DNA of 64,000 nt from Palleronia sp. THAF1 (GTDB taxonomy: Bacteria > Pseudomonadota > Alphaproteobacteria > Rhodobacterales > Rhodobacteraceae), in contig NZ_CP045420.1 of NCBI RefSeq assembly GCF_009363795.1, forward strand, positions 1,407,001-1,471,000. Direction: 5' to 3'. Made by a program: the position numbers and the translations under genes. The notes under the pieces were generated by a model that saw nothing but the letters and a program-made list of their open reading frames with translations, was not told the DNA's origin and searched no databases. Positions 1-64,000 of this stretch are shown here, in pieces. The stretch's first letter is position 1; the number at the start of each line of letters is the position of its first letter.

Positions 1-1515
1 TCCCGCAAGCGAGGCGGTGAATCAGACGATTATTTCTTGGCGGGTCGGAACCTCGGCTGGTTTGTGATCGGCTTTTCGCTATTCGCGTCAAACATGTCGG
101 GATCCAGCTTTGTCGGCCTGATGGGCGGCGCCTATGCGAACGGCGTTGCGATCTACAATTACGAGTGGACCGCCGCCATCGTACTGATCGCCTTCGCGAT
201 CTTCATCCTGCCCAGCTATCTACGCGCCCGCGTCGCCACCACGCCCGAGTTCCTAGAGCTGCGATACGACGTACGCTCGCGCAAGGCATATTCGTTGTTC
301 ACCATCCTCGCCGTGATGTTGATCGACGTGGCGGGCGCGCTTTATGCGGGCGGTTTGGTGATCGCCAACACCTTCAGTTTCCTGAACATATGGACCGCCG
401 CCGCAGTTCTGGCTCTGATCGCTGGCATCTATACCGTGCTGGGCGGCCTGGCCGCTGTCGTTGTGACCGACACCGTTCAGTCGATCCTGCTGATCATCGG
501 CGGTCTGATCATCTTCGTGCTCGGCATGAACGAGATCGGCGGCTGGTCAGAGATCTGGACCGATGTGCCAGACGCCAAGCAGCATCTCATCCTGCCCGTT
601 ACCAACGATTTCACGCCGTGGCACGGCCTGTGGGGCGTGACGCTGCTGTCGTTCTACCTGTGGACGATGAATCAATTCGTGGCGCAGCGCACGCTGGCCG
701 CAAAGGACCTGCGCAATGGTCAGATCGGCGCGCTCTTCGCCGGTTTCCTGAAGCTGCCCAACATCTTCATCATGATCATCCCCGGCATCATCGCGCTCAA
801 GCTGTATCCTGAGTTGGAAACGCCCGACCTTGCCTTTCCGAAGATGGCCTTCGAGTTGATGCCCATCGGCCTGCGCGGATTAATAATGGCGGCGCTGATC
901 GCGGCGATCATGTCGTCGGTGGACTCTGCGGCGACGGCGCTGTCGTCGTTGGTGGTCAAGGATTTCGTCCAGCCCGCCAAGCCTGACTGGTCCGAACAAA
1001 AGCTGGTGCGCATCGGCCAAATCGCGACGGGCGGCTTTCTGATCTTCGCTGCCCTCTACGCACCGCTGATCGGCTCCTTCGACTCTCTGTTCGGCTATTT
1101 CCAATCGTCGCTCAGCTACATCGTGCCGACGATCGTGGCGACCTACATGGTCGGCCTTTCGGTGAAATGGTCCAACGGTAGCGGCGCATTCTGGACGATC
1201 ATCGGCGGTCTGGTCGTGGGCATTCCGACCTTCATCCTGAAGGAAGTGACCGGCGTGTGGGAAAGCATCGGACTGCCCGACCTGCACTACACCGTCATGG
1301 GGTCGATCTTGTTTTTCGTCGGCATTGCCACGAACCTAGCGATTTCGGCGGCCACCCGGCAACCGAACAAGGAAGGCGTGGACGCGTTGGTCTGGTCCGC
1401 CGACGAGACCAAAGAGATCTTTGGCCAAATCGGCAGCCCGTGGTACTTCAGTCCGCTTCTGTGGTCCGTGGCGCTGGCCATCGCGACGACCGGCTTCCTA
1501 GTCTGGCTGTGGTGA
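1..1515 (+). CDS. Sodium:solute symporter (SSS/SGLT type), 5' end outside the window
   Basis: Inner-membrane Na+-coupled uptake carrier, probably for a sugar or related organic solute. The reading frame is open from the first base of the window, so the true start lies upstream. The visible start contains the family signature SDDYFLAGRNLGW followed by SLFASNMSGSSFVG, the first transmembrane segments around the sodium site in SGLT-like carriers. About a dozen hydrophobic segments follow over roughly 500 residues, the usual family length. The substrate cannot be read from the sequence. A perfect hairpin follows the stop codon. No upstream operon partner is visible. Confidence 0.88.
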   Translation, partial: SRKRGGESDDYFLAGRNLGWFVIGFSLFASNMSGSSFVGLMGGAYANGVAIYNYEWTAAIVLIAFAIFILPSYLRARVATTPEFLELRYDVRSRKAYSLFTILAVMLIDVAGALYAGGLVIANTFSFLNIWTAAAVLALIAGIYTVLGGLAAVVVTDTVQSILLIIGGLIIFVLGMNEIGGWSEIWTDVPDAKQHLILPVTNDFTPWHGLWGVTLLSFYLWTMNQFVAQRTLAAKDLRNGQIGALFAGFLKLPNIFIMIIPGIIALKLYPELETPDLAFPKMAFELMPIGLRGLIMAALIAAIMSSVDSAATALSSLVVKDFVQPAKPDWSEQKLVRIGQIATGGFLIFAALYAPLIGSFDSLFGYFQSSLSYIVPTIVATYMVGLSVKWSNGSGAFWTIIGGLVVGIPTFILKEVTGVWESIGLPDLHYTVMGSILFFVGIATNLAISAATRQPNKEGVDALVWSADETKEIFGQIGSPWYFSPLLWSVALAIATTGFLVWLW

Positions 1516-1542
1516 TCCGGCCGCTTCGAAAACGCGGCCGGA
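1516..1542. terminator. Strong hairpin between convergent genes
   Basis: A perfect 9-bp inverted repeat (TCCGGCCGC and GCGGCCGGA) with a 9-base loop starts directly after the symporter stop codon and lies before the stop of the convergent hydrolase gene. There is only a weak T-run on the plus side, so it may terminate or simply stabilise both transcripts. Confidence 0.55.
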
Positions 1543-1552
1543 GCAGTCTTGA

Positions 1553-2458
1553 TCAGGCTGTCTGCGCGACGAATTCATCGAAGAAGTTGATTGTCCGCTC
1601 CCACGCCAACAATGCGGCATCTTCGTCGTAGCGGGGTGTCGTGTCGTTGTGAAAGCCGTGGTTCACGTCCGGGTAGAAGTGCACACTGAACTGCTTGCCA
1701 TTCTCTTCCAGCGCCTCGGCATAGGGCGCCCACCCTTCGTTGATGCGCTCGTCCAGGCCAGCATAGTGGATCATCAACGGCGCTTGGATGGCTGGCACCT
1801 CTGACGCTTCGGGCTGGCGACCATAGAACGGCGCCGATGCGGCCAGGTCCGGGTAGGCCACTGCCAAAGCATTGCAGACGCCGCCACCGTAACAGAAGCC
1901 CACGACACCGACGCGGCCCGTGCTGTCCTCATGGTCGCGCAGGAACTCGAATGCGTTGAAGAAGTCTTGCATCAAAGCGCCGCCATCCAGTTCGCGCTGC
2001 ATCTCGCGGCCCTCTTCATCGGTGCCGGGATAACCGCCCAGCGACGACAGTCCGTCAGGCCCAAGCGCCAGATATCCAGCCTTCGCTGCGCGGCGTACAA
2101 CGTCTTCAATATAGGGATTCAGGCCACGGTTCTCATGCACGACCAGAATGGCGGGCAGCGGACCGCTAGCACCGGCTGGCTTTGCCATCAGGCCGTCGAT
2201 CATCTCGGCCGTGCCGTCGGGGCTCGGATAGCTGATGCGCATGGTCTCGATCTCGGAATCTTCGGGATCGACCTGCTGGGCAAAGGCATAATTCGGGCTG
2301 AGCTGCTCCAGCAGCATCGCGCCAGTCACGCCAGCTGCGGTGTAGCGGCCGGCCTGTGCAAGAAACTCACGCTTGGTGACCCGTCCGTGCACGTAGCCGT
2401 CGAAGATTTCCAAAATCTTGGGATGGAAGTCGCGGGCAGTCTTTCTGGGTGCAGTCAT
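1553..2458 (-). CDS. Dienelactone hydrolase family protein
   Basis: Alpha/beta hydrolase of the carboxymethylenebutenolidase (dienelactone hydrolase) family, 301 residues. The nucleophile elbow is GFCYGG, so Cys takes the place of Ser as usual for this family. A later Asp (YAGLDERINEGW) and His (DVNHGFHND) complete the triad. The N-terminal ~60 residues are an extension: a KREFLAQAG motif followed by a short hydrophobic stretch and an Ala-rich end (AFAQQ) resembles a Tat signal with KR instead of RR, so export is possible but uncertain. The ATG at 2458 was chosen over an in-frame start further upstream because family homology begins just after it. The natural substrate is unknown. Confidence 0.85.
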   Translation of the reverse strand: MTAPRKTARDFHPKILEIFDGYVHGRVTKREFLAQAGRYTAAGVTGAMLLEQLSPNYAFAQQVDPEDSEIETMRISYPSPDGTAEMIDGLMAKPAGASGPLPAILVVHENRGLNPYIEDVVRRAAKAGYLALGPDGLSSLGGYPGTDEEGREMQRELDGGALMQDFFNAFEFLRDHEDSTGRVGVVGFCYGGGVCNALAVAYPDLAASAPFYGRQPEASEVPAIQAPLMIHYAGLDERINEGWAPYAEALEENGKQFSVHFYPDVNHGFHNDTTPRYDEDAALLAWERTINFFDEFVAQTA

Positions 2459-2546
2459 CGTTGCGGCTCCTGCGCAGGTGATTCTTCCGCAGCTTACGCC
2501 AAAAGGGGCGCGCCGCAGCACGCCCCTGTGTCACATCCTCGACAGA

Positions 2547-3020
2547 TCACTTCGCGTCGAGCGCGTCCCGCACGATGGTCTCGATCTCGTCGAGCCCGTG
2601 GTTGGTTAACACTTTCGGAACTTCGGCGATGACCTTGTCGGACACTTCTTTATGCATCTTGTCCCGCATCTCACCAAGAACTTGACGGGAGGCGACGATC
2701 ACAATGCTGTCGAACGCCCCCTTGTGAGCCTTCTTGTAGAGCATATCGGCTAGGTCGGCGGCGAACCGGTCCTTGGCCAACTCGTGCCAATCGGTATCCT
2801 CATAGGCCGAACGCTGGCCCATGTTGCCTTGTCCGGGCCCGCCGTCGCCCATGCGCCCACGGCGGTTGGCAGATTGTTCACGGTCGGGTGGATTTTCCTG
2901 CTCTTCCTTGGTCAGCACGGTCAGATACGGGTTCTCGTGGTCCGTCTGGTTCTCAAGGATCAAGGCCTTCTCGCCATCGGCGATCAGAACCCACGTGCCT
3001 TTGGTCAGTTTCGCGCTCAT
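2547..3020 (-). CDS. Host attachment family protein (baeRF-like)
   Basis: 157-residue soluble protein matching the host attachment protein family, named from plant-associated alphaproteobacteria and related in fold to the archaeal/eukaryotic release factor 1 domain. It begins KGTWVLIADGEKA, which is characteristic, has a charged, Gly/Arg-rich linker (around residues 45-75), and ends in a helical segment. No enzymatic role is established. The ATG at 3020 lies one base after the stop of the preceding small gene at 3022, so the two are almost certainly co-transcribed. A longer in-frame start exists but would run into that gene. Confidence 0.8.
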   Translation of the reverse strand: MSAKLTKGTWVLIADGEKALILENQTDHENPYLTVLTKEEQENPPDREQSANRRGRMGDGGPGQGNMGQRSAYEDTDWHELAKDRFAADLADMLYKKAHKGAFDSIVIVASRQVLGEMRDKMHKEVSDKVIAEVPKVLTNHGLDEIETIVRDALDAK

Positions 3021-3021
3021 A

Positions 3022-3270
3022 TCAGCTGCCCTTCCCGTCTTCGTCGCCGGTGCCGTGCAGGCCGCCAAGATTGCCCTCGCCTTTTTCGTCCTCTTTCGTC
3101 ACACGCTCGACGCCTTCGCCGTGCTTCGCGGCGCTTTCCTCGGCGCGGGTGCCGACTTTACGTTCCAGCTCGCCACCGTCGCGCCCGGACGCCTCGGGGG
3201 TCGAGACCTCATTATCGATGTACTGCTCGGTCTCGCTTACGCCGTCCTTGGATCGTTTTCTCTCGGCCAT
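3022..3270 (-). CDS. Small hydrophilic hypothetical protein
   Basis: 82 residues, strongly charged, rich in Glu, Lys, Asp and Gly, no hydrophobic segment and no Cys, so probably a soluble disordered protein. I do not recognise a family. A textbook Shine-Dalgarno AGGAGG lies about 6 bases before the ATG, and the stop codon abuts the start of the host attachment gene, which supports a real gene in a two- or three-gene operon. Its composition resembles general stress proteins, but that is only an impression. Confidence 0.65.
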   Translation of the reverse strand: MAERKRSKDGVSETEQYIDNEVSTPEASGRDGGELERKVGTRAEESAAKHGEGVERVTKEDEKGEGNLGGLHGTGDEDGKGS

Positions 3271-3329
3271 GGAAGCCTCCTGTTATTGTTCAGGAAACCA
3301 ACCCGTGGCGCGGCGGCGAAGTTCCGTTC

Positions 3330-3638
3330 TCAATCTTCCGATCTTGCCTTGTCGATCAACCACGCCAGCGCATCGGGCGCGCCGACACGGGCGCGCTGGT
3401 CCCCAACCTGCAAGATCAGGGGGGCTGCATCCTCAATCCGGTCCCACAGCCAGTGGGCAGCCTCGGACCCCTTTGCCTCATCCGTCAGGACAAGGCTGGC
3501 GGTCAGACGGAATGTCCCCGCGCCATCCAGTTCGGCCTGCATGTCTACCGGCTGGAAGGCCATGCCGCCGGGCATGCGCATGGGCGCGCGCAGCAGGGCG
3601 GCGACTTCGGCATCAATGGCTTCGAACACGATCAGCAT
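3330..3638 (-). CDS. Hypothetical protein, 102 aa
   Basis: Unrecognised 102-residue protein beginning MLIVFEAIDAEVAALLRAP, with no signal peptide or membrane segment. Residues 40-100 look like an alternating beta/alpha domain (FRLTASLVLTDE, then WLWDRIEDAAPLILQVGDQ). A GGAAGGA ribosome binding site lies 6-7 bases upstream of the ATG. It precedes the small hydrophilic gene by about 60 bases on the same strand and may share its transcript; the sodB terminator lies just upstream. Confidence 0.6.
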   Translation of the reverse strand: MLIVFEAIDAEVAALLRAPMRMPGGMAFQPVDMQAELDGAGTFRLTASLVLTDEAKGSEAAHWLWDRIEDAAPLILQVGDQRARVGAPDALAWLIDKARSED

Positions 3639-3656
3639 GGGGGTCCTTCCGAATGC

Positions 3657-3684
3657 AAAAGGCCCCGCGCGGTGGCGGGGCCTT
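3657..3684 (-). terminator. Rho-independent terminator of sodB
   Basis: On the minus strand an 8-bp GC stem (GGCCCCGC with GCGGGGCC, 6-base loop) is followed by TTTT. It lies 20 bases after the superoxide dismutase stop codon. Confidence 0.85.
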
Positions 3685-3705
3685 GGGTCTATCCGTCGCT
3701 GCGGA

Positions 3706-4305
3706 TCACATGCGCGACGCGACGTTTTCCCAGTTCACCAGTTTGTCGAGGAAGTTCGAAAGATAGGCAGGACGCTTGTTGCGGAAGTCGATGTAATAGG
3801 AATGCTCCCACACATCGCAGCCCAGAAGAGCGGCCTGGTCGAAGCACAGCGGGTTCACGCCGTTCTCGGTGTTCGTGACCTTCAGACCGCCGTCGGTGTC
3901 CTTTACCAACCAGACCCAGCCGGACCCGAACTGACCGCCGCCCTTGGTGGTGAATTCTTCCTTGAAGCTGTCGACCGAACCGAAGGAATCAGTGATCGCT
4001 TTTTCAAGCTCGCTCGGCATCTTGCTGTCGTCAGGGCCCATCATTTCCCAGAACTGCACGTGGTTCCAGTACTGCGACGCGTTGTTGAACAGGCCCGACT
4101 GCGCAACGGCGCCCTTGTCGTAGGTGCCCTTGACGATCTCTTCGATCGACTTGCCTTCCCACTCAGAGCCTTTGACCATGTCTTCGGTCTTGTCGGCGTA
4201 TGCCTTGTGGTGAATGTCGTGGTGATATTCCAGCGTTTCGCGGCTCATGCCTTTGTCGGCCAGCGCGTCGTGGGAATAGGGAAGATCGGGAAGTGCGAAC
4301 GCCAT
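3706..4305 (-). CDS. sodB: Superoxide dismutase, Fe/Mn type
   Basis: Cytoplasmic enzyme converting superoxide to oxygen and hydrogen peroxide; 199 residues, normal length. The metal ligands are in place: His in LEYHHDIHH (about residue 28), His in SQYWNHVQFW (about 80), and Asp and His in GCDVWEHSYYID near the C-terminus. The GQFGSGW segment matches the iron-type subgroup, but Fe and Mn forms cannot be separated safely by eye. The ATG has an AAGGAGA ribosome binding site. It has its own strong terminator, so it is likely monocistronic. Confidence 0.96.
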   Translation of the reverse strand: MAFALPDLPYSHDALADKGMSRETLEYHHDIHHKAYADKTEDMVKGSEWEGKSIEEIVKGTYDKGAVAQSGLFNNASQYWNHVQFWEMMGPDDSKMPSELEKAITDSFGSVDSFKEEFTTKGGGQFGSGWVWLVKDTDGGLKVTNTENGVNPLCFDQAALLGCDVWEHSYYIDFRNKRPAYLSNFLDKLVNWENVASRM

Positions 4306-4396
4306 TGGTGTTCTCCTTGTCGTCGTGAATTTCGACCCGCATCACACGGGGTGTCCTATGCAAAACGACATAGGACGCGCCCCGTTCCGAGAAAGG

Positions 4397-4945
4397 TCAG
4401 AAGACCCCGATTTCCCCACCTTTGCGCGCGCCCATCGCCATCACGTCGAAGACATATCGCGCGACCGACCGGAAACAGATGACATGCGCGGTTTCGGCAT
4501 CTGCCAGCCAGATCGCGGCGGGCACCTGCGCGATGCGCGTGCGGCGTATCGTTCCGGGCGGCAATGCGCCGAAATCGACCGGAGACGCCTTAGCCAGTAC
4601 TTCGCGCGCACCGGCCCCTTTCAGCACGATCTCTGTCCGCATATCGCTGACATCCAGCGCGAGAACATGCGCGTCACCCAGCTTGTGCTGAATGGACGAA
4701 AGTGCTTCGGCTGCACTTTCAGGGAACAGCAGCAATTCGTCCGGGGCCATCCAGGCCACCTGCCCCTTGTCGCCGCCGATCACGGATAGCGCCTCGGGGA
4801 AATCGCTATTCATTGTCAGGCGCACCGCGTCGCGCAGGCTCTCGTCCGACAGATCGCCTTTCAGCGAGACCATCGGGCGCGGCTTGGCTTCGGACACATG
4901 CACGTAGCCCCTGTAAACCGCACCTTGCAAAGCCGTGTCAGACAT
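4397..4945 (-). CDS. soxG: Sarcosine oxidase gamma subunit
   Basis: Smallest-but-one subunit of the heterotetrameric sarcosine oxidase, which oxidises sarcosine to glycine with transfer of the methyl carbon to tetrahydrofolate. 182 residues of the SoxG family, related in fold to the glycine cleavage T protein; recognisable segments are GDLSDESLRDAVR, VAWMAPDELLLF and the closing RSVARYVFDVM. The ATG at 4945 lies inside the end of soxA (8-base overlap), indicating translational coupling. It is the last gene of the operon. Confidence 0.93.
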   Translation of the reverse strand: MSDTALQGAVYRGYVHVSEAKPRPMVSLKGDLSDESLRDAVRLTMNSDFPEALSVIGGDKGQVAWMAPDELLLFPESAAEALSSIQHKLGDAHVLALDVSDMRTEIVLKGAGAREVLAKASPVDFGALPPGTIRRTRIAQVPAAIWLADAETAHVICFRSVARYVFDVMAMGARKGGEIGVF

Positions 4946-7892
4946 TCTGCTTCTCCCCTTCAGGATCGAAGAAGACCGGATCGACGATCTTCGCGGTGTA
5001 GGTGGTGCCGTCGGTGCCGGGGAAATCGATCGTCTCACCCATGCGGTCGGGGCCGTTCAGTACCAGACCCATGGCGATCCCGCGGCCCAGCGTGGGCGAG
5101 TGATAGGACGAAGTGATCCGCCCTTGCGTATTGCGCTGGCCGTTGGCGTTCGTGCCCTCTGCCACCGCATAGGCGCCATCGGGGATGGTGCTGCCGTCTT
5201 CGGTCAGTAGGCCGACCAGCTTCCAGCGGTCGTCGCGCCGCATGTGGACCCGCTCCTGACCACGCTTGCCGATGAAGTCGTCCTTCTTCTTCGAGATCGC
5301 CCAGTGCATGTTCAAATCCTGTGGGATCACGGTGCCGTCGGTCTCGTCCCCGATCATGATGAAGCCCTTTTCGGCACGCAGCACGTGCAGAGCTTCGGTG
5401 CCGTAGGGCATGACCCCGTATGCCTCGCCCGCCTCCATCAGCTTGGTCCAGAGCTCTAGCCCGCGATTGGCGGGCACGGCGATCTCGTAGGACAGTTCGC
5501 CCGAGAATGAGATACGGAAGACGCGGGCGGGAATGCCCGCAATCTCTCCATCCGCCCAGTCCATGAACTTCAGCGCGTCCTTGGACACATCCATTCCGCC
5601 CAGCTTTTGCAGGACGTTGCGGGCATTGGGGCCGACGACGGCGATCTGCGCCCATTGTTCGGTGACGTTCGCGGTGTGGACTTTCATGTCCCACCACTCT
5701 ATCTGCAGCCACTCCTCCATGTGGGCATGGATCCGGTCCGCGCCGCCAGTGGTCGTGTGGCACAGGAAGCTGTCATCGCTAAGCCGCGCGACAACGCCGT
5801 CATCGGACAGGAAGCCCTGTTCGTTGCACATCAAGCCGTAGCGGCAGCGGCCGACCTTCAGCGTCGACATCATATTGGTGTAGAGCAGGTCGAGGAACTT
5901 GCCCGCGTCCGGTCCCTTCACGATGATCTTGCCAAGGGTGGAGGCGTCTAGCAGGCCAAGGTTCTCGCGGGCGTTTTTGACCTCACGATGCACCGCGGAC
6001 TCCCGATCTTCTCCGTCCCTTAGGTAGGTGTAAGGACGGCGCCAGTGACCCACGGGCTCCCAGTCCGCACCATTGGCGTCGTGCCAGTCGTGCATGGGCG
6101 TGCGGCGCAGGGGCTGGAAGATCGGTCCGCGTGCCTCGCCCGCGATGGCACCCATGGACGTCGGGCTGAACGGCGGGCGGAAGGTGGTGGTGCCAGTCTG
6201 CGGGATCGGCTCACCCTTTTCCTGAGCAAGAATTGCCAGTCCGTTGATGTTGCTCAGCTTTCCCTGATCCGTCGCCATGCCAAGGGTGGTGTAGCGCTTG
6301 GCATGCTCGACCGATACGAAGCCCTCGCGCGCGGCAAGCTGCACGTCGGAAACCTTCACGTCGTTCTGGTAGTCGAGGAACATCTTGGCGCGCAGCTCTG
6401 GCCCCGCGCCTTCGGGCATGATCCAAACGGGACGCATGTCGGCCTCGATCGGTGCGCCGTCAGAATCACGCATTTCGCCAAGCGTCAGATCACCGGCAGC
6501 AGCCCCAACGGCAGAGACCATGCCCGTCCCGTCAGCGCCGGTGGGCGGGCGGTTGGGGTCGGGCGCGAAGAAGGCGCGCGTCTCGTCCCATGTCAGCTTG
6601 CCCCCGCAGTGCGACCACAGGTGCGGAACCGGCGACCACCCACCGGACATGGCGATGGCGTCGCAGGCGATCTTGCGCGTGGGTTTGCCGTCGCCGGAAA
6701 TGGCGCAGATCTGAACGGCTTCGACGTTCTTCGTTCCCTTGGCGATGATGCCGGAGCCTGTGATAATCTCGATCCCAGCGTCACGGGCGCGGGTCGCCAG
6801 ATCACCGTCGGCGCTGTCACGCGCATCGACCACGGCGGCAACGGTGACACCCGCGCCCTCCAGAGCGAGCGCGGTGCGATAGGCGTCATCGTTGTTGGTG
6901 ACGACCACGACCTTGCCACCCGGCGTGACGCCGTAATCGGTGACCATGTCGCGCATGGCAGAGGCCAGCATGACGCCCGGCAGGTCGTTGTTGGCGAAGG
7001 CCAAGGGTCGTTCGATCGCGCCGGTCGCGGTGACGATTTCTTGCGTGCGGATGCGCCACAGACGGTGGCGCGGGGCGTCCTTGCCCGGCGCGTCGTCGGT
7101 GTAGCGCTCATAGCCGGTCAGGTAGCCGAGATCGTAGACGCCGGAGCCTTGCAGGTTCAGGCGCAGGGTGACGTTCTCCATGCCTTCGAGGCGTTCGATA
7201 GCGGCATCCACCCACTCTTGCAGGGACTGGCCGTCCAGCGTCACGCCATCCAGCGCGCCATCGGTGACGCTGCGCCCGCCCCAAACGGTGTCTTGCTCCA
7301 TCAGCAGGACGCGCTTGCCCGCCTCAGCGGCATCCAGCGCCGCTTGAAGCCCGGCGACACCGCCGCCGACAACGGCCACGTCGCAATGGAAGTGGAAGTG
7401 CTCGTAGCGGTCGGCGTCCACGCCTTCGGGTGGGCGGCCCAGACCGGCGGACTTGCGGATAAATGGCTCATACACGTCCTTCCAGAAGGACGCGGGCCAC
7501 ATGAACATCTTGTAGTAGAAGCCTGCGGGCAGCAGTCGCGACAGTTGCGCATTGACCGAGCCGATGTCCGTATCCAGCGACGGCCAGCGGTTCTGGCTGA
7601 TCGCGGTCAAACCGTCGTGCAGGGGCGTGACGGTCGCGCGGCAGTTCGGCTCGAACCGGGCACCCTGCCCGATGCCCATGAGCGCGTTCGGCTCTTCATG
7701 GCCTGCCGTCACGGCACCGCGCGGACGGTGGTACTTGAACGACCGGCCCATCAGCGTCCGGCCCGATCCCAACAGGGCAGAGGCCAGCGTATCGCCCGCG
7801 AGGCCCTCGTGGGCCTTGCCGTCGAAGGTGAAGGTCAGGCGGCGGTCGCGGTCGATGCGGCGGCCGCCTTTGGGCAGACGGTAGGCAGTCAT
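4938..7892 (-). CDS. soxA: Sarcosine oxidase alpha subunit
   Basis: 984-residue alpha subunit. The N-terminal part (residues ~15-100) is a 2Fe-2S-like Fer2_4 domain. A pyridine nucleotide-disulfide oxidoreductase domain follows, with the dinucleotide-binding motif VVGGGVAGLQAAL near residue 175. The C-terminal ~380 residues are a GcvT-like aminomethyltransferase domain that binds tetrahydrofolate and takes up the methylene group (GLLDASTLGKI, NMMSTLKVGRCRYGLM). The ATG at 7892 begins the family-typical MTAYRLPKGGRIDR-like start; an upstream in-frame start overlaps soxD and is unlikely. Operon order is soxB-orf-soxD-soxA-soxG. Confidence 0.96.
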   Translation of the reverse strand: MTAYRLPKGGRRIDRDRRLTFTFDGKAHEGLAGDTLASALLGSGRTLMGRSFKYHRPRGAVTAGHEEPNALMGIGQGARFEPNCRATVTPLHDGLTAISQNRWPSLDTDIGSVNAQLSRLLPAGFYYKMFMWPASFWKDVYEPFIRKSAGLGRPPEGVDADRYEHFHFHCDVAVVGGGVAGLQAALDAAEAGKRVLLMEQDTVWGGRSVTDGALDGVTLDGQSLQEWVDAAIERLEGMENVTLRLNLQGSGVYDLGYLTGYERYTDDAPGKDAPRHRLWRIRTQEIVTATGAIERPLAFANNDLPGVMLASAMRDMVTDYGVTPGGKVVVVTNNDDAYRTALALEGAGVTVAAVVDARDSADGDLATRARDAGIEIITGSGIIAKGTKNVEAVQICAISGDGKPTRKIACDAIAMSGGWSPVPHLWSHCGGKLTWDETRAFFAPDPNRPPTGADGTGMVSAVGAAAGDLTLGEMRDSDGAPIEADMRPVWIMPEGAGPELRAKMFLDYQNDVKVSDVQLAAREGFVSVEHAKRYTTLGMATDQGKLSNINGLAILAQEKGEPIPQTGTTTFRPPFSPTSMGAIAGEARGPIFQPLRRTPMHDWHDANGADWEPVGHWRRPYTYLRDGEDRESAVHREVKNARENLGLLDASTLGKIIVKGPDAGKFLDLLYTNMMSTLKVGRCRYGLMCNEQGFLSDDGVVARLSDDSFLCHTTTGGADRIHAHMEEWLQIEWWDMKVHTANVTEQWAQIAVVGPNARNVLQKLGGMDVSKDALKFMDWADGEIAGIPARVFRISFSGELSYEIAVPANRGLELWTKLMEAGEAYGVMPYGTEALHVLRAEKGFIMIGDETDGTVIPQDLNMHWAISKKKDDFIGKRGQERVHMRRDDRWKLVGLLTEDGSTIPDGAYAVAEGTNANGQRNTQGRITSSYHSPTLGRGIAMGLVLNGPDRMGETIDFPGTDGTTYTAKIVDPVFFDPEGEKQNV

Positions 7893-7959
7893 GGGCGTGC
7901 TCCGTTTGCGGTGCGGGCCGGGGAACCAGGTATTTGTGGAACGATGAAGCCGGGGCGCG

Positions 7960-8289
7960 TCATTCGGCGGCACCGTATTGGAAGTCGGGGTTCACGGCGC
8001 GGATGGCGTCCAGGATGGTTTGCGGAGATTCGGTCGTCTGTGCGGAATAGGTGCCGAAGACCTGCATCGTCGCGGTGTCGCGGGCGGCGTGGAACCACTT
8101 GCCGCAGCCCATGGCATGCCGCCAGCGCTCGAAATGGGGTCCGCGCGGGTTACGGCGCATAAACAGGTAGCTTTCGAACGCGTCGTCGTCCGAGCCGGGG
8201 CCATGGCGCGTCAGGTGTGCTTCGCCACCGGGCGAAAGCTCGGTCTCATCGGCCTGCACGCCGCAGTAGGGGCATTTTAGGGTCAGCAT
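7960..8289 (-). CDS. soxD: Sarcosine oxidase delta subunit
   Basis: 109-residue zinc-binding subunit of heterotetrameric sarcosine oxidase. The likely zinc ligands are visible: Cys6 and Cys9 in LKCPYCG, then His58 and Cys62 in RHAMGCGKWF. The length and the FERWRHAMGCGKWFHAARDT segment are characteristic. It lies 67 bases upstream of soxA on the same strand. Its distance from soxB is increased by an extra small gene and a hairpin, which is unusual. Confidence 0.95.
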   Translation of the reverse strand: MLTLKCPYCGVQADETELSPGGEAHLTRHGPGSDDDAFESYLFMRRNPRGPHFERWRHAMGCGKWFHAARDTATMQVFGTYSAQTTESPQTILDAIRAVNPDFQYGAAE

Positions 8290-8317
8290 GGGGCGCTCCG
8301 GATCAAGGCCCCGTCAC

Positions 8318-8348
8318 GGGCCGGTTGGAACAGATGTCCGACCGGCCC
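8318..8348 (-). other. Intercistronic hairpin upstream of soxD
   Basis: A perfect 8-bp inverted repeat, GGGCCGGT and ACCGGCCC, 15 bases apart, lies between the small membrane protein gene and soxD. There is no T-run on the minus side, so transcript processing, partial termination or stability control fits better than full termination. Confidence 0.45.
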
Positions 8349-8364
8349 GAGGGTCAGTCGCAGA

Positions 8365-8712
8365 TCAGTTTGCGGTCGCTTCCGCTTCGGCGTCGGCACC
8401 GGCGTCGTCAGCAGGCGCAGCTTCTTCAATCGGGGCCTCATCGGCCTCTGCATCGCCGCCACCATCGGCTGCAGCGCCGCTGGACGCGCTCGCCTCGGGT
8501 GCCTCGACATTGATGTTGGTGTCACTGCCGCCGGTAGTTTCGCCACCGGTCGACCCATCGCCCATTCCGAACAGCACATAGCCGATGACCAGAACTGCAA
8601 CGACGAGACCGCCGACGATAAACGCCATGCCGGAACCGCCGGATTTCTTCTCGATATGTGTTTCACGCGTTGTGGTGTGGGTGTTGCGCGCGTTGGGGTC
8701 GTGATCCGCCAT
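8365..8712 (-). CDS. Small single-pass membrane protein inside the sarcosine oxidase operon
   Basis: 115 residues I do not recognise. Residues 1-27 are polar and charged, 28-49 form one hydrophobic segment (MAFIVGGLVVAVLVIGYVLFGM), and the remaining ~65 residues are an acidic, Ala/Asp/Glu-rich low-complexity tail, presumably periplasmic. There is a possible weak GGAG-like ribosome binding site. It sits between soxB and soxD on the same strand, where those genes are normally adjacent. A link to sarcosine metabolism is positional only. Confidence 0.7.
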   Translation of the reverse strand: MADHDPNARNTHTTTRETHIEKKSGGSGMAFIVGGLVVAVLVIGYVLFGMGDGSTGGETTGGSDTNINVEAPEASASSGAAADGGGDAEADEAPIEEAAPADDAGADAEAEATAN

Positions 8713-8803
8713 GAATTGGGCACTCCTGAAAGGTTACCCGCGACAACTCCGCACAGGCCTATCCAGTTCCAGAACCCTCGATTGTTCGGCAGCGAGAAGC
8801 GCA

Positions 8804-10051
8804 TCAGTGCGCCACCCCCGCCGCGACGGACTCATCAATGAAACGGCCTTCGCGGAAGCGTTCCAAGCCGAAGGCGTCGGTGAGCGGCGCGTGGCCCTTG
8901 GCCATAAGCTCCGCCATCGCCCAGCCAGAGCCGGGGGTGGCCTTGAAGCCGCCGGTGCCCCAGCCGCAGTTGATGAAGCAGTTCTCGACTGGCGTTTTCG
9001 ACAGGATGGGCGAGCGGTCGCCGGTCATGTCGACGATGCCGCCCCATTGCCGCAGCATCTTCAGGCGGCTGATCATCGGGAAGGTCTCGACCAGCGCGCG
9101 GACGGTTTCCTCGATGTGCTGAAAGCTGCCGCGCTGGGTGTAGGCGTTGTAGCCGTCGGTGCCGCCGCCGATGACCATTTCGCCCTTGTCGGACTGGCTC
9201 ATGTAGCCGTGGACGGTGTTGGCCATGACGACGATGTCCATGCAGGGCTTGATCGGTTCCGACACCAGGGCCTGCAGCGGCACGGATTCGACCGGAAGAC
9301 GGAAGCCCGCCATATCGGCCAAGCGACCAGAGTTGCCGGCGACGACGATGCCCAGCTTGCCGCAGTCGATGGACCCGCGCGTGGTGTCGATGCCGGCGAC
9401 CTTGCCAGTCTCATCCCGGCGGACGGCGGTGACTTCGCACTGTTCGATGATGTCCATGCCCATATCGGAGCAGGCGCGGGCGTAGCCCCAGGCCACCGCA
9501 TCGTGGCGGGCGGTGCCTGCGCGTTCCTGCCACAGACCACCCAGCACCGGATAGCGCGGACCGTCGATATTCATGATCGGGCAGATCTTCTTCACCTCGC
9601 GGGGCGAGATGAAGCGGGTCTTGATCCCCTGCAGCGCGTTGGCGTGGGCGGTGCGCTTGTAGCCGCGCACCTCATGCTCGGTCTGGGCCAGCATCAGAAC
9701 GCCACGTGGCGAGAACATGACGTTGTAGTTCAGGTCCTGGCTCATCGTCTCGTACAGGGACCGGGACTTCTCATACAGCGCCGCCGAAGGGTCCTGTAGG
9801 TAGTTCGAGCGGATGATCGTGGTGTTGCGGCCCGTGTTGCCGCCACCCAGCCAGCCTTTTTCGACCACGGCCACATTGGTGATGCCGTGGTTCTTGCCCA
9901 GCCAATAGGCCGTGGCAAGGCCGTGCCCGCCGCCGCCGACGATGATCACGTCGTAGCGTTTCTTCGGCTCGGCCTTGGCCCAGGCGGGCTTCCAGCCGGT
10001 GTGATGGCGCAGCGCCTCTCGGGCGATGGCGAAAGCGGAGTAACGACGCAT
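8804..10051 (-). CDS. soxB: Sarcosine oxidase beta subunit
   Basis: 415-residue flavoprotein subunit that carries out sarcosine dehydrogenation. The FAD-binding GXGXXG-like motif VIIVGGGGHGLATAYWL is at about residue 35, followed by the family signature LGGGNTGRNTTIIRSNY. A DAO-type fold follows, and the C-terminus contains NCGWGTGGFKATPGSG, which helps bind FAD. The start codon at 10051 agrees with the family N-terminus (MRRYSAF). It is the first gene of the operon; the promoter should lie in the 164-bp gap shared with divergent ccmI. Confidence 0.97.
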   Translation of the reverse strand: MRRYSAFAIAREALRHHTGWKPAWAKAEPKKRYDVIIVGGGGHGLATAYWLGKNHGITNVAVVEKGWLGGGNTGRNTTIIRSNYLQDPSAALYEKSRSLYETMSQDLNYNVMFSPRGVLMLAQTEHEVRGYKRTAHANALQGIKTRFISPREVKKICPIMNIDGPRYPVLGGLWQERAGTARHDAVAWGYARACSDMGMDIIEQCEVTAVRRDETGKVAGIDTTRGSIDCGKLGIVVAGNSGRLADMAGFRLPVESVPLQALVSEPIKPCMDIVVMANTVHGYMSQSDKGEMVIGGGTDGYNAYTQRGSFQHIEETVRALVETFPMISRLKMLRQWGGIVDMTGDRSPILSKTPVENCFINCGWGTGGFKATPGSGWAMAELMAKGHAPLTDAFGLERFREGRFIDESVAAGVAH

Positions 10052-10215
10052 GAATGCCCCCTTCGGTCTCGCCGGTGATAGGCGTGGGTGGCTTGGTGTA
10101 ATCGGCCAGTCGCGGCATCTTCAACGGGATTTGCGACACGCGGGATGCGGCGCCCTGTCCCATCCGCTTTCCCATGCCGTCGCACCGGGCTAAGGAGGCA
10201 AGCGAGGAGACCGTC

Positions 10216-11418
10216 ATGCTGTTCTGGATAGTTGGACTGGGGATTGCGACGCTGGGAGCCGTTCCCGTCGTGCTGGCAATTCTGCGCGCCGAAGATGGCA
10301 TCGGCGTGGAAAGCGATTTGTCGGTCTACCGCGACCAGATGGCAGAGATCGACCGCGACCTGACGCGCGGCGTGCTGACGGAAGACGAGGCCGAGCGCAC
10401 GCGGGCCGAAGTGGGGCGACGGTTGCTGGAGGCCGACAAGCGCGGGCCGCGGTCGTTCTCGCAGGCCCCGAAAGCGGCGCGGATCGTGGCGCTGGTCGGC
10501 GTAGTGCTGGCGGTCGGTGCGGGGGGCGTGGCCCTGTATGTAACGCAGGGCGCGCCCGGCTATCCCGATCTGCCGCTGCGCGCGCGCATCGCGGATGCCG
10601 CGGACCAACGGCAGAACCGGATCAGCCAAGAGCAAGCCGAGGCGCAGGCAGCGGTCTCTCTGCCACAGCCGGTCCAGCCTGCGCCGGAGTTTGCAGCCCT
10701 GATGGATCGGCTGCGCGCGGCGGTGGAGCAGCGTCCGGACGATCCGCAGGGGTTCGAATTGCTGGCGCAGAACGAATTACGGTTGGGCCGTCTGAAGGCG
10801 GCGCGCGCGGCGCAGGAGCGTTTGCTGGACTTGCGCGGTGACGATGTGACCGCCGATGATCTGGCCTTCATGGGTGAGATCTTCGTCAGCCAGGCGGGTG
10901 GATTGGTGACACCGCAGGCCGAATTATTGATCGACGGCGCATTGAACCGGGACCGCAACAATGGCCGTGCTTTGTATTTCAAGGGACTGGCGGCGGCGCA
11001 GGTGGGACGCTTCGATGTGACTTTCCGCATCTGGAGCGATGCGTTGCAACGCGGGGTGGGCGAAGGTGCATGGCGAGAAACGATTCTTGCACAAATGCCC
11101 GACGTCGCGCGCCGCGCCGGTCAGGACTATACGCCCCCTGCCCCGCGCGGCCCCGATGCGGTGGATATGCAGGCTGCGGCTGACATGGACCCGGAAGCGC
11201 GTGAGCAGATGATCCGGGGGATGGTTGAAGGGCTGTCCCAGCGGCTGGCGACGGATGGTGGGGCCGCGCCGGAGTGGGCGCAGTTGATCGGGGCGCTGGG
11301 CGTTCTGGGCGAGACAGAGCGGGCTCAGGCCATACTGGGCGAAGCACGGCAGGTCTTCGCCAACCAACCGGATGACCTGCGCCTGATCGAAGACGCAGCT
11401 CAGCGGGGCGGATTGTGA
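10216..11418 (+). CDS. ccmI: Cytochrome c-type biogenesis protein CcmI
   Basis: 400-residue membrane-anchored assembly factor that presents apocytochrome c to the heme ligation machinery. Residues 1-20 form the first transmembrane helix, a cytoplasmic loop with a LSVYRDQMAEIDRDL segment follows, then a second helix (about residues 87-107). A periplasmic TPR-containing domain (QRPDDPQGFELLAQNELRLGR, ALNRDRNNGRALYFKGLAA) makes up the rest. The ATG at 10216 follows AGGAGGCAAGCGAGGAG and matches the family start. It overlaps ruvX by 4 bases (GTGA). Confidence 0.92.
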   Translation: MLFWIVGLGIATLGAVPVVLAILRAEDGIGVESDLSVYRDQMAEIDRDLTRGVLTEDEAERTRAEVGRRLLEADKRGPRSFSQAPKAARIVALVGVVLAVGAGGVALYVTQGAPGYPDLPLRARIADAADQRQNRISQEQAEAQAAVSLPQPVQPAPEFAALMDRLRAAVEQRPDDPQGFELLAQNELRLGRLKAARAAQERLLDLRGDDVTADDLAFMGEIFVSQAGGLVTPQAELLIDGALNRDRNNGRALYFKGLAAAQVGRFDVTFRIWSDALQRGVGEGAWRETILAQMPDVARRAGQDYTPPAPRGPDAVDMQAAADMDPEAREQMIRGMVEGLSQRLATDGGAAPEWAQLIGALGVLGETERAQAILGEARQVFANQPDDLRLIEDAAQRGGL

Positions 11419-11882
11419 TCTACGAGACGCTGGACGATCTATCCGCCGACCTGCCCCCCATGCGCGCTCTGATGGGCTTGGACCTTGGCACCAAAACCAT
11501 CGGTGTGGCCGTCAGCGACAGGATGCTGTCCATCGCGTCGCCGCTGGAGGTCGTGAAACGCACCAAATTCACCGCCGATGCCGCGAGGCTCATCGAGATC
11601 GTCGAAGGGCGTGAGATCGGCGGCATCGTTCTGGGCCTGCCGCGCAACATGGATGGCAGCGAGGGGCCGCGCGCGCAGTCCACGCGCAGCTTCGCCCGCA
11701 ACCTGTCGCGGCTGGTTGACCTGCCCATCGGCTTCTGGGACGAGCGGCTGTCCACCATGGCCGCAGAGCGTGCGTTGCTCGAGGCCGACACGAGCCGCGC
11801 GCGCCGCGCGGGCGTGATCGATCAGGTGGCGGCGGGCTACATCCTGCAAGGCGCGTTGGACCGGCTAAGGCATCTGAGGTGA
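11415..11882 (+). CDS. ruvX: Putative pre-16S rRNA nuclease / Holliday junction resolvase-like YqgF
   Basis: 155-residue RNase H-like nuclease of the YqgF/RuvX family, which takes part in 16S rRNA 5' end maturation in other bacteria. Catalytic acidic residues are visible in MGLDLGTKTIGVAVSD, then IVLGLPRNMDGSEGP and FWDERLSTMAAERAL. It starts with GTG overlapping the ccmI stop codon, a form of coupling seen several times in this window. DUF1289 and TSUP-type genes follow on the same strand. Confidence 0.93.
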   Translation: MIYETLDDLSADLPPMRALMGLDLGTKTIGVAVSDRMLSIASPLEVVKRTKFTADAARLIEIVEGREIGGIVLGLPRNMDGSEGPRAQSTRSFARNLSRLVDLPIGFWDERLSTMAAERALLEADTSRARRAGVIDQVAAGYILQGALDRLRHLR

Positions 11883-11883
11883 C

Positions 11884-12111
11884 ATGAGCGACAAGATCTG
11901 GGCCCGCGACGAGATCGAAAGCCCCTGCATCAAGGTCTGCGTGATCCATCCGGCATCGCGTCTGTGTACGGGGTGCTTGCGGTCGATCGACGAGATCACG
12001 GAATGGTCACGCATGACGCCAGAGGCGCGGGCGGAGGTGATGGCCGAACTGCCTACGCGGCAGGGCCTGATCTCACAGCGCCGGGGTGGCCGGGCGCGCA
12101 CCCGGTCGTGA
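11884..12111 (+). CDS. DUF1289 domain-containing protein
   Basis: 75-residue protein with the DUF1289 pattern: ESPCIKVCVIHP followed by LCTGCLRSIDEI and a conserved Trp. The four Cys are probably metal or iron-sulfur ligands, but this is not proven for the family. It starts one base after the ruvX stop codon, so it is co-transcribed. The Arg-rich C-terminus is typical of such short proteins. Confidence 0.88.
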   Translation: MSDKIWARDEIESPCIKVCVIHPASRLCTGCLRSIDEITEWSRMTPEARAEVMAELPTRQGLISQRRGGRARTRS

Positions 12112-12215
12112 CGGTGCTTGCCTTCGCGGCCCGTCAGGGCGATCAGCGTTCGGTATGATGACTTGGCGGAGACTTTCGATGACCAGAACGCATACGCTAA
12201 TGGGCGTACTCTGAC

Positions 12216-13049
12216 ATGGACGCCGCGCTGACTGATCTGATCGCGACGATCCTTCTGCCCGCCATCGCAGCCGGTATCGTAGGCGGTATCCTTGCCGGGC
12301 TTCTGGGTGTCGGCGGCGGCATCGTTATCGTCCCTGCCCTGTATTTCGCCCTGTCGCTGACGGGGATGGACGCAGGCTCTGTCATGCAACTGGCCGTCGG
12401 CACGTCGCTGGCGACCATCGTCTTCACCTCGCTGAGTTCGGCCTGGGGGCATTACCAACGCGGCGCCATCGACTTCGATCTGCTAAAGCTGTGGGGGCCG
12501 TCGATCCTTGTGGGTGTGCTGATCGGCGGCGTATTGGGTGGCGTGGTCTCCGGCATCGCGTTGATCGCAGTCTTTGCGACCGTCGCCCTACTGGTCGCGT
12601 TGGACATGATCCTGCGTGGCGGCGGCGATCTCGACAGTCCGCGCAGCTTTTCCAAGCCGGTCTGGGCCGTGTTCGGCGTCTTCGCAGGAGCGATCTCTGC
12701 GATGATGGGGATCGGCGGGGGCACGGTCTGCGTGCCGCTGCTGAACTTTCTGGGGTATGAGATTCGGCGGGCCGTCGGTACATCCGCCGCTATCGGCTTC
12801 ATCATCGGTCTTCCCGGCGCGCTGACCTACATGGTGACGGGTCTTGGCGCAGAGGGTTTGCCGCCCCTGTCCGTCGGCTACGTGAACATCGCGGCGGCGG
12901 TCATCATCATCCCGCTGACGGTAATGTTCGCGCGCGTGGGCGTCGCTGTCGCCCACCGCATCCCGCGCCGGGCGCTGCGGCTTAGCTTCGGGGTGTTCCT
13001 GCTGCTGACATCGGGCCGGATGTTCTACGATCTGTATCAGGCGCTGTAA
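12216..13049 (+). CDS. Sulfite exporter TauE/SafE (TSUP) family membrane protein
   Basis: 277-residue polytopic membrane protein with about eight hydrophobic helices arranged as two repeats; each contains the family glycine motif (AGLLGVGGGIVIVPAL near residue 30, SAMMGIGGGTVCVPLL near residue 165). Members transport sulfite, sulfoacetate or other organosulfur anions, but the substrate cannot be assigned here. It is convergent with lipA, whose stop is only a few bases away. Confidence 0.9.
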   Translation: MDAALTDLIATILLPAIAAGIVGGILAGLLGVGGGIVIVPALYFALSLTGMDAGSVMQLAVGTSLATIVFTSLSSAWGHYQRGAIDFDLLKLWGPSILVGVLIGGVLGGVVSGIALIAVFATVALLVALDMILRGGGDLDSPRSFSKPVWAVFGVFAGAISAMMGIGGGTVCVPLLNFLGYEIRRAVGTSAAIGFIIGLPGALTYMVTGLGAEGLPPLSVGYVNIAAAVIIIPLTVMFARVGVAVAHRIPRRALRLSFGVFLLLTSGRMFYDLYQAL

Positions 13050-13052
13050 CGC

Positions 13053-14000
13053 TTAACCGTACTTCGCGTCCCGCGCGGCTTTGAGCTGCGCAAAGTCTTC
13101 GCCCGCGTGATAGCTGGAGCGAGTAAGAGGCGTGGCGGACACCATAAGGAAGCCCTTGCCGCGCGCCGCTTTCTCATACGACGCAAACTCTTCCGGCGTG
13201 ATGTAGCGGTCGACAGCATGGTGGCGCGAGGTCGGCTGAAGGTACTGGCCAATCGTGATGAAATCGACGTCTGCGGCGCGCATGTCGTCCATGACCTGAT
13301 GCACCGCTTGGCGATCTTCCCCCAAGCCCACCATGATGCCGGATTTGGTGAACATCGTCGGATCGAGTTCTTTCACACGCTGAAGCAGGCGCAGGCTGTG
13401 GAAATAGCGCGCACCGGGGCGGACCTCGGGATAGAGGCCGGGGACCGTTTCAAGATTGTGGTTGAACACATCGGGCCGCGCCGCGACGACCGTTTCCAGC
13501 GCTTCAGGGCCGCACTTCAGGAAATCGGGGGTCAGCACTTCGATTGTGGTGCCGGGGGCCTGGCGGCGCGTGGCGCGGATGGTCTGGGCGATATGCTCTG
13601 CCCCGCCGTCATCCACGTCGTCACGATCAACAGACGTAATGACCACGTGATTCAGGCCCAGCTTCTTGACCGCATCCGCCACGCGTCCCGGCTCGAACAC
13701 ATCCAGCGCGTCTGGGCGGCCAGTGGCGACGTTGCAGAAGGTGCAACCGCGGGTGCAGATCTCGCCCATGATCATCATGGTGGCGTGGCCCTGGGACCAA
13801 CATTCGCCCACATTCGGGCAGCCCGCCTCTTCGCAGACCGTCACCAGATTGTGCTGGCGCATGATGTCCTTGGTGGCCTTATAGCCCTCGCCCGAAGGCG
13901 CCTTGACGCGGATCCAGTCGGGCTTCTTCACGCGCGCGGTTTCGGCGCGATGGGCCTTTTCGGGGTGGCGTTGGTCGGGGATCTTCAGATCACGGGGCAT
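13053..14000 (-). CDS. lipA: Lipoyl synthase
   Basis: 315-residue radical SAM enzyme that inserts two sulfurs into protein-bound octanoate. Both iron-sulfur clusters are visible: the auxiliary cluster motif [12 protein letters not shown] (CX4CX5C) and the radical SAM motif CTRGCTFC (CX3CX2C). The C-terminal [10 protein letters not shown] carries the conserved Ser that ligates the auxiliary cluster. Length and start agree with the family. It is not next to lipB here. Confidence 0.97.
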
Positions 14001-14074
14001 GGCGGCTCCTTTCCCTACGATCTAGGCACCGAAGCGGCGTCTGTCCACAGCGGTGCGATGCGCGGGGTGCATGG

Positions 14075-15151
14075 CTAGATGCTGAAATCGATATGAATCG
14101 CATAGCCAGGCATATCGCTGTCGTGCGTCAGTTCGCCGTGAATGCTCTCGACCGCGCTATCGATGATCGACAGGCCCAAACCGTCGCCGCTGCGGTCGTT
14201 CTCATCCAGTCCGATGCCGTCGTCGCGACAAGTCAAGCGGAACTGACCCGGAGAGATTTGGCGACCTTCGATCACGATCTTTCCGTCGCGGTCATCCGGG
14301 AAGGCGTGCTTGAAAGAGTTGGTCGTGAATTCATTGACCACGATCGCAAGGCTGCCGGCATGTGCGGCGGATATGTTCACGTCGGCCACATCAACGTCGA
14401 TCTCTACCCGTTCCGGCGCAGATGCGCGTATCAGGGTGACTACCGAGCCCAGGAAGTTCGCCAGACCGACCTTGCGGTCGTTGCCGATGCGGTAAAGCTC
14501 GGAGTTGAGGGCGGCGACCGTATCGATCCGTCGCGACACTATTTCCAGGGCCTCGCGGGCCTCGTCGCTGGTGACGCGGCGCGATTGCAGGCGGGTCAGC
14601 GATGCGACGGATTGTAACGAGTTCTTCACCCGGTGATCCACTTCGCGGCGCATCAGCTCTGCCCGGCGCAATGCGCGGCGCAGGTCCAGGTGGGTCATCA
14701 CCTGCCGCGAGAGAACCTTGAGCAGTTGGATCTGGTTATCGTCAATGTTGTGAGGTGTATCGTGCGCTACTGTCAGCGTGCCGATGATCCGGCCGCTTTC
14801 GGTGACGAGCGGAGATGCCGCGTAAAAGCGTATCGCGTCCGAACCACTACAGATGCCCAACCCTTCGGTGCGGGTATCGAGCAGCGTATCCTCGACGATC
14901 TGAATGTCGCGACCTTTCAGGACGTTGCCGCAGATCGTTTCCTCCAGGGGAAGTTCCTCGAACGGCAGATTGTGGCGCACGAGGAAAAGCTGGCGGGACT
15001 CCTCGATCAGTGAGATATTACCCATCGAAACGCCACATGCGGCCACTGCCACATCCAAAACGTCCTTCAAGGATGAAAGGTCGGTGTCCGAGGACAGTCC
15101 GTAGGCGCGCAGTGCGGCGCGGCGCGAGCGGCGGCTTTCTGTTGTCAGCAT
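14075..15151 (-). CDS. GAF-domain sensor histidine kinase (HisKA_2 type)
   Basis: 358 residues, no membrane segment. Residues ~20-165 form a GAF domain (AACGVSMGNISLIEESRQLFL, then FYAASPLVTESGRIIGTLTVAHD). The phospho-acceptor helix is HisKA_2-like, with REVDHRVKNSLQSVASL at about residue 180. A HATPase_c domain follows with an N-box (VVNEFTTNSFKHAF), G1 (RDDGIGL) and G2 (GDGLGLSIID). This kinase type often pairs with PhyR-like or photosensory regulators in alphaproteobacteria, but no response regulator gene is adjacent. The signal is unknown. Confidence 0.92.
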   Translation of the reverse strand: MLTTESRRSRRAALRAYGLSSDTDLSSLKDVLDVAVAACGVSMGNISLIEESRQLFLVRHNLPFEELPLEETICGNVLKGRDIQIVEDTLLDTRTEGLGICSGSDAIRFYAASPLVTESGRIIGTLTVAHDTPHNIDDNQIQLLKVLSRQVMTHLDLRRALRRAELMRREVDHRVKNSLQSVASLTRLQSRRVTSDEAREALEIVSRRIDTVAALNSELYRIGNDRKVGLANFLGSVVTLIRASAPERVEIDVDVADVNISAAHAGSLAIVVNEFTTNSFKHAFPDDRDGKIVIEGRQISPGQFRLTCRDDGIGLDENDRSGDGLGLSIIDSAVESIHGELTHDSDMPGYAIHIDFSI

Positions 15152-15158
15152 AAGGGAA

Positions 15159-15189
15159 ATAGACCCATCGTTGTCGGCGGCAGGTCTAT
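15159..15189. promoter_or_regulatory. Inverted repeat just upstream of the GAF kinase
   Basis: A perfect 7-bp dyad, ATAGACC and GGTCTAT, separated by 17 bases, lies 8 bases upstream of the kinase start. It could be an operator or a leader hairpin; nothing in the window identifies a binding protein. Confidence 0.3.
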
Positions 15190-15235
15190 CAGCATTTTTG
15201 TGTGAGTTGGAAGTGGTCTATGCGACCGGCGCGAT

Positions 15236-16261
15236 CTAGCCGATCAGACCGCCGCCGGCGGGGCCGTGGGCCGCGAAGTGGCGCGACAATTGCTGCAAAC
15301 CGATCCGCAACACGATCTTGCCCGATCGCGCGGCCCATCCCATGCGCCGCTCTGTCGTTTCCAACCCTTCCAACTGGCAGCAGACGCGTAGCACGACGTC
15401 GGCCAACCCAGGCCCCAGGCTTGCCAAGGCCGCTGCCAGACGGGCCTTCGCACCCTCCGTGCCAGGAGCGTTCGGGTCGCCGTCCGTCGGCTTCAGCGCC
15501 AAGGCTTCCCATCCGCCGTCCGGCACGCCGGACATCGCCGCAAGCTCATAGTCTTCGCGTAGCCGCTCGCCGGCACGCACCAGTTCGGGCGACAGAAAGC
15601 GCTCCCCGTCGCGGTCTCGGCGACGGGCGAGCATCAGCAATGGACTTTCCGGCGTGCCATATCGGTTGGCACGACTGGGCGTGTCGTCTTCGGTTTCGGC
15701 GCGGGTGCGAGCGTTTTCGCCTGCCGCCAGAAGCGCTTTCAGAGCGGAACGCCCTTCCGTGGTAATCCGATAACGCAACACCCGCCCGGTCTCAGCCGAA
15801 CTGATCCATCCCTTCAGAGACATCACTTCCGCAATGGTGGTGTGAACGGTGCCGGTGCGGATGGTCTGCCCATCGCTGGCTTCGCGCACGACGACCGCAT
15901 TCTCCATACCTTCGGCAACGGCCAGACACGCCCCCGGTTCAGCAAGGCGCCGCAGAATGCGGGAGGCTTCAGCCTCGATTTTCGCAGTGTCAGGCCAGTC
16001 AGTGTCTGAGTGAATGGTCATCGTCTTATGTCCCTTGGTCTTTTCTTTGCGCCCAAAACGATTCAGTGCCGTATCGAAAAGCGGATCGTCGCGGTGATGT
16101 TCGCACCGCCTGACCCGGCGCAGCACAGTTGAAGCGTGACAGCCCGCGTTCCGGGCCAGCTCGCGGATCGAAATCCCCTCTTCCACATGCGCGAGGTAGG
16201 TTTGGACGTGACCGGGCAGCGACTCGCGAGAAACGGCACTCCCGTCTTTGAATTGTGTCAT
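15236..16261 (-). CDS. DUF6456 helix-turn-helix protein
   Basis: 341-residue probable DNA-binding protein of a family common in Rhodobacterales. Residues ~20-55 contain a helix-turn-helix (EEGISIRELARNAGCHASTVLRRVRRCE). A central winged-helix-like region follows (TTIAEVMSLKGWISSAETG), and the C-terminal DUF6456 domain is rich in RREDY-type helices (LREDYELAAM, VCCQLEGLETTERRMGW). It is divergent from a DUF6477 gene with a dyad between them. I infer a conserved regulator; target genes are unknown. Confidence 0.82.
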   Translation of the reverse strand: MTQFKDGSAVSRESLPGHVQTYLAHVEEGISIRELARNAGCHASTVLRRVRRCEHHRDDPLFDTALNRFGRKEKTKGHKTMTIHSDTDWPDTAKIEAEASRILRRLAEPGACLAVAEGMENAVVVREASDGQTIRTGTVHTTIAEVMSLKGWISSAETGRVLRYRITTEGRSALKALLAAGENARTRAETEDDTPSRANRYGTPESPLLMLARRRDRDGERFLSPELVRAGERLREDYELAAMSGVPDGGWEALALKPTDGDPNAPGTEGAKARLAAALASLGPGLADVVLRVCCQLEGLETTERRMGWAARSGKIVLRIGLQQLSRHFAAHGPAGGGLIG

Positions 16262-16328
16262 TGTTTCTATCCCGTATCCCCTGACTGATCGAAAGTCGGC
16301 TTACCGGCCAGTTAATCAATCAATGATA

Positions 16329-16343
16329 TCAACCTGTGGTTGA
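16329..16343. promoter_or_regulatory. Dyad between divergent DUF6456 and DUF6477 genes
   Basis: TCAACC and GGTTGA form a perfect 6-bp dyad with a 3-base spacer in the AT-rich 240-bp gap between the two divergent genes. The position suits an operator, possibly for the DUF6456 protein itself. This is inference from position only. Confidence 0.35.
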
Positions 16344-16501
16344 ATTAGTTATTGGAAGGTTAACGTCGCAGCGAATACGGCAACAATCCGAGTAAATTGT
16401 TAAGATTGTTTGTTTCCATCGCACGCACAATCGTGGCGCTGCGCAACGCAACCCGAAGGTGTGCAATCCAGATGGCAGTTCAGCCAAACGGAGTATCACC
16501 C

Positions 16502-16807
16502 ATGTCGATCAACCCCACGCCCCTCGCCCCGCTCGCTCACCTGCGTCGCCCGAAGCTGCTGATTAGCGCCGCGCGGTTCGGTCTGACCAGCTATGAGCGC
16601 TGCCACACCCTGCCGCGCCTTTTGGGCGGGCCGGTGCCGCCTCCGGGACGGGCTGTTCTGGATATTCTGATGATGCGGGAAGATCGCATGAACGCGGCGC
16701 GCTCGGCGGCTGAAACGGGATATTCCGTCGCGGCCCATGTCGACCTGTTGACCGCACTGATGGCCGAGGCGGATCTCTACGCCTCGACCAGGATACGCGC
16801 TGTCTAG
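16502..16807 (+). CDS. DUF6477 family protein
   Basis: 101-residue protein matching the DUF6477 pattern of Rhodobacterales: RRPKLLISAARFGLTSYER, then LPRLLGGPVPPPGRAVLDIL and the closing GYSVAAHVDLLTALMAEADLY, shown here only in parts. No signal peptide or membrane segment. The function is unknown. The ATG at 16502 has a GGAG ribosome binding site 8 bases upstream; a longer in-frame start at 16397 lies in non-conserved sequence and was not used. Confidence 0.85.
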   Translation: MSINPTPLAPLAHLRRPKLLISAARFGLTSYERCHTLPRLLGGPVPPPGRAVLDILMMREDRMNAARSAAETGYSVAAHVDLLTALMAEADLYASTRIRAV

Positions 16808-16815
16808 TTGGCAAT

Positions 16816-18357
16816 TTAGCTGAAGGAGTCCTTCATCGAGGCCTTGCGCTCATCCACGTATGCCCGCAACCGCCCGGCGATCTCTGGATCGAGTGGCGGT
16901 TGCTGGTAATCGGACAGAAGCTTCTGCACCCGGACCGACGCCAGCGTCTCGCTGTCGCGCGAACCTTCGTCCGACCAGGTCTCGAACGGTTTGTAGTCCA
17001 GCACCTGAGACCGCCAGAACGCGGTCTTGAAGTTGGCCTGTGTGTGCTGACACCCAAGGAAGTGCCCGCCGGGGCCGACTTCGCGCAGCGCGTCCATCGC
17101 CTGCCCGTTCTCGTCGGTGAAAACGCCCTGCGCCATATGGTGCAACGCGCCCAGTTGGTCGGCGTCCAGCACGAATTTCTCCATCGACGCGACAAGCCCG
17201 CCTTCCAGCCAGCCGCAGGCGTGCAGCATGAAGTTCACGCCCGCCATCAGCCCCATGTTCAGCGAGTTCGCCGATTCGTAGCCCGCCTGCGCGTCGGGCA
17301 GCTTCGATCCGGTGAATCCACCGGCGGAACGGAACGGCAGGCCCAGACGCCGCATCAACTGGCCCGCGCCGTAGGTGATCTGGCTGGCTTCCGGCGTACC
17401 GAAGGTGGGCGCGCCGGAGTTCATGTCGATCGAGGTGACGAAAGCCCCCGCGATGATCGGCGCGCCGGGGCGGATCATCTGGGAATATGCAACGCCCACC
17501 ATGACTTCGGCCAGCACCTGCGTCAGCGTGCCCATCACAGTGACGGGCGCCATCGCGCCGCCAACGATGAAGGGCGATACGATGCAGGCCTGCATGTTCG
17601 CGGCGTAGATTTCCAGCGCGCCCATCATCGTCGCGTCGAAGGTCAGTGGCGAGTTGATGTTGATGAGAGAGGTCATCACGGTGTTTTCAGTGGCGAACTC
17701 ATCTCCGAACAGGATCTTGCACATGTCCACCGAGTCCTGCGCGCGGCTGGGTTCGGTCACAGACCCCATGAACGGCTTGTCGGACAGGGTCATATGCGCC
17801 AGCAGCATGTCGAAATGCCGCTTGTTCACAGCGATATCGGTAGGCTCGCAAACGGTACCGCCAGAGTGGTGCAGCCATTTGGACATATAGCCCAAGCGCA
17901 CGAAGTTCTGGAAATCGGCGATGGTGGCATAGCGACGGCCGCCTTCGCGGTCGCGCACGAAGGGCGGGCCGTAAACGGGCGCGAGGACAAGGTTCTTGCC
18001 GCCGATCTCGACCGAGCGTTCGGGATTGCGGGCGTGCTGGGTGAAGCTGGAAGGCGCGGTTTCGCAAAGCTTGCGGGCCAGACCTTTGGGCAGGCGCACG
18101 CGCTCGCCCTGCACATCCGCGCCGACCTCACGCCAGCGATCCAGCGCGTCAGGATTGTCCGAGAAGACGACGCCGATCTCTTCCAGCAACGTTTCGGCGT
18201 TGGCCTCGATGATCTCCATCGCCTCGTCGTTGAGAATATCGAAGTTGGGGATGTTGCGGGTGATGAACTTCGCGGTCTCGATGCTGACCGCGGTGCGCTC
18301 GGCCCGCCGCGCCGCACCGCCGCCCGTACCGCGCCGTCGGGTTCTGGTCTCTTCCAT
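16816..18357 (-). CDS. MttB-family methyltransferase without pyrrolysine
   Basis: 513-residue protein of the trimethylamine methyltransferase (MttB) family, which passes methyl groups from quaternary or tertiary amines to a corrinoid protein. The reading frame is uninterrupted and has no internal amber codon, so it belongs to the non-pyrrolysine group that includes glycine betaine methyltransferases (MtgB). Family segments include NRFDILNDEAM-like residues 38-48, GTVCEPTDIAVNKRH and PGGHFLGCQHT. No corrinoid protein or RamA-type activator gene is adjacent. Sarcosine oxidase 7 kb away would handle the last product of betaine demethylation. Substrate is inferred. Confidence 0.88.
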   Translation of the reverse strand: MEETRTRRRGTGGGAARRAERTAVSIETAKFITRNIPNFDILNDEAMEIIEANAETLLEEIGVVFSDNPDALDRWREVGADVQGERVRLPKGLARKLCETAPSSFTQHARNPERSVEIGGKNLVLAPVYGPPFVRDREGGRRYATIADFQNFVRLGYMSKWLHHSGGTVCEPTDIAVNKRHFDMLLAHMTLSDKPFMGSVTEPSRAQDSVDMCKILFGDEFATENTVMTSLININSPLTFDATMMGALEIYAANMQACIVSPFIVGGAMAPVTVMGTLTQVLAEVMVGVAYSQMIRPGAPIIAGAFVTSIDMNSGAPTFGTPEASQITYGAGQLMRRLGLPFRSAGGFTGSKLPDAQAGYESANSLNMGLMAGVNFMLHACGWLEGGLVASMEKFVLDADQLGALHHMAQGVFTDENGQAMDALREVGPGGHFLGCQHTQANFKTAFWRSQVLDYKPFETWSDEGSRDSETLASVRVQKLLSDYQQPPLDPEIAGRLRAYVDERKASMKDSFS

Positions 18358-18493
18358 CGCACACGTCTCCCTGCTCTTTCGCGTGGGTTTACGGCGCGCG
18401 CGACGATAGTCAGAGCCTGTTTGCGGCCTTTGGCGCGCGAAACCGACATCGCCCGCTCTTGCAGCCCTGCCGCGCTGTGACTAATCCCGGCCC

Positions 18494-20080
18494 ATGACAG
18501 ATACGCCCATCGCCCCCGCCCATCAGGCCGATCACCAGAAGATGCTGATCGTGGATTTCGGCAGCCAGGTCACGCAGCTGATTGCGCGCCGCCTGCGCGA
18601 GCTGAACGTCTACTGCGAGATCCACCCTTTCAACCGTGTGACCGACGCATTCCTCGACGACTTCGCGCCCCGCGCCATCGTGCTGTCGGGCGGGCCTGCC
18701 AGCGTGCCGGATGCCGGATCGCCTCGCCCACCCATGCGCGTGTTCGAGATGGGCGTGCCGGTGCTGGGCATCTGTTACGGCCAGCAGGTGATGATGCAGA
18801 TGCTGGGCGGAGAGGTCGTGCGCACCGCCGGAACGGCCGAGTTCGGACGCGCCTTCATCGAACCCGCAGCGGATCGGTTGGAATTGCTGCACGGTTGGTT
18901 CCACGGCGCACGCGAGCAGGTCTGGATGAGCCACGGCGACCACGTGTCCAAGCTGGCCCCCGGTTTCGCGCCCTACGCCACCTCACCCGGCGCGCCCTTC
19001 GCCGTGGTTGCGGACCCCGACCGCCGCTTCTTCGGGATGCAATTTCATCCAGAAGTGCACCACACCCCGAACGGCCCGAAGCTGTTCGAAAACTTCTGCG
19101 CGCTGGCCGGCTTCACTGGCGACTGGACCATGGGCGCATACCGAGAACAGGCCATCGCAGCGATCCGCGAGCAGGTGGGCGACGCGCGTGTGATCTGCGC
19201 GCTGTCGGGGGGCGTCGATTCCTCCGTGGCCGCCGTTCTGATCCATGAGGCCATCGGCGATCAACTGACCTGCGTCTTCGTGGACCACGGTTTGCTGCGC
19301 AAGGACGAGGCAGCAGAGGTCACCGGCATGTTCCGCGACCACATGAACCTGCCGCTGGTCGTCGCGGATGAGAGCGAACTGTTCCTTGGAAAGCTTGAAG
19401 GTGTCAGTGACCCGGAGACCAAGCGAAAGATCATCGGCGGCCTGTTCATCGACGTGTTCGACAAGCATGCCAAAGAGATCGGCGGGGCCGAGTTCCTGGC
19501 GCAGGGCACGCTGTATCCGGACGTGATCGAATCAGTGTCATTCTCCGGCGGGCCTTCGGTGACCATCAAGTCGCACCACAACGTCGGCGGCTTGCCAGAG
19601 AAGATGGGCATGAAGCTGGTCGAACCGCTGCGCGAGTTGTTCAAGGACGAGGTGCGCGCGCTGGGACGCGAGTTGGGCCTGCCCGACCGGTTCATCGGCC
19701 GCCACCCCTTCCCCGGCCCCGGACTTGCCATCCGCTGCCCCGGAGAGATCACGCGCGAAAAGCTGGATATTCTTCGCGAGGCCGATGCCATCTTCATCGA
19801 CCAAATTCGTAAGCACGGTCTTTACGATACGATCTGGCAGGCCTTTGTCGCGATCCTGCCCGTCCGCACCGTGGGCGTCATGGGAGACGGGCGCACCTAC
19901 GATTTCGCCTGCGCCCTGCGCGCGGTGACATCGGTGGACGGCATGACGGCGGATTATTACCCGTTCGACCATGACTTCCTTGGGGAAACCGCAACGCGGA
20001 TCATCAACTCGGTGCCGGGCATCAACCGGGTGACCTACGATATCACGTCCAAGCCTCCGGGCACCATCGAGTGGGAGTGA
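18494..20080 (+). CDS. guaA: GMP synthase (glutamine-hydrolysing)
   Basis: 528 residues, converts XMP to GMP with glutamine and ATP. An N-terminal class I glutamine amidotransferase domain (nucleophile in GICYGQQ, His/Glu in FHPEVHHT) is followed by the ATP pyrophosphatase domain (P-loop-like [11 protein letters not shown] near residue 238) and the GMP synthase C-terminal dimerisation domain ending in PGTIEWE. All catalytic parts are present. Start ATG at 18494 fits the family. Confidence 0.98.
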
Positions 20081-20144
20081 GAGTAGCGGTTCGGCGAAGC
20101 CGACGAACGCGCGGAGCGCGAACGACCGGTGCCGCTGACCGCTC

Positions 20145-20741
20145 TCAGCTGCCCATGATCCATTTCACGTAAGCGGTCGTCTCGCGATAGGGCGGGATGC
20201 CGCCGTGCTTTTCGACCGCTCCGGGACCGGCGTTGTAGGCGGCCAATGCCAAGCGCCAATCGCCGAACTTGGCGTATTGGCGGGCAAGGTAGCGCGCGCC
20301 GCCGTCGAGGTTCTGGATCGGGTCGTTCGGATCGACGCGCAGATTGCGTGCCGTTCCCGGCATCAACTGCGCCAGCCCAATTGCGCCCTTGTGGCTAAGC
20401 GCGGCGGGATTCCAGCCGGACTCGCGCTGAACCAGCCGCAGGAAGATGTCTTCGGGGATGCCGTGCTTGCGGGCGACCTGCCGCGCAGGCTCCAGGAACG
20501 CGCCCTTGTAGCGGCCAGAAAATCGCGCGGTGATGGGTGCTGCGACAGAGGCGACGCGGCGCTCTGGGCCTTCCTTGACCGTCGGCTTCAGGCGGTCGGA
20601 CCCGGAATATTGCGAGGCCGCCCTGCCATCCAGAACGCGCAGTTTGTTGGAAAAATCCGCTCCACCTTTCGATCCGAACAGCGTTTCGGCGCTAACGGGT
20701 CCCGCGCCGAGTGCAGCGAGAATGGCGATTGTGCGGATCAT
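20145..20741 (-). CDS. Lytic transglycosylase, SLT domain
   Basis: 198-residue exported murein-cleaving enzyme. Residues 1-18 form a signal peptide ([18 protein letters not shown]). After a ~65-residue linker, the SLT domain contains the catalytic Glu in [19 protein letters not shown], then LMPGTA and the [15 protein letters not shown] motif. The start at 20741 follows GGGGGA and gives a clean signal peptide, so the longer frame was not used. It is divergent from ssb, with TTAACCA-like sequence in the shared gap. Confidence 0.92.
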
Positions 20742-20893
20742 GCGCGGTCCCCCCAAGGGCGTCACTGAACCCGTTATGCCCAACGATCCAAAATTTTCAA
20801 GCCCGACGCTCTAAGCGCGATAACCGGCTGTTAACCAACCCCCCGCTATGTCACCGTCTGCGCCTAACACGAATCGAAGAAATGGAGGCCCCA

Positions 20894-21397
20894 ATGGCCG
20901 GTTCCGTCAACAAGGTCATCCTGATCGGCAATCTGGGTCGCGACCCCGAGGCGCGCACGTTCTCCAACGGCGGCAAGGTAGTGAACCTGCGTATCGCCAC
21001 GTCCGAGACGTGGAAGGACAAGAATACCGGCGAACGTCGTGAGCGGACCGAATGGCATTCCGTCGCCATCTTCTCCGAGCCGCTGGCCCGCGTGGCCGAG
21101 CAGTATCTCAAGAAGGGCTCGAAAGTGTATATCGAGGGCCAGCTCGAGACTCGGAAGTGGCAGGACCAGTCGGGTCAGGACAAGTATTCCACGGAAGTCG
21201 TGTTGCGGCCCTATACCTCGACGCTGACGATGCTGGACGGACGGTCCGGCGGCGGTGATGGCGGCGGCAGCGGCGGTTATGATGACCGCGGTGGCTACGG
21301 TGGCGGCGGCGGTGCGTCCGGTGGTGGCGGTGGCTACGACCAAGGCGGCGGCGGTGGTCGTGGCGGGTTCGACAACGACGACGAAATCCCGTTCTGA
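20894..21397 (+). CDS. ssb: Single-stranded DNA-binding protein
   Basis: 167 residues. The N-terminal OB fold ([20 protein letters not shown] to about residue 110) binds ssDNA. A Gly-rich, Tyr/Asp-containing linker of ~45 residues follows, ending in the acidic tip DNDDEIPF that docks partner proteins. The ATG at 20894 has GGAGG 8 bases upstream; the much longer frame upstream of it has no family homology. A strong terminator follows. Confidence 0.97.
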
Positions 21398-21403
21398 GTT
21401 TCG

Positions 21404-21434
21404 AAAGCGGCGTCTTGGAAAAGGCGCCGCTTTT
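21404..21434 (+). terminator. Rho-independent terminator of ssb
   Basis: AAAGCGGCG and CGCCGCTTT form a perfect 9-bp stem with a 12-base loop, ending in TTTT. It lies 7 bases after the ssb stop codon and 18 bases from the convergent aroB stop. Confidence 0.85.
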
Positions 21435-21451
21435 CGTTTCGGAACTTTGAC

Positions 21452-22564
21452 TTACCGCGCGGCCAAGGCGTCCGACAGCACACTACGGATCGCATCGCGC
21501 GGCACGTCGGCTGTGACGAACGCGTCGCCTATGCCGCGCGCCAGGATCAGGCGCAGCTGTCCATCCTGCACCTTCTTGTCCTGTGCCATCAGGTCCAGCA
21601 GCGCATCCGCATCCGGCAGGTCGCCGGGAATATCGGACAGGTCCCGCTTCATCCCCATATCGGCAAGATGTGCCCGCACGCGGCTGGGATCTTCCTGCGC
21701 ACACAGACCCAGACGCGACGACAACTCGAACGCCAGAGCGCAGCCAATGGCGACGCCCTCGCCGTGCAACAGGCGGTCGGAGTAGCCGGTCGCGGCTTCA
21801 AGCGCATGACAGAAGGTGTGGCCAAGGTTCAAAAGCGCGCGGTCGCCCTGCTCGGTTTCGTCACGCGCCACGATATCGGCCTTCATCTGGACAGAGCGAC
21901 GCACGGCTTCGGCCCGCGCGGCAGCATCGCCGGCGGCCAGCGCCGGGCCGTTCGCTTCCAGCCAGTCGAAGAACGCGGCGTCACCTAACAGCCCATATTT
22001 CGCGACTTCTCCGTAACCGGCCAGAAAATCGCGGGAGGTCAGCGTGCCCAGCGCGTCGATGTCGGCCAGCACCAATGCAGGTTGATGAAATGCGCCAATC
22101 AGGTTCTTGCCGCTCGTCGCGTTTACGCCGGTCTTGCCGCCGACCGAACTGTCGACCTGCGCCAACAGAGAGGTCGGGATCTGCACGAAACGCACACCGC
22201 GCCGCAGGATTGCGGCGGCGAAGCCCGCAAGATCGCCGATGACCCCGCCACCAAGGGCGATCACGATGTCGCGACGTTCGATCTTCTCGGCCAGCAGCCA
22301 CTCGACGGTTTGGCCCAAGCGGTCCCACGATTTCGTGGACTCCCCAGCAGGCAACGCGAGTGAAACAGAGGCGATGCCAGCCTCTGCCAAGAAACTCTCC
22401 AGCGTCGCCAGATGCAGGCCCGCGACTGTCTCATCCGTCACGATGGCCACACGCGGGCGGGATAGGAGCGGCGCGATCTCTGCTCCGGCGCGCGTCAAAA
22501 GCCCTTGGCCGATACGCACATCGTAGCTGCGCTCTGCCAGTTCCACGCGGACCGTTTCCATCAT
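21452..22564 (-). CDS. aroB: 3-dehydroquinate synthase
   Basis: 370-residue NAD-dependent enzyme of the shikimate pathway that cyclises DAHP to 3-dehydroquinate. NAD and metal-binding segments are present: GGGVIGDLAGFAAAI, PTSLLAQVDSSVGGKTGVN, KNLIGAF and the zinc-ligand His in NLGHTFCHALE. The ATG at 22564 overlaps the aroK stop codon (ATGA), so aroK and aroB are translated in a coupled pair. A second ATG follows directly at 22561. Confidence 0.97.
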   Translation of the reverse strand: MMETVRVELAERSYDVRIGQGLLTRAGAEIAPLLSRPRVAIVTDETVAGLHLATLESFLAEAGIASVSLALPAGESTKSWDRLGQTVEWLLAEKIERRDIVIALGGGVIGDLAGFAAAILRRGVRFVQIPTSLLAQVDSSVGGKTGVNATSGKNLIGAFHQPALVLADIDALGTLTSRDFLAGYGEVAKYGLLGDAAFFDWLEANGPALAAGDAAARAEAVRRSVQMKADIVARDETEQGDRALLNLGHTFCHALEAATGYSDRLLHGEGVAIGCALAFELSSRLGLCAQEDPSRVRAHLADMGMKRDLSDIPGDLPDADALLDLMAQDKKVQDGQLRLILARGIGDAFVTADVPRDAIRSVLSDALAAR

Positions 22565-23109
22565 GCGTCCTTTCGTTTCAACACGTCGGGCCGGGTCGCG
22601 ATGACCTCTATCGTGCGTTCCGCCATCGCTTCGACCGACAGACCCTCTGCCGCCTCGACCCGCAGATCGGCGAGCGCATAGATCGGATCCCGCTCGGCGA
22701 TCAGCGCCTCCAGTGTCGCGCGGGGATTGGCGGTACGCAGGAGTGGACGCGTGTCCTTGTGGCGCACTCGGGTCCACAGAAGCGCAGGATCGGCCTTGAT
22801 CCAGAGGGCTACGCCGCGTTCGGTGATTGCGGTGCGGTTCGCCTGTGCCAGATAGGCCCCGCCGCCGGTGGACAGAATGCAGGGCGTGCCGACCAGCAGC
22901 CGCGACAGTACCTGGCTTTCCTTCTGACGAAAGAAAGCCTCGCCGTATTCCGCGAAGAGTTCAGGGATCGTGGCGTTGGCCGCGCGCTCGATCTCGGCGT
23001 CCGAATCAAGGAAGGGCACGCCCAGCATTCGGGCCACGGCGGTGCCGATGGCCGTTTTGCCGGCACCCATCATGCCGACCATGCACACGGTTTTCTTCAA
23101 GCCGGACAT
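22561..23109 (-). CDS. aroK: Shikimate kinase
   Basis: 182-residue kinase that phosphorylates shikimate. The Walker A loop is MMGAGKTAIG at about residue 15, followed by shikimate-binding DSDAEIE, the lid region around KDTRPLL, and the GGGAYL motif. The ATG at 23109 gives the usual short N-terminus (MSGLKKTVCMVG); the longer frame extends into the region upstream of a divergent small gene. It is coupled to aroB. Confidence 0.96.
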   Translation of the reverse strand: MSGLKKTVCMVGMMGAGKTAIGTAVARMLGVPFLDSDAEIERAANATIPELFAEYGEAFFRQKESQVLSRLLVGTPCILSTGGGAYLAQANRTAITERGVALWIKADPALLWTRVRHKDTRPLLRTANPRATLEALIAERDPIYALADLRVEAAEGLSVEAMAERTIEVIATRPDVLKRKDA

Positions 23110-23243
23110 GGGCTGCGCGTGTTCCTGCCGCTGCGGATCAATTAGGGGCGTGAATGGCGTGATATTGCCGGAAAGACCAGATATAAACCGGCGGGAAGCC
23201 GCGCGACAGACGCAGGCGATGGCCGGGCAAACAGGAGCATCCA

Positions 23244-23378
23244 ATGTTCACAGTGCTGAAGATCCTCGTAATTCTGGTGTTGATCGGGGGGCTGGCCTTT
23301 GTGGGGTTCGCCTATGTCGGAGACATGGAGCCGGAGCCGCAGGAGATGACCGTGCCCGTCGACCTGAATGCGAACTAG
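23244..23378 (+). CDS. 44-residue single-pass membrane protein
   Basis: Begins MFTVLKILVILVLIGGLAFV, one hydrophobic helix covering residues 5-25, and ends in a short acidic, Pro-rich tail (GDMEPEPQEMTVPVDLNAN). Ribosome binding site ACAGGAG lies 7 bases before the ATG. Its last 11 bases overlap the start of the following periplasmic protein gene, which supports translation. The gene position between aroK and xerD fits other Rhodobacterales as I remember them. No function is known. Confidence 0.72.
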   Translation: MFTVLKILVILVLIGGLAFVGFAYVGDMEPEPQEMTVPVDLNAN

Positions 23379-24861
23379 CGCGCTTTCCCTGATTTGGGCG
23401 GTGGCGGCAGGCTGTGTATCCGCGCAGGACGCCCCGCTATCGGCCATCGATTGGTTGTCGGACAGCGTCACGGCGCCGGTTGCTGTCGCCCCCCAGCGGC
23501 CCGAGCCGCCGGTGACGAGCTCTGCCGCGCCGGAAATGATCGTCGTGACACCGCTGGATCGCGTGGCACCGGACACCGTGGGGTTGGTCGCGCCGTCGGA
23601 TGTGGGGCTGCCGGGAGATCTGTGGTCAGCGTCCTCTACTGACACGATCGCGCGTCAGTTGGCAGAGATGCGCACACCGCATAGTGCGGCCATGCAAGAT
23701 TTATTGCACGATTTGCTGCGTGTTCAGGCGGAACCGCCGCGTGACAGCGCCGGGGGCGAAGCGTTCTTCCTCGCCCGCGTCGATGCGCTGCTGGCTTTGG
23801 GCCGGTTCGATATTGCCCGCGATCTGATGGCTCGTGCCGGATCGGAGGAACCCGCGATCTTTCGGCGCTGGTTCGACGTGACGCTTCTGACGGGCGGTGA
23901 GACGCGCGCCTGCGCGCGGATGCGCGCGCTGCCGGAAATCACGCCAACCTACCCTGCCCGTATCTTTTGTCTCGCACGATCCGGTGATTGGCCCGCTGCC
24001 GTCGTAACGCTGGAAACCGCGCGGGCGCTGGGGGTCACGACACCCGCAGAGACAGAACGCCTGACGCGCTTTTTGGACGATCGCAACGAAGGCGGCTTGT
24101 TGCCCCCTCCGTCACGTCCCACGCCATTGGATTTCTATCTGTATGAGGCGATGGGAGAGCCTTTGCGCACCCCATCCCTGCCCCTGCCCTTCGCCCATGC
24201 CGATCTGCGCCAGACCTCTGGCTGGAAGGCGCGGATCGAGGCGGGCGAGCGTCTGGCGCGCGCGGGTGCGATTGGGCACGACCGTCTGTGGGCGATCTAC
24301 GCGGAACGGATGCCTGCCGCGTCGGGACAACTGTGGGACCGGGTCGAAGCGGTACAACGGCTGGACGTCGCGATGCGCAACGGCGATCCAACCGCCGTGA
24401 CCGCAGCGCTTCCGGGCGCGTGGGAGGCCATGGCGCACGTCGATCTGCAACCCACGCTGGCGCGGCGCTATGCACCACGGCTGGTCCGCTTGCCACTGCA
24501 GGGGGATGTTGGCGATCTGGCGCAGCGCATGGCGCTGATGGCGGGCATAGAGGTCGAAGGGCTGGATGGTCCTTTGGCCGCACTGGCGAAGGGCGAGGTT
24601 CCCGAGGGCGATCCGACCGACCCAATGCTACTTGCCATCGCCGCCGGTCTGACCGACGGGCCGGATGCGGCGACAAAGGCTTTAGTGGCTGACGGACGAA
24701 TGGGCGAAGCGCTCTTGCACGCGATCCGCTTGGTCGAGGAAGGGTCCAGCGGCAATCTGGATGCCCTGTCTGACGGGCTGGCCGATTTGCGCGCCGCCGG
24801 ACAGGAAGACGCCGCGATGCGCGTTGCGATCGAGGCGTTGGTGATCGGGTGGCGCAGGTGA
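23368..24861 (+). CDS. Exported hypothetical protein between aroK and xerD
   Basis: 497 residues; residues 1-19 look like a signal peptide ending in VSAQ, so the protein is likely periplasmic. The next ~80 residues are Pro/Ala/Val-rich and probably flexible. The rest is helical, with segments such as RVDALLALGRFDIARDLM that resemble solenoid (TPR-like) repeats. Cys pairs occur around residues 180-200. I do not recognise a named family. The ATG overlaps the preceding 44-residue gene, and xerD overlaps its stop, forming a compact three-gene unit. Confidence 0.82.
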   Translation: MRTSALSLIWAVAAGCVSAQDAPLSAIDWLSDSVTAPVAVAPQRPEPPVTSSAAPEMIVVTPLDRVAPDTVGLVAPSDVGLPGDLWSASSTDTIARQLAEMRTPHSAAMQDLLHDLLRVQAEPPRDSAGGEAFFLARVDALLALGRFDIARDLMARAGSEEPAIFRRWFDVTLLTGGETRACARMRALPEITPTYPARIFCLARSGDWPAAVVTLETARALGVTTPAETERLTRFLDDRNEGGLLPPPSRPTPLDFYLYEAMGEPLRTPSLPLPFAHADLRQTSGWKARIEAGERLARAGAIGHDRLWAIYAERMPAASGQLWDRVEAVQRLDVAMRNGDPTAVTAALPGAWEAMAHVDLQPTLARRYAPRLVRLPLQGDVGDLAQRMALMAGIEVEGLDGPLAALAKGEVPEGDPTDPMLLAIAAGLTDGPDAATKALVADGRMGEALLHAIRLVEEGSSGNLDALSDGLADLRAAGQEDAAMRVAIEALVIGWRR

Positions 24862-25763
24862 GCACGCCCGCGCGAATCGCCCTGTTTCTTGATGCGCAAA
24901 GTGCAGAGGCAGGGGCCGCGCAGAACACGCGGCTGGGCTATGCGCGCGATCTGGCGGATTTCTCGGACTGGCTTGCGGACACGCCACTGGAGGACGTCAG
25001 CCGCGACCGGATCGAAGGCTACCTGATCCATTGCGAGGCGCAGGGTCTGGCGCAGGCTACGCGCGCGCGGCGATTGTCGGCAATCAAGGGGCTGTTCCGA
25101 TTCGCCTACGAGGAAGGCTGGCGCACCGACAATCCCGCGATCCGCATCAAGGGGCCGGGCCGCACGCGCCGCCTGCCGAAGACGCTGACGGTGGAAGAAG
25201 TAGATCGCCTGCTCGACGCCGCCCGCCGGACGGGACGGAGTGAGGCGGATCGACTGCGCAACACCTGCCTGATGGAACTGCTCTATGCGACAGGTATGCG
25301 CGTATCCGAACTGGTGGGTCTCCCGGTGCAGGCCGCCCGTGGCGATCCAAGGCTTCTGCTGGTACTGGGCAAAGGCGGCAAAGAGCGGATGGTGCCCCTG
25401 ACCCCCGGCGCGCGGGACGCTCTGGCGGTTTGGCTGGTGCTGCGGGACGAGGCGGAAAATCCGAAGAACCCATCGCGTCATCTGTTCCCCTCTACCGGCA
25501 AGGCCGGGCATCTGACCCGGCACCGCTTCTTCCAGATCATCAAGGACATCGCGCTGGAAGCGGGCGTCGATCCCGCCCGCGTGACACCCCACGTGTTGCG
25601 CCACGCCTTCGCCACGCACCTGTTGGCAGGCGGCGCGGACCTGATGGCGATACAGGCGCTTTTGGGCCACGCGGATGTGGCAACGACGGAAATCTACACC
25701 CATGTTCTGGAAGAAAGGCTGCGCGATTTGGTGCTGGAGCATCACCCATTGGCCAAAGGCTGA
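24858..25763 (+). CDS. xerD: Tyrosine recombinase XerD
   Basis: About 301 residues; resolves chromosome dimers at dif together with XerC. The N-terminal SAM-like core-binding domain (residues 1-85) is followed by the catalytic domain with Arg in ATGMRVSELVG, Lys in GKGGKERMV, HVLRHAFATHLL, and the nucleophile Tyr in TTEIYTHV. It begins with GTG overlapping the previous stop codon (GTGA); an alternative GTG at 24849 would add three residues. It is a housekeeping recombinase, not part of the mobile element near 41 kb. Confidence 0.95.
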   Translation: MSTPARIALFLDAQSAEAGAAQNTRLGYARDLADFSDWLADTPLEDVSRDRIEGYLIHCEAQGLAQATRARRLSAIKGLFRFAYEEGWRTDNPAIRIKGPGRTRRLPKTLTVEEVDRLLDAARRTGRSEADRLRNTCLMELLYATGMRVSELVGLPVQAARGDPRLLLVLGKGGKERMVPLTPGARDALAVWLVLRDEAENPKNPSRHLFPSTGKAGHLTRHRFFQIIKDIALEAGVDPARVTPHVLRHAFATHLLAGGADLMAIQALLGHADVATTEIYTHVLEERLRDLVLEHHPLAKG

Positions 25764-25799
25764 CTGGACAGCGCGCGCTTGCGCATCATAACGGACCTT

Positions 25800-27104
25800 A
25801 TGGAAAACACATCACTGCTGGACGCCGCCTTCTGGACCTCTGCCGGGGCCATTCTGTTTCTTCTGATCTGCTCGGGCTTCTTCTCGGGATCAGAGACCGC
25901 GCTGACCGCCGCATCGCGGGGCAAGCTGCGCGCGCAGGCCGACAAGGGCAGCAGCGGCGCCCAGCGCGCGCTCAAGATCACCGAAGATAACGAGCGGCTG
26001 ATCGGCTCTGTCCTGTTGGGCAACAACCTTGTGAACATCCTCGCCACGTCGCTGGCGACGGCGATGTTCACGCGCCTTTTCGGCGAATCAGGCGTGGCGA
26101 TGGCGACTCTGGTGATGACGCTGCTGGTGCTGATCTTTGCCGAGGTCCTGCCGAAGACCTACGCGATCACCAACGCCGAAACCGCTGCGGCGCGTGTGTC
26201 TGCCCCTATCGCGCTGGTCGTGAAGATCTTCGCGCCCGTGGTCAGTCTCGTGCGGATGCTGGTGCGCCTGATCCTGCGCGCCTTCGGTGTGCAGACTGAC
26301 CCCGACAGCCAGATCCTGGCCGTGCGTGAGGAAATCGAGGGCGCTCTGAACCTTGGTCATTCGGAAGGCGTCGTGGAAAAGGAAGACCGCGACCGCATTC
26401 TTGGCGCGCTCGATCTGGGGGAACGGACGGTGGAAGAGATCATGCTTCACCGCTCGAAGATCGAGATGCTGAACGCCGACGATCCGCCCGCCGAACTGCT
26501 GAAGCAATGCCTTGATAGCCCGCACACGCGCCTCCCAGTCTATCGTGAGGGGCATGAGAACATCATTGGCGTCATTCACGCCAAGGACCTGCTGCGCGCC
26601 ATGTACGCCCGCCGCGCCGCCGCCGATGCGACCGGCGATCCGCTGGCGGATTTCGACATCGCCGAGGTCGCGATGCCCCCCTATTTCGTACCTGAAGTCA
26701 CCACGCTGGACGACCAGATGCGCCAGTTCCTGCGCCGCCACACGCATTTCGCGCTGGTGGTGGACGAATACGGCGCATTGCAGGGTCTGATCACGCTGGA
26801 AGACATCCTGGAAGAGATCGTGGGTGAGATCACCGACGAGTTCGATTTGGACACGCAGGCGCCCTACCGCCGCGTCGATAATGGCGATTATATCGTCGAT
26901 GGTTCCATGACGATCCGCGATCTGAACCGCGCGGCCGATTGGTCTTTGCCAGACGAAGAAGCGAACACGGTGGCCGGTTTGGTCATCCACGAAGCGCAGA
27001 CGATCCCAACGCAGGGACAGGTCTTCAGCTTCCACGGCTTCCGGTTCGAGGTGATGAACCGCGTGGACAACCGCATCACCCGCCTGCGCATCCGTCCGCT
27101 GTGA
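25800..27104 (+). CDS. CorC/HlyC-type transporter-associated protein (CNNM/DUF21, CBS)
   Basis: About 434 residues. The N-terminal DUF21/CNNM membrane domain has three to four helices and the SGSETALTAASRGKL motif. Two CBS domains follow (MLHRSKIEMLNADDP, then MPPYFVPEVTTLDDQM and VDEYGALQGLITLEDILEEIVGEI, seen in parts), then a CorC_HlyC domain at the C-terminus. Members are linked to magnesium/cobalt efflux or membrane integrity. The ATG at 25800 was chosen; a TTG at 25779 would add seven residues. The GDPD gene overlaps its stop. Confidence 0.9.
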   Translation: MENTSLLDAAFWTSAGAILFLLICSGFFSGSETALTAASRGKLRAQADKGSSGAQRALKITEDNERLIGSVLLGNNLVNILATSLATAMFTRLFGESGVAMATLVMTLLVLIFAEVLPKTYAITNAETAAARVSAPIALVVKIFAPVVSLVRMLVRLILRAFGVQTDPDSQILAVREEIEGALNLGHSEGVVEKEDRDRILGALDLGERTVEEIMLHRSKIEMLNADDPPAELLKQCLDSPHTRLPVYREGHENIIGVIHAKDLLRAMYARRAAADATGDPLADFDIAEVAMPPYFVPEVTTLDDQMRQFLRRHTHFALVVDEYGALQGLITLEDILEEIVGEITDEFDLDTQAPYRRVDNGDYIVDGSMTIRDLNRAADWSLPDEEANTVAGLVIHEAQTIPTQGQVFSFHGFRFEVMNRVDNRITRLRIRPL

Positions 27105-27856
27105 CGCACCCCTATCTGGACGCCCCCGGCCCCATCGCCTTTTCCCATCGTGGCGCGGCAGAGGGCTGTGCAGAGAACAGCGCAGAGGCTGTCGATGCGG
27201 CGGTGGCACTTGGCTACCACTATGTGGAGACGGACGTGCATGCGACGCGCGATGGCGTGGCGGTGTTGTTCCATGATGACGACTGCACCCGTTTGTTGGG
27301 GCGGGATGGCTGCGTGGCGGACTACGATTGGTCCGACTTGCAACAGGCCGAGTTGATCGGCGGCGGGCGGATGGCGCGGCTGGACGATGTGCTGTCCGAC
27401 CACCCCGAACTGCGTCTGAACATTGATGCGAAGACGGACGATGTGGTCGGGCCGATGGGCGATGCCATTGCGCCGCATCTGGACCGGGTGCTTGCGGCCT
27501 CGTTCGACATCGCGCGCGTCCAGAAATTGCGGGACCGCTTCGGCGACGCGCTGTGCTGGTCGCCGTCGTCCGGGGGCGTGGCGCGTTTGTGGGCGGCTGG
27601 CTGGGGTGCGCCGTTGATGGGCGATGCCGCCCCGGCCTATCAGGTGCCGACCCACTGGAACGGCATCCCGCTGGTCACGAAGCGGGTCCTCCGCGCGGCG
27701 AAGCGTCACGGCGCGCAGGTACATGTTTGGACGATCGACGATCCGGCGCAGATGAACGCCCTGCTGGATCTTGGCGTGCATGGCCTTATGACGGACGAGC
27801 CCCGCGTGCTGCGCTACGTGATGGTCGCGCGCGGTCAGTGGCCGACGCTACGCTGA
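27101..27856 (+). CDS. Glycerophosphodiester phosphodiesterase
   Basis: 251 residues; hydrolyses glycerophosphodiesters to glycerol 3-phosphate and an alcohol. The catalytic set is in the N-terminal third: FSHRGAAEGCAENS (His, Arg, Glu), YVETDVHATRDGVAVLFHDD (Glu, Asp, His). The TIM-barrel continues to VHVWTIDDPAQM and GVHGLMTDEP. No signal peptide, so cytoplasmic. GTG start in the GTGA overlap with the CorC-type gene. The 3' end overlaps the convergent ThiE-like gene by 9 bases. Confidence 0.93.
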   Translation: MTHPYLDAPGPIAFSHRGAAEGCAENSAEAVDAAVALGYHYVETDVHATRDGVAVLFHDDDCTRLLGRDGCVADYDWSDLQQAELIGGGRMARLDDVLSDHPELRLNIDAKTDDVVGPMGDAIAPHLDRVLAASFDIARVQKLRDRFGDALCWSPSSGGVARLWAAGWGAPLMGDAAPAYQVPTHWNGIPLVTKRVLRAAKRHGAQVHVWTIDDPAQMNALLDLGVHGLMTDEPRVLRYVMVARGQWPTLR

Positions 27857-28474
27857 GCGCATCGCGGTGAGCAATTCGCCCAACCGTGCGGTGGGGTATT
27901 CGGCCGTCCAGATTTCTTCACCGAACGCCACGAAATCCGCGCGGGTAGAAAGACGGGCCAACGCCTCTTCGTCCAGCGCGCCCTCGGCCACCACGGGCAC
28001 CTCGATCACCTCTGACCACCATTGGAACAGCTCGTCATTCGGCTTTTCCTCGCCCAGATCGGCGCCACCCACGGGGCCGAAGCTGACGTAATCGGCCCCC
28101 ATCTCTCCGGCGTTCATGCCGTCGTGGCGCGAGGCTCCGCAAAACGCGCCGACGATGGCGTCCGCGCCCAAATCGGCGCGCGCCTTCTTCACCGAGCGAG
28201 AGCCGTCCGTCAGGTGAACCCCATCCAGACCGGCGCGCTCGGCCAGTTTCCAATGATCGCTCATCACCAATGCCACGTCGCGCGGTTCGGTCACCGCGCG
28301 CAGGGCATCGGCAGCGCGCATCAGGCGATCTTCGTCCCGCGACGCCAGATCAAGGCGCAGGCAGGCGACGGCGTGGGTGTCCAGAAGCGCGCCAAGCGCG
28401 TCCACGAAATCCGTGTCGAAGGTGGGCGGCGTGATCAGATACAGTTGCGGCAGATCGTCGGACGTGTCGGACAT
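27848..28474 (-). CDS. Thiamine phosphate synthase (ThiE/TenI) family protein, divergent
   Basis: 208 residues with the TMP synthase barrel: LYLITPP start, GVHLTDGSRSVKKAR, and GADYVSFGPV. Several usual catalytic residues differ: the Q-R-K-D strand reads CLRLDLASRD, the Ser/Thr loop reads GAFCGASRH, and the TPTK segment after GPV is absent. It may not make thiamine phosphate. It is alone on the minus strand between the GDPD gene and trmJ, away from other thiamine genes. Confidence 0.75.
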   Translation of the reverse strand: MSDTSDDLPQLYLITPPTFDTDFVDALGALLDTHAVACLRLDLASRDEDRLMRAADALRAVTEPRDVALVMSDHWKLAERAGLDGVHLTDGSRSVKKARADLGADAIVGAFCGASRHDGMNAGEMGADYVSFGPVGGADLGEEKPNDELFQWWSEVIEVPVVAEGALDEEALARLSTRADFVAFGEEIWTAEYPTARLGELLTAMRSA

Positions 28475-28567
28475 GGGAAGGCTCCTTGCGCTTGGCCGCC
28501 TTCTAGCGGTGCGACGCGCGGTTGACCATGCTGGACGGGGCCGCGACGGACGTCTAGGACGCGGCCC

Positions 28568-29290
28568 ATGTTTCAGACCCCCCGCGTGATCCTCGTGCGC
28601 CCCCAGATGGGCGAGAATATCGGCGCCGCCGCGCGCGCGATGATGAACTTCGGACTGTCGGACATGGCGCTGGTCTCACCGCGGGACGGTTGGCCGAACG
28701 CACGTGCGACCGCGATGGCCTCTGGCGCGACGCCGGTGCTGGATCAGGCCCGGCTGGCGGGCAGCATTGCCGAAGCGGCAGAGGGCGTGGATTACCTGTT
28801 CGCCACCACCGCCCGCACGCGCGACATGGTCAAGCCTGTGTTCGAGCCGGAAAGCGCGATGGCCGAAGCCCGTCGCATGATCGGCGAAGGCCGCCGTGTG
28901 GGCATTCTGTTCGGGCCAGAGCGCGCGGGACTCGAAAACGACGACGTGGCGCAGGCGAATGCCGTGGTAACGGTGCCGGTGAACCCCGATTTTCCGTCCC
29001 TGAACCTTGCGCAATGCGTGCTGCTGATGGGGTATGAATGGCGGCGCGGCGCGGTTGAGCCCACTACGCAGGACGCGCCGGAACTCGCGGATAATGCAGC
29101 CGTGGACCGCTGGGCCGAACACTGGAACGAGAGGCTGGATACCGCGGGCTTCTTTCATCCGCCCGAAAAGGCGGCCCATATGAAGCGCAGCTTTCGCAAC
29201 CTGTGGTCGCGGATGCCGCTGACGGGCCTTGATGTGCAGCTTCTGCACGGGGCCTTGCGCCAATTGGTGCGACCCAAGGACGACTTGTGA
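28568..29290 (+). CDS. trmJ: tRNA (cytidine/uridine-2'-O-)-methyltransferase TrmJ
   Basis: 240-residue SPOUT-class methyltransferase acting on position 32 of several tRNAs. The N-terminal motif RPQMGENIGAAARAMMNFG binds the substrate, and the SAM knot is formed by GILFGPERAGLENDD and SLNLAQCVLLMGYEW. The C-terminal ~80 residues are the TrmJ-type extension ending in GALRQLV. Length fits the family. Start ATG at 28568. Confidence 0.93.
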   Translation: MFQTPRVILVRPQMGENIGAAARAMMNFGLSDMALVSPRDGWPNARATAMASGATPVLDQARLAGSIAEAAEGVDYLFATTARTRDMVKPVFEPESAMAEARRMIGEGRRVGILFGPERAGLENDDVAQANAVVTVPVNPDFPSLNLAQCVLLMGYEWRRGAVEPTTQDAPELADNAAVDRWAEHWNERLDTAGFFHPPEKAAHMKRSFRNLWSRMPLTGLDVQLLHGALRQLVRPKDDL

Positions 29291-29338
29291 GCGCCCGCGC
29301 AGGGGCTTAGCTGACGGATGACCAACAAGGGGACGGGA

Positions 29339-30475
29339 ATGGCCCAACGATCCATCTTCCAAGAGGTCGGCGACACGCCGGAGAAACCCGCGCCCAAGGG
29401 CGGCATGATCGACGCGCGGCCCAGGGGCGCGCGCAAGGCGGTGCGGGCGTGGCTGTTCGTGCTGTTCGCGCTGGTCGTCGTGATGATCGCCGTGGGCGGG
29501 CTGACACGACTGACCGATAGCGGCCTCGCGATCACCGAATGGGCGCCGGTGACGGGGGCTGTTCCGCCCCTGAACGCCGAAGACTGGCAGTCCGAATTCG
29601 ACGCCTACCGCCAGATCCCCGAATACCAGCTACAGAACGCGGGCATGACGCTGGCGGAGTTCAAGACGATCTATTGGTGGGAATGGGGCCACCGGCAACT
29701 GGGCCGGGTCATTGGTCTTGTCTGGGCACTTGGCTTCTTCGGCTTCCTTCTGACCCGCCGCATCCCGCCGGGCTGGACCGGGCGGCTGCTGCTGCTGGGC
29801 GGCTTGGGTGGCTTACAGGGCGCGATCGGTTGGTGGATGGTGTCCTCTGGCCTGACGGGCACGATGCTGGATGTGGCGTCCTACAGGCTGGCCACGCACC
29901 TTGGGCTGGCCTTCGTGATCCTTGGCTTGATCGCGTGGTTCGCGCTGCATCTGTCGCGCAGCGAGGCAGAGCTTTTGCAGGCGCGGCGCAATCGCGAGGC
30001 GACGTTGATGTCGCTAGGCGGTGTTCTGGTGGCGCTGACCTTCGGCCAGATCCTCATGGGCGCGCTGGTCGCGGGGATTGACGCAGGGCGCAACTACATC
30101 GACTGGCCGCTGATGGCCGGTGGCTTCCTGCCGCCCGATCCGTTCCAGATCGAGCCGCTGTGGCGCAACTTCTTCGAGAACGACGGCCTTGTGCAGTTCA
30201 TCCACCGCATGTGGGCCTATGCGCTGGCGGCGTTCGGTCTGTTCGTCTTCTGGCGCGCCCGCCGCTCGCCCCTGACGGCGACACGTGGCGCCTACACTGT
30301 CGTCATCGCGGTGATGGCGCTGCAGGTGCTGCTGGGCATCGTAACGGTGATGTATTCGGCCCCGTGGACCCTGGCGATCCTCCACCAGTTCACCGCCGTG
30401 GTGCTGTGGGTTGTCGTCCTGCGCGCACGTCACCAGACGGCCTTCCCGAAACCCCAATCGCTGAGAGCAACATGA
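29339..30475 (+). CDS. ctaA: Heme A synthase
   Basis: 378-residue inner-membrane enzyme oxidising heme O to heme A for aa3-type oxidases. Eight hydrophobic segments; heme-ligand His residues in WEWGHRQLGR, LATHLGLAF, QFIHRMWAY and AILHQFTAV. GGLTRLTDSGLAITEW is the family signature at the end of helix 1. The ATG at 29339 has an AAGGGGACGGG ribosome binding site; an in-frame ATG at 29318 has none. It overlaps the M32 carboxypeptidase gene by 4 bases. Confidence 0.95.
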   Translation: MAQRSIFQEVGDTPEKPAPKGGMIDARPRGARKAVRAWLFVLFALVVVMIAVGGLTRLTDSGLAITEWAPVTGAVPPLNAEDWQSEFDAYRQIPEYQLQNAGMTLAEFKTIYWWEWGHRQLGRVIGLVWALGFFGFLLTRRIPPGWTGRLLLLGGLGGLQGAIGWWMVSSGLTGTMLDVASYRLATHLGLAFVILGLIAWFALHLSRSEAELLQARRNREATLMSLGGVLVALTFGQILMGALVAGIDAGRNYIDWPLMAGGFLPPDPFQIEPLWRNFFENDGLVQFIHRMWAYALAAFGLFVFWRARRSPLTATRGAYTVVIAVMALQVLLGIVTVMYSAPWTLAILHQFTAVVLWVVVLRARHQTAFPKPQSLRAT

Positions 30476-31938
30476 CCGCATTCGATGACCTGATGGCGCA
30501 TCAGCGCGAAACGGAAGCGCTGGGACAGATCGCGGGCCGCTTGAGCTGGGATCAGGAAACCGTGATGCCGCGCGGCTCTGCCGATCAGCGGGCCGAGGAG
30601 ATGGGCGTGATGGAGGGGCTTCTGCACGCCCGCCGTACCGACCCGCGGATCGGCGAATGGTTGGATAAGGCGCAGGCGCCGGATGCCGCTGGTGAAGCGT
30701 CGTTGCGCCTGATCCGCCGCAGTTTCGAGCGGACGGCAAGGGTGCCCGCCCGGCTGGCAACCGAACTGGCCCGCGTCACCTCCAAAGCGCAGGGCCAATG
30801 GGCCGAGGCGCGCGCGGCCGATGACTTCGCCGCCTTTGCCCCGGTGCTCGCGCAGGTCGTGGCGTTGAAGCGAGAGGAAGCGGCGGCACTGGCCGACGGC
30901 GGCGATCTGTATGATGCGCTGCTGGACGATTATGAGCCCGGCGCGACAGCGAAGAGCCTGTCGGCGATGTTCGACGCACTGCGCCCGCGGCTGATGGCCC
31001 TGCGCGACCGCGCGCTGGGTGCGCCCACGCCGCCCTCTGCCCTGCCCGGCACCTTCGACCCCAAAGTGCAGATGCACCTGACCCGCAAGCTGGCTATCGC
31101 TTTCGGCTATGACATGAATCGTGGCCGGATCGACCGGGCGGTGCATCCGTTCAGCTCCGGCTCTGGTCGGGACGTGCGCATCACCACGCGCACCGACCCC
31201 GCCGATCCGTTCAACTGCCTGTATTCGACGATCCACGAGGTCGGCCACGCGACCTACGAGCAGAATATCGATGACGCCTACCTGTTCACACCGCTTGGCG
31301 GCGGTGTGTCGATGGGCGTGCACGAAAGCCAAAGCCGCATCTATGAGAACCAGTTGGCCCGGTCAGAGCCGTTTTGCGGTTGGCTGTTTGGCCAGATGAC
31401 CGAGGCCTTCGGTGATCTGGGTGTGTCCGAGCGGGAGTTCTTCCGCACCGTGAACCGACTGCACAAAGGCTTCATCCGCACGGAATCGGACGAGGTGCAG
31501 TACAACCTGCACGTCCTTCTGCGCTTCGATCTGGAACGCAGCATGATCGCCGGGGATCTGGACCCCGCCGACCTGGAAGGCGCGTGGAACGAGCGGTTCG
31601 AGGCTGATTTCGGTTACCGGCCAGAGCGTGCGTCGCAAGGGTGCTTGCAGGATGTGCATTGGTCCGTAGGCCTGTTCGGCTATTTCCCGACCTACACGCT
31701 GGGCAATGTCTACGCGGGTTGCCTGAACGCGGCGATGCGCGCCGATCTGCCGGATTTGGATGCCGCGCTTGCGAATGGCGATCCCTCACCCGCCACGGCA
31801 TGGTTGCGCGACAAGGTGCAGGTGCACGGCGGGCTGTATCAGCCGCGCGAGGTCATCACGCGCGCTTGCGGGTTCGAGCCATCAGAGGCTCCGCTGCTCG
31901 ACTATCTAGAGGCGAAGTTCGGCGCGATCTACGGCTAG
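30472..31938 (+). CDS. Carboxypeptidase Taq (M32 family)
   Basis: 488-residue zinc metallocarboxypeptidase. The zinc motif HEXXH is TIHEVGHATYEQ at about residue 258, followed by VHESQSRIYENQLARS (third ligand Glu) and LRFDLERSMIAGDL. The N-terminus (residues 20-35) has GRLSWDQETVMPRGS, typical of the family. Cytoplasmic. The ATG sits in an ATGA overlap with ctaA. The 3' end overlaps the convergent olsA stop by 4 bases. Confidence 0.95.
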   Translation: MTAFDDLMAHQRETEALGQIAGRLSWDQETVMPRGSADQRAEEMGVMEGLLHARRTDPRIGEWLDKAQAPDAAGEASLRLIRRSFERTARVPARLATELARVTSKAQGQWAEARAADDFAAFAPVLAQVVALKREEAAALADGGDLYDALLDDYEPGATAKSLSAMFDALRPRLMALRDRALGAPTPPSALPGTFDPKVQMHLTRKLAIAFGYDMNRGRIDRAVHPFSSGSGRDVRITTRTDPADPFNCLYSTIHEVGHATYEQNIDDAYLFTPLGGGVSMGVHESQSRIYENQLARSEPFCGWLFGQMTEAFGDLGVSEREFFRTVNRLHKGFIRTESDEVQYNLHVLLRFDLERSMIAGDLDPADLEGAWNERFEADFGYRPERASQGCLQDVHWSVGLFGYFPTYTLGNVYAGCLNAAMRADLPDLDAALANGDPSPATAWLRDKVQVHGGLYQPREVITRACGFEPSEAPLLDYLEAKFGAIYG

Positions 31939-32756
31939 GGTTGCGCCTTCGCGCTCTCGAAGCCCGCACGGACTGCAGTCTCGCACGCGCGCGCCAAGGT
32001 CTTGCGGTCGCCCGCGTCGGCGACGTTCACGGGCGCATGGCGGATCACCTGCACACGCCCCTGCCGCCCCGTCGCCAACACTTTCAGTAGATTGCGCCCG
32101 AAATCCATCTCTCCCCACCAGCCGTAGTAGCGCGGCGCTGCGCCTTTCGGCGGGTGGTAGGCGACCGTCAGCGGTTGCACTTGCAGGCCCGGCACATCCG
32201 CGAAGAAGGCCGAGAACAGCGTCGTCTTGAACGGCAGCACGCGCTGGTTGTCGGTGGATGTGCCCTCTGGGAAGAACAGCAGACGGTGGCCCATCGCCAG
32301 CCGGTCGCGGATCAGGGCGGTCTGAACCGCGGCCTCTTTCCGATCACGGCGGATGAAGACGGTGCCGGTCGCCTTCGCCAGAAGACCGATACCGGGCCAG
32401 CCCGCGACCTCTGCCTTTGAGACGAAATACAGCGGCGCGTCGGCGTTCAGCACGAAGATGTCGAGCCATGAGGAATGGTTCGCGACCAAGGCTCCGGGGC
32501 CCGTCATGCGTGGGCCGGATACATCCCGCCGCAAGCCCATGATCGCCAGTGCGCCCCGGCATACGGCGACGGTGATCCACGGGGTGTAGGGCCGACGCGC
32601 GCCATAGATGGGCCGCTCGATCAGGCGCGCAAACATATGCACCGCCAGCATCCCGAACACCCAGATCGCCAGTGGCACCCCGCGCAAGACCGCCAGCGCG
32701 TAGCCCGCAGAGCCGATCCGCACCCGGTCGGGTGGCGTGTCCGACACCCAGGTCAT
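31935..32756 (-). CDS. olsA: Lyso-ornithine lipid O-acyltransferase (PlsC family)
   Basis: 273-residue membrane-associated acyltransferase. The HX4D active site is NHSSWLDIF, followed by FIRRDRK and FPEGTSTDNQR. Two hydrophobic segments precede it (residues ~20-45). The ATG overlaps the stop of the OlsB-like gene (ATGA), and this pairing identifies it as the second step of ornithine lipid synthesis. A general lysophosphatidate acyltransferase role cannot be excluded from sequence alone. Confidence 0.88.
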   Translation of the reverse strand: MTWVSDTPPDRVRIGSAGYALAVLRGVPLAIWVFGMLAVHMFARLIERPIYGARRPYTPWITVAVCRGALAIMGLRRDVSGPRMTGPGALVANHSSWLDIFVLNADAPLYFVSKAEVAGWPGIGLLAKATGTVFIRRDRKEAAVQTALIRDRLAMGHRLLFFPEGTSTDNQRVLPFKTTLFSAFFADVPGLQVQPLTVAYHPPKGAAPRYYGWWGEMDFGRNLLKVLATGRQGRVQVIRHAPVNVADAGDRKTLARACETAVRAGFESAKAQP

Positions 32757-33520
32757 CCGCGTGGCTTCAGGTAGATGGCCCGCGCCCGTTCGGACAGGCG
32801 CGCGGTATCCATGACAAGGCAGACGTCGGTGGTGTTGAAGTGCCGGTCCACCCACGCCCCTTCCCCGACAACGCCGCCGAGTCGCAGGTACCCCTTGATC
32901 AGGGCCGGAACGGCACGCATGGCGGCGGCGCGGTCATAGCTGCCATCCGGCAAACGATCCATCGACACGGCCTGCGGTGCGCGTGCGGTCACGCGGCATT
33001 CGGGTGGGGCAAGGTGGCGGTGGTGCAGGATCGAAAGCGGCGCGGCCAGTGCATCCACATCCGTTCCGTGGAACGACGCGACGCCGAACAGCGTGTCGAT
33101 CCCGGCCTCTTCCACATGGGCGGCAAGGCCCGACCACATATGAAACATCGCCGCCCCACCCCGGTAGTCGGGATGAAGACACGAACGCCCAAGCTCCAGA
33201 AGGCGGCGGCCAGAGGCGCGCAGGGGAGCAAGATCGTACTCGGTTTCAGAGTAGAAGCGGCCGGCCTGCGCGGCGCTGTCCTGGTCAAGCAAGCGGTAGA
33301 CGCCGACGACGCGGTCGCCCTCGGTGCGGGCCATATCGCGCAGGATCAGGTGGGTGCACAGGGCGTCGAATGGATCGCTCTCACGGCCCGCGGCGTGATC
33401 CACGCCTGCACCTTGTCCGCCCAGTTCAGTTACGAAGACCGTGTAGCGCAACGCCTGCGCCGCAGCGATCTGGTCGGGATCGCGCGTCAGGATCAGGTCG
33501 AAATCGGGCGTATGCGTCAC
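32753..33520 (-). CDS. olsB: L-ornithine N-alpha-acyltransferase
   Basis: 255-residue GNAT-related enzyme that adds a 3-hydroxyacyl chain from ACP to ornithine, the first step of ornithine lipid synthesis. Recognisable segments are LRYTVFVTELGG, RRLLELGRSCLHPDYRGG and VDRHFNTTDVCLVMD. A GTG at 33520 was chosen, where homology begins; the open frame extends to a TTG at 33577 with no support. It is followed directly by olsA. Ornithine lipids replace phospholipids under phosphate limitation in related bacteria. Confidence 0.87.
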   Translation of the reverse strand: MTHTPDFDLILTRDPDQIAAAQALRYTVFVTELGGQGAGVDHAAGRESDPFDALCTHLILRDMARTEGDRVVGVYRLLDQDSAAQAGRFYSETEYDLAPLRASGRRLLELGRSCLHPDYRGGAAMFHMWSGLAAHVEEAGIDTLFGVASFHGTDVDALAAPLSILHHRHLAPPECRVTARAPQAVSMDRLPDGSYDRAAAMRAVPALIKGYLRLGGVVGEGAWVDRHFNTTDVCLVMDTARLSERARAIYLKPRG

Positions 33521-33639
33521 GGAAGCGCGGCTCTGGTTGGGTGGGCGCTGTCTAGGATGCGCCTGCGCTTTAGGCAACAGATGGACGGTCGCCTGCGTCT
33601 TGACGATTTGTTAACTTCGATCACACAACCATGACGGTA

Positions 33640-33819
33640 TCAATCGAACACAGCGATCAATGCCACCCGAGAGCCATCAATGACCACCTTCCCCTCGTCG
33701 CGAAACATCACGGTCACGATACCGCCGATGTTGGACTGCACCTGCCCATCACCCCAATCGGGACGGTCGGGGTGGCGCACGATCATGCCCGGCTCCAACA
33801 ATGCATTCATCGAATTCAC
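33640..33819 (-). CDS. DUF3553 domain-containing protein
   Basis: 59 residues; the core LEPGMIVRHPDRPDWGDGQVQS and the VTVMFRDEGKVVI strand form a small beta-barrel, similar to the tail domain of UvrD-type proteins. Function unknown. The GTG at 33819 fits GGGGAGA 5 bases upstream; an ATG at 33810 is too far from that site. Divergent from chpT, with only 30 bases between the starts, an arrangement I associate with Rhodobacterales. Confidence 0.8.
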   Translation of the reverse strand: MNSMNALLEPGMIVRHPDRPDWGDGQVQSNIGGIVTVMFRDEGKVVIDGSRVALIAVFD

Positions 33820-33849
33820 GTCGATCTCCCCTGATTTAGAGCCTTTTGC

Positions 33850-34431
33850 ATGACTCAATCCGACCTTAGCGCGCTGATCGGATCGCGCATCTGCCACGAC
33901 CTGATTTCACCCCTAGGGGCCATCGGCAACGGATTGGAATTGTTGCAGATGTCGGGCGTCGGTGACAGCCCGGAAATGGCATTGATCCGCGATTCGGTCG
34001 AGACGGCGAATGCGCGCGTGCGGTTGTTCCGCATCGCTTTCGGGGCAGCGGCACCAGATCAACGGATCGGATGGCCAGAGGTGGCACAGGGTGTACAAGG
34101 CTTTGCGGATCGCAAACTGACAGTCGAATGGACGCCGATGTCAGAGATGTCGCGTGCAGAGGCGCGGCTTGGCCTGCTGCTGCTGATGTGTGCCGAAACA
34201 TTGATGCCGCGCGGCGGATCCGCTCGCGTGAGGCATCAGCCGATGGGCGTCGAAATGACGGGCGAACGCTTCCGTCCCGAGCCGGAGTTTTTGGGACCAC
34301 TGACTGACAGTAGCATAGATCCGCCCGCGTCAGAGGTGCACTTTACCCTCGCCCGCCGCGCCGCATCACAGCTGGGCCGACGGATTGAGATTCAATCGGG
34401 CGACGGCACCATGACGCTGACGGCCGTTTAG
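33850..34431 (+). CDS. chpT: Histidine phosphotransferase ChpT
   Basis: 193-residue protein that relays phosphate from the CckA kinase to CtrA and CpdR in alphaproteobacteria. The phospho-acceptor helix is [19 protein letters not shown] near residue 14, followed by a degenerate HATPase-like domain ([19 protein letters not shown]). No other CckA-CtrA genes are nearby. The 3' end overlaps the convergent proA stop by 4 bases. Confidence 0.9.
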
Positions 34432-35699
34432 CGCACCTCGCCGACGCCGCGCACCTTGTACTTGAAAGAGGTCAGCTGCTCTGCCCCAACCGGCCCGCGC
34501 GCGTGCAGGCGGCCCGTGGCGATGCCGATCTCTGCGCCCATGCCGAACTCTCCGCCATCGGCGAATTGGGTCGAGGCGTTGACCATGACAATAGCGCTGT
34601 CCACCGAGTTCAGGAAATGCTCAGCCGCATCGGCGTTGCCGGTGACGATGCAGTCGGTGTGGTCCGAGCCATGGGTGCGGATATGTTCGATCGCGCCGTC
34701 GATATCCGGAACGGTACGCGCAGCGACGATCATGTCCAGATATTCACGGCCCCAATCCTCGGATGTGGCAGGAACCGTGCCCTCGACCTGCGCCAACCTT
34801 TCGTCAGCGCGCACCTCGACGCCCGCTTCCAGCAGTGCGCGGATCACGCCCTGACCGATGGTGTCGGCCACATCTTCATGGATCAGCAGGCACTCGGCGG
34901 CACCACAGATGCCGGTGCGCCGGGTCTTGGCGTTCAGCACGATTCTCAACGCCATTTCGGGCTCGGCGTCCTTGTCGATGTAGATGTGAACGATGCCTTC
35001 GAGGTGGGCAAAGACGGGCACGCGCGCGTCACGCTTGATCAGGCCGACCAAACCCTTGCCGCCGCGCGGGACGATCACGTCGATGGTTTCGGTCATCGTC
35101 AGCATCTCTGCCACTGCCGCGCGGTCGCGGGTCGGGACAAGCTGGATCGCGTCTTCGGGCAAGCCAGCTTCGCGCAAACCTTCGGTCAGGCAAGCATGGA
35201 TCGCGCCCGACGAGTGGAAGCTTTCAGAGCCGCCGCGCAGGATGACCGCGTTGCCGGACTTCAGGCAAAGCGCACCGGCATCCGCCGTCACGTTGGGACG
35301 CGATTCATAGATCACGCCGACAACGCCCAAAGGCGTGCGCACACGTTGAATCGACAAACCGTTGTCCGGCGTCCACTCATCAAGTACTGCGCCCACGGGA
35401 TCATTCTGCGCCGCAACAGCACGCAGAGCGTCGGCGATGGAGGCCACGCGCGCCTCGTCCAGCATCAGGCGATCCAGCATCGCCGGGCTCAGGCCCTTGT
35501 CGCGTCCGAACGCCATGTCTTTTTGGTTGGCCGCGATAACGTCTGCCGTCCGCTTCTCCAGCATGTCGGCGGCGTGTTCCAACGCCTGCCGTTTTGCTTT
35601 CGGATCAGCCGTGGCAAGGAGCGTCGCCGCCGCGCGGGCGCGTGCGCCAATGTCTGCCATCAGGGCGGGAATGTCGTTCTGGGTGCTCATGTCGTTCAT
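34428..35699 (-). CDS. proA: Gamma-glutamyl phosphate reductase
   Basis: 423-residue NADPH-dependent enzyme of proline synthesis. The catalytic Cys lies in [17 protein letters not shown], and the cofactor region includes [16 protein letters not shown] and the loop [10 protein letters not shown]. The C-terminal [18 protein letters not shown] and [13 protein letters not shown] are typical. ATG at 35699 follows AGGAGG at the proper distance; a second ATG at 35690 is an alternative. proB lies directly upstream, forming obgE-proB-proA. Confidence 0.97.
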
Positions 35700-35721
35700 C
35701 GAAACCTCCTGTCGGGGTTGA

Positions 35722-38394
<2,673 letters not shown>

Positions 38395-38398
<4 letters not shown>

Positions 38399-38988
38399 CG
38401 CGGCACCAGCACCCAAGCGACGGAGGCGACGGTGAGGAGCGCCAGAGTCACCATCAGAACTCGCTCATATCGTGTACCCGCGACCGTGGCAGCGACGGCT
38501 TGGCCCGCGCCCGCCCAGATCGGGTGCAGCATGCACTGCATCGCGAAAAGGCAGGCCGCGATGGTGGCGGTCGCCTGCAGCGCCGGCGTGCCTGGATCTG
38601 TGAAGGCGGTGAAGCCGGTGGCGATCATCGCCCAGGCCTTGGGGTTCAGCGGATGCACGATCAGACCGGCGATGATGCCCGGCACGTCGCCGCCCTGCCC
38701 CGGTTGCAGCCGCATCCGCGCCACGCGCCACGCCAACCAGCAGATATAGGCGGCAGAGGCGAACTTCAGCACGGTGAACAGCAGCGGCACCGATTGCGCC
38801 AGCGACATCAGCCCAAATCCGATAGGCCAGATGATCAGTTGTTTGCCCAGCACCACTCCCGCCACGAAGGGCAGCGCGCGGCGCAGACCATGCGCGGCCC
38901 CCGTCGCCAGAAGCGCCATGTTCGCTGGACCGGGTGTGCCCACCTGGCTGGCCGCGAAGATAAGGAAGGAAGCGACGGCGACGCCCAT
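38395..38988 (-). CDS. LysE family translocator
   Basis: 197-residue membrane protein with about six hydrophobic segments and the LysE/RhtB signature SQVGTPGPANMALLATGAAHG at the N-terminus, seen in parts. HPLNPKAWAM is the second conserved loop. Members export amino acids or related compounds; the substrate is unknown. The ATG at 38988 gives a normal length; an upstream in-frame start lies in the rpmA terminator region and is unlikely. Confidence 0.87.
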
Positions 38989-39010
38989 GATGGCCCTTGC
39001 CCGAAAAACG

Positions 39011-39039
39011 AAAAAGGGGACCGGCCTGCGCCGATCCCC
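39011..39039 (-). terminator. Rho-independent terminator of the rplU-rpmA operon
   Basis: On the minus strand, GGGGATCGGC and GCCGGTCCCC form a 10-bp stem with one G-U pair and a 4-base loop, followed by TTTTT. It lies 24 bases after the rpmA stop codon. Confidence 0.85.
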
Positions 39040-39062
39040 CATGATCTTGACGGAAGCGCGCT

Positions 39063-39332
39063 TTACTCGGCGGCTTCGGCCTTCGGCAGCACGGACACGA
39101 AGGTCCGGCCCTTGAGGCCCTTGTGGAACGTCACGTGACCGCCTTCGGTCGCGAAGATCGTGTGGTCGCGGCCAAGGCCTACGCCCTCACCCGGCCACCA
39201 CTTGGTACCGCGCTGGCGGATGATGATGTTGCCGGGGATCACGGCCTCACCACCGAACTTCTTGACGCCAAGACGGCGTCCGGCGGAGTCGCGACCGTTG
39301 CGGCTGGAACCGCCTGCCTTTTTATGTGCCAT
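39063..39332 (-). CDS. rpmA: 50S ribosomal protein L27
   Basis: 89-residue ribosomal protein reaching the peptidyl transferase centre. [16 protein letters not shown] at the start and [16 protein letters not shown] are standard. There is no N-terminal cleaved extension as in Firmicutes. It follows rplU by 6 bases in the usual order. Confidence 0.98.
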
Positions 39333-39338
39333 TCGGTG

Positions 39339-40076
39339 TTACTCCTTCTCAGCGTTGAATTGCGTGGCCTGGGCGATCCAGTCGTCGCGCTGGATGCGGC
39401 CTTTGAACGAAAGCTGGTCATCCATGTAGGCAATCTCTTCGTCGCCCCAAGCCATAATCTGGTCAAAGTGATACACACCGATGGCGTGCAGCTTCTTCTC
39501 GATGACCGGACCAACACCGGAGATGCGGGTCAGATCGTCAGCCGCGCCATCGCGCGGCTCGGTCAGCAGGTTGCCCGGCTTGGACGTTGCACCACCGTCT
39601 GTGGCCTCCGTTTTCGCGGCGACCTTTTCTTCCGCACCGCCGGCAGCGACGCGCTTCTTCATCTCGGCCTGACCAGACCGGTTCTTGACGTAATCGCCCT
39701 TGTCCGCCTGAACGCCGGTCCAGCCAGCGATCCCGGCACCGACGGCTTCCTTGATGCCGGACTTGTCCGCGCCGGATTCTAGAATGTCGCCGATGCGTAA
39801 AAGCGTCAGCTGCTGGCGGTGGCCCTTCGTGCGTTTCGAGCCGTGCTTACGGCGGCGCTTGACGAAGTGGATAACCTTTTCGCCCTTGATCTGTTCGATC
39901 ACTTCGGCCTGAACGCCCGCGCCTTCGACGAGGGGAGCACCGATCGTGGAACCGACCATAAGGACTTCGTTGAACTGGATTTTCTCACCGGCATCGGCGG
40001 CGAGCTTCTCGACGCGCAGCACATCGCCCGATTGGACGCGATACTGCTTGCCGCCGGTCTTGAGGACCGCAAACAT
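39339..40076 (-). CDS. rplU: 50S ribosomal protein L21 with C-terminal HhH extension
   Basis: 245 residues. Residues 1-102 are a complete L21 protein (MFAVLKTGGKQYRV to KRTKGHRQQLTLLRI). The remaining ~140 residues are an extension: a linker rich in Lys, Ala, Glu and Gly, then DDLTRISGVGPVIEKKLHAIG, a helix-hairpin-helix-like motif, followed by YHFDQIMAWGDEEIAYMDDQ. Ordinary L21 is ~103 residues. The frame is continuous to the stop, so it is a true fusion and not two genes. Rhodobacterales L21 proteins with such tails exist as far as I recall. Confidence 0.93.
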   Translation of the reverse strand: MFAVLKTGGKQYRVQSGDVLRVEKLAADAGEKIQFNEVLMVGSTIGAPLVEGAGVQAEVIEQIKGEKVIHFVKRRRKHGSKRTKGHRQQLTLLRIGDILESGADKSGIKEAVGAGIAGWTGVQADKGDYVKNRSGQAEMKKRVAAGGAEEKVAAKTEATDGGATSKPGNLLTEPRDGAADDLTRISGVGPVIEKKLHAIGVYHFDQIMAWGDEEIAYMDDQLSFKGRIQRDDWIAQATQFNAEKE

Positions 40077-40191
40077 GGGCTTCTTCCTTTTTATCCCGCG
40101 TCCTGTGGTCCCGTTTCCGGCGTTCGTCGGGGTCTGACCCCCACCTCGGACAGCGCGCCTTCGGATCAAGGCGTCATTGCATAAGCCCCGC

Positions 40192-40208
40192 AGCGGGATC
40201 GTCCCGCT
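40192..40208. promoter_or_regulatory. Short perfect dyad in the rplU leader region
   Basis: AGCGGGA and TCCCGCT, 3 bases apart, form a perfect 7-bp dyad 116 bases upstream of rplU and 50 bases after the DUF2059 stop. No T-run on the minus strand. It could be a leader hairpin for the ribosomal operon or a weak terminator of the upstream gene. Confidence 0.3.
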
Positions 40209-40257
40209 CGGGTGGGCGCGATATGCGGTGTGGCGCGCGCTGTGTCAAGGGCGCAGG

Positions 40258-41079
40258 CTAGATATCCTCGCCGTCCATGAACCGTGCAGCAGCGCGGCCC
40301 AGATCGTATGAGATATCCGTGTAAAGCGCATCGAAGGCTGCGAAGATGGCGGCGTTCAGAGCCTGACCGCGCTCGGTCTCTCCTAGATCGACGTAGTCTT
40401 GAAGAACGTCATCATCCAGCGGTGCGTAAGCGAGGCCGAGGTATCCATACAGCCATTCCGTCGTCTCATCACGGATCTCGGGGGCCTGCGCGTAAACGTC
40501 AGAGATGATCTGAGCCTCGGTCAACTGCCCGCCCATGGCACCGCCGTCCGACAGGCCGGTCAGGAAGGCGAAGTTTGAGTTCATCGCACCGGAGACGTTC
40601 TGTTCGATCAGATCGTTCGCCTCGATGAAGCGGGTCAACTGGTCCAGGCGGTCCGGATCGACGTCTTCAATGGCGTCCCGCGCGGCGTCTTCCACGTCTT
40701 GATCGGTCATCGCGCGCCGGGCTTCGACTTCCAGCTCGACGATCTGGGCGCCGGGATCGGAGTTGAAATACTCGGTAAGGATGGCGGCGTCGTCCGCGTC
40801 GATCCGATCCTCGAAATCGGACCGCATCCGTTCGGTCATACGCCGGGTGTCATAGATCGCGGCAACGGCCTGCTCCCAGCCCGCGCCCCCCTGCCCGGCC
40901 AGCAGGTCTGCGTCGATGTCCGCGCCATACGCCACGCCTTCATCGCGCATGATCTCAAGGACCTCACCCAATCGCAGCACGTCGAACAGAGAAGACTGCT
41001 GCTGCGCCCAGGCAGGCACGGCAAGCGGAAGGGTCGCAAGGACAATAGCGGCTCGCAGCATGTAGACGGTTCCCGACAT
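40258..41079 (-). CDS. Exported DUF2059 domain-containing protein
   Basis: 273 residues with a signal peptide (residues ~1-25, ending PAWAQQQ), so probably periplasmic. The DUF2059-like helical domain occupies roughly residues 85-150 (RMRSDFEDRIDADDAAILTEYF, in parts). The protein is strongly acidic. No enzymatic motif. It lies alone between rplU and tRNA-Ser. Function unknown. Confidence 0.82.
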   Translation of the reverse strand: MSGTVYMLRAAIVLATLPLAVPAWAQQQSSLFDVLRLGEVLEIMRDEGVAYGADIDADLLAGQGGAGWEQAVAAIYDTRRMTERMRSDFEDRIDADDAAILTEYFNSDPGAQIVELEVEARRAMTDQDVEDAARDAIEDVDPDRLDQLTRFIEANDLIEQNVSGAMNSNFAFLTGLSDGGAMGGQLTEAQIISDVYAQAPEIRDETTEWLYGYLGLAYAPLDDDVLQDYVDLGETERGQALNAAIFAAFDALYTDISYDLGRAAARFMDGEDI

Positions 41080-41185
41080 GGTTGGCTGCTTCGATATCTA
41101 GACGCTTTGCGCGGAATCGCAACGCAAGCACGCACCACCCCTTGCATCGCCCCACACACCCGTCTATCAGCCCGCCTGTCCCCGC

Positions 41186-41275
41186 GGAGAGGTGCCGGAG
41201 TGGTCGAACGGGGCGGTCTCGAAAACCGTTGAGCCTGCAAGGGTTCCCAGGGTTCGAATCCCTGTCTCTCCGCCA
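41186..41275 (+). tRNA. tRNA-Ser (anticodon CGA), integration target
   Basis: A 90-base class II tRNA with encoded CCA. The acceptor stem GGAGAGG pairs with CTCTCC at the 3' end. The anticodon stem GCGGT/ACCGT encloses loop CTCGAAA with anticodon CGA, and a long variable arm (about 20 bases) and a T-arm GGTTCGAATCC follow. Its last 14 bases are part of an 18-bp sequence repeated at 45546, so the mobile element entered here without breaking the tRNA. Confidence 0.96.
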
Positions 41276-41279
41276 TTAT
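41262..41279 (+). repeat. Attachment site next to the intact tRNA (attL)
   Basis: CTGTCTCTCCGCCATTAT covers the last 14 bases of tRNA-Ser(CGA) plus 4 bases. An identical copy lies at 45546-45563 in the same orientation. This is the classic product of tyrosine integrase insertion into a tRNA 3' end. Confidence 0.85.
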
Positions 41280-41363
41280 CTAGATTTTCGGGCTACTCAA
41301 CCCACTGAAAAGTCACGTTAACTGCCACTTTCCGGATCGGCCTGCGGTAGCGCGTATACTTTC

Positions 41364-41395
41364 TGGGTTACATTCCGGGTTACAAATTGGGATAC
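41364..41395 (+). repeat. Integrase arm-type repeats, left end
   Basis: GGGTTACA at 41365 and 41377 and GGGATAC at 41389 form three direct repeats with a 12-base period, between attL and the integrase start. A near-identical block lies at 45452-45483. The spacing suggests arm-type binding sites for the element's integrase N-terminal domain, or recombination directionality factor sites. Confidence 0.65.
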
Positions 41396-41438
41396 TTGAT
41401 CCGCCGGGAACGCTCGGCGCGTTTGGAGCTATCCCGCC

Positions 41439-42143
41439 ATGTCCATCATCAAGCGCGGTAAGCGCCTGTCCCTCTACCGACGCGTGCCGTCGCAGTATGC
41501 TGCCGTGGACAAACGCACATTCGTGAAAATGAGCCTGGGGACTGACAGCTACGAGCTTGCGGAAGCCAAGGCTCCGGCGATCTGGCAACAGCTTGTTGAG
41601 GGATGGGAAGCCAAGCTGGCCGGTGAGGACGCTGATGCGGAGCGGGCTTTTGAGGCCGCACAGAAGCTGGCGGTAGCGCGTGGCTTTCGATACCTGCATC
41701 GTGCCTAGGTCGCCGACCTACCGATCGAAGATCTGATGGCCCGTGTGGAAGCGGTGACCACCAACCGGCCCCGTGGTGGCCCTGTTGACCGCCTTGAGAC
41801 GGCAGCGGTGCTGGGAGGCGTAGACGCGCCCAAGATCAGCCTGACTAAAGCGCTGGATGCCTATTGGACGCTAACCAAGGACAAGACACTGGGCAAGAGC
41901 GAAGACCAGCTTCGACGGTGGCGCAATCCTCGGGTGAAGGCGGTAAAAAATTTGGTGGGCGTCATCGGTGATAAATCGCTTGAAGAAGTGACTGGCGACG
42001 ACATGCTAGAGTTTCGCGACTGGTGGATGGAGCGGATTGAGCGCGAGGGTCTGACGCCGAACTCGGGCAACAAATATCTGATCCACATTGGCGACGTAAT
42101 GAAAACAGTGAATCGGATGAAGCGGCTCGGTCTGGTCCTGCCT
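41439..42143 (+). pseudogene. Tyrosine integrase, nonsense mutation and 3' truncation
   Basis: Codes for the N-terminal ~235 codons of a phage-type site-specific integrase. It begins MSIIKRGKRLSLYRRVPSQY, an N-terminal DUF6538-like arm-binding domain, and continues to a core-binding domain (LTPNSGNKYLIHIGDVMKTV). Codon 90 is an in-frame TAG (41706-41708); the same frame continues beyond it with good coding sense. The frame then ends at the IS5 left inverted repeat, and no catalytic R-H-R-Y domain appears on the other side of the IS, so it was deleted. It starts about 160 bases from attL, the usual position. Confidence 0.82.
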
Positions 42144-43197
42144 CGGCTTTGTTGCGCAAAGGAGGTGAGGGGCGCACTTCCCCTTTCCCCAGACGCACTT
42201 ATCCCACGGGCTCGGTGACAGGTATGCCGAGCGCGGTGTAGCCGTTCAGGACGGCAGCGCGGATCTGGAGCTCGGCGACTTGGCGATCGAAGTCGCGTGC
42301 CATGAGGCTCTGCCCCAGCAGCTTCACGCAATGCATCTTCGTCTCGGCGCGGCTTCGGCGGTGATAGCCGGTCCATTTTCGCCAGATGGCGCGGCCGAGG
42401 TATCTCGAGGCGCGCAGAGCCTCGTTCCGGGCGATGGCCCCCGCGGTCGACGGCTTCCACGGCTTGGCGTTCTTGCGTGGCGGTATGACAGCATCGGCGC
42501 CGCGGTCGGCGACGGCGTCGTGGCACCTGCGCGTGTCATAGGCTCCGTCTGCCGTGACTGAGCCGATCTCCACATCAGCGGGGATCTGGTCAAGAAGCTC
42601 AGGCAGCATGGGCGCGTCCCCGATGTGGCTACCGGTGATCTCGATGGCACGGATCTCCAGCGTCTGTTCATCGACACCGATGTGGATCTTGCGCCACAGA
42701 CGGCGTTTCGCGCCGCCATGCTTGCGCGCATGCCACTCGCCTTCGCCCTCGGCCTTGATGCCGGTGCTGTCGATCAACAGGTTCAGCGGTCCCTGCGAGC
42801 CGCGGTAGGGGATGGTCACGGCCAAGGTCTTCTGGCGTCGGCTCAGCGTGCTGAAATCCGGCACCGTCCAGTCGAGGCCGAGCAAGCGGAGCAGGCTCTC
42901 AACGAACCCGGTCGTCTGCCGGAGGGCCATGCCGAAGAGCACCTTCATCGTCAGGCACGTCTGGATCGCGGCATCGCTATACTGCGGCTGCCTGCCTCGC
43001 TTTCCGGTTGGCGGTGGCACCCAGACCATGCCCGGGTCGAACCAGATCGTCAGGGAGCCGCGCTGCTTCAGCGCTTCGTTGTAGGCCGGCCAGTTCTTGG
43101 TCTTGTAGGTCGGCGGGATAGGTCTGCTCATCCAGGCCAGCTACCACACTGGATTCACGAGATGAATCCCTCGCTCGACCTTTGCGCAACAAAGCCG
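42144..43197 (-). mobile_element. IS5-family insertion sequence
   Basis: 1,054 bp bounded by perfect inverted repeats: GGCTTTGTTGCGCAAAGG at 42145-42162 and its complement at 43179-43196, extended by one base at each end. One full-length transposase gene. No clear target duplication: flanks read CCT on the left and CAT on the right. Missing duplication plus loss of the integrase 3' half suggests an IS-mediated adjacent deletion. Confidence 0.88.
42199..43131 (-). CDS. IS5-family transposase
   Basis: 310-residue DDE transposase, apparently intact. A DUF772-like N-terminal domain (QYSDAAIQTCLTMKVLFGMALRQT, in parts) is followed by the catalytic Asp in LLIDSTGIK, Asp in TADGAYDTRRC, and Glu in RSRAETKMHCVKLLG. 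The gene fills the IS except for ~55 bases at its 3' side and ~65 bases at its 5' side. The start ATG at 43131 begins MSRPIPPTYKTKNWPAYN. Confidence 0.93.
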   Translation of the reverse strand: MSRPIPPTYKTKNWPAYNEALKQRGSLTIWFDPGMVWVPPPTGKRGRQPQYSDAAIQTCLTMKVLFGMALRQTTGFVESLLRLLGLDWTVPDFSTLSRRQKTLAVTIPYRGSQGPLNLLIDSTGIKAEGEGEWHARKHGGAKRRLWRKIHIGVDEQTLEIRAIEITGSHIGDAPMLPELLDQIPADVEIGSVTADGAYDTRRCHDAVADRGADAVIPPRKNAKPWKPSTAGAIARNEALRASRYLGRAIWRKWTGYHRRSRAETKMHCVKLLGQSLMARDFDRQVAELQIRAAVLNGYTALGIPVTEPVG

Positions 43198-43211
43198 CAT
43201 TAGCCTACAAA

Positions 43212-43430
43212 GTGTTCATTGAACTGCCTTGCCATCCTCGCCATCACCGGCGCCTCATCGTAGACGGTGACACCGTGCGCCTTGACGGGCCTAACGTACT
43301 TCTGACGCGTAAGGGAGACGCGCCATTCGACGCTTCAGAAACACGGCGACCGCAGTGCCGGTCCGAGGCCGAGCTTGGCGCTAAGGCCATTGCCACCGCA
43401 AGGGCCATGATGCCCGGTCAACTCTGTATT
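43212..43430 (+). pseudogene. Thermonuclease (SNase-like) remnant
   Basis: In frame from just right of the IS5 end, the translation LIVDGDTVRLDG, then DAPFDASETRRPQC and SEAELGAKAIATARAM, matches the N-terminal half of staphylococcal nuclease-type proteins (VDGDT motif, DxPE-like segment, then the alpha-helix). The N-terminal signal region is missing or out of frame next to the IS, and homology stops after ~60 residues. It is a fragment, not a working nuclease. Confidence 0.55.
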
Positions 43431-43706
43431 ATCGGGGGGCTACGGGCGAATATTGGGCGTGCTCCATGGGAACGATGGTCGCGAGGTAGGACAAGGCCTC
43501 ATGGACCGTGGAATGGCCGTCGCGAGCATGAACGCCGACTGGTGCCGGTGAAAGAGCGCCGATGCCCATAGCGCGATCAGCTGGTCGAAGTGATCTGGCT
43601 CTTCGGGCCGGATCGAGACATTCGCGGGATCCACGAGCGGAAACCACTCGGACAGATAGCGGTATAGCCGCACTACCGCCTGATGGGTAGCCATGTCGGT
43701 GGGCAT
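43429..43706 (-). pseudogene. Unrecognised ORF, probably frameshifted
   Basis: One frame reads MPTDMATHQAVVRLYRYLSE and continues with plausible protein sequence to about QSAFM; the next frame then carries DGHSTVHEALSYLATIVPME to a TAA at 43429. The pattern suggests one ~90-residue protein with a frameshift near 43530. No ribosome binding site is evident. I do not recognise the family. Confidence 0.4.
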
Positions 43707-43736
43707 TGCGCACAGTAGCAGCTTCTTGACCTAGCG

Positions 43737-43761
43737 TAGCGAACGCTAAGCGCGTTCGCTA
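43737..43761. repeat. 10-bp perfect inverted repeat
   Basis: TAGCGAACGC and GCGTTCGCTA flank a 5-base loop at the 3' end of the small minus-strand ORF, including its stop codon. There is no T-run in either direction. It could be a weak terminator or a protein-binding palindrome left from the element. Confidence 0.45.
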
Positions 43762-43943
43762 ACCACTCGCAGTTCGTCAGCGAATACGTTCATGTAAACC
43801 GCACGCTCTGAATCTAGCGCGCGGAGCCGACCCTGACGAGCTCGCTGTATCAGCTCTGAGCTACCACAATATGAGCTGAGGGCTCCCTCGCATTGCACCC
43901 CGCCGTCCGTGTCGGAGCGGGAAAAGAACTGAACAACGTTCAT
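43746..43943 (-). CDS. Small hypothetical protein overlapping the prepilin-like gene
   Basis: 65 residues beginning MNVVQFFSRSDTDGGVQCEG, with two Cys around residues 18-26, no membrane segment and a mixed charged C-terminus. A GGGAG ribosome binding site lies 7 bases upstream, and the ATG overlaps the stop of the preceding prepilin-like gene (ATGA), which argues for real translation. Family unknown. Its stop lies in a perfect inverted repeat. Confidence 0.5.
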   Translation of the reverse strand: MNVVQFFSRSDTDGGVQCEGALSSYCGSSELIQRARQGRLRALDSERAVYMNVFADELRVVSERA

Positions 43944-44080
43944 AAGATCGCTCCCAACCCGAAAAAGCCTGCGCAGCCGACAACGGGGAGCCACAGTACA
44001 AGTTCAATTGTCGTTTGGCCCCATTCTGACTTCAAGAAACAACGCACACCCAAGGGTAGATCATCCATCAAATTTTTCAT
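43940..44080 (-). CDS. Tiny TadE-like prepilin
   Basis: 46 residues. After a 19-residue charged leader, FLKSEWGQTTIELVLWLPVV matches the start of TadE/TadG pseudopilins: a Gly that could be cut by prepilin peptidase, Glu at +5 and a hydrophobic helix. TadE proteins are normally over 130 residues; here the protein ends right after the helix (GCAGFFGLGAIL). A GGAGAG ribosome binding site lies 8 bases before the ATG. It is either a truncated relic or a deliberately small prepilin. The next gene overlaps its stop. Confidence 0.5.
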   Translation of the reverse strand: MKNLMDDLPLGVRCFLKSEWGQTTIELVLWLPVVGCAGFFGLGAIL

Positions 44081-44243
44081 TTTTGCTCTCTCCTTATGCG
44101 GTATCTACCCTGACCTTTGGTACAGGCCGGGATGTTACTGTGGCGGAGCCGAGGTAAGAGTGTGTCGAACCGAGGCCATTAAGTGGCAAGTAAATGAAGT
44201 TTACGAAACAATAAGATTTGAACCAGCATTCCTGACGGCTCCG

Positions 44244-44378
44244 TGAGCTGCTGCCGGTTTCATGGACACGGAAATAAGATCGTGACCATGTAACTGGAGA
44301 TTGGATATGACGAGACGGAAGTTCAGCCGCGAGTTCAAGATCGAGGCGATGCCGATGGTGACTGACCTCCTCCCCTGA
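44244..44378 (+). pseudogene. IS3-family insertion sequence remnant (left end and start of orfA)
   Basis: TGAGCTGCTGCCGGTTTCATGG at 44244 resembles an IS3-family terminal repeat (shown in part by position), and 44307 begins MTRRKFSREFKIEA, the typical OrfA start. After ~15 codons the sequence loses the match and stops at TGA 44376-44378. Only this end remains; the rest has been lost next to the IS427-type insertion. Confidence 0.55.
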
Positions 44379-44399
44379 AAAGCCCGCGATTTGGGGTTA

Positions 44400-45241
44400 G
44401 GCTCTGGACTCATAGCCAAAAGATGACGGCAGCGGCGAGGGCGATGGCTGAGAGGAAGACCGTGGGGCTTCTGTCGTAACGCGTGGCCACGCGTCTCCAG
44501 TCTTTCAGGCGACCGAACATGATCTCAATCCGGTTGCGCTTTCGGTAGCGGCGTTTGTCGTATTTGACCGGGGTGTCGCGTGACTTCCGGCCAGGGATGC
44601 AGGGCTTTATCTTCTTGTTGATAAGGTCTTCGCGGAACCAGTCCGCGTCGTATCCTCGGTCCCCCAAGAGCCAGTCGGCGTCCGGAAGACTGCTCAATAG
44701 AGCTCTGGCTCCAGTGTAATCGCTGGCCTGTCCCGCCGTCATGAAGAACCGGATAGGCCGCCCACACGCGTCCGTCACGGCGTGCAGCTTGGTGTTCATG
44801 CCGCCCTTCGTGCGTCCGATCAGGCGTCCACGCCCCCCTTTTTCGACCATAGACTCGAGGCCGTGCGATGCGCTTTCAGATACGTGGCGTCGATGGAGAT
44901 CGTCTTGTTGTCGGGCGCCTCCGCCGCCAAGCCAGCCATGATCCGCGCGAACACGCCCATATCGCTCCACCGCTTCCAGCGGTTGTAGAGCGTCTTGTGG
45001 GGGCCATATTCACGCGGCGCATCTCGCCATCGCAAGCCATTGCGATTGATGAAGATAATGCCGCTCAGGACCCGTCGATCATCGACGCGGGGCACGCCAT
45101 GGCTCTTGGGAAAGTAAGGCCGCAGCCGCTCCATCTGAGCCTCGCTCAGCCAGTATAGATCACTCATCACGCCCCCTTTGGTTCAGAGGCGATGAATCAC
45201 GCGGGCCGCAGAGCCTCAAGCAGATCAATGGGTCCTGACCC
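44400..45241 (-). mobile_element. IS5-family element, IS427 group
   Basis: 842 bp with imperfect terminal repeats (GGCTCTGGACTC at 44400 and the complement of GGGTCCTGACCC at 45230-45241, 9 of 12 positions alike) and a possible TA duplication (44398-44399, 45242-45243). It carries one transposase in two overlapping frames. Size and ends fit the IS427 group. It looks complete. Confidence 0.8.
44410..45167 (-). CDS. IS427-type transposase with programmed frameshift
   Basis: Frame 1 (45167 to 44820) encodes the N-terminal half: SDLYWLSEAQMERLRPYFP, a DUF4096-type domain, and the first catalytic Asp in SIDATYLKAHR. Frame 2 continues to 44410 with Asp in LLGDRGYDADWF and Glu in RNRIEIMFGRLKDWRR. 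The switch is at AAAAAGGGGGG (44833-44843), a typical slippery run; the frame change there gives a continuous DDE protein of about 250 residues. Both halves look undamaged. Confidence 0.85.
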
Positions 45242-45451
45242 TAACCTCAGCTTCGTCCGCCGAGAAGACGTTGCTCAGCCTAACGATAGAGGTCCGCTTC
45301 AAACATGGCGGTGCTCAGTTCCCTGCACGCTAGTTTTCTAAGATCTTCAGCAGGGATTTGGTGCGGTTCTCACAGAGCATCACCGAGGCATCCTAAACAA
45401 CCGTTTCCGCGGATTACGCGCTCAACAGGCAACCCTCTTGCTGCTTCGATT

Positions 45452-45483
45452 TGGGTTACATTCTGGGTTACAATTTGGGATAC
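45452..45483 (+). repeat. Integrase arm-type repeats, right end
   Basis: GGGTTACA at 45453 and 45465 and GGGATAC at 45477, 12-base period, same orientation and 30 of 32 bases identical to the left block at 41364-41395. It lies 63 bases inside attR. Confidence 0.65.
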
Positions 45484-45545
45484 GCAGAAAATTAAATTGC
45501 ATATAAAACAGATACTTGAGAAGATTATTAAGGCGCTTTGTCGGA

Positions 45546-45563
45546 CTGTCTCTCCGCCATTAT
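45546..45563 (+). repeat. Attachment site, distal copy (attR)
   Basis: CTGTCTCTCCGCCATTAT, identical to 41262-41279. It marks where element DNA stops and the original sequence downstream of tRNA-Ser resumes. It lies 90 bases upstream of preT. Confidence 0.85.
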
Positions 45564-45652
45564 TACCAATGCAGTTTTTACAGCGCTGATTATTTGGCGT
45601 TTACAAACGCGGCCCGCGTGGCAGTCTGATCCGGACCCTTGGGAACCCGATC

Positions 45653-47029
45653 ATGGCTGACATCTACACACCCGGCATCGCAGCGCATCGCCTAAGCGCA
45701 GATCAGATCGCAGAGAACTTCTCGGACCTGCATAAGCCGCTCGACCGGCACGAGGCTGCCGTTGCCGCGGACCGCTGTTACTTCTGCTACGATGCGCCTT
45801 GCGTGACCGCTTGCCCCACTGGCATCGACATTCCGCTGTTCATCCGCCAGATCGCCGCCGATCAGCCAGAGTCTGCGGGGCGCACGATCCTTGACCAGAA
45901 TATCCTGGGCGGGATGTGCGCACGCGTCTGCCCGACCGAGGATCTGTGCGAAGGTGCCTGTGTGCGTGAGTTGGCGGAGGGCGAGCCGGTACAGATCGGA
46001 CGCCTGCAACGCCACGCAACGGATGCCGTCATGGCGCGCCAATCGCATCCCTACGCGCGGGCCGCGTCCACCGGGAAGCGGATTGCTGTCGTTGGTGCCG
46101 GTCCGGCGGGTCTATCCTGTGCGCACCGGCTGGCGATGCGCGGGCATGATGTTGTGCTCTACGATGCCAAGGAGAAGCCCGGCGGGCTGAACGAATTCGG
46201 GATCGCGGCGTACAAGTCCGAAGGCGACTTTGCGCAGTCCGAGGTGGCGTGGCTGATGCAGATCGGCGGGATCGACTTGCAGGGTGGCAAGGCGCTTGGG
46301 GTCGATCTATCGCTGGAGGCTCTGACATCCGAGTTCGACGCCGTGTTCCTGGGCGTCGGCCTTGCTGGCGTGAACGCGTTGCGGGCCGAGGGCGAGACGC
46401 GCGACGGCGTGCAGGACGCGGTGGGCTTCATCGCGGCGCTGCGTCAGGCCGAGGATAAGCGCACCCTGCCTGTTGGCCGCAATGTCGTGGTCATCGGTGG
46501 CGGTATGACGGCGATCGACGCTGCCGTGCAGTCCAAGCTGCTGGGGGCGGAAACCGTGACGCTTGCCTATCGCCGTGGGCAGGACCGCATGGGGGCTTCC
46601 CGCTACGAGCAGGATCTGGCGACCTCGAAAGGTGTGCGGATTATCTGCAACGCAATGCCGTTGGCCGTGCATGGCAACGGCGCCGCGCAAGAGGTCGAGC
46701 TGGAGTACACGGCAGATGACGGCACGGGGCTGAAAGGCACCGGCGAGCGCATGCGCCTGCCCGCCGATCAGGTTCTCAAGGCCATCGGGCAGACCTTCAC
46801 ACTGGATGCCGGACTGGCGCTGGAGAACGGCAAGATCGCGGTGAACGCCAATGGCCGCACCTCTGTCGATGGCGTTTGGGCGGGTGGCGACTGCGTTGCC
46901 ACGGGCGACGACCTGACCGTCTGGGGCGTCGCGCAGGGCCGCGACGCTGCCGAAGACATCCACGCACAACTCATGGGCCAGATCCCCGCCGACACCGGCG
47001 CTGTGATCGGCGAAGCAGCCAGAGGCTGA
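45653..47029 (+). CDS. preT: NAD-dependent dihydropyrimidine dehydrogenase, flavin subunit PreT
   Basis: 458 residues; takes electrons from NADH for reduction of uracil or thymine. The N-terminal part has two iron-sulfur Cys groups (CYFCYDAPCVTACPTGID and MCARVCPTEDLCEGACVR). FAD-binding VVGAGPAGLSCAHRLAMRGH follows near residue 147, and the NAD(P)-binding VIGGGMTAIDAAVQSK near 280. It forms a two-gene unit with preA, 11 bases downstream. The usual hydantoinase and amidase genes of the reductive pathway are not in the window. Confidence 0.94.
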   Translation: MADIYTPGIAAHRLSADQIAENFSDLHKPLDRHEAAVAADRCYFCYDAPCVTACPTGIDIPLFIRQIAADQPESAGRTILDQNILGGMCARVCPTEDLCEGACVRELAEGEPVQIGRLQRHATDAVMARQSHPYARAASTGKRIAVVGAGPAGLSCAHRLAMRGHDVVLYDAKEKPGGLNEFGIAAYKSEGDFAQSEVAWLMQIGGIDLQGGKALGVDLSLEALTSEFDAVFLGVGLAGVNALRAEGETRDGVQDAVGFIAALRQAEDKRTLPVGRNVVVIGGGMTAIDAAVQSKLLGAETVTLAYRRGQDRMGASRYEQDLATSKGVRIICNAMPLAVHGNGAAQEVELEYTADDGTGLKGTGERMRLPADQVLKAIGQTFTLDAGLALENGKIAVNANGRTSVDGVWAGGDCVATGDDLTVWGVAQGRDAAEDIHAQLMGQIPADTGAVIGEAARG

Positions 47030-47040
47030 GGAGACCACCA

Positions 47041-48345
47041 ATGGCCGATCTGACCACCGACTTTTGCGGCATCATCAGTCCCAACCCGTTCTGGTTGGCC
47101 TCTGCCCCGCCAACCGACAAGGAATACAACGTTCGCCGCGCGTTCGAGGCCGGCTGGGGCGGCGCGGTCTGGAAGACGCTCGCGTCAGAGGGTGAAGAGG
47201 TCGTGAACGTCAACGGACCGCGATACGGGGCCGTTTACGGCGCGGACCGGAGGTTGCTGGGGCTAAATAATATCGAGTTGATCACGGACCGGCCCCTTTC
47301 CACGAATCTTGAGGAAATGGCCCGCGTCAAAGCCGACTACCCGGACCGCGCATTGATTGCGTCGATCATGGTTCCGTGCGAGGAAGCGGCGTGGAAGGCG
47401 ATCCTGCCGCGCGTGGCCGAAACGGGTTGCGACGGGATCGAGCTGAACTTCGGCTGCCCGCACGGCATGTCCGAACGCGGCATGGGAAGCGCGGTCGGTC
47501 AGGTGCCCGAATACATCGAAATGGTCACCCGCTGGTGCAAGCAATACTATGACCGCCCCGTCATCGTGAAGCTGACGCCCAACATCACCGACATCCGCAA
47601 GCCTGCCTTGGCCGCGAAGAACGGTGGCGCGGATGCCGTGTCGCTGATCAACACGATCAACTCGATCACCTCGGTCGATCTGGACAACATGGCGCCCGAA
47701 CCGACCATCGATGGCAAGGGCAGCCACGGTGGCTATTGCGGCCCGGCAGTGAAGCCTATCGCGCTGTCCATGGTGTCAGAGATTGCCCGCCACGAAGAGA
47801 CGCGCGACCTGCCCATCAGCGGCATCGGCGGCATCACCACCTGGCGTGACGCGGCGGAGTTTTTGGCGCTTGGCGCAGGCAATGTGCAGGTCTGCACGGC
47901 GGCGATGACCTATGGCTTCCGCGTGGTTCAGGAAATGACGGCGGGGCTGTCGGCGTGGATGGATGAAAAGGGGTATATCTCCGTCGCCGAAGTGTCGGGC
48001 CGCGCGGTACCGAACGTGACGGACTGGCAATACCTGAACCTGAACTACGTGACCAAGGCGCGCATCAATCAGGACGCCTGCATCAAGTGCGGGCGCTGCT
48101 ATGCGGCCTGCGAAGATACCTCTCATCAGGCGATCTCCATGTCCGCCGATCGCACGTTCGAAGTGATCGACGCCGAATGCGTGGCCTGCAACCTGTGCGT
48201 TGACGTGTGCCCCGTTCAGGACTGCATCACGATGGAGCGCCTGTCGGAAGGCACCGTCGATCCGCGCACCGGCAAGACGGTCAGCGATGACTATGCGAAC
48301 TGGACGACGCACCCTCAAAATCCGGGTGCCGTCGCGGCGGAGTAG
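47041..48345 (+). CDS. preA: NAD-dependent dihydropyrimidine dehydrogenase, catalytic subunit PreA
   Basis: 434 residues; FMN-binding dihydroorotate dehydrogenase-like barrel that reduces the pyrimidine ring. GIISPNPFWLASAPPTDK is the start of the barrel, ELNFGCPHGMSERGMGSAVG carries the catalytic Cys region, and ISGIGGITTW binds FMN phosphate. The C-terminus has two 4Fe-4S motifs (CIKCGRCYAAC and CVACNLCVDVCPVQDC). A GAGGAG ribosome binding site precedes the ATG at 47041. Confidence 0.95.
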   Translation: MADLTTDFCGIISPNPFWLASAPPTDKEYNVRRAFEAGWGGAVWKTLASEGEEVVNVNGPRYGAVYGADRRLLGLNNIELITDRPLSTNLEEMARVKADYPDRALIASIMVPCEEAAWKAILPRVAETGCDGIELNFGCPHGMSERGMGSAVGQVPEYIEMVTRWCKQYYDRPVIVKLTPNITDIRKPALAAKNGGADAVSLINTINSITSVDLDNMAPEPTIDGKGSHGGYCGPAVKPIALSMVSEIARHEETRDLPISGIGGITTWRDAAEFLALGAGNVQVCTAAMTYGFRVVQEMTAGLSAWMDEKGYISVAEVSGRAVPNVTDWQYLNLNYVTKARINQDACIKCGRCYAACEDTSHQAISMSADRTFEVIDAECVACNLCVDVCPVQDCITMERLSEGTVDPRTGKTVSDDYANWTTHPQNPGAVAAE

Positions 48346-48762
48346 TCAGCCGTTCGGCGGGATCGAGTAGGTCAGCGACGCGCGGGCGACGGGCTTCTCG
48401 TCGCCCTCTGACCGGATCAGCACATCGCCCACCGCCAGCACGCGGCCCAGCTTCAGCAGGCGCGTGTCGGCAATCAGATCGGTCGCCGCCTTGGGCTTGC
48501 GCATGAAATCGACCGAGCAATTCGTCGTCACCGCCAGCGCCACGGGGCCAAGGCGCGACAGAATCATCAGGTAAAGCCCCACATCCGCCAGCGCGAAGAT
48601 CGACGGTCCCGATACGGTGCCGCCCGGTCGCAGATGCTTGTCGGTCACCCGAAGGCGCACCCGCATGGTGTCTTGGGTCATGTCCTCTATCGCGAAATCG
48701 TCTGCCACTTGGGGAAACGCGTCCTTGAGGAAGGCGTGCAGGTCGGAGATTGTCATGCTCAT
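48346..48762 (-). CDS. PaaI-type thioesterase (hotdog fold)
   Basis: 138 residues; hydrolyses acyl-CoA thioesters, substrate unknown. The hotdog helix contains RPGGTVSGPSIFALADVGLY and the last strands VGDVLIRSEGDEKPVARASLTY. No signal peptide. The ATG at 48762 was used, with a second at 48756. Divergent from the enoyl-CoA hydratase gene (50-base gap) and convergent with preA, whose stop codon it abuts. Confidence 0.87.
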   Translation of the reverse strand: MSMTISDLHAFLKDAFPQVADDFAIEDMTQDTMRVRLRVTDKHLRPGGTVSGPSIFALADVGLYLMILSRLGPVALAVTTNCSVDFMRKPKAATDLIADTRLLKLGRVLAVGDVLIRSEGDEKPVARASLTYSIPPNG

Positions 48763-48812
48763 ACGGGATTTATGGCGGGCCGGTCCGGCCCCGTCCAGTG
48801 CAGGAGAGAATG

Positions 48813-49595
48813 ATGCTGAAACGCGAGCGACACGGGGCGATCCTGCGGCTGGTGATGGACGCGCCAGAACGGCTGAACGCGCTGTCTGATGCCATGCTGG
48901 CAGAGCTAAGCGCAGCTTTCGCCGATCTGGAAACGGACCAAGAGACTCGCGTAGTGATCCTCTCGGGCGCTGGCCGGGCATTTTGCGCGGGGCACGACCT
49001 GAAAGAAATGCAGGCCCACCGTGCGGATGACGATGGCGGGGCCGCCGCGTGGCACGACCTGTTCACCCGCTGCGGCGCGGTCATGCAGGCGATCCCCCGC
49101 CTGCCACAGCCCGTCATCGCCGAGGTCCAAGGCGTCGCCGCGGCGGCGGGCTGCCAGCTGGTCGCGTCTTGCGACATGGCCGTCGCAGCCGAGGGCACGA
49201 AGTTCGGCGTGAACGGCGTGAACATCGGCCTGTTCTGCTCGACCCCCATGGTCGCCCTGTCCCGCGTCATGCCCCGCAAGGCAGTGTTCGAAATGCTGAC
49301 CACCGGACGCCTGATAGAGGCGGAAGAAGCACAAGCCCTAGGCCTCATCAATCGGATCGCCCCTGCCGAGTCGTTGGCCAACGAGACGATGGCCCTGGCG
49401 GAAACCATCGCCAGCAAGCTGGGCAGCGCGGTGCGCGTGGGTAAGCGCGCGTTCTACGAGCAGGCCGAAATGGGGCTGGCCGACGCCTATGATCACACGG
49501 GCCGAGTCATGGTGCAGAACATGCTGGACGCCGATACGGGTGAAGGCATCGACGCCTTTCTGGGCAAGCGCGCGCCGGAGTGGTCGCAGGACTAG
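48813..49595 (+). CDS. Enoyl-CoA hydratase/isomerase family protein
   Basis: 260-residue crotonase-fold enzyme. Oxyanion-hole loops are SGAGRAFCAGHDLKEM and VQGVAAAAGCQLVASCD; the usual second catalytic Glu position is changed in GVNIGLFCSTPMVALS, as in members annotated as enoyl-CoA hydratase domain-containing protein 3. Exact reaction unknown. The second of two adjacent ATGs was chosen from spacing to AGGAGAGA. The 3' end overlaps the convergent HAD gene by 4 bases. Confidence 0.9.
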   Translation: MLKRERHGAILRLVMDAPERLNALSDAMLAELSAAFADLETDQETRVVILSGAGRAFCAGHDLKEMQAHRADDDGGAAAWHDLFTRCGAVMQAIPRLPQPVIAEVQGVAAAAGCQLVASCDMAVAAEGTKFGVNGVNIGLFCSTPMVALSRVMPRKAVFEMLTTGRLIEAEEAQALGLINRIAPAESLANETMALAETIASKLGSAVRVGKRAFYEQAEMGLADAYDHTGRVMVQNMLDADTGEGIDAFLGKRAPEWSQD

Positions 49596-50239
49596 TCCAG
49601 CAACGCCTCGACCACCTTCACCAGATCGTCGGACTGCACCTCGACTGGCTGCATCGCGCTGCCGTAGGGCTTGCCGCGATCGACGTAGGCGGCACGGCAC
49701 CCTGCGGATAGCGCGCCCTGACAGTCCCACGCGTGGCAGGCGATCAGGGCCATATCGCCAGGTGCGACCCCAGCGGTTTCGGCAGCGTAGTGGTAAACCT
49801 TCGCCTGAGGTTTCCAGACCTTCACCGCGTCGATGCTGATCGTGTGCGCCACCAGGTCGGTCAGGTCATTGCGCTGCAGCAGCGTGTCGGTGACATCGGG
49901 GTTGCCATTGGTCAGGCAGATCACGGGAATGCCCGCGTCGTTCATACGCTCAAATGCGGGGCGCACGTCGGGCAACGCATCGAGCTGCGAAAAGCCTTCG
50001 AACAGATGCGCCTGCCCGTCTTCGTCCACGCCCATCTGGCCCAGAACCGATGATGCGACCTGTTTGAACGGCGCGTAGATCCCGCAAGTGTCGAGCGCGA
50101 AAGCGTCGCGCAGAAGCGCGGCGAAGAAGGCGTCCAGATCGCCTTCCTCCAACCCAACTTGCGCCAAGCGGGTGCGCAATGGGTCCAGCGGAAACAGGGT
50201 TTCGATCACGTCGAAAGCGATGGCTTTGGGGGCGGACAT
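49592..50239 (-). CDS. HAD superfamily, haloacid dehalogenase type II-like
   Basis: 215 residues. Motif I is AFDVIETLFPLD with one Asp nucleophile, as in haloacid dehalogenases and not phosphatases. Motif II is ICLTNGNPD, motif III KVWKPQAKVYHYA, and motif IV CHAWDCQGALSAG. The cap domain spans residues ~15-95. A (S)-2-haloacid dehalogenase or a related hydrolase; the substrate is not proven. Confidence 0.87.
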   Translation of the reverse strand: MSAPKAIAFDVIETLFPLDPLRTRLAQVGLEEGDLDAFFAALLRDAFALDTCGIYAPFKQVASSVLGQMGVDEDGQAHLFEGFSQLDALPDVRPAFERMNDAGIPVICLTNGNPDVTDTLLQRNDLTDLVAHTISIDAVKVWKPQAKVYHYAAETAGVAPGDMALIACHAWDCQGALSAGCRAAYVDRGKPYGSAMQPVEVQSDDLVKVVEALLD

Positions 50240-50289
50240 GGGCGGTCTCCTTTTGTGGGTGACCTAGCCGGGCCGCGCAGTGTCTCCAG

Positions 50290-51276
50290 TCAGGCGGCGC
50301 GGTCGGAAACGGCGCCGAGTGCCGCGTGGATCAGCTCGGCCCCTGCCCCCGGCTTGTTCGCACCTTCGGACAGCAACCGCCGCCACTCGCGCGCGCCGGG
50401 CTGGCCGTGGAACAGGCCCAGCATGTGCCGCGTGATTTGATGCAAGCGGCCCCCGGCAGCAATGTGGGCTTCCATGTAAGGCAACATCTCCAGTACGATA
50501 TCCGCGCGGCTCCGATCCGTTGGCGCATCACCGAACAGCTGCGCATCGGCGTCCATCAGGATATCGGCGGGCCGGTGATAGGCTGCGCGGCCCACCATCA
50601 CGCCATCCATGACACGCAAGTGATCCGCCGCCTGATCCAGCGTCTCGACCCCGCCGTTGATCGACAGATGCAACTTTGGGAATGCGGCCTTCATGCGGTG
50701 CACCAGGTCGTAGTCTAAAGGCGGCACGTCACGGTTTTCCTTGGGCGATAAGCCCTGCAACCACGCCTTGCGCGCGTGGATCTGAACGCGGCGCACACCG
50801 GCGGCGGCGATCTTCGACAGGAAGTCGGGCAGCACGGCCTCGGGCTCTTGCTCATCCACACCGATGCGGCACTTGACCGTCACCTCGCGCGGCTGCGCGT
50901 CGATCATCGCGACGCAACACTCGGCTACCAGATCAGGGGCGCGCATCAGAACCGCGCCGAACGTGCCAGACTGCACCCGGTCAGAGGGGCAACCACAGTT
51001 CAGGTTGATCTCTGCATAACCCGCATCCGCCCCCATTCGCGCGGCCTGCGCCAGCTCCGTTGGGTCCGAGCCACCCAATTGCAAGGCAACGGGATGCTCC
51101 ATGTCAGAGTGCGCCAGAAGATGCGTGGCCCCACCCCGTACAAGCGCCGGCGCGGTGACCATTTCCGTATAAAGCAACGCGCGCTGCGACAGCATCCGGT
51201 GAAACACACGGCAGTGCCGGTCGGTCCAGTCCATCATGGGTGCAACGGACAGGCGGGAGTTTGGGGTCGGGTCCAT
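50290..51276 (-). CDS. dusA: tRNA-dihydrouridine(20/20a) synthase DusA
   Basis: 328-residue FMN enzyme that reduces uridine in the tRNA D-loop. LSVAPMMDWTDRHCRVFHR is the typical DusA start; NLNCGCPSDRVQSGTFGAVLM holds the catalytic Cys; IHARKAWLQGLSPKENRDVPPL is the DusA-type motif; INGGVETL and VMVGRAAYHRP bind FMN. ATG at 51276. Confidence 0.95.
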   Translation of the reverse strand: MDPTPNSRLSVAPMMDWTDRHCRVFHRMLSQRALLYTEMVTAPALVRGGATHLLAHSDMEHPVALQLGGSDPTELAQAARMGADAGYAEINLNCGCPSDRVQSGTFGAVLMRAPDLVAECCVAMIDAQPREVTVKCRIGVDEQEPEAVLPDFLSKIAAAGVRRVQIHARKAWLQGLSPKENRDVPPLDYDLVHRMKAAFPKLHLSINGGVETLDQAADHLRVMDGVMVGRAAYHRPADILMDADAQLFGDAPTDRSRADIVLEMLPYMEAHIAAGGRLHQITRHMLGLFHGQPGAREWRRLLSEGANKPGAGAELIHAALGAVSDRAA

Positions 51277-51317
51277 GGCGCGCCCAATAGCGTATCGGAT
51301 CGCGCGCGCCAACGGGG

Positions 51318-51665
51318 CTACATCATTCGGTCCATCAAATCGGCGAGCACCCAAAGCGTTCCGAAACCCATGATCGACAGCAGCAGGATGGTGAACAGCA
51401 GGACTTGCAGGTCCTCTCTTTTCTGGTGGCTGAGGTCGATGTGCAGAAAGATGCGCAGGTGAACGACGATTTGCGCCAGAGCCAGCGCGACCAGCAGCCA
51501 GATCGTCGTGCCGCGCGGGAAGAGATCGGACATGACCGATCCGAACGACAGAACTGTCAGCACGACAGACAGCACCAGACCAAGGGTATAGAACCGCCGC
51601 TCTGACCGCTCTTCAGCATTCTTGGAATCGAGCAGCAGTCGCTCTTTGATGTCGCTGAACTTCAT
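51318..51665 (-). CDS. cyoD: Cytochrome o ubiquinol oxidase subunit IV
   Basis: 115-residue small membrane subunit with three hydrophobic helices; contains FYTLGLVLSVVLTVLSFG, AQIVVHLRIFLHIDLSHQ and a last helix with LLLSIMGFGTLWVL. It helps CuB site assembly in the E. coli enzyme. The ATG overlaps the cyoC stop (ATGA). Last gene of the cyo operon; no cyoE follows. Confidence 0.93.
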   Translation of the reverse strand: MKFSDIKERLLLDSKNAEERSERRFYTLGLVLSVVLTVLSFGSVMSDLFPRGTTIWLLVALALAQIVVHLRIFLHIDLSHQKREDLQVLLFTILLLSIMGFGTLWVLADLMDRMM

Positions 51666-52282
51666 GCCACCCCCGCCAGAAAGACCATCGAGAAGATGCC
51701 GACCCACACGACATCGAGGAAATGCCAGTAAAGGCCCATCCGCGTGACCCGGCTTTTGACTTTATCGGTCAGGCCGAACCGCAGGATCTGCGCCGTGATC
51801 GTACCCATCCACAGCAAACCGGCAGTGACGTGCAACCCGTGCAGCCCCACCAACGCCCATAAAGCGCTGAGATAGCCGGACCGTTGCGGCACGGCACCGA
51901 TCTCGATCCAGTGCAGGAAGTCGATGAATTCGATGACCAGGAACCCCAGCGCTGAAGTCGCCGCAATGGCCAGCCATCCCAACGTGCGCCAGCGTTCGTC
52001 GTGATACTTCATCGACAGGCTGGCCCAGCTGAACCCGAAGGACGAGCCCAGCAAAAGCGCCGTTTGCAACGCGATGCTGTGAAGGTTCGTCACCTCCTCT
52101 GGGCCCGGCCCGCCTGCGGTGGCGCCGGTCATCGTGCCGAAGACGGCGAAGACGATGCCGAATGTGACAAGGTCGCTCATCAAGAACAGCCAGAAGCCGA
52201 AGACATTCACTTCGGCGTGCTTGGTGTCCCCGGAATAGCCAAGGTTCATGCCCGGATGGACGTTCTGTTCCACTTGGCTCAT
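51662..52282 (-). CDS. cyoC: Cytochrome o ubiquinol oxidase subunit III
   Basis: 206 residues, five hydrophobic segments, heme-copper oxidase subunit III family. FGFWLFLMSDLVTFGIVFAVF near the start and GLHGLHVTAGLLWMG, GLYWHFLDVVWVGIFSMVFL at the end are characteristic. The ATG overlaps the cyoB stop codon by 4 bases. Confidence 0.95.
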   Translation of the reverse strand: MSQVEQNVHPGMNLGYSGDTKHAEVNVFGFWLFLMSDLVTFGIVFAVFGTMTGATAGGPGPEEVTNLHSIALQTALLLGSSFGFSWASLSMKYHDERWRTLGWLAIAATSALGFLVIEFIDFLHWIEIGAVPQRSGYLSALWALVGLHGLHVTAGLLWMGTITAQILRFGLTDKVKSRVTRMGLYWHFLDVVWVGIFSMVFLAGVA

Positions 52283-54357
52283 GCCCCTTCCTTCAGATAG
52301 TCGGACGCGGCATAGCCACGGTTGGCGGAACTGGTTTCGTGATCGCGGTTCACGCCCTTGCCCAATTGGATCGCCTCGATCCATGCGTTGTTGACGCGCC
52401 GTACCTCGACCGCTGGGATCACCACCTCTTCATGCTCCCGGAACGAACGCATGACGAGCCAGCCGATCACCACGACGACCGACAGGATCGCCAGCCACCA
52501 CATGTACCACGTCATCGCGAAGCCGAAGGCGGTGGTGGCCAGGAAGATGACCAGACCGGCGGCGGTCGGCGGCGGCAGGTGGATGTCCCGGTATTCGGGC
52601 GGCAGCACGTAGGGGCGGCCCTCTGACTTTTCCTTGGCGAAAGCGTCACGAGACACGACTTCCGGGATCACCGGGAAGTTCCACGGCGGAGGCGGAGACG
52701 GCGTAGCCCATTCCAACGTGCGACCGTCCCACGGATCGCCCAATGGCACCGCCAGACGATCCCGGTTCCGGATCGAAATGTAGAGCGTTGCGAACAGGCC
52801 TGCGAAAGCCGTCAGCAGGATGAACGCTCCGATCACGCAGACGATCATATAGGGAACAAAAGCCGGATCATCGAAGGCGGCCGACCGGCGCGGATAGCCC
52901 ATCAGCCCCACGACGTAGAGCGGAAGGAACGTCAGGCAGAAGCCCACGATCCACAGCATCGCGGTGATCTTGCCCGCACGCTCATCCAATCGGAAACCGA
53001 AGGCCTTGGGGAACCAGATGTGAACCCCTGCCAGCGTGCCGAACAGCAGCCCCGGCAGCAGCACGTTGTGGAAGTGAGCCACGACGAACTGCGTATTGTG
53101 GACCTGCCAGTTGATCGACGGATTGGCGAGGATGATCCCCGAGAAGCCGCCGATGGTGAACAGGATCAGGAAGCCGGCCATGTAAACGATAGGAACGGTG
53201 AAACGGATGCGCCCGCGCCACAGGGTCGTCATCCACACGTAGACCTTCACGCCCGTGGGGATCGCGATCAGTCCCGTGGCGATGCCGAAGGCCACGTTGA
53301 CCGTCGCACTGTTCCCCATGGTGAAGAAGTGGTGCAGCCAGACCATGAAGCTGAGCACGGCGATCGACATCGTCGCGATCACCAGCGAGGTGTAGCCGTA
53401 GATGCGCTTGGCCCCGAAGGTGGAGACAAGTTCCGAGAAGATGCCGTAGGCGGGCAGGATCAGAATGTAGACTTCCGGGTGGCCGAACATCCAGAACAGG
53501 TTTGCATAGTTCATCATGTTGCCGCCCAGATCATTCGTGAAGAAGTGAAAATCCAGGTAGCGATCCAGCGCCTGCATGATCGCGGCAACGGTTAGCGGCG
53601 GCAGCGCGAAGGTCATCAGGATGCCGGTGCACAGCGCTGTCCATGTGAAGACGGGCATGAACATGAACTTCATGCCGGGCGCGCGCATCTTGTAGATAGT
53701 TACAGAGTAATTGATGCCAGAGAAGGTTGAGCCGAAGCCCGAAATCGCTATGGCCCACACCCAATAATCCGGCCCCGGACCGGGGTCGAAAGCGGCGGAT
53801 GTGAAGGGCGGATATGCCGTCCAGCCGCCCGTTTCGAACGCACCGACGACAAGGCTGATCATGCACAGCGCAGCGCCGGTCGCGGTCAGCGCAAGGCTGA
53901 TCTGGTTCAGCATCGGGAACGCCATGTCGCGCGATCCGATCTGCAGCGGCACAAGATAATTGATGAAGCCGTTGATGAAGGGCATCGCCACGAAGAAGAT
54001 CATGATCGTGCCGTGCGTGCTGAAGAGCTCGGCGTAGTGATAGGCCGACAGCACACCGCCATCCAACGCGGTCGCCTGATGGCTGCGCATGGCAACGCCT
54101 TCCGCGATGCCGCGCGCGAACATCACGAAACCCATGATCATGTACATGATGCCGATCTTCTTGTGATCGACGGTGGTCAGCCATTCGCGATACAGCCACC
54201 CCCAGCGGCCCAGATAGGTGATCCAGCCGATCAGTGCGACGAAGGCGAACACCGCGCCCCAAGCTGCTCCGGACGCGACAAGGCTGTCGATGCTGAAGTC
54301 GTGGAAGACCTCCCACAGCTTGAGGTCATCCCAGTGCAGACGTCCGAAGATGTTCAT
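52279..54357 (-). CDS. cyoB: Cytochrome o ubiquinol oxidase subunit I
   Basis: 692-residue catalytic subunit, with the low-spin heme, heme-copper centre and proton channels. Heme ligand His in AELFSTHGTIMIF; CuB ligands and cross-linked Tyr in GHPEVYILILPAYG; the HH pair in WLHHFFTMG; heme ligands in VVAHFHNVL. About 14-15 transmembrane helices. The C-terminal ~60 residues are the cytosolic tail. Overlaps cyoA and cyoC by 4 bases on each side. Confidence 0.98.
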   Translation of the reverse strand: MNIFGRLHWDDLKLWEVFHDFSIDSLVASGAAWGAVFAFVALIGWITYLGRWGWLYREWLTTVDHKKIGIMYMIMGFVMFARGIAEGVAMRSHQATALDGGVLSAYHYAELFSTHGTIMIFFVAMPFINGFINYLVPLQIGSRDMAFPMLNQISLALTATGAALCMISLVVGAFETGGWTAYPPFTSAAFDPGPGPDYWVWAIAISGFGSTFSGINYSVTIYKMRAPGMKFMFMPVFTWTALCTGILMTFALPPLTVAAIMQALDRYLDFHFFTNDLGGNMMNYANLFWMFGHPEVYILILPAYGIFSELVSTFGAKRIYGYTSLVIATMSIAVLSFMVWLHHFFTMGNSATVNVAFGIATGLIAIPTGVKVYVWMTTLWRGRIRFTVPIVYMAGFLILFTIGGFSGIILANPSINWQVHNTQFVVAHFHNVLLPGLLFGTLAGVHIWFPKAFGFRLDERAGKITAMLWIVGFCLTFLPLYVVGLMGYPRRSAAFDDPAFVPYMIVCVIGAFILLTAFAGLFATLYISIRNRDRLAVPLGDPWDGRTLEWATPSPPPPWNFPVIPEVVSRDAFAKEKSEGRPYVLPPEYRDIHLPPPTAAGLVIFLATTAFGFAMTWYMWWLAILSVVVVIGWLVMRSFREHEEVVIPAVEVRRVNNAWIEAIQLGKGVNRDHETSSANRGYAASDYLKEGA

Positions 54358-55370
54358 TCCATGCCCCCCATCATGCCCATAGCCAAAGGTTCGGGCAGGA
54401 TCGCGGCATCGGGATCATAGACGGGGCTTCCGGGTTGTTGTTCGGGTGGAACAGGCTGGCCGTTCAGGTAGCGGGCCATGACCCGGTCGAAGAGCTGCGG
54501 TTCGGCCAGTGAAAAGACGACCGGGCCTCCGGGCGTCCGTCCGAACATGGAACGCACCTCGTCCAGATCGGTGCTTTGAGCGAGGCGCGCGTAGGTCTCG
54601 ACATCCAAAGGCTCGGCTTTGGTCGCGTCATCGACCCATTGGGCAAAAGTGGTGTCTTCCACCGCCCGCACGCTTGCCCTTTGGCGGGCAAAGCCGGGGC
54701 CGTTGTATTGCGTGTTCTCGGCGACCGTGGTGCCGGGACGGTCGGCCAGAAGGCTCAGGCGCGTCCGCATCCCGGCCATCGCGTAGATCTGCCCCGCAAG
54801 ACCCGGCGCCATGAAGCTTTGCATCACGGTGTCGGAGGTCAGCCGCATCTGAACCGGGCGGCCCACTGGGATGACCAAATCGCCAACACTGGCGACGCCG
54901 AGTTCAGGGTAAAGATACAGCCATTTCCAATCCAGACCGATGACATCGACCATGACCGGGGGGCCAGTCAGACCGGTGTCCAGACGCTCTGCCATCTCGT
55001 CGTCTATGGTTCGGTAGGGGTCGAGCAAGTAGACCGCCTGCGCCAGCCAGACCGACAGTGCGATGACGATCACCAAAGGCACGCCCCATTGCACCAGTTC
55101 CAGCTTGGTGTTGAACGCCCAATCGGGCGTGTAGGTCGACTTGGGATTGCTGCGCCGGTAGCGCCAGTAGACCCACGGTGTGCAGACGATCACAGGCAGC
55201 ACCGCAATCGAGATGATCGCCGCAGCCCAGATAAGCTCGGACCGTTGCGCTCGCGCGATTGGACCCATGGGGTCGAGGAAATAATGCTCTGAGTCCTGCG
55301 CCAAGCTGGGCGCGGCAATCATCAGCAGACCGAAGGTGATAAGCACCGTGCGAAGCCTGATCTCAGACAT
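54354..55370 (-). CDS. cyoA: Cytochrome o ubiquinol oxidase subunit II
   Basis: 338 residues with a signal sequence (residues ~1-25) and two transmembrane helices, then a cupredoxin-like periplasmic domain without the CuA Cys pair, as expected for a quinol oxidase. Segments include DWKWLYLYPELGVASVGDLVIPVG and SFMAPGLAGQIYAMAGM (seen in parts). The lipobox Cys of E. coli CyoA is not evident. It opens the operon cyoABCD. The ATG at 55370 lacks a strong ribosome binding site but agrees with the family start. Confidence 0.94.
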   Translation of the reverse strand: MSEIRLRTVLITFGLLMIAAPSLAQDSEHYFLDPMGPIARAQRSELIWAAAIISIAVLPVIVCTPWVYWRYRRSNPKSTYTPDWAFNTKLELVQWGVPLVIVIALSVWLAQAVYLLDPYRTIDDEMAERLDTGLTGPPVMVDVIGLDWKWLYLYPELGVASVGDLVIPVGRPVQMRLTSDTVMQSFMAPGLAGQIYAMAGMRTRLSLLADRPGTTVAENTQYNGPGFARQRASVRAVEDTTFAQWVDDATKAEPLDVETYARLAQSTDLDEVRSMFGRTPGGPVVFSLAEPQLFDRVMARYLNGQPVPPEQQPGSPVYDPDAAILPEPLAMGMMGGME

Positions 55371-55557
55371 ACGCCGCCGACGCTGGATGCGATCCGTTCT
55401 TACGCATGGGCTGATACATGCACCCTGCTCCCTGGTTACCTGAGGCTGACGCCAAGACACGCCCTGCCCTTCCACACACATTCTAGAAGCGCAACGGACG
55501 GTTTCCACAAACACGCTGATGCGTGGCGCGGCAAACCGTCCGATGCCTTGGCGTTTG

Positions 55558-57825
55558 CTAGCTTGAAATCAGGTCCGACATGCGGATCGGCAGCGACGTA
55601 AGCCGCTTGCCGGTCGCGTGATAGACCGCGTTGCCGATGGCGGCGGCGGTGCCGACGATGCTCAGCTCTCCGATGCCCTTCACCCCTAGCGGGTTCACGT
55701 AGTCGTCCTGTTCTTCCAGCATTTCGACCCGAACCTCGCGGATATCGGCGTTCACCGGGATCAGGTACTCCGCGATGTTGGCGTTCAGGAATCGTGCGCG
55801 CGGGGTATCGACTTCTGTCACCTCGTGCAGCGCAGACCCGATGCCCCAGACCATGCCGCCCATAAGCTGCGAATGCGCGGTCTTGCGGTTCAGCCATGTG
55901 CCCGCAGCGAAAGCGCCATGCAGACGTGGCACGCGGATTTCGTGGGTGTACTTGTGGATATGCACCTCTGCCATTTCCGCGCCGAAGGCGAACATGGCGA
56001 ATTCCGGAGTCACCGGACCGGCAGTGCCGTAGCCGCCATTGAAAGTGGCCGCGATCAACTCGTCGGTCAGCGCGGGGTGGCGGAACTCTCCGATCACCTC
56101 GATCTCGCCCTCCGGCAGCATCGACAAAGCTTCCTGCAGGCTTTGACTTTGACCATCGGGGCCGCGCAGCACGCCGTCTTCCAAGGTAACGCGCGACGCA
56201 TCGACGCCCGACAGCGGACCGTCCGACATGGCAGAGACGCGCGCCGCGACCTGCTGGCCGATTTTCATGCACCCATCATGCACCGCCGAACCCGCAGAGG
56301 CTGCGGTGGTCGAGCCGCCGGAAATCGGTGCTACCGGGAAAGACGCTTCGCCCATCACCACGTCCACGGCCTCGACCGGCAAGCCAAGGCGCGCGGCGGC
56401 GACCTGCGCCATGATCGTGTAGGTGCCGGTGCCGACATCGTGCGCGGCCAACGCAACATAAGCGTTGCCCGTGGCCTGCATCCGCACCTGCGCGTTAGAA
56501 GCAAGGATGTTTGTCGGATAGGTCGCCGTGGCGCAGCCGTAGCCCACCAGCCAGTCGCCGTCGGTCATCGAGCCGATCTCTCGCCCACGATCCGCCCAGC
56601 CGAAGCTTTGGGACACCGCATCATAGCTTTCCATCAAAGAGCGCGACGAGAACGGCACGCCCGCCGTCGGGTGGGTCATCGTATCGTTGACGCGGCGCAA
56701 TTCCACCGGGTCCATGTCCAGCTTCCACGCCAACTCATCCATTGCCGATTCCAGTCCCCAGAAGGTCTGGTACTCGTTCGGCGCGCGCATGAAGCCGCCG
56801 GTGTTGGTATCAGATCGCGACAGGCGCTGTTCGGTGTGGATATTCGGGCAGGCATACATGGCCCGCGCGATATGCGTGCCGGGGTTCACAACCGCATCGA
56901 ATTGCGAGGTTTGCGCGATTTCGACATGCTCATAGGCCGTCAGCTTGCCATCGGCAGCGGCGGACAACCGGAACTCTTGCCGCGTCTCGGGACGGAAGGT
57001 GGCAACGGTATACATCTGCGGACGCGTCACGATCAGGCGGACCGGCGCACCGACGCCCTTTGCCGCCGCGATCGTCAGCATGGTGTAGGGCGTGATGCCA
57101 GCCTTTGAGCCGAACGCCCCGCCCACGAAGGGAGAGATCACGCGGACACTGGTTTCCGGCAAATCGTAGGCACCAGCGATGCCCGCCCGCAACGTGCGCA
57201 CCGACTGCGACGGCATCCAGACGGTCAGCCGGTCGCCGCGCCATTCGGCGGTGGCCGAGAACATCTCCATCGGGTTGTGGTGCTGAAACGGCGTGGTGAA
57301 GGTCATGTCCACCGACTGCGCAGCCGCATCGTGGCCCGCCTGCAGGTCGCCCTTGGTCAGCACCATGCCGTCGCTATCTTCGCCCGCGCCCACGACGAAG
57401 TTGTCCGAGGCATCCATGTGAATGCTGGACTCGCCCTCTTCATAGGTCACCTGCACCAGATCGGCCCCGCGGCGCGCGGCGGCAGCGGTTTCGGCGACAA
57501 CATAGGCGACGGGCTGACCGGCGTATTTGATCTCTGTCCCCTCCATCGGCCAGAAGCTCGCTGATCCGGGACCGCCCGAGTAGAAGCCCTTGACGGTCTT
57601 ATAGTCCGGCAGGGTCTCATGCGTGTAGACCGCGACCACGCCCGGCTCGGCTTCTGCCGCGCTGGTGTCGATGGAGGTGACGGTGCCCACGGCGATGGCC
57701 GAACAGGTCAGCGCACCGTGCAACATGCCGGCTGGGATCACATCGGCGGCGTAAGTGGCCGTGCCTGTCACCTTGCGGCGGGCGTCCGTGCGGGTGACTT
57801 CGGTGTTGATCGTCTGGGCCATCAT
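55558..57825 (-). CDS. paoC: Aldehyde oxidoreductase, molybdenum-binding subunit (PaoC type)
   Basis: 755-residue subunit of a xanthine dehydrogenase-family enzyme, oxidising aromatic or aliphatic aldehydes to acids. The conserved segments PFQHHNPMEMFSATAEW, SPFVGGAFGSKAG, NTGGFMRAPNEYQTFWGLES and the catalytic Glu in GVKGIGELSIVGTAAAI are present. There is no signal peptide; the complex is probably carried by the Tat signal of the small subunit. ATG at 57825 overlaps the stop of the FAD subunit (ATGA). Confidence 0.9.
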   Translation of the reverse strand: MMAQTINTEVTRTDARRKVTGTATYAADVIPAGMLHGALTCSAIAVGTVTSIDTSAAEAEPGVVAVYTHETLPDYKTVKGFYSGGPGSASFWPMEGTEIKYAGQPVAYVVAETAAAARRGADLVQVTYEEGESSIHMDASDNFVVGAGEDSDGMVLTKGDLQAGHDAAAQSVDMTFTTPFQHHNPMEMFSATAEWRGDRLTVWMPSQSVRTLRAGIAGAYDLPETSVRVISPFVGGAFGSKAGITPYTMLTIAAAKGVGAPVRLIVTRPQMYTVATFRPETRQEFRLSAAADGKLTAYEHVEIAQTSQFDAVVNPGTHIARAMYACPNIHTEQRLSRSDTNTGGFMRAPNEYQTFWGLESAMDELAWKLDMDPVELRRVNDTMTHPTAGVPFSSRSLMESYDAVSQSFGWADRGREIGSMTDGDWLVGYGCATATYPTNILASNAQVRMQATGNAYVALAAHDVGTGTYTIMAQVAAARLGLPVEAVDVVMGEASFPVAPISGGSTTAASAGSAVHDGCMKIGQQVAARVSAMSDGPLSGVDASRVTLEDGVLRGPDGQSQSLQEALSMLPEGEIEVIGEFRHPALTDELIAATFNGGYGTAGPVTPEFAMFAFGAEMAEVHIHKYTHEIRVPRLHGAFAAGTWLNRKTAHSQLMGGMVWGIGSALHEVTEVDTPRARFLNANIAEYLIPVNADIREVRVEMLEEQDDYVNPLGVKGIGELSIVGTAAAIGNAVYHATGKRLTSLPIRMSDLISS

Positions 57826-58820
57826 TCGCCTCCCATGCGGGATTTCACTTGGAGCAAAGCACCGGCGACGACATCCGCCCCCAATGCGATCTTGTAGGCA
57901 GAACCTTCCAGCGGCTCGGCATCCTGAAACGCGATGCGCCCCGCTTCCCGCGCCGTCTCTTCGGTCAACGGCTGGCCCTTCAGACTGTCTTCGGCAGCCG
58001 TCGCGCGCCACGGAACGGCCGCGACGCCCCCAAGACCGATGCGCACGTCACGCACCGTGTCGCCGTCCATCTCGACGCCCACAGCGGCAGAGGCAGAGGC
58101 GAAAGCGTAGCTCTCCCGCTCGCGGGCCTTGAGGTAGACGCTGTTCGCCATCGCAGGAATGACGGGCAGGCTGATCTCGGTCACGATCTCTCCTGGCTCC
58201 AGCACCGTCTCTGTCTGCGGATCGGTTCCCGGAAGAACGTGAAGCTGGTTGAAGGGAATGGTGCGGGTGCCCCCCGGCCCTTCGACCGTCACTTCGGCGT
58301 CGAACGCCACGAGCGTTTGCGCAAAGTCGCCGGGATACATTGCGACGCAGGCGTCCGAGCCACCGAAGATCGCGTGCAGGGTCGTCTCTCCGCCATCCAG
58401 GGCCGCGCAGCCCGAACCGGGGGTGCGCTTGTTGCACTGGCTATAGGCGGTGTCGCGGAAATAGGGGCACCGAGTGCGTTGCAAGATGTTGCCGCCCAGG
58501 GTGGCGACGTTGCGCAACTGCGGGCTGGCGGCCTTCCAGAGCGACTCGGACAGCGCAGGAAAGGCGTCGATCACGGCCTGGTCGTCGGCGACAGTAGACA
58601 TCTTGGCGAGCGCGCCGAACCGCATCCGGTCTGGGCCAACCTCGAAGCCTTCCAGCGCGGATAAACCGCCGATGTCGACCAGCGCATCGGGGGTCTGCAC
58701 GCCGATCTTCATCAGATCGACCATGGTCGTGCCACCGGCCAGGATCAGCGTGTTCTCCGCGCTGGCGGCCTCTGCGGCGTCGCCAATGCGGGTGGGGCGG
58801 GAATAGGCAAAGCTTTTCAT
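57822..58820 (-). CDS. paoB: Aldehyde oxidoreductase, FAD-binding subunit (PaoB type)
   Basis: 332 residues, CO dehydrogenase flavoprotein-like. FAD-binding loop ILAGGTTMVDLMK and ATLGGNILQRTRCPYFRD. Within residues ~120-150 it has extra Cys (TRCPYFRD, YSQCNKRTPGSGCAALDG), the insertion that binds an extra 4Fe-4S cluster in PaoB. The ATG at 58820 starts MKSFAYSRPTR. It is 5 bases after the stop of the iron-sulfur subunit and overlaps the molybdenum subunit. Confidence 0.9.
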   Translation of the reverse strand: MKSFAYSRPTRIGDAAEAASAENTLILAGGTTMVDLMKIGVQTPDALVDIGGLSALEGFEVGPDRMRFGALAKMSTVADDQAVIDAFPALSESLWKAASPQLRNVATLGGNILQRTRCPYFRDTAYSQCNKRTPGSGCAALDGGETTLHAIFGGSDACVAMYPGDFAQTLVAFDAEVTVEGPGGTRTIPFNQLHVLPGTDPQTETVLEPGEIVTEISLPVIPAMANSVYLKARERESYAFASASAAVGVEMDGDTVRDVRIGLGGVAAVPWRATAAEDSLKGQPLTEETAREAGRIAFQDAEPLEGSAYKIALGADVVAGALLQVKSRMGGE

Positions 58821-58825
58821 GTGTC

Positions 58826-59434
58826 TTATCCCTGCTGGCTGTCGCGGACCTGCTCGATGGCGGTCACAATGTTCGGGTAGGCACCGCATCGGCACAAGTT
58901 GCCGCTCATGTATTCACGGATCTCTGCGGCGTCGTTGGCGTGGCCTTCGTCGATGCAGGCGATGGCCGACAGGATCTGGCCCGGAGTGCAGTAGCCGCAC
59001 TGGAAGGCGTCGTTTTCGGCGAAAGCGGTTTGCATCGGGTGCAGGTCGCCGGTGGGATCGGCAAGACCTTCGACGGTCACGACCTCTGCCCCGTCGGCCA
59101 TGACGGCCAGCTTCAGGCATGAGTTCACGCGGGCACCGTTCAGCAAAACGGTGCAGGCACCGCACTGGCCCTGATTGCAGCCGATCTTGGTGCCCGTCAG
59201 CCCCAACGTATCGCGCAGTGCTTCCACCAGTGTCGTGCGCGGCTCTACCGTGACCTGCCGAGAGGTGCCGTTCACGGTAATCGCGATGGTGCGCACCTCG
59301 GCGCTGGGCTGCTCGGCTTGGGCTTGCGCCGCGCCGACGGCCATGCCCAAGGACCCCGCAACGACCGAACTGCCTTGAAGGAAGCCGCGACGGGACACGC
59401 CGGGGCGGCGCAAATCTGGGGGTGACTTGGACAT
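58826..59434 (-). CDS. paoA: Aldehyde oxidoreductase, 2Fe-2S subunit with Tat signal (PaoA type)
   Basis: 202 residues. A twin-arginine signal (SRRGFLQGSSVVAGSLGMAV) covers residues ~14-40 and suggests export of the assembled complex to the periplasm. Two 2Fe-2S domains follow: plant-type CNQGQCGACTVLLNG and the C-terminal CGYCTPGQ with CRCGAYPN. ATG at 59434 gives the correct distance to the RR motif. First gene of paoABC. The cofactor chaperone gene paoD is not seen. Confidence 0.92.
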   Translation of the reverse strand: MSKSPPDLRRPGVSRRGFLQGSSVVAGSLGMAVGAAQAQAEQPSAEVRTIAITVNGTSRQVTVEPRTTLVEALRDTLGLTGTKIGCNQGQCGACTVLLNGARVNSCLKLAVMADGAEVVTVEGLADPTGDLHPMQTAFAENDAFQCGYCTPGQILSAIACIDEGHANDAAEIREYMSGNLCRCGAYPNIVTAIEQVRDSQQG

Positions 59435-59745
59435 GGCAAACCTCTGACAGCTGTGATCCGTAGGTACGTGTCCCGCGAGACGATTTTGACAAGGCGTGTT
59501 TCCCAAACGGCAGGCAGCTTCATTATGTCGGTGCACGGAACAAACCTTTCAAAAACAGCGTGGTTTGACACGCCTCAACGCTGCGGATCGGGCACAATGA
59601 CGCACTCTGATTAGCTCGTTGCACAGATCAGTCGGGAGATCCGTATCGCGAGTTCAGAATGATTGCTGAAAGGGGTATGCCATCGACGGGCCGTGGATTA
59701 CTATAAGTCGTTGTCCAAAGCTCTGCGGTTCCGATCTTCCTACCA
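59435..59745. other. Intergenic region between the GH42 gene and paoA
   Basis: 311 bases with no supported gene and no clear terminator hairpin. It should hold the end of the galactoside operon and the paoA promoter. A 31-codon frame overlaps the GH42 stop but has no other support. Confidence 0.5.
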
Positions 59746-61650
59746 TCATGCCTTCGCTTCTCGCCTTACTGCGCATGCCGGTAAAGAGATCTTATCAATT
59801 GTTTGTGGTCGGTCGGTGTAGTTGAACCAGAACCGTTCCGTTGCGGTATCCCGGCGGCGCACGCCTTCGGGCAAGTCTTGTGTCTCGACACTCACCTCTG
59901 CGCAAAGATCTCTCACCAGATCGCGCAAGGCCTCGTCATCCAGCCAACCGGCCACGTACAGTGAAGTGCCCGCCCGGACGACCGCTGGTTGACCATCGAC
60001 AAAACTGCTGATGACGGTCTCGGTCGTGTCGACAATCTCGCGGTAGCCGTTCGCGAAACCACCTGTGTCAAGTGCAACTCCCGCCCCTTGGCGCAGAGTT
60101 TCGACATGCGACACTCGGATATCGAACGCGGGTAAGTTCGGGGGCAAGGGAACAGGAATTGCCATGTTTCTGTCGCGCGCGCCACTGCGAGGCCCCAGAA
60201 CGACGATAGCTTCACTGTCGGCAAGATCTTTCTTCAGCGGTTCGCTCATATGCATCACGCCCGGCGCAAAAATGAGTCCGTAGCCCCTAAAGTCGCTTGT
60301 TCCGGGCGGCAGAATGTCGATCGACAGGCCCAAGGCGCGCAAGGCGCGGTAGGTGTCGAACACCAGCCCGAAATAGCTGAGCCCGTCGCCGTTCGGCTGG
60401 ACGTTCCAAGCGGCATCGGCGTCGTAATCGAAGATCAAGGCAACAGGCGCTTGGACGGGCGCAATATCGGATGCATCCGCCAATTCCTGTGCGATCTGCG
60501 CGGCTTCATCGTATCCCGGTTCTTCCGTGCTATCGGGGCGTAGCAGCCCTGCATGCATTTGCTCCTGCGCCATGGGCGCCTGACGCCAGCGGAAATAACA
60601 CACGGCCTCTGCGCCATGCGCGAAAGCCTCCCACGACCACAAACGAACCATACCGGGCAGCGGGGCCGGATTATGCGGTGCCCAGTTCACCGGGCCAGGC
60701 TGCTGTTCCATCACCCACCACCGCCCGCGCCCGACAGCACGGTAAAGATCATGGTGAAACGCCTGAAAATCTGGGTCACCCTGTCGCGCGTAGGCCAGCT
60801 TGCGCGTTTCGTCGGCCCCCACGCGATCCTCCAGAAAGCCCAACGGGTAACTGTCCCAAGTTGCAAAATCGAGATCTGCCCCAACCGCGAAATGGTCGAA
60901 ATCTGTGATGCGGCCCATGTAGTTGTGAGAGATCGGTGCGTCCGAATGGGCGCGCAAAACCTCTGCCTGCTCGCGATTGAACGACACGACTTGATCCGAG
61001 CTGAAACGCCGGAAGTCCAACGCGTGAGCCGGCGCGGGTTCAGTCACGGTCAGGTTTGGCAGATCGATCTGATCGAAACTATCGTATTCCATAGACCAGA
61101 ACACGGCACCCCATGCTGCATTCAGCGTTTCGATATCGCCGTAACGCGATTCCAGCCACTTACGGAACGCCCCCCGCGCAGCATCGCTGTAGGAGATGGT
61201 GGTGTCGTGGCAGCCGTATTCGTTGTCGGTCTGCCACGCGGCAACATGCGGATTGCGACCGTACCGTTCTGCCAGCCTGGTCACGATCTGCTCACATTCC
61301 GTGCGGTAGCCGACGTGGCTAAAGCAGTAATGACGCCGCGATCCGAACTTGCGGGGGCGACCTTCGACGTCGAGGGCGAGCATGTCGGGGTGTCGCTCCA
61401 GCATCCAACGCGGCGGGGTCGCCGTAGGCGTGCCGAGAACGACCTTGAGGCCCGCCGCTCCCAGCACGGCGATCGCGTCGTCCAGCCAATCGAACCGATA
61501 GTCGCCGGGTGCGGGCTCAAGGCGCTTCCAAGCGAACTCACCGATCCGCACCCATGTCAGGCCCAGATCGGCCATGCGGCGCGCGTCCTCTTCCCAGATA
61601 GCGCGTGGCCAGTGTTCGGGATAATAGCAGGTGCCAAGGGTACGTTTCAT
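59746..61650 (-). CDS. Beta-galactosidase, glycoside hydrolase family 42
   Basis: 634-residue hydrolase acting on terminal beta-galactosides. The A-domain TIM barrel has the acid/base Glu in WQTDNEYGCHDT and the nucleophile Glu in WWVMEQQPGPVNWAP. The trimerisation B domain and the C-domain follow. MKRTLGTCYYPEHWPR is the usual start. No signal peptide, so the substrate must be imported. ATG overlaps the dgoA stop (ATGA), so it belongs to the galactonate operon. Last gene of that unit. Confidence 0.94.
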   Translation of the reverse strand: MKRTLGTCYYPEHWPRAIWEEDARRMADLGLTWVRIGEFAWKRLEPAPGDYRFDWLDDAIAVLGAAGLKVVLGTPTATPPRWMLERHPDMLALDVEGRPRKFGSRRHYCFSHVGYRTECEQIVTRLAERYGRNPHVAAWQTDNEYGCHDTTISYSDAARGAFRKWLESRYGDIETLNAAWGAVFWSMEYDSFDQIDLPNLTVTEPAPAHALDFRRFSSDQVVSFNREQAEVLRAHSDAPISHNYMGRITDFDHFAVGADLDFATWDSYPLGFLEDRVGADETRKLAYARQGDPDFQAFHHDLYRAVGRGRWWVMEQQPGPVNWAPHNPAPLPGMVRLWSWEAFAHGAEAVCYFRWRQAPMAQEQMHAGLLRPDSTEEPGYDEAAQIAQELADASDIAPVQAPVALIFDYDADAAWNVQPNGDGLSYFGLVFDTYRALRALGLSIDILPPGTSDFRGYGLIFAPGVMHMSEPLKKDLADSEAIVVLGPRSGARDRNMAIPVPLPPNLPAFDIRVSHVETLRQGAGVALDTGGFANGYREIVDTTETVISSFVDGQPAVVRAGTSLYVAGWLDDEALRDLVRDLCAEVSVETQDLPEGVRRRDTATERFWFNYTDRPQTIDKISLPACAVRREAKA

Positions 61651-62264
61651 TTACCGTTCGCCTCCATCTTAGCATCATACGCTTCCACCAGCGTGCGCGC
61701 GCGGTCCGCCACCTCTGCCGCGGTCAGACCGGGTGTGTAGATGCCTGTGCCGATCCCGAAGCCGGTGGCGCCTGCTGCGATCCATTGGGCGAAGGTGTCG
61801 GGGCCGACACCGCCGACGGCATAGGTTCGCGTGCCTTCAGGCAGGACGGCACGGATCGCCGACAGGCCTTTCGGGCCGATCAGGAAGGCGGGAAAGAACT
61901 TCAGCCCATGCGCGCCGTGGCGCAGGGCGGTGAAGCACTCGCTGGGCGTGGCAACGCCCGGAAAGGACTGCATGTCATGGGCGCGCGTGGCTTCGATCAC
62001 CGAAGGATTGCAGTCGGGAGACACGATCAGCCGCCCGCCCGCCGCATGAACATCGGCCACCGACTGCGCTGTCAGAACCGTGCCCGCGCCGATCAGGGCC
62101 GTATCACCGAACGCGTCGGCCAAGGCGGCAATGGAGGCCAAGGGATCGGGCGAGTTCAGCGGCACCTCGATCCGGTCGATCCCGGCGTCGATCAGCGCCT
62201 GCCCGATCGCCACGACGTCAGAGGGCTGAACGCCCCGCAGGATTGCGATGATCTCGCGGCTCAT
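61647..62264 (-). CDS. dgoA: 2-dehydro-3-deoxy-6-phosphogalactonate aldolase
   Basis: 205 residues; cleaves KDPGal to pyruvate and glyceraldehyde 3-phosphate. KDPG aldolase-type barrel: Glu in RIEVPLNSPDPL, Schiff-base Lys in HGLKFFPAFLIGP, and the phosphate-binding VGGVGPD and GFGIGTGIY. LNSP in place of LRTP points to the phosphogalactonate rather than phosphogluconate aldolase. It overlaps dgoK and the GH42 gene by 4 bases each. Confidence 0.95.
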   Translation of the reverse strand: MSREIIAILRGVQPSDVVAIGQALIDAGIDRIEVPLNSPDPLASIAALADAFGDTALIGAGTVLTAQSVADVHAAGGRLIVSPDCNPSVIEATRAHDMQSFPGVATPSECFTALRHGAHGLKFFPAFLIGPKGLSAIRAVLPEGTRTYAVGGVGPDTFAQWIAAGATGFGIGTGIYTPGLTAAEVADRARTLVEAYDAKMEANGK

Positions 62265-63169
62265 GTCGTTCCCTTCATCTGCATCCGGGCCGCCGTCAGG
62301 CCGGCGAGCGTCACCCGCGTGGCGTCCGTCACCGCAGGCAGCGCGCCGACCACCCGCAGCGCCTGCGCGTAACGGTCGGTCAGCGCACCGTCTCCGATCA
62401 GAGCCACGTTCTGCCCCAGCCAGTAGGGCCGCGTTCCGGCCAGTTCCAGACCGATCAGCCAGCCCGACAGGCGCGCGCGTGCGATCGCCGCGTCCAACCC
62501 GTGCAACAGGCCCTCGGCGCGCAATGAAAACAGGCGCGCGGTCAGTTGCGCGGGCGCGGTCATCGCGTCGTCCACCGCTTCGGCGAAGGCCGCATCGTCC
62601 CAGCCGGCACCGTCCAGCCCGTGCCGCAAAACCGATTGGCCCGACAGCAACGCGAAGAACTCCCCGGTCATCACGGTGCGGAAGCTGACGACCTCTCCGG
62701 CGCTGATCCGCGCCCATTTCGAGTGGGTGCCCGGCAGGCACAACACGCCATCGAAGTCGCCGTGGGCGGTCAGGAACCCGGCGATCTGCGTCTCTTCCCC
62801 GCGCATCACATCGGCAGGCTTGTCCTGGCGCATCCCCGGCAGGACATGCACCGCCATGCGCGGATCCCGCACCTCTGGCCGCACCGCTTGCGCGAAGACC
62901 GGAGGGGCCGCGGGGACCGCGATATAAGGTGCCTCCACCCAGCCCTGCCGCGCGCCCACCATGCCGCAGCAGATCACCGGCGTGACGCGGGCTTGGGGGA
63001 GATGCGCGTCGATCAGATCCAGCAGAGCGCCTTCGAACGCGGGGGGCGCAAGCGTCGCCATGCCGCGATCCGAACGCAGACGGTCCAGTACCGACCCGTC
63101 CGCGCCGATCACCCAGACCCGCAGCGCAGAGGTCCCCCAGTCAACCGCAATCCAGTCGGTGTCGCTCAT
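62261..63169 (-). CDS. dgoK: 2-dehydro-3-deoxygalactonokinase
   Basis: 302 residues; phosphorylates KDGal before the aldolase step. The actin-like ATPase fold begins AVDWGTSALRVWVIG; further family segments are CGMVGARQGWVEAPY, VLPGMRQ, CLPGTHSKWARI and FMTGEFFALL-like residues near 175. It lies 4 bases after the SDR stop and is coupled to dgoA, giving SDR-dgoK-dgoA-GH42. Confidence 0.95.
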   Translation of the reverse strand: MSDTDWIAVDWGTSALRVWVIGADGSVLDRLRSDRGMATLAPPAFEGALLDLIDAHLPQARVTPVICCGMVGARQGWVEAPYIAVPAAPPVFAQAVRPEVRDPRMAVHVLPGMRQDKPADVMRGEETQIAGFLTAHGDFDGVLCLPGTHSKWARISAGEVVSFRTVMTGEFFALLSGQSVLRHGLDGAGWDDAAFAEAVDDAMTAPAQLTARLFSLRAEGLLHGLDAAIARARLSGWLIGLELAGTRPYWLGQNVALIGDGALTDRYAQALRVVGALPAVTDATRVTLAGLTAARMQMKGTT

Positions 63170-63173
63170 GGTA

Positions 63174-63941
63174 TCATCCCGTCGTCACCACACCGCCGTC
63201 CACAACCACGACCTGCCCGGTCATCATTCGGCTGGCCGAGGAGGCCATGAACAATACCGTGCCCACGATGTCGTCCTCCACCAGGTGCTCTTTCAGGCAT
63301 TGCCGCTCCAGATGTGCTGTAAGTGCATCCGGCGTCGCCCACATGTCTTTCTGCTTGTCGGTCAGCACCCATCCGGGGGCCAGTGCGTTGACGCGGATGC
63401 CGCTCGGGCCGAATTCCCGCGCCAAGCTGCGCGTCAGTCCGGTGATGCCTGCGTTGGCGCTGGTGTAGGACGGGAAGCCCGCGTTGCCCATCATGTAGCT
63501 GACGGAAGTGAAATTTACGATCGCGCCGCCCCCGGCCTTCACCATGCCCGCCGTTATGGCCTGACACGCGAAGAAATAGGCCTTGAGGTTGATGGCTTGC
63601 GACCGGTCCCAGAACTCTTCCGTGACTTCTTCCGTCGTGTGGCGCTGGTCGTTCGCGGCGTTGTTGACCAGCACCGTGATTGGGCCGTGCGTCTCGGCCG
63701 CTTGGTCGAGCGCGCCCTGCAAGGCCGCCACATCGGTGATGTCGCAGGGGATGAACAGCGGGCGTCGGCCATGTTTCGCATCCATGGCATCGCAGAATGC
63801 GCCGGCGTCTGATCGCTGGACGAAGGCGACATGTGCGCCCTGGGCTAGAAAACCGTCGGTGATCGCGGCGCCGATACCGGACCCGCCGCCGGTGACGAAA
63901 ACGGATGCGTCCTGTAGGTCGGGATAGGTGGCTTGGGTCAT
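63174..63941 (-). CDS. SDR family oxidoreductase, YxxxN in place of YxxxK
   Basis: 255-residue Rossmann-fold dehydrogenase. Cofactor motif VTGGGSGIGAAI, DITD, and NNAAND are normal; catalytic Ser is in FTSVSYM. The active-site segment reads YTSANAG, so the Lys of YxxxK is Asn. Position in the galactonate operon suggests an aldose 1-dehydrogenase (galactose or similar), but the changed residue leaves this open. An upstream gene on the same strand ends 33 bases away. Confidence 0.88.
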   Translation of the reverse strand: MTQATYPDLQDASVFVTGGGSGIGAAITDGFLAQGAHVAFVQRSDAGAFCDAMDAKHGRRPLFIPCDITDVAALQGALDQAAETHGPITVLVNNAANDQRHTTEEVTEEFWDRSQAINLKAYFFACQAITAGMVKAGGGAIVNFTSVSYMMGNAGFPSYTSANAGITGLTRSLAREFGPSGIRVNALAPGWVLTDKQKDMWATPDALTAHLERQCLKEHLVEDDIVGTVLFMASSASRMMTGQVVVVDGGVVTTG

Positions 63942-63973
63942 CGGTCGTACTTTTCATCAGGAGAAGGTTGCGG

Positions 63974-64000
63974 CTAGATGCGCTGTCCCTCGATCACCCA
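63974..64000 (-). CDS. C-terminal end of an upstream gene, cut by the window edge
   Basis: The last 27 bases read WVIEGQRI then TAG on the minus strand, in the direction of the galactonate operon. It probably is the end of the preceding gene, but eight residues are too few to identify it. Confidence 0.35.
   Translation of the reverse strand, partial: WVIEGQRI

Follow-up and report, generated by a model that had tools for sequence, protein, structure and literature searches.

The window analysed here is a 64,000-nucleotide stretch of the Palleronia sp. THAF1 genome (contig NZ_CP045420.1, positions 1,407,001 to 1,471,000), and within it the 3' end of a complete tRNA-Ser(CGA) gene recurs about 4.3 kb downstream of that gene. 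We therefore asked whether the DNA between the two copies is what is left of a single integrative element that inserted into the tRNA gene, and if so what has become of that element. The features that bear on this question are listed below in window coordinates.

41186-41275, + strand: tRNA-Ser(CGA), the insertion target, still complete (ARAGORN)
41262-41279, + strand: left attachment-site copy, 14 nt of the tRNA 3' end plus TTAT (exact 18-bp repeat)
41364-41399, + strand: left arm sites TGGGTTACATTC CGGGTTACAAAT TGGGATACTTGA, a tandem triple of 12-mers upstream of the integrase start (repeat comparison and pattern search)
41439-42143, + strand: integrase pseudogene limited to residues 1-235, DUF6538 plus the region after it (Pfam PF20172, identity to intact relatives)
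42144-43197, - strand: IS5-family insertion sequence (IS), transposase ORF 42199-43131 open, 19-bp perfect inverted ends (Pfam, repeats)
43224-43551, + strand: decayed staphylococcal-nuclease-like (SNase-like) gene, frameshifted (identity to L309)
44236-44365, + strand: IS3-family insertion-sequence scrap, 5' end of a transposase gene (DNA matches)
44395-45244, - strand: IS5-family insertion sequence, DUF4096 plus DDE, two overlapping ORFs, recent (Pfam, genome copies)
45452-45487, + strand: right arm sites TGGGTTACATTC TGGGTTACAATT TGGGATACGCAG (repeat comparison and pattern search)
45539-45545, + strand: TGTCGGA motif abutting attR, common to three of four intact relatives (comparison with relatives)
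45546-45563, + strand: right attachment-site copy, the displaced tRNA 3' end (exact 18-bp repeat)

The 18-mer CTGTCTCTCCGCCATTAT is present at 41262-41279 and again at 45546-45563, a spacing of 4,284 bp. The original prediction had described an exact repeat of the tRNA end (14 plus 4 nt) 4.28 kb downstream, and its coordinates and counts are correct. The repeat is not common in the genome; a search of both strands of the 3.34 Mb sequence, allowing up to 2 mismatches, finds exactly these two copies. Under a first-order Markov model, chance exact copies of the 18-mer are expected at about 1e-7 per 20 kb and 4e-5 per genome. This expectation, taken with the paired arms and conserved end spacing described below, refutes the idea that a chance repeat lies beside an unrelated scrap of integrase, which we regard as virtually inconceivable.

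Arm-type repeats had been predicted at both ends, and each end does carry three tandem 12-bp units that occur nowhere else in the genome, a degenerate triple 12-mer pattern having exactly two genome matches, one at each end of the element. The arm repeat is 32 nt long, with 30/32 positions identical between 41364-41395 and 45452-45483, and its 12-bp units presumably bind the integrase as arm sites. In 16 of the 72 relatives tested a similar triple precedes the integrase start by 57-100 bp, so that triple arms mark one subgroup; the remaining tested relatives have arms of different make, or none visible to the triple pattern. Four relatives are readable at both ends (G227 C3, G227 C22, G231 C39 and G236 C42), and these four intact elements are the basis of the following comparison. 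The distance from the start of the right arm to attR is 93 bp in the window and 92-93 bp in all four, the copy that follows the right arm is in every case the relative's own tRNA-Ser 3' end, and TGTCGGA lies beside attR in three of the four as it does in the window. This shared arm and attachment-site geometry is the strongest evidence for 45546-45563 as the genuine right end, and for left and right ends being of one kind of element.

The left neighbours of tRNA-Ser(CGA), on the rplU side, are conserved in relatives, whereas the DNA to its right is different in nearly every relative species and often includes another recombinase gene. The sequence right of 45563 in the window (preT) lies, in members of the genus, on another contig or hundreds of kb from tRNA-Ser(CGA); it was never found beside that gene in 40 relatives and 13 other genomes of the genus, and in none of the relatives sampled does tRNA-Ser(CGA) run directly into the DNA that follows 45563 here. 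Thus, an empty site was not obtained, because the right side of the tRNA gene is hypervariable and preT is elsewhere in relatives. The 45546 copy was likewise not seen in another context without the element and, since no good-quality copy of a tRNA 3' end was found near preT in relatives, it was probably absent beforehand and arrived with the element. Variability of this kind, together with IS copies in the region that could recombine, would also suit an origin of the two ends from two insertions at the same tRNA, or their joining by a chromosomal rearrangement, so that they were never parts of one element. Such a double origin is improbable, however, given that the left and right arms are nearly identical to each other and unlike the arms of every relative seen, and that the end spacing matches that of the intact relatives. 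In three relatives (L078, L079 and L087) a serine-recombinase gene is found near the tRNA-Ser(CGA) 3' end, with PF00239 confirmed in the first two, although tRNA genes are not known as targets of serine recombinases (PMC4383910).

An integrase gene had been predicted in the position expected for such an element. The position is right (the open frame starts at 41439, 160 bp past the left attachment-site copy), but the gene is not intact. It is an N-terminal pseudogene that runs in a single frame to 42143 with one TAG at codon 90, and it is cut at residue 235 by the directly adjoining IS5-family copy. Its N terminus matches DUF6538 (PF20172) at 28.5 bits against a cut-off of 27, and over its 235 residues it is up to 63% identical to intact relatives of about 422-430 amino acids. 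A tblastn search with 22 relatives gave no convincing match to their C-terminal halves anywhere in the element, and the catalytic domain is also absent by Pfam; the catalytic domain has therefore been lost. In a quick tree the window integrase groups, weakly, with the L153/L155/L159 branch, and the triple arms agree with this placement. A partial literature search found no paper on DUF6538.

Among 80 relatives of the integrase retrieved from GTDB genomes, 68 are preceded by a tRNA-Ser gene at no more than 500 bp, with the anticodons CGA, GCT, GGA and TGA; the group is specific for tRNA-Ser genes, not for one anticodon. The window fits this DUF6538 group in having an integrase (N-terminal fragment only) 3' of a tRNA-Ser, in its triple arms and in its spacing. 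Islander defines a tRNA island by an intact tRNA gene, a displaced 3' fragment that lies downstream and points the same way, and an integrase between them, over 2-200 kb (PMC4383910). The window likewise has a tRNA gene and a displaced same-orientation 3' fragment downstream with integrase sequence between, but it differs from those islands in lacking the PF00589 catalytic domain, only the N-terminal part being present, and the Islander integrase filter would likely reject it. Since only that part of the integrase remains, the element is a degenerate tRNA island and is properly a "remnant of" the class and not an "intact member".

What lies between the ends agrees with the prediction that only accessory or broken genes would be found there: two IS copies, the IS3 scrap, a broken SNase-like gene and sequence without assignment. 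The arms are 4.1 kb apart, and 1.9 kb of that is IS DNA. The IS at 42144-43197 recurs once more in the genome as a 100% identical copy, and by eye no target duplication was seen at either copy, which would fit a deletion beside the IS in the window. The IS at 44395-45244 has five copies elsewhere in the genome at 99-100% identity, and the scrap at 44236-44365 has 84-92% DNA matches in genomes of the family and to annotated IS3 elements on plasmids. The decayed gene at 43224-43551 is 68% identical to L309 at the DNA level and 62-64% identical in amino acids in two frames, and the open protein of L309 matches PF00565. L309 was also considered as part of a parent element, but in the 40 kb read around this locus (in G076) there was neither a related integrase nor a set of arms nor a tRNA-Ser. 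Most of 43552-44235 and 45245-45440 gave no match in the DNA of 198 family genomes, in plasmids or in PHROGs (one ORF was also compared by tblastn with phages and plasmids), and interior searches in those collections returned only the IS and SNase matches. A common origin of the interior and the ends is thus presumptive. The right end has a G+C content of 0.48, and the remaining non-IS or scrap parts have 0.55-0.58, compared with 0.635 in the window as a whole.

The intact relatives give an idea of what the element may once have carried. They measure 15.6 kb (G227 C3), 17.2 kb (G227 C22), 33.7 kb (G231 C39) and 40.7 kb (G236 C42) between the arms, four to ten times longer than the remnant. Genes were annotated in two of the four, G227 C3 (L336) and G227 C22 (L337), sister elements with near-parallel gene order in tRNA-Ser(CGA) and tRNA-Ser(GGA) of one Pseudogemmobacter faecipullorum genome. 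Family searches identify a tape-measure protein, a terminase large subunit and a protease-capsid fusion in L336 and an HNH protein in L337; L337 has the same large genes as L336 by sequence, and a putative portal gene and putative small head-tail genes were recognised from sequence only. The integrases of L336 and L337 are related to that of the window, with about 60% identity to the fragment. Both elements also agree with the window in targeting a tRNA-Ser, (CGA) or (GGA), in having triple 12-bp arms at each end, in the 93-bp spacing from arm to attachment site and in TGTCGGA at attR; they differ in having 15.6 and 17.2 kb between the arms, with protease-capsid, HNH, terminase and tape-measure genes, none of which is left in the window. 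By analogy with these annotated relatives, the lost cargo was possibly phage-like, although the remnant now holds nothing of that character.

In other branches of the integrase tree, elements of about 12-14 kb have capsid and terminase genes that form a different module, and in further branches no such module was recognised. L226, L231, L237 and others from IMG/VR, together with L146, L150 and L161, are of this size and have a related integrase, a protease-capsid fusion and a GpA-type terminase (L231 also has a portal, judged by its sequence); in appearance these are satellites of Rhodobacterales that encode a capsid, or else very small prophages. Numerous elements with a related integrase resemble the capsid-forming phage satellites (cfPICI) named in PMC11389934 in that they fit head and packaging genes of their own into about 12-18 kb; the window differs in having no capsid or packaging gene, and even the intact relatives are only possible members of the cfPICI. 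A capsid-satellite remnant was considered for the window and rejected, the region having no trace of capsid, portal or terminase. Pfam found no relaxase or conjugation domain, as of an ICE or mobilizable element, among the ORFs tested, and such genes could have been lost from the element. Two 8.4-kb elements in tRNA-Ser(CGA), L187 and L188, have the same 14-bp att core as the window, and L187 appears to encode one large relaxase-like protein together with kinase-, phosphatase- and VWA-like proteins, names that come from reading the sequence.

Loss of cargo and of the integration enzyme is a common fate of mobile elements, and we hold with high confidence that 41276-45563, now dead or immobile, is what remains of an integrative element that was specific for tRNA-Ser and had such a history. 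The ancestor, perhaps 15 kb long or longer, would have recombined its attP with the tRNA-Ser(CGA) 3' end, its DUF6538-type tyrosine integrase binding the triple 12-bp arm sites at each end; the tRNA gene would have been restored by the element's own copy of the tRNA end, and the displaced end would have become 45546-45563. Later the integrase would have acquired its nonsense mutation and IS copies would have entered. The catalytic half of the integrase and most of the cargo would have gone in a deletion, for which the simplest place is next to the IS at 42144-43197. The starting points are the two observed ends, the arm and attachment-site geometry common to intact relatives, the broken integrase and the IS copies; from these we infer the order of events, the original size and the deletion mechanism. 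As originally predicted, the element is decayed, sits in tRNA-Ser(CGA), has readable ends and has lost its cargo, all of which is upheld by an end anatomy conserved in intact relatives.

With both arm sets and both attachment-site copies intact and at the right distances, the 4.3-kb segment might still be excised and moved in trans by a related integrase. This is unlikely, as the two other integrase relatives in the genome are only 42% and 38% identical, one being cut by an IS and the other, a 490-aa open frame, lying at tRNA-Ser(GCT). Nor does the genome have any further match to the triple-arm pattern. The open frame (L142, G000:C1:195290-196205) matches relatives over its full length. The interrupted gene, a second DUF6538-type integrase at tRNA-Ser(GGA) (L143, G000:C1:2129410-2131388; 42% identical), is cut by a 100% identical copy of the 42144-43197 IS within about 3 codons of the equivalent position; its C-terminal half is missing too, and the IS has the opposite orientation relative to the integrase gene from that in the window. 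The shared position may reflect coincidence, target preference or rearrangement. It is also improbable that the window element would be a non-autonomous remnant mobilizable in trans and that both tRNA-Ser islands were disarmed by one IS at the same position of their two integrases. We thus retain the dead or immobile remnant as the preferred reading.

As an element the remnant is ordinary: gutted, well delimited and of a known kind. It gives exact ends to those tRNA-Ser elements that have integrases with a domain still labelled "unknown function" (DUF6538), and the signature of triple 12-bp arms, 92-93 bp to attR and often TGTCGGA at attR can find and delimit complete and gutted members even when the integrase is missing. 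The analysis supports the remnant as one of the tyrosine-integrase elements that are specific for tRNA-Ser genes in Rhodobacterales and their kin. Two integrase contigs binned as Acidobacteriota (L194 and L207) may be contamination of their bins, since the tree shows them at near identity with Hyphomonas sequences.
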